Origin: Chitinophagaceae bacterium
GTDB taxonomy: Bacteria > Bacteroidota > Bacteroidia > Chitinophagales > Chitinophagaceae
Assembly: GCA_947378615.1 (NCBI GenBank)
Contig: CANCKV010000015.1
Location: forward strand, 1 to 15,886
DNA length: 15,886 bases
Reading direction: 5' to 3'
This document shows, one piece after another, positions 1 through 15,886 of this stretch (position 1 is its first letter; each line of letters opens with the position of its first letter). A model generated the notes under the pieces. That model saw only the letters and a program-made list of their open reading frames with translations, was not told the origin of the DNA and did not search any database. Both the position numbers and the translations under genes were made by a program.

Positions 1-68
1 TCCAAAACGCCTGTTGCCAACACAACATCTCCAATAAAAGCTGTCTGAATGATTAATATTCTTTGCAT
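1..68 (-). CDS. Glycosyltransferase family 9 (heptosyltransferase-like), N-terminal 22 codons only
   Basis: The minus strand opens with an ATG at 66-68 and reads MQRILIIQTAFIGDVVLATG before running off the window edge. The pattern 'RILIIQTAFIGDVVLAT' is the hallmark first beta-strand and glycine loop of GT9 ADP-heptose:LPS heptosyltransferases (WaaF/RfaF type), which add a heptose to lipid A core or related acceptors at the cytoplasmic face of the inner membrane. Only the N-terminus is visible, so the acceptor and exact subfamily cannot be judged. It lies 119 bp downstream of aat on the same strand and may be the last gene of a clpS-aat-GT9 transcript, although the spacer contains an inverted repeat. 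The family call rests on about 20 residues, but these are very characteristic. Confidence 0.75.
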   Translation of the reverse strand, partial: MQRILIIQTAFIGDVVLATGVL

Positions 69-109
69 CGGCAGCAAATCTAAGTGTAATCAGTAGAAGT
101 TATAAAATA

Positions 110-193
110 TGAATGATAAGTGATGAGTCATTTATAAAATAAACCTCAACGACATGGCTTTACTTATATTTCAGCATTCATAATTCATCACTT
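110..193. repeat. Spacer inverted repeat A (word AAGTGATGA)
   Basis: A 9-bp perfect inverted repeat, AAGTGATGA at 118-126 and TCATCACTT at 185-193, sits in the spacer between aat and the GT9 gene. The right arm contains the aat stop codon (188-190). Flanking degenerate copies (ATGAATGATAAG; ATTCATAATTCATC) make it look like one word reused several times. No T-tract follows, so it is not a standard terminator. It belongs to the same class as the spacer repeats at 846-962, 6454-6618 and 7325-7404. Confidence 0.6.
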
Positions 194-838
194 GTCAATA
201 AGTTGTTCCAATAAATGAGTGAATTGTTGTCGTAAAATCATTTTTGCTCCAAGGCTTTCGAGGTGTTCTGTATATACCTGACAATCTATTAATAGCACCC
301 CTTCCTTTTTAAGTTCTTCTACATATTTAATAAATGCGTATTTACTAGCATTACTTCGATGAGAAAACATGCTCTCACCAAAAAACACCTTGCCCATTCT
401 GACACCATACAATCCCCCTACTAAAATACCATCTTGCCATGCTTCTGCGCTGTGTGCAATACCCATTTTGTGTAATTCGGTATATGCCCACGCAACTTCT
501 TGTTTTATCCAAGTTCCATCTTGTCCTTTACGTTCGGTATCCTTACAGGCATTGATAACTGCCGTAAAATCTTTGTTAATAGTAAATTCGAAAGCATCTC
601 GTTTAAGTAGGGTTTTCATGCTTTTACTAACTACTAATTCATCTGGAAGTAAGACGAATCTAGGATTTGGACTCCACCACAAGGGTGCTTTCCCGTCGTA
701 CCAAGGGAATATGCCTTTTCTATAAGCAAGAAGTAATCTTTCTACACTTAAATCACCGCCTATTGCTAATAATCCATCCTCTAATGCTTCCTCGGTTGAA
801 GGAAACCATAGCCTTTCATTTAGTATGTGTAGAGCCAT
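188..838 (-). CDS. aat: Leucyl/phenylalanyl-tRNA--protein transferase
   Basis: This 216-residue cytoplasmic enzyme transfers Leu or Phe from aminoacyl-tRNA to proteins bearing N-terminal Arg or Lys. That creates primary N-degrons for ClpS and the ClpAP-type protease. The family signature runs almost uninterrupted: GLLAIGGDL near residues 22-30, AYRKGIFPWY at 38-47, WWSPNPRFVL at 54-63, TWIKQEVAWAY at 109-119, and LVGGLYGVRMGKVFFGESMF around 138-157, followed by ASKYAF, LIDCQ and HLESLGA. Length is typical of the family. The start is the ATG at 836-838, placing MALHILNERLWFP at the N-terminus, as expected for Aat. It lies 125 bp downstream of clpS on the same strand, so the degron-making enzyme and the degron-reading adaptor are neighbours. 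No separate promoter box was identified. Confidence 0.97.
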   Translation of the reverse strand: MALHILNERLWFPSTEEALEDGLLAIGGDLSVERLLLAYRKGIFPWYDGKAPLWWSPNPRFVLLPDELVVSKSMKTLLKRDAFEFTINKDFTAVINACKDTERKGQDGTWIKQEVAWAYTELHKMGIAHSAEAWQDGILVGGLYGVRMGKVFFGESMFSHRSNASKYAFIKYVEELKKEGVLLIDCQVYTEHLESLGAKMILRQQFTHLLEQLIDK

Positions 839-845
839 TATTCAA

Positions 846-962
846 TTATGAAATATGAATTATGAAATATGAGTGACTATATCCGATGAGCTATAAGTTA
901 TCTTAGCTATTATTAAATAAGTCAAAATACAAGATTCATCACTCATAGTTCATATTTCATAA
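846..962. repeat. Spacer inverted repeat B (word TTATGAAATATGAA)
   Basis: A perfect 14-bp inverted repeat, TTATGAAATATGAA at 846-859 and its complement at 949-962, fills the clpS-aat spacer. A second direct copy of 13 bp is at 860-872. The right arm ends two bases from the clpS stop codon (964-966) and the left arm begins eight bases from the aat start. On the transcript it could form a long imperfect stem around a loop of about 75 nt. There is no T-tract, so function as a terminator is unlikely. Confidence 0.75.
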
Positions 963-963
963 C

Positions 964-1272
964 TTATTTTCTTACATTTTCCTCAATTGTAGCATTGATT
1001 CCTCTATCAGTAATTGCTACACATAAGGGTTGCAATGTCTTGTAGGAACCTTCTTTCACTGCATATTTACCGTTATAGTGAATTATAAATGCACATTGTT
1101 CGGCTTGTTCTTCTGTATGTCCACATACTTCCATTAATGTTTCAATTACCCATTCAAATGTATTTACATCGTCATTCCAAATGATAATACAATGGCTATA
1201 AGAATCAACCATTACTGTTTCATCATCTTCTTTTTCCCAAGTTTTTGTTGCTAAAATGTCCGAGTGTTTCAT
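964..1272 (-). CDS. clpS: ATP-dependent Clp protease adaptor ClpS
   Basis: A 102-residue adaptor that binds N-terminal Leu, Phe, Tyr or Trp of substrates and hands them to the ClpA or ClpC-type AAA+ unfoldase. The ClpS core is clear. IWNDDVNTFEWVIETL at residues 31-46 carries the degron-binding N33, D34 and D35; EEQAEQCAFIIHYNGKY at 54-70 supplies the binding His (H65); LQPLC follows. A roughly 25-residue flexible N-terminal extension precedes the core, as in the family. The gatekeeper position, Met40 in E. coli ClpS, is Phe39 here. The start is ATG 1270-1272. A TAnnTTTG box 23 bp upstream gives a plausible promoter. aat follows on the same strand, so both halves of the N-degron route are probably co-transcribed. 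Confidence 0.96.
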   Translation of the reverse strand: MKHSDILATKTWEKEDDETVMVDSYSHCIIIWNDDVNTFEWVIETLMEVCGHTEEQAEQCAFIIHYNGKYAVKEGSYKTLQPLCVAITDRGINATIEENVRK

Positions 1273-1295
1273 AATATCCTAATAAATAAGTTTTG

Positions 1296-1303
1296 CAAAA
1301 ATA
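1296..1303 (-). promoter_or_regulatory. Candidate Bacteroidota -7 box for clpS
   Basis: The minus strand reads TATTTTTG, an exact match to TAnnTTTG, 23 bp upstream of the clpS start. No clear TTTG -33 element was found at 19-20 bp spacing, so support rests on the -7 box and position alone. The rest of the 1273-1563 spacer separates the divergent clpS and response-regulator genes and shows no other recognisable element. Confidence 0.4.
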
Positions 1304-1563
1304 GAAGGTAATGTTGAATGATAAAAAATAAAAGCAAAAAGAATTAGTCTAAAGTTAATTATTTTGAGATAATTGAAAGGCGTAGTTATCCTAGATTAGA
1401 GTTAATAAACGCAACTTGACATTTAATAAGCACAGATTCCTAACACTTTTATACTTCAACTTAATTTCTTTTCCCATGCATTGCTAAAAGCTGTACATTA
1501 CATTGCTTCCAATGAAGTTTTAGACTCATTTCAGTCTTAAATCATGTTCAAAAATATTCCACG

Positions 1564-2208
1564 ATGTATAAGTCAAAAGGAACAACGATTTTAATTGCCG
1601 ATGCCGATACCGCTTTTTCAGATTCTTTGGAAAAGATTTTAAATAAAAGAAATTTTTTAGTGATTGACAAGGTTTCTAGCAGAAGTCAGTTAGCAGACAT
1701 TTTATTAGAAGTATATCCAGATTTAGTAATTGTCGATTATAATATTTCTCAAATGACAGATGGTGATGCTGCATTAGATATTCATCATCGATTTCCCCGT
1801 CAAAAGATTCTCTTACTTACTTATTTTGCTAATCTTGATGTCTTTTCATTTTGTATTGAAAATGGCATAAATGGATTTCAACTTAAAGGGTGTAATCCGG
1901 AAGAATTGTATGAATCAATTGAAACGATTCTTAATGGTGGCTTTGCATTACCAGGAGAACATGCAAACAGTGAAATATCAGGAGATAAGCCTCCTGTATT
2001 AAATGCGTTAGGAAAAAAGTTGAAACTTACGCTTAGGGAAATTCAGGTAATAAAGTATTTGTCTGAAGGAATAACTGACGATAATATTGCCAAGTTATTA
2101 TTTCGTAGTAAGGCTTCTATTGAAGAATACAAGAACTCCATTTTCGAGAAAACACATATCTCACAACTTGAACATTTAATAGCTTATGCAAGCTTGAATT
2201 TATTATGA
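1564..2208 (+). CDS. Orphan LuxR/NarL-type response regulator
   Basis: A 214-residue two-domain regulator. The receiver domain (about 7-125) keeps every phosphorylation residue: acidic pair D13/D15 in ILIADAD, phospho-acceptor D58 in LVIVDYN, T86 in ILLLTYF and K108 in FQLKG. A short linker leads to a GerE/LuxR helix-turn-helix at about 150-214, where LTLREIQVIKYLSEGITDDNIAKLL matches the family. The recognition helix is unusual: SKASIEEYKNSIFEKTHIS, where most members read S..TVK.H...I..K. No histidine kinase is encoded in this window, so it is an orphan here. It is transcribed divergently from clpS and ends in a strong shared terminator. Targets cannot be inferred from sequence. Confidence 0.9.
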   Translation: MYKSKGTTILIADADTAFSDSLEKILNKRNFLVIDKVSSRSQLADILLEVYPDLVIVDYNISQMTDGDAALDIHHRFPRQKILLLTYFANLDVFSFCIENGINGFQLKGCNPEELYESIETILNGGFALPGEHANSEISGDKPPVLNALGKKLKLTLREIQVIKYLSEGITDDNIAKLLFRSKASIEEYKNSIFEKTHISQLEHLIAYASLNLL

Positions 2209-2266
2209 TGTAATCAAATAGAAATTGAGGGTTTAGTGTTTAAAAAGAACCACTGATTGAATAGTT

Positions 2267-2318
2267 TAAAAAAAATCGCTTGTACTTTATTGAAATGAAA
2301 GTACAAGCGTTTTTATTT
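2267..2318. terminator. Bidirectional intrinsic terminator between the response regulator and pdxJ
   Basis: A perfect 12-bp stem, CGCTTGTACTTT at 2277-2288 with its complement at 2298-2309, closes a 9-nt loop. It is flanked by an A-run on the left (2267-2275) and a T-run on the right (2310 onward). It therefore works in both directions for the convergent genes ending at 2208 (plus) and 2339 (minus). Confidence 0.92.
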
Positions 2319-2338
2319 TCATCTTCCTTTATAAATAT

Positions 2339-3079
2339 TTAGCTCAATTGCCTCTTATACATCTGTACTGCATTTTCATAGCCAAGATACAAGGCATCAC
2401 AAACAAGTGCGTGACCAATGCTGACTTCATCAATCCAAGGAATGTTTTGAGCAAAGTATTGTAAGTTATGTAAATCAAGGTCATGTCCTGCATTAATTCC
2501 CAAACCAAGTTCTCTTGCTTTATTTGCCGCTGCTATATAAGGGGCAATGACGGTCTGCTTTTCTTCCTGAGTACTGCTAACTCCTAATAGTGCAAATTGA
2601 GTTGCATAACTCTCTGTATATAATTCTATTCTGTCAGTACCCGTTAGTGCAGCGCCTTCTACCATTTCAATTACAGGGTCAACGAAGATAGAAACTCGTA
2701 TTCCTGACTTTTTGAAAACAGAGATAATATCAATTAGATAATCCTTATATTTGATAGTATCCCATCCGTGGTCACTCGTCAATTGTCCTAATGTATCGGG
2801 AACTAAAGTAACCTGATGAGGCTTTGCAGCTAATACTAAATCCACAAATTTTTGTTCGGTAGGATTGCCTTCAATATTAAATTCTGTAGTAATAATTTCT
2901 TTGATATCAAAAACATCCTGATAGGTAATATGTCTTTCGTCAGGACGAGGATGAACGGTAACGCCATCTGCACCAAACCGTTGTGCATCAATTGCAGCTT
3001 TTACCACATTCGGATTATTGCCTCCCCTACTATTCCTAATTGTGGCAAACTTATTTATATTAACACTCAACTTTATCAT
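2339..3079 (-). CDS. pdxJ: Pyridoxine 5'-phosphate synthase
   Basis: A 246-residue TIM-barrel enzyme that condenses 1-deoxy-D-xylulose 5-phosphate with 3-amino-2-oxopropyl phosphate to make pyridoxine 5'-phosphate, the last ring-forming step of the DXP-dependent vitamin B6 pathway. The N-terminus IKLSVNINKFATIRNSRGG and GADGVTVHPRPDERHI contain the active-site H43, R45 and H50. E70 sits in FNIEGN, LVPDTLGQLTSDHGWD lies at 93-107, FVDP at 132-135, NAGHDL at 196-201 with H199, and IGHALV at 221-226. The LTSDHGWD form is the Bacteroidota variant of the usual LTTEGGLD. The start is ATG 3077-3079, and a -7 box lies only four bases upstream, so the mRNA may be leaderless. It converges with the response regulator on a shared terminator. 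Confidence 0.96.
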   Translation of the reverse strand: MIKLSVNINKFATIRNSRGGNNPNVVKAAIDAQRFGADGVTVHPRPDERHITYQDVFDIKEIITTEFNIEGNPTEQKFVDLVLAAKPHQVTLVPDTLGQLTSDHGWDTIKYKDYLIDIISVFKKSGIRVSIFVDPVIEMVEGAALTGTDRIELYTESYATQFALLGVSSTQEEKQTVIAPYIAAANKARELGLGINAGHDLDLHNLQYFAQNIPWIDEVSIGHALVCDALYLGYENAVQMYKRQLS

Positions 3080-3083
3080 GCTG

Positions 3084-3091
3084 CAAATATA
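3084..3091 (-). promoter_or_regulatory. Candidate -7 box abutting the pdxJ start codon
   Basis: The minus strand reads TATATTTG, an exact TAnnTTTG match, with just four bases before the pdxJ ATG. Transcription starting the usual few bases downstream would begin at or near the start codon, giving a leaderless message. No clear -33 element was seen. Confidence 0.4.
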
Positions 3092-3185
3092 AGATTTTGA
3101 TTATGGATAAGGAATTGATGTGACTATTCAAATAGAATAATAGTTATACCCAAAATAATAAACACAATATTCATTCAAACAGTGT

Positions 3186-3193
3186 TACATTTG
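3186..3193 (+). promoter_or_regulatory. Candidate -7 box for the intergenic small RNA
   Basis: TACATTTG matches TAnnTTTG exactly on the plus strand. It lies about 80 bp upstream of an intrinsic terminator stem with no ORF between them. Its last seven bases could instead form the outer stem of the RNA by pairing with 3261-3267, so promoter and structural readings compete. Confidence 0.35.
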
Positions 3194-3198
3194 CAATA

Positions 3199-3305
3199 AC
3201 GCCGAAGTCGTTTAGGACGTTAAGAGAAGGAACTAGCAATAGTGGCATACACTCATCGGACAAATGTTTTCTAGCCAATTGTTTTAAATAGCAATTGGCT
3301 TTTTT
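3199..3305 (+). ncRNA. Candidate structured small RNA, family not recognised
   Basis: Between pdxJ and the tandem array is a comparatively GC-rich stretch of about 105 nt with many self-complementary segments and no reading frame. CCGA at 3202-3205 can pair with TCGG at 3256-3259. Inside are two small hairpins: ACTA/TAGT closing a GCAA tetraloop at 3231-3242, and AGTG/CACT around 3241-3253, which overlap and may be alternatives. It ends in a strong terminator and is preceded by a TAnnTTTG box. No downstream gene exists within 370 bp on this strand, so a stand-alone RNA is more likely than a riboswitch. It lacks the conserved SRP RNA loop, and I could not assign it to a known family. Ends are approximate. 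Confidence 0.45.
3273..3305 (+). terminator. Intrinsic terminator of the candidate small RNA
   Basis: A perfect 9-bp stem, AGCCAATTG at 3273-3281 with CAATTGGCT at 3292-3300, closes a 10-nt loop and is followed by TTTTT ATTTT on the plus strand. No protein gene ends upstream on this strand within 900 bp, which is the main argument for a transcript here. Confidence 0.85.
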
Positions 3306-3545
3306 ATTTTCTTTCATAGAGAGTATTGAGAGCTAAATATTTCTTTACTGTTCTTATTTCTTCTGCATAAAAATAAGTTTCCACAATTTTAGTTTTATAT
3401 AGCAAACAGATATTCCCAATTTTATTCTTCTCAAAAGAAATTTTGCATTCAGTAGAGTAATAGCATTGATTAAATTAAAATCAGCTAATTATTTTTTTTT
3501 CAAATAAATTATTCATCAAAGAAATCTTCATCAAGGTCTAAAGGA
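3306..3545. other. AT-rich spacer without a recognisable gene
   Basis: No ORF, hairpin or promoter of note was seen in this stretch. On the minus strand, 3509-3550 reads LTPLDLDEDFFDE followed by TAA, which looks like the acidic C-terminal tail of a protein. It is cut off by an in-frame stop exactly where the 42-bp tandem array begins. This could be a gene remnant or chance. Confidence 0.5.
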
Positions 3546-3837
3546 GTGAGTTATTTCATAAAAAAGCTATTGCCTGTGAGGTCACACAAGAGTGAGTTAT
3601 TTCATAAAAGATGATGCCTCTGTGGTCACAGAAGTGAGTAGTTTCATAAAAGATCTAGCCTCTGTGGTCTAAAGAGTGACTTCTTTTATAAAAGATATTG
3701 CCTCTGTGGTCACAGAAGTGAGTTGTTTCATAAAAGATGTAGCCTCTGTGGTTTCATTAGTGAGTTATTTCATGAATGATATTGCCTCTGTGGTCTCTAG
3801 AGTGAGTAGTTTTATAAACTATGGAACCGGTAGGTCT
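3546..3837 (+). repeat. Tandem array of 42-bp units (about seven copies)
   Basis: Units begin at 3546, 3592, 3634, 3676, 3718, 3760 and 3802. The first is 46 bp, the next five are exactly 42 bp, and the last is degenerate. Two blocks are nearly invariant: GTGAGT then TTTCATAAAAGAT, and GCCTCTGTGGTC. They are separated by a variable triplet and followed by a variable hexamer; a variable dinucleotide lies inside the first block. In some units TCTGTGGTCACAGA forms a perfect 6-bp hairpin. In one plus-strand frame each unit encodes 14 residues of the form VSxFIKDxASVVxx, but a TAA in the third unit and the length change in the first break the frame. Edge units are the most diverged, as expected of an array homogenised internally. 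Confidence 0.93.
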
Positions 3838-3931
3838 AAAATATGCTGCTTTAATTTTTCTTATTATCAACCTATTATCTCCTTTATTCCTCATTTCTCT
3901 ATAACTTTTACCTTACAACTATACTCACAAC

Positions 3932-6409
3932 TTAGTGCGCAATCAAATTTGCCATCAACCGATACGCACCTGGAACACCTGCAGGTAACTGCCTGAATAA
4001 TACCAAGCTAACATAAGTAAACCGACCCTTTCCCAAAGTAGTAGTGATGAGGCTACCTGTTCCATCGGCTTTATCGCCACTGTCTTTCATCCCCAAAATG
4101 GATTCGTAATGTGTATCAATCTGCTCTGCTTGGTAAGTACTTCGCTCCTGAGTCCATCCTTCAAAATCTTTATCTGTAATCTTATTCGGGTAATTCAAGA
4201 GGGGGCTATTTGGCAGTAAAAAGTGTACGGCTGCATCTTCCTCAGTTACTCTCGACAAACTATTGACCACAAAAGGATAGGGGCCAATTTTAATATTCTT
4301 AGTGCCTACAAGATTACTCTTAGCATATTGAACAATCAGATTACCACCATTCTTAACATAGTTCATCAGAATCTCATTCTTTGTCGTCAACCATTCCAAT
4401 AGATTATAAGCCCTTATGCCTGTTACTATGGCATCGTATTGCTTCAAAGTTGTTTCATTGATGTCTATTTCTGTCAAGAACTTAACTTCATATCCCATAT
4501 TAATTAAGGCATCAGGCACTTTATCGCCTGCCCCTACGATGTAACCAATCTTCTTTCCGACAATCTTACAATCTACATTTACGAGATTTGCCTTAGCCTT
4601 AGGAAAATAAGTTATTGTAGGAATATGGTCGTAGGCAATTGTCTTTGTAAACCCATTATAAGTGCCTTCATTTGCATACAAACTAGCAATTTCCGTAGTA
4701 TTAGCTTGCTTTGACTTAGGTGTAAATGTACCCGACCAAGTATTTTCTGTATTATTGAAAGTGCCATATTTGATTAGTTTGTCGCTATAAGTCCAATTCT
4801 CGGTGAATTGTTGTTTTATTTTATACAACACACTGTCTTTAACATTCGATTTAAAATGAATATCCGCCTTTACAGGCACTCCATTTATCGAAATGTAATT
4901 GTCTTTTGTATAATTCAATTCCATTTTGGGAAGTACTACAACGGGTTGGTATAATTCTCCCTTTGCAGGATCAACAATCTTAAATTGAACAGGTCGATTG
5001 ATTGTAAAAGTTTCTCCTTCAATCTTTACTTGATAACTCACTCGAAATGCAGCTTCGTTCTCAGCCTTACCAATTAGCTTTTGGTCACGTACATCAAAAC
5101 TGCCATTATCAATAGGGTATTCGAGCCAATAAGGTTGTGAAATCTTCCTGTTTTCTGCTACAGCAATTGCGTGGGCTATTGTGATGTTTTTATTTAATCC
5201 TAAAGAGATTTTCACGGTTGTGTCCCAACCATCAACATTTATATGCGTCAAAGAAATAGTAGTATTCGCACCAAAACGATTATTTAAAACCAAACTTACT
5301 TTTAGGGTATCGCCCTGTGCGATTGTTTGTTGTGCTGTAGTTGCTTCTGAAAACAAACCACTACAAGATTCTATCAAATCCTGTACTTCTCCTAACTTTT
5401 TGTTACGCCAATTACTTTCGGGTAATGCCTTAATTGTTTGATATATACTGACTAAACTAGGAACACTTGCAGAAGGATTAATAAAACTGAATTGTTCGGC
5501 CAACGTCTTAATCTTTTCTTCAATTGCAGCACCACCCTGAATTCGATTCCAACTAATGTCTATCCCATCCATTAATTCATTTTGAGGGGCAGCCCCCCCT
5601 GTAGTTTTGAAGTATTCAATAAATTCTCCCCTCCTTCTAGGTCGTCCTTCTCCTTGACTCTTGTGCATGCTTCTCGCCTCCCCTCCTATCTCTCCATAAC
5701 TCTTTCCTAATAAGGGATTGTATCCTCCTACATCAATTTTCAATTGGTCATCAGCAGTCGTATTAATAGTACCAAAGCTGTAGGTATTCCATAGTATTCG
5801 TTTTGCTTGCCAAGGCTTTACACCATAATTCAATTGTTCGGGAAACTTAGTCGGGTCGGCAGCAGCAGTAAAAGCTTCATTTGCCAATAACGAAGAAGCT
5901 GCATGATGTCCATGTCCCGCACGGGCATCACCGGGAAAACGAGTAATGATGATATCGGGTTGATACTGCCTAATAATCCAAACAATATCACTCAGTATCT
6001 TATCCTTACCCCATATCTTCAGTGCTTCTGTAGCATTTTTACAAAAACCAAATTCGAAGGCACGACTAAAATATTGTTCACTGCCATCAATTCTCCTTGC
6101 AGCCAACAACTCTTGTGTACGAATCATCCCTAATTCAACACCTTGTTCACTACCAATCAAATTCTGACCTCCATCGCCACGAGTTAAGCTTAGATAGGCA
6201 GTACGATATAGTTTTTCTTTGGCAAACCAAGGCAACAATCCATTATTTTCATCATCGGGATGCGCTGCTATGTAAAGGACACTCCCCAACACATTCAACT
6301 TCTTTATCTGCAAATAAATATCTGCACTAGTATTCACAACAGGTTGTTGTGCGTGAAGTGTTTGCAGGAAAAAGCAACAAACCAATAATGATTTGAACAA
6401 TAATTTCAT
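3932..6409 (-). CDS. Secreted large PIG-L family deacetylase
   Basis: An 825-residue exported protein. A signal peptide (MKLLFKSLLVCCFFLQTLHA, then QQPV) directs it out of the cytoplasm. The PIG-L/LmbE zinc-deacetylase domain covers about 38-260. AAHPDDEN supplies H50 and D53, TRGDGGQN is at 77-84, MIRTQELLAARRIDG is at 95-109, and RFPGDARAGHGHHAAS at 157-172 supplies the third zinc ligand. These enzymes remove N-acetyl groups from N-acetyl-sugars. The middle (about 360-600) looks like beta-sandwich modules, and 618-710 (GKKIGYIVGAGDKVPDAL, YDAIVTGIRAYN) resembles a ThuA/class I glutamine-amidotransferase-like fold without a visible catalytic triad. This long architecture recurs in Bacteroidota. 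The substrate is unknown; an extracellular or periplasmic amino-sugar glycan is plausible. It is downstream of deoC on the same strand. Confidence 0.9.
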   Translation of the reverse strand: MKLLFKSLLVCCFFLQTLHAQQPVVNTSADIYLQIKKLNVLGSVLYIAAHPDDENNGLLPWFAKEKLYRTAYLSLTRGDGGQNLIGSEQGVELGMIRTQELLAARRIDGSEQYFSRAFEFGFCKNATEALKIWGKDKILSDIVWIIRQYQPDIIITRFPGDARAGHGHHAASSLLANEAFTAAADPTKFPEQLNYGVKPWQAKRILWNTYSFGTINTTADDQLKIDVGGYNPLLGKSYGEIGGEARSMHKSQGEGRPRRRGEFIEYFKTTGGAAPQNELMDGIDISWNRIQGGAAIEEKIKTLAEQFSFINPSASVPSLVSIYQTIKALPESNWRNKKLGEVQDLIESCSGLFSEATTAQQTIAQGDTLKVSLVLNNRFGANTTISLTHINVDGWDTTVKISLGLNKNITIAHAIAVAENRKISQPYWLEYPIDNGSFDVRDQKLIGKAENEAAFRVSYQVKIEGETFTINRPVQFKIVDPAKGELYQPVVVLPKMELNYTKDNYISINGVPVKADIHFKSNVKDSVLYKIKQQFTENWTYSDKLIKYGTFNNTENTWSGTFTPKSKQANTTEIASLYANEGTYNGFTKTIAYDHIPTITYFPKAKANLVNVDCKIVGKKIGYIVGAGDKVPDALINMGYEVKFLTEIDINETTLKQYDAIVTGIRAYNLLEWLTTKNEILMNYVKNGGNLIVQYAKSNLVGTKNIKIGPYPFVVNSLSRVTEEDAAVHFLLPNSPLLNYPNKITDKDFEGWTQERSTYQAEQIDTHYESILGMKDSGDKADGTGSLITTTLGKGRFTYVSLVLFRQLPAGVPGAYRLMANLIAH

Positions 6410-6453
6410 AATTGTAATTTAGAGAGAATCTTTAACACAAGGTTATCAAGGGA

Positions 6454-6618
6454 GTAATAAGTAATAAGTTGTAAGTAATATGTTATAAGTTTAAAGCACA
6501 CTAAACTATGAAACAAATTACTCAGCTTGTTCTGTGGTATCACCACGAGAAACAAGGTATCATAAGCATGTAAATCAACCTCTTACTAACCTATTACTTA
6601 TAACCTATTACTTATTAC
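6454..6618. repeat. Spacer inverted repeat C with a nested hairpin
   Basis: The deoC to PIG-L spacer carries the word GTAATAAGTAATA at 6454-6466 and its complement at 6606-6618. Several more degenerate copies lie on each side (TTGTAAGTAATA; CCTATTACTTATAACC). Between the arms is an independent hairpin: CTTGTTCTGTGGT at 6526-6538 pairs with 6542-6556 around a 3-nt loop, with two single-base bulges. The right word run reaches the deoC stop codon at 6637. No T-tract follows either stem. Confidence 0.75.
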
Positions 6619-6636
6619 CTATAACCTATTACTTAA

Positions 6637-7311
6637 CTAGTAATTGCTGTCGGAAGAGGCTTTTGAACCTTCAACTATCGCAACACTAGCACTACATCCA
6701 AGGCGAGTAGCACCTGCATCAACCAATTGTTTTGCAAATGCATAATCTCTGATTCCGCCTGATGCTTTTATTTGAATATGTGGGGGAAGATGTTTCCTGA
6801 ATAGTTCTACTGCATGTACAGAAGCCCCCTTTTCAGCATAGCCTGTTGACGTTTTCAGGTAGTCAATCTCTGCAGGGCCATATAATTCACAGCATTTGAT
6901 GATTTCTTCGTCGGTAAGAACTCCGCTTTCGATAATAATCTTAACAATCTTCTCTTTTTGCTTGATGACAGGCATCAAATGATTGATTTCATTAGCCAAA
7001 TATTCCCAATCATTATTCTTAATGGCAGAAATATTAATTACAATATCTAATTCATCTACGCCATCAACAATTGCTAACAATGTTTCAGCTAATTTAGCTT
7101 CTATAGCACTATAGCCAAATGGAAATCCAATAACAGTGGCCACCTTGACACCTGTTCCATTTGTCAACACTTTAGCCTGCTTGATGAAATTAGGTGGAAT
7201 ACAAACAGAGGCGAATTGATATTCGATTGCTTCCTTACATGCCTTTTCGATGTCACTTACTAGTGCAGTAGGCTTCAAAACTGTGTGGTCGATAAAATGA
7301 TTAAGCTTCAT
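6637..7311 (-). CDS. deoC: Deoxyribose-phosphate aldolase
   Basis: A 224-residue class I aldolase that splits 2-deoxy-D-ribose 5-phosphate into glyceraldehyde 3-phosphate and acetaldehyde, for deoxynucleoside catabolism in the cytoplasm. Hallmarks are IDHTVLKP at 7-14, SVCIPPNF at 35-42, VIGFPFG at 60-66, ELDIVINI with D89 at 87-94, YLKTSTGY at 151-158 with the Schiff-base K153, and IKASGGIR at 181-188 with the second active-site K182. GATRLGCSASVAIVEG closes the barrel. Length is normal. The start is the ATG at 7309-7311. It lies between the TPR gene and the PIG-L gene on one strand with spacers of 90 and 227 bp, both filled by inverted word repeats, so co-transcription is possible but unproven. 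No other nucleoside catabolism genes are nearby. Confidence 0.96.
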   Translation of the reverse strand: MKLNHFIDHTVLKPTALVSDIEKACKEAIEYQFASVCIPPNFIKQAKVLTNGTGVKVATVIGFPFGYSAIEAKLAETLLAIVDGVDELDIVINISAIKNNDWEYLANEINHLMPVIKQKEKIVKIIIESGVLTDEEIIKCCELYGPAEIDYLKTSTGYAEKGASVHAVELFRKHLPPHIQIKASGGIRDYAFAKQLVDAGATRLGCSASVAIVEGSKASSDSNY

Positions 7312-7324
7312 TTTCTTGTAGTTA

Positions 7325-7404
7325 TTAGTGGTTAGTTGTAAGTGGTTAGAATCATTAGTGGCATCTCATTTTTCTGATAACTAACCACTAAAAACTAACC
7401 ACTA
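7325..7404. repeat. Spacer inverted repeat D (word TTAGTGGTTAGTT)
   Basis: A perfect 13-bp inverted repeat, TTAGTGGTTAGTT at 7325-7337 and its complement at 7379-7391, has a further 12-bp copy at 7393-7404 whose last three bases are the TAG stop codon of the TPR gene (7402-7404). More half-copies lie between (AAGTGGTTAG; ATTAGTGG). The word thus begins at the upstream stop codon and is repeated direct and then inverted across the spacer up to deoC. Confidence 0.78.
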
Positions 7405-8415
7405 TTTGTAGTATTCCCCAGAGGGTTGTTTGTATAATTTACTTTGTTGAAATGATTGGTAAAGATTTAATTCTCTAGCATGCGTATTTGCCCACATCTG
7501 ATAGTATTGCGGATTAGCCGCCTCACCAAATATCCATTGATTATATGCGTCAAACAATCCATTTTTCAATAAGTATTGCTGTTGATCAAATAAATGAAAT
7601 GGAGTCTTCTCGTTTTGCTTTGCATTAAACCAATTCAAGATGAATCTTGTTCGTAATGCACCCAAAATATCGGCATCTATCCCCCCTTTTGTAACACAGC
7701 TAGCTAAAGCAACATTTGTAAACCAAGCTTTTTGAAATTCATTTAGATTAGGGTTTATAGCCAATTTATCTAAGGCATCCCCTGTAAATATTTTTTTGTA
7801 GGCATCAAACAGTTTTACTTTAATCAATGCAGAATGTGCTGTGTAGCTTTCGAGATTCAAGAAGATTTCCCCGTATTGAATTGCCCAAAACAAATCTATT
7901 TTAACTTTACAATAATACATCGTCGCATTATAATAATTATTGCTATAATTGGGGTCGGCTTTAATTCCTGCTTCCCATTGAATAATCGCATCAGAAAGCT
8001 TGTTTTGCATAGCAAACAGTTCCCCATATTCATTATACAACACACCCGACTCTGGAAATTTCTTTAATCCTTGTTTATAAAGTGTCTCTGCTTCTGCAAA
8101 TGAATTATTCGATTTATACGCCATCCCGAGCGTTTGGTAGGACTGCTCAATAGCTTTTGGTTTAGCTACTAATTCTTTTCCCAATGATATTGCCTTGTCA
8201 TATTTTTTTTCAATAATAAGTAAGTAACAATAATCATTTAATGCATCAATGTTGTCGGGGTCGACTTTTAAAAGAGCATTGTAGTAAGTAATGGCACTAT
8301 CAGGTTCTCCCTTCATCATAAATGTTCGAGCAGTTTTATAAAGTGCATCAGTGGATTGTGCGGAGGCAACAGAAAGGGAACTAGCAAAAAAAAGTATTAA
8401 AATATATTTAATCAT
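7402..8415 (-). CDS. Exported tetratricopeptide-repeat protein
   Basis: A protein of 337 residues from the chosen ATG at 8413-8415. This start gives a clean signal peptide, MIKYILILFFASSLSVASA, cut before QSTDAL. An in-frame ATG five codons upstream (8428-8430) would add MMCSF and is less likely. The mature N-terminal half consists of TPR-like helix pairs with the usual A-x-x-x-Y/L-x-x-A/G-L spacing: DALYKTARTFMMKGEPDSAITYYNALLKVDP, then DALNDYCYLLIIEKKYDKAI, then SYQTLGMAYKSNNSFAEAETLYKQGL and GVLYNEYGELFAMQNKLSDAIIQWEAGI. The C-terminal 180 residues have no motif I recognise. TPRs mediate protein contacts, so a periplasmic scaffold role is likely, with partner unknown. It is first in a minus-strand run ahead of deoC and the PIG-L gene. 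Confidence 0.85.
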   Translation of the reverse strand: MIKYILILFFASSLSVASAQSTDALYKTARTFMMKGEPDSAITYYNALLKVDPDNIDALNDYCYLLIIEKKYDKAISLGKELVAKPKAIEQSYQTLGMAYKSNNSFAEAETLYKQGLKKFPESGVLYNEYGELFAMQNKLSDAIIQWEAGIKADPNYSNNYYNATMYYCKVKIDLFWAIQYGEIFLNLESYTAHSALIKVKLFDAYKKIFTGDALDKLAINPNLNEFQKAWFTNVALASCVTKGGIDADILGALRTRFILNWFNAKQNEKTPFHLFDQQQYLLKNGLFDAYNQWIFGEAANPQYYQMWANTHARELNLYQSFQQSKLYKQPSGEYYK

Positions 8416-8444
8416 AAAAGAACACATCATTGAGAGCCGTAAAA

Positions 8445-8459
8445 GTAAGTATTACTTAC
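8445..8459. promoter_or_regulatory. Palindrome upstream of the TPR gene (possible operator)
   Basis: GTAAGTATTACTTAC is a perfect 7-bp inverted repeat around a single central base, 30 bp before the TPR start. It overlaps a minus-strand TACTTTTA (8440-8447), which is one base off the TAnnTTTG -7 consensus. The overlap of a promoter-like box and a palindrome suggests an operator, but this is not demonstrated. Confidence 0.3.
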
Positions 8460-8622
8460 ATACACTCCATCAAATAGACGATGTTGATTGTAAGGAAACC
8501 TAATTTGGTGTAGAAGAAGGGGAAAGTGAATGAAGGAAAAGAATAAGAAAGATGATTCCTTTTGAATTGCCTAATGAATCATCTAAAGCAGTAAGGAATT
8601 ATAAAAAAATAATTTAAAGTAC

Positions 8623-8657
8623 AAAAAAGGGAGACAAACTTAATTGCCTCCCCTTTT
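8623..8657 (-). terminator. Intrinsic terminator after nifJ
   Basis: Read on the minus strand, a GC-rich stem GGGGAGGCAA pairs with TTTGTCTCCC around a loop of about 5 nt, with one mismatch or bulge, and is followed by six T residues. It starts 22 bp after the nifJ stop codon, which marks nifJ as the end of its transcript. Confidence 0.9.
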
Positions 8658-8678
8658 ATTCACCTTAAAATCAACAAT

Positions 8679-11600
8679 TTATAGAGCCTTCATAGCTTCT
8701 AAACGCTCCCATCTGTGAACGATTCCTTCTTTTGCCATTTCAAGTAACTCTAGCCCATTTTCAGGGTTACTGTTCTTGATGACAGCAAAACGATTTTCTT
8801 TATACATAAAGTCCTCTAATGCAACTGTAGGTTCCTTGCAATCGATAGTGAAACGTTTTCCCTTTTCATTTGCAGGATTATACCTGAACAATGGCCAATA
8901 ACCTGATTTAACAGCTTCTGCCTGATGAGCAAGTCCTTTTTCAATATTGAAACCATGAGAAATACAGTGACTGTACGCAATAATAATTGATGGACCAGGA
9001 TAAGCTTCTGCTTCCAAGATAGTCTTAAGCGTATGAACATCATTTGCACCAATTGCAATTTCTGCAACATAAGCAGTACCATGTGCCATTGCTTGCATTG
9101 CCAAATCTTTTTTACCAGTACGTTTACCTGCAGTTGCAAACTTAGCATTTGCACCTGTAGGAGTTGACTTAGATTTTTGTCCACCTGTATTTGAATACAC
9201 TTCGGTATCTAATACCATGATGTTTATGTTTTCTCCAGTTGACAATACATGGTCTAATCCACCATATCCAATATCATAAGCCCAACCATCACCACCTACG
9301 ATCCATACAGATTTGTTTTCTAAGAAGTCAACTACCTGTAACAATATGTTAGCTTTAGGTGAAGCAATATTTGCTAAGACAACTTTCAAATCAATAATTC
9401 TTGCATGAATTTCAGCGAAATCAGTTGGAGTTACTTGTGGATTTGCCAAGATACTTTCTACCAATCCAACACCTATTTCTACTTTCATTTCATTTAACAA
9501 TGAAATTGCATAAATCTTCTTTTGGTCGGAAGCTAACTTCATACCTAAACCGAACTCTGCATTATCTTCAAACAAAGAGTTAGCCCAAGCTGGACCTTGT
9601 CCTTCACAGTTTTTAGCCCAAGGAGTAGTAGGAAGATTTCCACCAAAAATGGAAGAACAACCAGTAGCATTAGCTACCAACATTCTACTACCAAATAATT
9701 GTGACATCAATTTCAAATATGGAGTTTCACCACAACCAGCACAAGCACCTGAGAACTCAAATAAAGGTTCGAGTAATTGAGAAGAACGAACTTGAGCAGG
9801 ATTCAAACGAGTACGATCTACTTGAGGAAGTCCTAAGAAGAAGTCCCAATTTTCTTTTCCTGCTTCTTTTAATGGAATTACATCTTCCATCTTCAAGCAT
9901 TTGTTTGCAGGTTCTTTCTTACTTGGAACAGGACAAACTTCCACACACAAATTACATCCTGTACAATCTTCTACAGAAACTTGTAGCGTGTAGATTTCAT
10001 CCGCCTTAGAAAATTCCTTTCCTACAGGATCTACATATCTGAATGTTGCAGGAGCATTACTCATCAATGAACGATCAACAACCTTTGGACGAATGGCCGC
10101 ATGAGGACAAATGATAAAGCATTTACCACATTGACTACAAGAAGCTTCATCCCAAACAGGAACAAATTCTGCCAAATTACTCTTTTCGTATTGAGTAGTT
10201 GCTGTTGGATAAGTTCCATCAAGTGGCATTGCACTAACTGGCAAATCATCACCTTCTCCTGCAATTATTTGAGATAATACATTTTTCACAAAATCAGAAG
10301 CTCCTTCCATTGATGGAACATCTAATCCTTTTTCGCCAACCTTATATTGACTATAATCTACTTTGAAAAGATTTTCTAAAGCTTTATCTACCGCATTGTA
10401 ATTCTTTTCAACCACTGCATCTCCCTTCTTACCATACGTTTTCTTGATAGATTTCTTGATATATCCTATTGCCTCATCTTGTGGTAACACGTTAGAGATA
10501 GCGAAGAAACAAGTTTGAAGAATACCGTTAATCTTAGAACCCATTCCTGTATCACGACCCACCTTAGATGCATCGATTACATAAAACTTCAATTCTTTTT
10601 CAACGATTTCTGTTTGAACAGCTTTTGGTAATACATTCCAGACTTCATCTTTTCCATAAGGAGAATTTAAAAGGAATGTTGCACCATGTTCAGCATTCTT
10701 AAGGATGTCATGTTTCATAATTAATTGAAACTGATGACAAGCTACAAAGTTTGCAGCGTTCACTAAATAAGAAGAACGAATGTTATGATTGCTGAAACGT
10801 AAGTGAGAAACAGTCAATGAACCTGATTTCTTAGAGTCATATACAAAATATCCTTGTACAGAATAGTCGGTTACATCTCCAATAATCTTGATTGTATTCT
10901 TGTTAGCACTAACAGTACCATCAGCACCTAGACCATAAAATAATCCTTTGAATAAATGATCCTCAATAGAGAATGTCTTATCATAATCAAGACTCAAATG
11001 AGTAACATCATCTTCGATACCCACTGTGAATTGTCTCTTAGGATTTGTCTTTTCTAATTCTTGGTAAACAGATTGAACCATTGCAGGAGTGAACTCCTTA
11101 GAACCTAAACCATATCTACCACCTATTACAACTGGTAATTGGGCAGATGCCCATCCTTGATGTAAGGCAGTCACTACATCCATATATAGAGGTTCGCCTA
11201 ATGCACCGTTTTCTTTGCAACGATCTAAAACTGCAATACCCTTTACAGAAGCAGGCAATGCGTTGATGAAATGAGAAACAGAGAAAGGACGGAAAAGATG
11301 TACGTGTAAACAACCTACTTTCTTACCTTGTTTATTCAAGTAATCGACTGTTTCATAAACAGCACCTGCACCCGAACCCATAATAATGATTACTTGTTCA
11401 GCATTTGCATCACCATAATAATCAAATAATTTATAAGCTCTTCCAGTTAGCTTTTCAAATTGATCCATCGTTTCAATAACAATCTCTGCCACTTTATCAT
11501 GATAGATATTACTAGCTTCACGACTTTGGAAGAACACATCTGGGTTTTGAGTAGTACCTCTGATTACAGGGTTTGAAGGATTTAAACCATGCAGACGATG

Positions 11601-12203
11601 ACGTGCCAAATCTTCTTCACTAATCATATCCTTGATAGTTTCATCAGGAATGATTTCTACCATATTCAATTCATGAGAAGTACGGAAACCATCAAAAATA
11701 TTCAAGAATGGAATTCTTGATTTTAAAGACGCAGAAGTAGCAATCATCGCCATATCGTGCGCTTCTTGAGGATTTGCACCGAACAACATAGCAAAACCAG
11801 TTTGTCTGACTGCCATCACATCACTATGATCACCGAAAATAGACAATGCGTGAGTTGCTAATGCCCTTGCAGAAATATGAAAAACTGTAGGTGTCAATTC
11901 TCCTGCAATCTTGTACATATTTGGAATCATCAATAATAATCCCTGAGAGCAAGTAAACGTTGAAGCCATTACACCCGATTGTAACGCACCATGAATGGCA
12001 CCGGCAGCACCGGCTTCACTCTGTAAGGTTACTACTCTAGTAATTTCGCCCCATATATTTTTCTTTTCTTGACTACTCCATTCTTCAGCCCATTCACCCA
12101 TTGGAGAGGAAGGGGTTATTGGATAAATAGCACAAACTTCACTAGTACGATAGGCGATGTGTGCGGCCGCCTGATTACCATCTGTTATCTCAATCTTTTT
12201 CAT
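8679..12203 (-). CDS. nifJ: Pyruvate:ferredoxin (flavodoxin) oxidoreductase
   Basis: A single-chain PFOR of 1174 residues. It oxidises pyruvate with CoA to acetyl-CoA and CO2 and reduces ferredoxin or flavodoxin, using thiamine diphosphate and three [4Fe-4S] clusters in the cytoplasm. From the chosen start, MKKIEITDGNQAAAHIAYR opens domain I, with AIYPITPSSPMGEW following. A two-cluster ferredoxin insert has CxxCxxCxxxC at 689-699 and 747-757. The third cluster's ligands are C821, C824, C849 and C1080, and GGDGWAYDIG at 970-979 binds thiamine diphosphate. The frame stays open to an ATG at 12264-12266, which would add 21 residues. I prefer 12203 because family proteins start here and because TACTTTTG and an AAAGGA lie just upstream. 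It stands alone between two terminators, which suggests that pyruvate oxidation can run with low-potential electron carriers. Confidence 0.97.
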   Translation of the reverse strand: MKKIEITDGNQAAAHIAYRTSEVCAIYPITPSSPMGEWAEEWSSQEKKNIWGEITRVVTLQSEAGAAGAIHGALQSGVMASTFTCSQGLLLMIPNMYKIAGELTPTVFHISARALATHALSIFGDHSDVMAVRQTGFAMLFGANPQEAHDMAMIATSASLKSRIPFLNIFDGFRTSHELNMVEIIPDETIKDMISEEDLARHRLHGLNPSNPVIRGTTQNPDVFFQSREASNIYHDKVAEIVIETMDQFEKLTGRAYKLFDYYGDANAEQVIIIMGSGAGAVYETVDYLNKQGKKVGCLHVHLFRPFSVSHFINALPASVKGIAVLDRCKENGALGEPLYMDVVTALHQGWASAQLPVVIGGRYGLGSKEFTPAMVQSVYQELEKTNPKRQFTVGIEDDVTHLSLDYDKTFSIEDHLFKGLFYGLGADGTVSANKNTIKIIGDVTDYSVQGYFVYDSKKSGSLTVSHLRFSNHNIRSSYLVNAANFVACHQFQLIMKHDILKNAEHGATFLLNSPYGKDEVWNVLPKAVQTEIVEKELKFYVIDASKVGRDTGMGSKINGILQTCFFAISNVLPQDEAIGYIKKSIKKTYGKKGDAVVEKNYNAVDKALENLFKVDYSQYKVGEKGLDVPSMEGASDFVKNVLSQIIAGEGDDLPVSAMPLDGTYPTATTQYEKSNLAEFVPVWDEASCSQCGKCFIICPHAAIRPKVVDRSLMSNAPATFRYVDPVGKEFSKADEIYTLQVSVEDCTGCNLCVEVCPVPSKKEPANKCLKMEDVIPLKEAGKENWDFFLGLPQVDRTRLNPAQVRSSQLLEPLFEFSGACAGCGETPYLKLMSQLFGSRMLVANATGCSSIFGGNLPTTPWAKNCEGQGPAWANSLFEDNAEFGLGMKLASDQKKIYAISLLNEMKVEIGVGLVESILANPQVTPTDFAEIHARIIDLKVVLANIASPKANILLQVVDFLENKSVWIVGGDGWAYDIGYGGLDHVLSTGENINIMVLDTEVYSNTGGQKSKSTPTGANAKFATAGKRTGKKDLAMQAMAHGTAYVAEIAIGANDVHTLKTILEAEAYPGPSIIIAYSHCISHGFNIEKGLAHQAEAVKSGYWPLFRYNPANEKGKRFTIDCKEPTVALEDFMYKENRFAVIKNSNPENGLELLEMAKEGIVHRWERLEAMKAL

Positions 12204-12229
12204 TCCTTTTGTATTTAAATAATTTTCAC

Positions 12230-12237
12230 CAAAAGTA
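12230..12237 (-). promoter_or_regulatory. Candidate -7 box for nifJ
   Basis: The minus strand reads TACTTTTG, an exact TAnnTTTG match, 26 bp before the ATG at 12201-12203. It lies inside the longer alternative ORF, so its use would exclude the upstream start at 12266. No obvious -33 TTTG was found at the standard spacing. Confidence 0.35.
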
Positions 12238-12432
12238 AAGTGCGGTTTTTTCTTAAATGCTGACATAAGTCAATAGTGCATATAATTCTTGCTTGCATTA
12301 TTGATTAATACTCTACGAAATCGTTAAATAAGTGAACATTAAGTGAAAAATAAGGCATTTTAACGAAACTTTTTTGTTACGAACTTAGAAAAAATTGGCA
12401 TAACGAGATTGAAGTAGTGAAAAATAGTGCAA

Positions 12433-12464
12433 TAAAAAAGGAGACAGTTTTTAATTGTCTCCTT
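12433..12464 (-). terminator. Intrinsic terminator closing the Crp-DUF2892-rhodanese operon
   Basis: A perfect 9-bp stem, AAGGAGACA at 12438-12446 with TGTCTCCTT at 12456-12464, closes a 9-nt loop. On the minus strand it is followed by a run of six T residues. It lies 29 bp after the stop of the last small gene, and no terminator occurs between the five genes upstream. Confidence 0.9.
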
Positions 12465-12492
12465 ATATAATTGTTCCCTCAATTATGTCTTT

Positions 12493-12714
12493 TTATTTGC
12501 CCTCTACTTTTTTAGTAGGGACAATACAATTACTGCCACTACATCCACCTGTAGCACAACAGCCTTTGTTTAATAATGCCATTATCACTATACCTCCTCC
12601 AAATAATGCAGCAGCCCATTGCTTTTCGTTGAAAGCTTGAATGATAACAATTACACCTAATACCATCGAAAGGATTCTTCTAAAATTCCATCCTGTTAAT
12701 ATTTGCGCTCTCAT
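12493..12714 (-). CDS. Small Cys-rich membrane protein, DUF2892/YgaP-tail-like
   Basis: A 73-residue protein with two hydrophobic segments (about 12-28 and 33-49) forming a membrane hairpin, preceded by GWNFRRILSMVLG. A cysteine cluster follows the second helix, GCCATGGCSGSNC, with C52, C53, C58 and C63. The layout of a short amphipathic head, a helical hairpin and then a Cys motif matches the DUF2892/YgaP-like membrane family seen with rhodaneses. Here the usual CPLY is replaced by NKGCC. The cysteines could carry persulfides or bind metal; this is inference. It is the last gene of the operon, 75 bp after the rhodanese, and is followed by the terminator. The start is ATG 12712-12714. Confidence 0.8.
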   Translation of the reverse strand: MRAQILTGWNFRRILSMVLGVIVIIQAFNEKQWAAALFGGGIVIMALLNKGCCATGGCSGSNCIVPTKKVEGK

Positions 12715-12720
12715 AATTTG

Positions 12721-12796
12721 TGATTTAAATGATTTAAAATGATTAAAATGATGAGATCATTTATATATAGACAACTCATAACTCATATCTCATAGT
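12721..12796. repeat. Spacer word repeat E with hairpin
   Basis: The rhodanese to Cys-rich gene spacer consists of reiterated words. TGATTTAAA, TGATTTAAAA and TGATTAAAA come in direct order, then a hairpin AAATGAT/ATCATTT at 12746-12762 with a 3-nt loop. Three ACTCATA-like copies run to 12796, and these include the rhodanese stop codon (12790-12792). Confidence 0.6.
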
Positions 12797-13101
12797 TTAT
12801 TTTGAAGGCTACTCCAACCTCCGCCATTAAATACATTATTATATCCCTTTGAAACTAAAATGCTTTTTGCAGAAGCACTACGCATTCCCGATGCACAACA
12901 AGTAATAATTGTAGCATCCTTTTTATATTTCGATATTCCATTTGCAATATTGTTTAATGGAATATTGACTGCCCCTTTAATATGACCTGATGCAAATTCG
13001 CCGGGACTTCTTACATCTATAATTATTGCACCATTCGCCTTTAATAATGCAAAATCTATTTTGGGACCACATCCAAATATTTTTTTAAGTTTTCCTATCA
13101 T
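12790..13101 (-). CDS. Single-domain rhodanese (sulfurtransferase)
   Basis: A 103-residue rhodanese domain that moves sulfane sulfur through a cysteine persulfide. It has the family landmarks IIIDVRSPGEFASGHIKGAVNIPL (residues 26-49, CH2A motif region) and the active-site loop CASGMRS at 69-75, where C69 is the expected catalytic cysteine; C68 precedes it directly. YNNVFNGGGW near the C-terminus is also typical. There is no signal peptide or membrane segment, so it is cytoplasmic, although the N-terminal KLKKIFGCG could lie on a membrane. In E. coli YgaP a rhodanese is fused to a DUF2892-like membrane hairpin; here that hairpin is encoded by the genes on both sides. The start is ATG 13099-13101. 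Confidence 0.94.
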   Translation of the reverse strand: MIGKLKKIFGCGPKIDFALLKANGAIIIDVRSPGEFASGHIKGAVNIPLNNIANGISKYKKDATIITCCASGMRSASAKSILVSKGYNNVFNGGGWSSLQNKL

Positions 13102-13102
13102 T

Positions 13103-13170
13103 TCAATTACGATTTACGAATTATCAATTACGATTCTTCAATTTAAATTATCAAATATTAATTATCAATT
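13103..13170. repeat. Spacer word repeat F
   Basis: Direct repeats fill this spacer. TCAATTACGATT occurs at 13103-13114 and 13124-13135. AATTATCAATT occurs at 13119-13129 and again at 13160-13170, where it overlaps the last codons of the upstream membrane-protein gene. This is another case where a spacer repeats the sequence around the upstream stop codon. Confidence 0.6.
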
Positions 13171-13364
13171 GTACAGCTATCTTCTAAACAACGCTTAGGG
13201 CGAATGAAACCAGAAATAACCACCACTGTGCCTATAACAAGCCCAATCCATCTACTTTCATCATGATTTATGATTCCATAATAGAGAAGTGCGCTACCAA
13301 ACGACCACCTAATCGCCCTATTAAACCATAATACAATTTTTGTTTCCCGAGTATCGCTTTTCAT
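13158..13364 (-). CDS. Small two-helix membrane protein, DUF2892-like
   Basis: A 68-residue protein from ATG 13362-13364. The frame is open for ten more codons to a TTG at 13392-13394, but that start would lie inside a hairpin and is less likely. Two hydrophobic stretches (about 18-33, RWSFGSALLYYGII, and 39-55, WIGLVIGTVVVISGFI) form a membrane hairpin. A tail with two cysteines follows, RPKRCLEDSC (C59, C64). The pattern resembles the DUF2892/YgaP-like group but lacks CPLY, so the family call is tentative. It lies between the canonical DUF2892 gene and the rhodanese on one strand, with spacers of 90 and 56 bp, which suggests a shared role in the sulfur-handling operon. Confidence 0.75.
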   Translation of the reverse strand: MKSDTRETKIVLWFNRAIRWSFGSALLYYGIINHDESRWIGLVIGTVVVISGFIRPKRCLEDSCTIDN

Positions 13365-13381
13365 TAATTTCAATTTAAACC

Positions 13382-13413
13382 GCTGATGAAACAATTGAGA
13401 TTATTTCATCAGC
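13382..13413. other. Perfect 10-bp hairpin in an operon spacer
   Basis: GCTGATGAAA at 13382-13391 pairs with TTTCATCAGC at 13404-13413 around a 12-nt loop, in the leader of the small membrane-protein gene. No T-tract follows on either strand. It could stabilise or space segments of the operon mRNA. Confidence 0.65.
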
Positions 13414-13454
13414 AGTAATAATTCATTACTACGACAATTCATCAATTCATTCGG

Positions 13455-13661
13455 TTATTTATCATTCTTGCAAGTCTTAATTCCCAATGGCATGTACAAA
13501 GGGCAAATACTAATCAGACTAGTAAAAATAAAGACACCCGCAAGTATTAATAAAATAGTGGCAGTCATTCCATTAATGATGTTCATAAAATAGCAAATTG
13601 CGATTACGACAGCAACCAAGACTCTGATGATTCTGTCAACAATACCCATGTTCTTTTTCAT
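13455..13661 (-). CDS. DUF2892 (YgaP-like) inner-membrane protein
   Basis: A 68-residue protein matching the Bacteroidota DUF2892 pattern closely: MKKNMGIVDRIIRVLVAVV, a second hydrophobic segment TATILLILAGVFIFTSLIS, then the diagnostic CPLY (C53 to Y56) and GIKTC with C64. Two helices (about 10-29 and 33-52) would form a membrane hairpin. The biochemical role of the family is not established. In E. coli YgaP the homologous hairpin anchors a rhodanese and has been linked to sulfur export or sulfur-species handling. It is the first gene after the Crp-type regulator, 63 bp away, with an operator-like palindrome and promoter-like box between them. The start is ATG 13659-13661. Confidence 0.88.
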   Translation of the reverse strand: MKKNMGIVDRIIRVLVAVVIAICYFMNIINGMTATILLILAGVFIFTSLISICPLYMPLGIKTCKNDK

Positions 13662-13664
13662 TAT

Positions 13665-13692
13665 AGTAATTTTTTGTTACAATGCAATACTA
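13665..13692 (-). promoter_or_regulatory. Promoter-like region upstream of the DUF2892 gene
   Basis: The minus strand has TAGTATTG at 13685-13692, one base off TAnnTTTG. An imperfect operator-like inverted repeat follows at 13665-13681 (AGTAA, seven bases, TTACA). If this -7 box is used, transcription would start near 13681, about 40 bp from the centre of the palindrome at 13713-13730. Confidence 0.3.
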
Positions 13693-13712
13693 CATAGCTG
13701 AAAAAAGAAATT

Positions 13713-13730
13713 ATGTAACAAAAGTTACAT
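13713..13730. promoter_or_regulatory. Crp/Fnr-type palindromic operator candidate
   Basis: ATGTAACAAAAGTTACAT is a perfect inverted repeat with 7-bp arms and a 4-bp centre. Its core TGTAA-N6-TTACA has the same geometry as the E. coli CRP site TGTGA-N6-TCACA. It overlaps the stop codon of the Crp/Fnr gene (13725-13727) and lies 52 bp upstream of the DUF2892 start, so it could serve as an internal operator for the downstream genes. Confidence 0.55.
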
Positions 13731-14384
13731 ATCCTTCATGATTTTTATTTGGCTACGGGATAAAAGCAATTTATTATCGTTTTCAAGCTTCTTTAATAGT
13801 CGAGAAATCACTTCTCTCGATGTGGCCAATTCATCTGCAATTTGTTGATGGGATAGGTTTAAGAGAGTGGAACCGGTTGTTTTTACCTTTTCTTTTAGAT
13901 AGGAAACAAGTCGTTCATCTAATTTTTGAAAGGCAATATGGTCAATTGTCTTTAGTAAATCATTAAATCGAAGTCGAATAGTCCTCATTACAAATGTTTT
14001 CCACGTTGGATATTTTGACATCCACGCATCCATAACAGTAAAGGGCAAGGATAACATTTCAACATCATCCTCAGCTACAGCTTTTATTTCGCTAGGAAAA
14101 TGTTCCATACAGCATGTAAAGGTCATAGCACAACTTTCGGCAGGGTTGATATAATAGAGTAATATTTCCCTGCCTTTTTCATCTATCCTAGTTACTTTAA
14201 TAGAGCCTGACAATATAATTGGCATTTGTTTTATCAATTGCCCAATTTCAATGATGACACTTCCTGCTGGAATTGATAAATGCTTTGCCTTTGCCTCTAT
14301 TTCTTTGATGAGTTCAGGTTCAAAAAGATATTCAAATTGTTCCTTAATATTTACTTTTTCCTGTGCAATATCGTAATTCATCAT
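13725..14384 (-). CDS. Crp/Fnr family regulator with SCAMTFTCC motif
   Basis: A regulator of 219 residues from the ATG at 14382-14384. ATGs at 14379-14381 and 14391-14393 and a GTG at 14409-14411 are alternatives. Numbered from the GTG, a cyclic-nucleotide-like beta-barrel (about 45-125) contains PIILSGSIKVTRIDEKGREILLYYI and then ESCAMTFTCCMEHFPSEIKAVAE, with C94, C100 and C101. The Glu/Arg pair that binds cAMP in CRP is absent. A C-terminal winged helix reads LSHQQIADELATSREVISRLLKKLE, with R199, E200 and R204 where CRP has R180, E181 and R185. There are no FNR-type N-terminal cysteines. The family recurs in Bacteroidota. The three cysteines and the sulfur-gene neighbours suggest thiol-based sensing, which is inference. 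It is probably the first gene of the operon ending at 12433. Confidence 0.93.
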   Translation of the reverse strand: MMNYDIAQEKVNIKEQFEYLFEPELIKEIEAKAKHLSIPAGSVIIEIGQLIKQMPIILSGSIKVTRIDEKGREILLYYINPAESCAMTFTCCMEHFPSEIKAVAEDDVEMLSLPFTVMDAWMSKYPTWKTFVMRTIRLRFNDLLKTIDHIAFQKLDERLVSYLKEKVKTTGSTLLNLSHQQIADELATSREVISRLLKKLENDNKLLLSRSQIKIMKDM

Positions 14385-14426
14385 AAAACCCATTTTATAA
14401 AAGAAAGTCACTTATTTTAATCTCGC

Positions 14427-14434
14427 CAAAATTA
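14427..14434 (-). promoter_or_regulatory. Candidate -7 box for the Crp/Fnr gene
   Basis: The minus strand reads TAATTTTG, an exact TAnnTTTG match. It is 42 bp before the ATG at 14384 and 15 bp before the GTG at 14411. A -33 element would fall at the proximal edge of the 21-bp repeat array, but no TTTG is visible there. Confidence 0.4.
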
Positions 14435-14451
14435 AGGGTTTGGAATATGAA

Positions 14452-14702
14452 TGAAATTATGATGTTCCATTTTCAACTAATTTGAAAGCATTTTGAGTTT
14501 ATTTGGACTCAATATCAGGTGAAAATATCATATTCCAAACTTATTCTGTCCGATTTTCACCTGATTTGAAAGCAATTTCAGGTCATTTGAAAGCATTTTC
14601 AGGTGATTACATCATTACCCAACTTATTCTGTCACATTTTCACCTGATTTGAAAGCATTTTCAGCTGATTTAATAATTAAATCACCCGAAAAATGATTCA
14701 AA
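14452..14702. repeat. Phased 21-bp repeat array in three 84-bp super-units
   Basis: Near-palindromic 8-mers of the form TCASSTGA occur at 14515, 14557, 14578, 14599, 14640, 14661 and 14682, with weaker forms at 14473 and 14494. Start-to-start distances are 21, 21, 42, 21, 21, 41, 21 and 21. Within the units the 8-mer is mostly followed by TTTGAAAGCAWTT. Every fourth slot (near 14452, 14536 and 14620) holds a different unit, AACTTATTCTGTC in its two best copies. The array is therefore twelve 21-bp slots in three repeats of about 84 bp. A 10-bp inverted repeat (14441-14450 with 14528-14537) encloses the first super-unit. No long ORF crosses it. It lies directly upstream of the Crp/Fnr promoter. 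Confidence 0.92.
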
Positions 14703-14747
14703 TTAACTCATAAAAGAATGAAATAACGCTTAATCGCATTGATTCAA

Positions 14748-14800
14748 GCTGAATTGAGTTGATTTTAAGTTGAAATTAATTTCATTCAGCCTCTTTTTTT
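14748..14800 (+). terminator. Weak plus-strand terminator-like structure
   Basis: GCTGAAT at 14748-14754 pairs with ATTCAGC at 14784-14790. An inner GAAATTAATTTC palindrome lies between them, and CTCTTTTTTT follows. The stem is short and the loop large. TTGAGTTGA at 14754-14762 can alternatively pair with 14819-14827. No gene ends upstream on this strand, so it would only matter if the repeat array is transcribed. Confidence 0.25.
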
Positions 14801-14899
14801 GCGAATACAAACAACTTTTCAACTCAAATCAAACACAACCAATAAAATGAAATGCTTAAACTTTTAGTGACGGTGAGACGGAATTGAATTGGACTACTT

Positions 14900-15097
14900 C
14901 TAGCCTCTAATTCGTTTAAGGAGCAAAGGTGAAAGTATGTTTTTTATAAAAAATTCACCTGGTGCATATATGTTTTTTGTTTCTATAGTGGGATTACCAA
15001 TCCTATAAGGGGGCTTGAAGTCCTTATAGGGTTTAACAGTCAGCGAAAAACTTTCATGCACCCAAATAGAATTAAAATCAATTAACGAATGTGGCAA
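14900..15097 (-). CDS. Doubtful small ORF, unknown protein
   Basis: An open frame of 65 codons from a TTG at 15095-15097; the frame is open back to a TAA at 15176-15178, about 91 codons in all, but has no ATG. The peptide, including HSLIDFNSIWVHESF and KPYKDFKPPYRIGNP, has a protein-like composition but no motif I recognise. A 9-bp inverted repeat, CCTATAAGG at 15002-15010 with CCTTATAGG at 15022-15030, lies inside it and underlies the PYKDFKPPYR stretch. It could be a decayed gene fragment or a chance frame. Nothing else was seen from 14828 to 15278 apart from AT-rich spacer. Confidence 0.2.
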   Translation of the reverse strand: MPHSLIDFNSIWVHESFSLTVKPYKDFKPPYRIGNPTIETKNIYAPGEFFIKNILSPLLLKRIRG

Positions 15098-15278
15098 ATT
15101 ATCAAAAAAAGAAACTTTTTGATGTTTTTTTACAAAAACTTTGGTCTCAACAGAATAAATACACCTACTAATACGTTATATATTGTGAAAAGAATTTTTG
15201 ATTAAAATAATAAAGGGCTCAAACTCACATTTTTGCACTTGTTTTTTTGAATGAATGGTGTTCAATTATAACCTTACA

Positions 15279-15886
15279 ATGAATAGAACAATTAATAGAT
15301 ATTGGTTATTATCAATATTTTCCATGATGTTAGGAATGGCTTCAGGTCAATATTCCGAAACATCTGCTGGAAAATTTCTGAACAATACCGCAGATTATAC
15401 TTCCAAATATGCGCCAAGTTATACTGCAAACTATACTCCTTCAAATTATGTAGGATTTTTTGGCACTGTAACCGATTACACAGGAGACCTGAATAATAAT
15501 GTGTTTGGATTATTTCGGTACAAATATTTCAATCTAGGTGTAGCAATTGCACTTGAACAATATTTAAATCCTTTTTTCAATATTAAGGAACAGATATCGT
15601 ATGATTGGGTGCAATATGAAAGTCCAACAAAACTAACAGGGGTGGATGCACAATTCCTTTCTGCCGACTTGATTTTTAAATATAAATTCAACAATGATTA
15701 TGCATTAAGAGAAGCTGCTACAATTGCTCCATTTATTGAGTTTGGTGGTGGGGGAACTTACTTCAGTTCGAGGAAGTTTATAAATGACAAATCAGGTTCA
15801 GGTATTATAAATGATACTAAAATAAATGTTTTGGCAGGACTTGGATTGACATTTCGATTAAATGCAAATCTAAATTTAGAATTAGC
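15279..15886 (+). CDS. Secreted outer-membrane beta-barrel protein, 3' end outside window
   Basis: A 202-codon open frame from ATG 15279-15281 that runs off the window end. A signal peptide (MNRTINRYWLLSIFSMMLGM then ASG, probable cleavage before Q24) is followed by a Tyr/Thr/Asn-rich stretch with tyrosines at 40, 44, 48, 52 and 57. From about residue 58 the sequence alternates aromatic and small residues as in outer-membrane beta-strands: YVGFFGTVTDYTGDLNNN, FGLFRYKYFNLGVAIALEQY, FLSADLIFKYKF, APFIEFGGGGTYF and INVLAGLGLTFRLNANLNL. The pattern fits the N-terminal barrel of Bacteroidota OmpA-family or porin-like proteins. A C-terminal OmpA peptidoglycan-binding domain may follow, but it is not visible. 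No promoter box could be fixed. Confidence 0.8.
   Translation, partial: MNRTINRYWLLSIFSMMLGMASGQYSETSAGKFLNNTADYTSKYAPSYTANYTPSNYVGFFGTVTDYTGDLNNNVFGLFRYKYFNLGVAIALEQYLNPFFNIKEQISYDWVQYESPTKLTGVDAQFLSADLIFKYKFNNDYALREAATIAPFIEFGGGGTYFSSRKFINDKSGSGIINDTKINVLAGLGLTFRLNANLNLEL

What the first reader, a model, noticed from the sequence alone, without database searches (positions are those of the whole stretch)
14452..14702. Helically phased 21-bp operator-like array with an 84-bp super-period upstream of a Crp/Fnr gene
Seven strong TCASSTGA boxes plus two weak ones fall on a 21-bp grid. The distances are 21, 21, 42, 21, 21, 41, 21 and 21, which is two turns of B-DNA. Every fourth slot holds a different conserved unit (AACTTATTCTGTC). 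A simple slipped satellite would not need three levels of order: palindromic core, fixed 13-bp linker and skipped fourth slot. The boxes would all face the same side of the helix, as in a cooperative protein filament, a bending array or a partition/silencing centre. The position beside the regulator's promoter suggests control of that gene, though a mobile or genome-wide repeat is also possible.
Basis: partly seen in the sequence, partly recalled or inferred. Interest (0 to 1): 0.72.

Follow-up and report, generated by a model that had tools for sequence, protein, structure and literature searches.

The report
Dispersed repeat built of 21-bp slots
The repeats beside this regulator gene are one copy of a scattered non-coding element laid out on a 21-base grid, and many unrelated repeats between genes in this freshwater bacterial group share the same 21-base step, for a reason still unknown.

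Summary
In detail: boxes lie on a 21-bp grid with an 83/84-bp super-period. It is incomplete: the 'skipped' fourth slot also carries a weak core, and the grid runs on, fading, to about 14815.

The Crp-operator reading fails. In same-genus genome G008 the Crp ortholog (93% identical) is syntenic with window 8615-14447, and similarity stops where the array begins. Array plus leader form a dispersed intergenic element: 2 places in the own genome, 7 in G008. It is present at one locus and absent at the matching one. Cores are not more conserved than linkers.

The larger finding is genus-wide. Of 33 intergenic arrays with period 18 bp or more in 353 kb of the own genome, 25 have a period that is an exact multiple of 21; in 12 other genus genomes 25 of 38. 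Most are unrelated in sequence. Exact repeats at 21-bp lags are 8- to 26-fold denser than outside the genus.

Best reading: a BrickBuilt-like minisatellite element growing by whole slots. What sets 21 bp is open.

The parts
14452..14702 (-). Array proper: slots with CANNTG-like cores, 2.4 copies of an 83/84-bp unit (14468-14671 by Tandem Repeats Finder)
14536..14543 (-). First 'fourth slot': CAAACTTA, a diverged core on the 21-bp grid
14619..14626 (-). Second 'fourth slot': CCAACTTA, a diverged core, one bp off the grid
14703..14823 (-). Degenerate leader in the same 21-bp register, not reported by Tandem Repeats Finder
14824..14947 (-). Left arm of the element (non-grid), alignable with C234, C14 and C220; the outer limit is not sharply defined
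   Evidence: L031 3312-3760 matches window 14947-14459
14948..15063 (-). Further stretch shared only with the G008:C220 copy (whole match 15063-14455, 77%); by eye it holds a degenerate GGTGCA...TGCACCC hairpin repeat
   Evidence: hairpin read
13725..14411 (-). Crp/Fnr-type gene beside the element; not part of it

Best explanation
The feature is one copy of a dispersed, non-coding, intergenic repeat of about 0.5 kb made of 21-bp slots: a degenerate leader plus a younger array whose four-slot (83/84-bp) unit has been duplicated. Shown: several copies at unrelated loci in two species, presence and absence at matching loci, and length differences of one, two or four slots between the closest copies. 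Inferred: slots are gained and lost by replication slippage or unequal recombination, which keeps the 21-bp step and yields 42- and 84-bp higher-order units; the whole piece spreads like a passively mobilised element (compare BrickBuilt) and does not serve the Crp gene. Neighbouring slots are partly complementary, so stem-loops may form and help slippage. The same step in dozens of unrelated intergenic arrays of the genus points to a shared process or constraint that sets the unit length; whether that is the helix (two turns), a protein or a replication enzyme is not shown.
For: Copies: own genome C15 and C234; G008 at 7 places; 2 of 13 genus genomes with a longer query; shared flanks beyond the array. 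Presence/absence: absent upstream of the syntenic G008 Crp ortholog; present after the prolyl-oligopeptidase-like gene in G008:C37 and absent at the matching G000:C344; shared at C234/C14. Slot-sized differences: 41 bp (C234 vs C14), 21+20 bp (C234 vs C60), 83 bp (window vs C37 and vs C60). Non-coding: stops in all six frames of 8 copies. Cores not conserved: 110/540 changes against 249/1759 in linkers over 9 overlapping pairs, 37/180 against 83/588 over 3 independent pairs. Genus-wide 21-bp step. Units of 42 bp and more contain diverged 21-bp units (lag-21 identity 0.475 against 0.265 shuffled, 17 units) and units longer than 42 bp a lag-42 identity of 0.655 (6 units).
Against: No terminal inverted repeat, target duplication or transposase was shown for this element. 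The synteny break at the window copy could be an assembly join in a 590-contig draft. Slippage alone does not explain why unrelated arrays share 21 bp, nor why the diverged leader keeps its register. Among distant pairs gaps of other sizes are common: over 28 pairs 21 of 66 gaps of 8 bp or more lie within 1 of a multiple of 21. C14, C37 and C60 have no gap at all in 336 bp at 12-13% divergence, which may mean selection on spacing, against neutrality.
Confidence: 0.75

Rival explanations
1. Operator array: a dimeric protein binds each palindromic core; two-turn spacing puts all sites on one face of the helix and controls the adjacent Crp gene.
Against: No array upstream of Crp in G008 or in the 6 other related loci with upstream DNA; the array lies at other loci in G008; cores vary more than linkers.
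Confidence: 0.03
2. Architectural array: a nucleoid-type protein coats intergenic 21-bp arrays of any sequence, reading spacing and not sequence, and selection keeps the phase.
For: Unrelated arrays share the step. C14, C37 and C60: 0 gaps against about 65 independent substitutions (my estimate), while two ordinary intergenic stretches between G000 and G008 have 19 gaps per 166 substitutions (Fisher p 0.005).
Against: A non-grid flank of C234/C14 also has 0 gaps in 29 substitutions, and window-C220 has 10 gaps in 45. No 10.5-bp A/T harmonic. Arrays show no preference for gene orientation. No candidate protein.
Confidence: 0.12
3. Structured RNA or stem-loop element: pairs of slots form hairpins that act in RNA or single-stranded DNA.
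For: RNAalifold, window plus strand: 3' parts of 8 copies z -3.31, of 7 copies z -3.41, five whole copies z -3.47, each with 0.5% of 200 column shuffles as good. Units of 42 bp and more fold better than controls: mean z -1.71, SEM 0.45, n=17; other-period arrays 0.09, n=21.
Against: The other five of the 8 set/strand tests gave z -0.72, -0.83, -1.32, -2.25 and -2.58; no test has more than 4 pairs changed on both sides. Plain 21-bp units show little (mean z -0.41, n=21). No Rfam match at the gathering score. Column shuffles do not keep the tandem repeats.
Confidence: 0.08
4. Nothing but slippage: 21 bp is an accident of one old repeat family, and the genus-wide 21 is inherited by spread of related arrays.
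For: Some arrays are related across the sample (families of 4, 4, 3, 2 and 2); dispersed copies exist.
Against: 70 arrays fall into 60 families at blastn-short E 1e-4, although very diverged relatives would be missed; 21-bp units have no common sub-period.
Confidence: 0.2

Closest known systems
BrickBuilt MITE/minisatellite of Porphyromonas gingivalis (PMC4596501; abstract, section 5 and part 1 of section 7 read)
   Same: Bacteroidota; dispersed, always intergenic; short tandem unit (23 nt there) inside a leader and a tail; imperfect repeats, variable copy number, partial copies. The paper also reports 41-nt repeats in MITE464/PgRS, whose flanks are themselves repetitive.
   Different: Unit 21 bp with an 83/84-bp super-period; the leader lies in the same register as the array; no terminal inverted repeat or matching IS shown here; no sequence relation tested. 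BrickBuilt is one family, whereas here the step is shared by dozens of families.
TAACTGA heptamer direct repeats of Beggiatoaceae, Cyanobacteria and some Bacteroidetes (PMC4679880; abstract and passages read)
   Same: Intergenic short-unit direct repeats; the heptamer class seen beside the 21-bp class here is of that kind.
   Different: 7-bp units of one sequence; after removal of 4 heptameric units the 21-bp units have no 7-bp sub-period.
REP/BIME mosaics with Y1 transposases (PMC2817692; abstract in a search listing only)
   Same: Extragenic, palindrome-bearing mosaics; Y1_Tnp genes in 12 of 13 genus genomes.
   Different: No link between Y1_Tnp genes and this element was tested or seen; none was detected in the own genome.

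Membership tests
BrickBuilt-like MITE with internal minisatellite | Several copies at unrelated intergenic sites | tested here: met
BrickBuilt-like MITE with internal minisatellite | Tandem short unit with conserved leader/tail | tested here: met
   Leader and end shared between copies; unit 21, not 23
BrickBuilt-like MITE with internal minisatellite | Terminal inverted repeats and target-site duplication | tested here: inconclusive
   Ends differ between copies in the alignment and no clear terminal repeat was seen by eye; no precise empty site
BrickBuilt-like MITE with internal minisatellite | Presence/absence at matching loci | tested here: met
Crp operator array | Conserved upstream of orthologs of the gene | tested here: not met
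   0 of 7 related loci with upstream DNA
Crp operator array | Boxes more conserved than spacers | tested here: not met
Crp operator array | A protein that binds the boxes | not testable with these tools
   needs footprint or ChIP
Curvature-phased (10.5-bp A-tract) array | 10.5-bp A/T harmonic in the units | tested here: not met
   z -1.04 in 25 units of 21 bp, 0.17 in 17 longer units
Coding repeat (7-residue repeat protein) | Open frame through the array | tested here: not met
   3 to 13 stops in each of the six frames of 8 copies
Known structured RNA | Rfam match at the gathering score | tested here: not met
   0 matches in the window

The most novel reading that the evidence does not exclude
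This genus has a lineage-specific 'two-turn ruler': a protein, replication or repair process that makes or keeps intergenic DNA in 21-bp steps whatever the sequence, giving dozens of unrelated arrays with 21-, 42- and 84-bp units and holding the slot spacing even where the repeats have diverged.
Probability: 0.22. Interest if true: 0.78.

Novelty: new variant of a known kind. Interest (0 to 1): 0.5.

Why it matters
Bacterial minisatellites are usually taken as accidents of slippage with arbitrary unit length. A genus in which most sampled intergenic arrays share one 21-bp step across unrelated sequences, with doubling to 42 and 84, makes the question 'what sets repeat unit length' testable: helix geometry, a DNA-binding protein, or the replication machinery. 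It also offers many variable loci for typing these freshwater bacteria.

Tried and rejected
Pattern TCASSTGANNTTTGAAAGCA found nothing because its NN was a wrong spacing of mine; one search used the right one. A 7-bp origin of the 21-bp units: the 7-bp harmonic was strong at first (z 5.7) but came from 4 heptameric units; without them lag 7 is at background in 21 units (0.265 against 0.274). Coding and curvature phasing were rejected. No similar DNA among 72,556 plasmid records (records of the same or a very near genome may be left out there). Y1_Tnp genes led nowhere. The G047 match (44 bp, E 8e-4) shows no array around it and was set aside. The k/21 overtones of Plasmodium (PMC3287587, abstract only) are explained there as encoding artefacts and are no parallel.

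Limits of the counts: the G008 loci L059-L065 were fetched because they hold the element, and 6 of the 25 exact-21 arrays of 'genus others' are the element itself. In genus genomes other than the own, lags that are not multiples of 7 are as frequent as 21k lags (983 against 943). The Fisher test for multiples above 21 was typed with 20 of 71, while one search gives 19 of 71 (own 10, others 9) against 1 of 29 outside, so I quote the counts only. I did not read the genes around C46 and C109.

Full report
What is there. Between the Crp/Fnr-type gene (13725-14411, minus strand) and an open frame for an unassigned protein (from 15255; no Pfam match) lies an array of degenerate boxes. The claimed spacing is exact, and the 21- and 83/84-bp periodicity is far above shuffles. 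Read on the minus strand and wrapped at 21 bp, the pattern does not stop at 14702. A path that scores TCASSTGA-like cores and allows spacings of 19-23 bp finds 18 slots spaced 20-21 up to about 14815; it scores 134 against 84 (SD 3.7) for shuffles put through the same search. The first and last slots are very weak. The 'fourth slot' carries TAAGTTTG/TAAGTTGG. The leader, not reported by Tandem Repeats Finder, shows lag 21 at z 3.3 in the window copy, 2.3 to 4.1 in six other copies and 0.7 in C46.

It is a dispersed element. The array has one relative in the own genome (C234) and seven places in the same-genus genome G008. Of 59 genomes searched, own included, 3 have a hit, the third a doubtful 44-bp match. 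With a longer query 2 of 13 genus genomes match. Shared sequence goes beyond the array. I read the neighbours at C234 and at five of the seven G008 places: they differ (hypothetical protein, trypsin-like, prolyl-oligopeptidase-like, xylanase-like, TonB-receptor-like; my reading of the frames).

It does not belong to Crp. The G008 Crp ortholog is 93% identical and lies in DNA 88% identical to window 8615-14447, where similarity ends. None of the 7 related Crp loci with upstream DNA has the array. The DNA on the other side of the window copy (from 15122) matches G008:C232, where it follows an S9-peptidase-like gene without the element. So the element sits at a break in gene order; an assembly join in this draft cannot be excluded. 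At the prolyl-oligopeptidase-like locus the reverse holds: the element is in G008:C37, and the matching G000:C344 gives no match to it. C234 and C14 share one locus (1330 bp, 83%).

How copies differ. Among close copies, length differences are slot-sized: 41 bp, 21+20 bp, 83 bp. Over all 28 pairs, 21 of 66 gaps of 8 bp or more lie within 1 of a multiple of 21, so distant pairs are noisy. Core positions change more than linkers: 110/540 against 249/1759 over 9 overlapping pairs; 37/180 against 83/588 over 3 independent pairs. C14, C37 and C60 have no gap in 336 bp with 42 to 45 substitutions per pair, while two ordinary intergenic stretches between G000 and G008 have 19 gaps per 166 substitutions (Fisher p 0.005 with 65 as my estimate of independent substitutions). 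Against that, a non-grid flank of C234/C14 also has none in 29, and window-C220 has 10 gaps in 45. Constraint on spacing is possible, not shown.

The wider pattern. In 353 kb of the own genome, exact 9-mer recurrences in non-coding DNA fall mostly at multiples of 7: 1024 at multiples of 7 other than 21k, 920 at 21k, 261 elsewhere. The largest lags are 14:430, 42:341, 21:245, 28:231 and 84:175; most lags that are not multiples of 7 have 0 to 12, with 41:37, 79:31 and 83:45 as exceptions. In 12 other genus genomes the figures are 193, 943 and 983, so there other lags are as common as 21k; many of these come from 41-, 81- and 9-bp arrays. Two classes are mixed: heptamer arrays, and arrays of 21, 42, 63 and 84 bp. 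Without 4 heptameric units, 21-bp units have no 7-bp sub-period, while longer units are diverged 21-bp multimers. In 13 genus genomes, 70 arrays within 1 bp of a multiple of 21 (60 of them non-coding) fall into 60 sequence families. Among intergenic arrays with period 18 or more, exact multiples of 21 are 25 of 33 (own) and 25 of 38 (12 other genus genomes). Outside they are 6 of 12 (other genera of the family), 4 of 11 (other families) and 2 of 6 (named loci); of these 12, 11 have period 21 and one 147, and several look heptameric. 21k lags per 100 kb of non-coding DNA are 1726 and 1194 (2094 in five named loci close to the genus) against 146, 106 and 67 outside. The bias thus exists weakly outside and is 8- to 26-fold denser in the genus. 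Only part of each genome was sampled.

What could set 21 bp. Coding is excluded for this element. Curvature phasing is not seen. Position relative to genes is neutral: of 50 arrays 32 lie in tandem gaps, 14 divergent, 4 convergent, against 63%, 24% and 13% of gap DNA. Self-complementarity is raised in units of 42 bp and more (mean z -1.71, SEM 0.45, n=17), little in 21-bp units (-0.41, SEM 0.21, n=21) and not in other-period arrays (0.09, n=21). RNAalifold on the copies gives z from -0.72 to -3.47 over 8 set/strand tests, with at most 4 pairs changed on both sides. Stem-loops between slots may help slippage but do not explain 21.

Known relatives. The nearest published case found is BrickBuilt of P. 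gingivalis (PMC4596501: abstract, section 5 and part 1 of section 7 read). TAACTGA heptamers (PMC4679880: abstract and passages) resemble the heptamer class. Eight searches of the open-access library listed no title or abstract that describes a 21-bp intergenic step in bacteria; subscription papers are mostly missing from it.

Organism. Close Crp matches are records titled Chitinophagaceae bacterium; G008 is probably isolate JR-MC-I-240519-121, since the Crp match has the same contig number and coordinates. The own genome is 590 contigs and 67.7% complete.

Verdict.

Noticed in passing
L061:7919-8161 (G008:C37); many places in G000: A 240-bp dispersed repeat: 53 matching pieces on 37 contigs of the own genome (40 of 207 candidates scored, so a lower bound). 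20 aligned copies show terminal inverted repeats of about 32 bp with TA at the ends; it looks like a MITE of IS630/Tc1 type (type recalled, not tested).
   Followed up: partly
G000:C344 (L229, about 2360-2720); L059:5950-6050; L031:2577-2679; window about 14954-15063: A hairpin-bearing repeat of about 100-150 bp with GGGTGCA ... TGCACCC ends at several loci, degenerate in the window.
   Followed up: no
window 3535-3818: A 42/84/126-bp intergenic array, unrelated to this one, with a relative at G000:C7 (L038:1179-1364).
   Followed up: partly
window 6453-6635, 13103-13170; many contigs: Heptamer-based arrays (periods 7, 14, 21, 28) are common in non-coding DNA of this genome and also occur outside the genus.
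   Followed up: partly
G008:C177 and C224 (L089, L094): G008 carries two close Crp homologs, 93% and 74% identical to the window protein; neither has the array upstream.
   Followed up: partly
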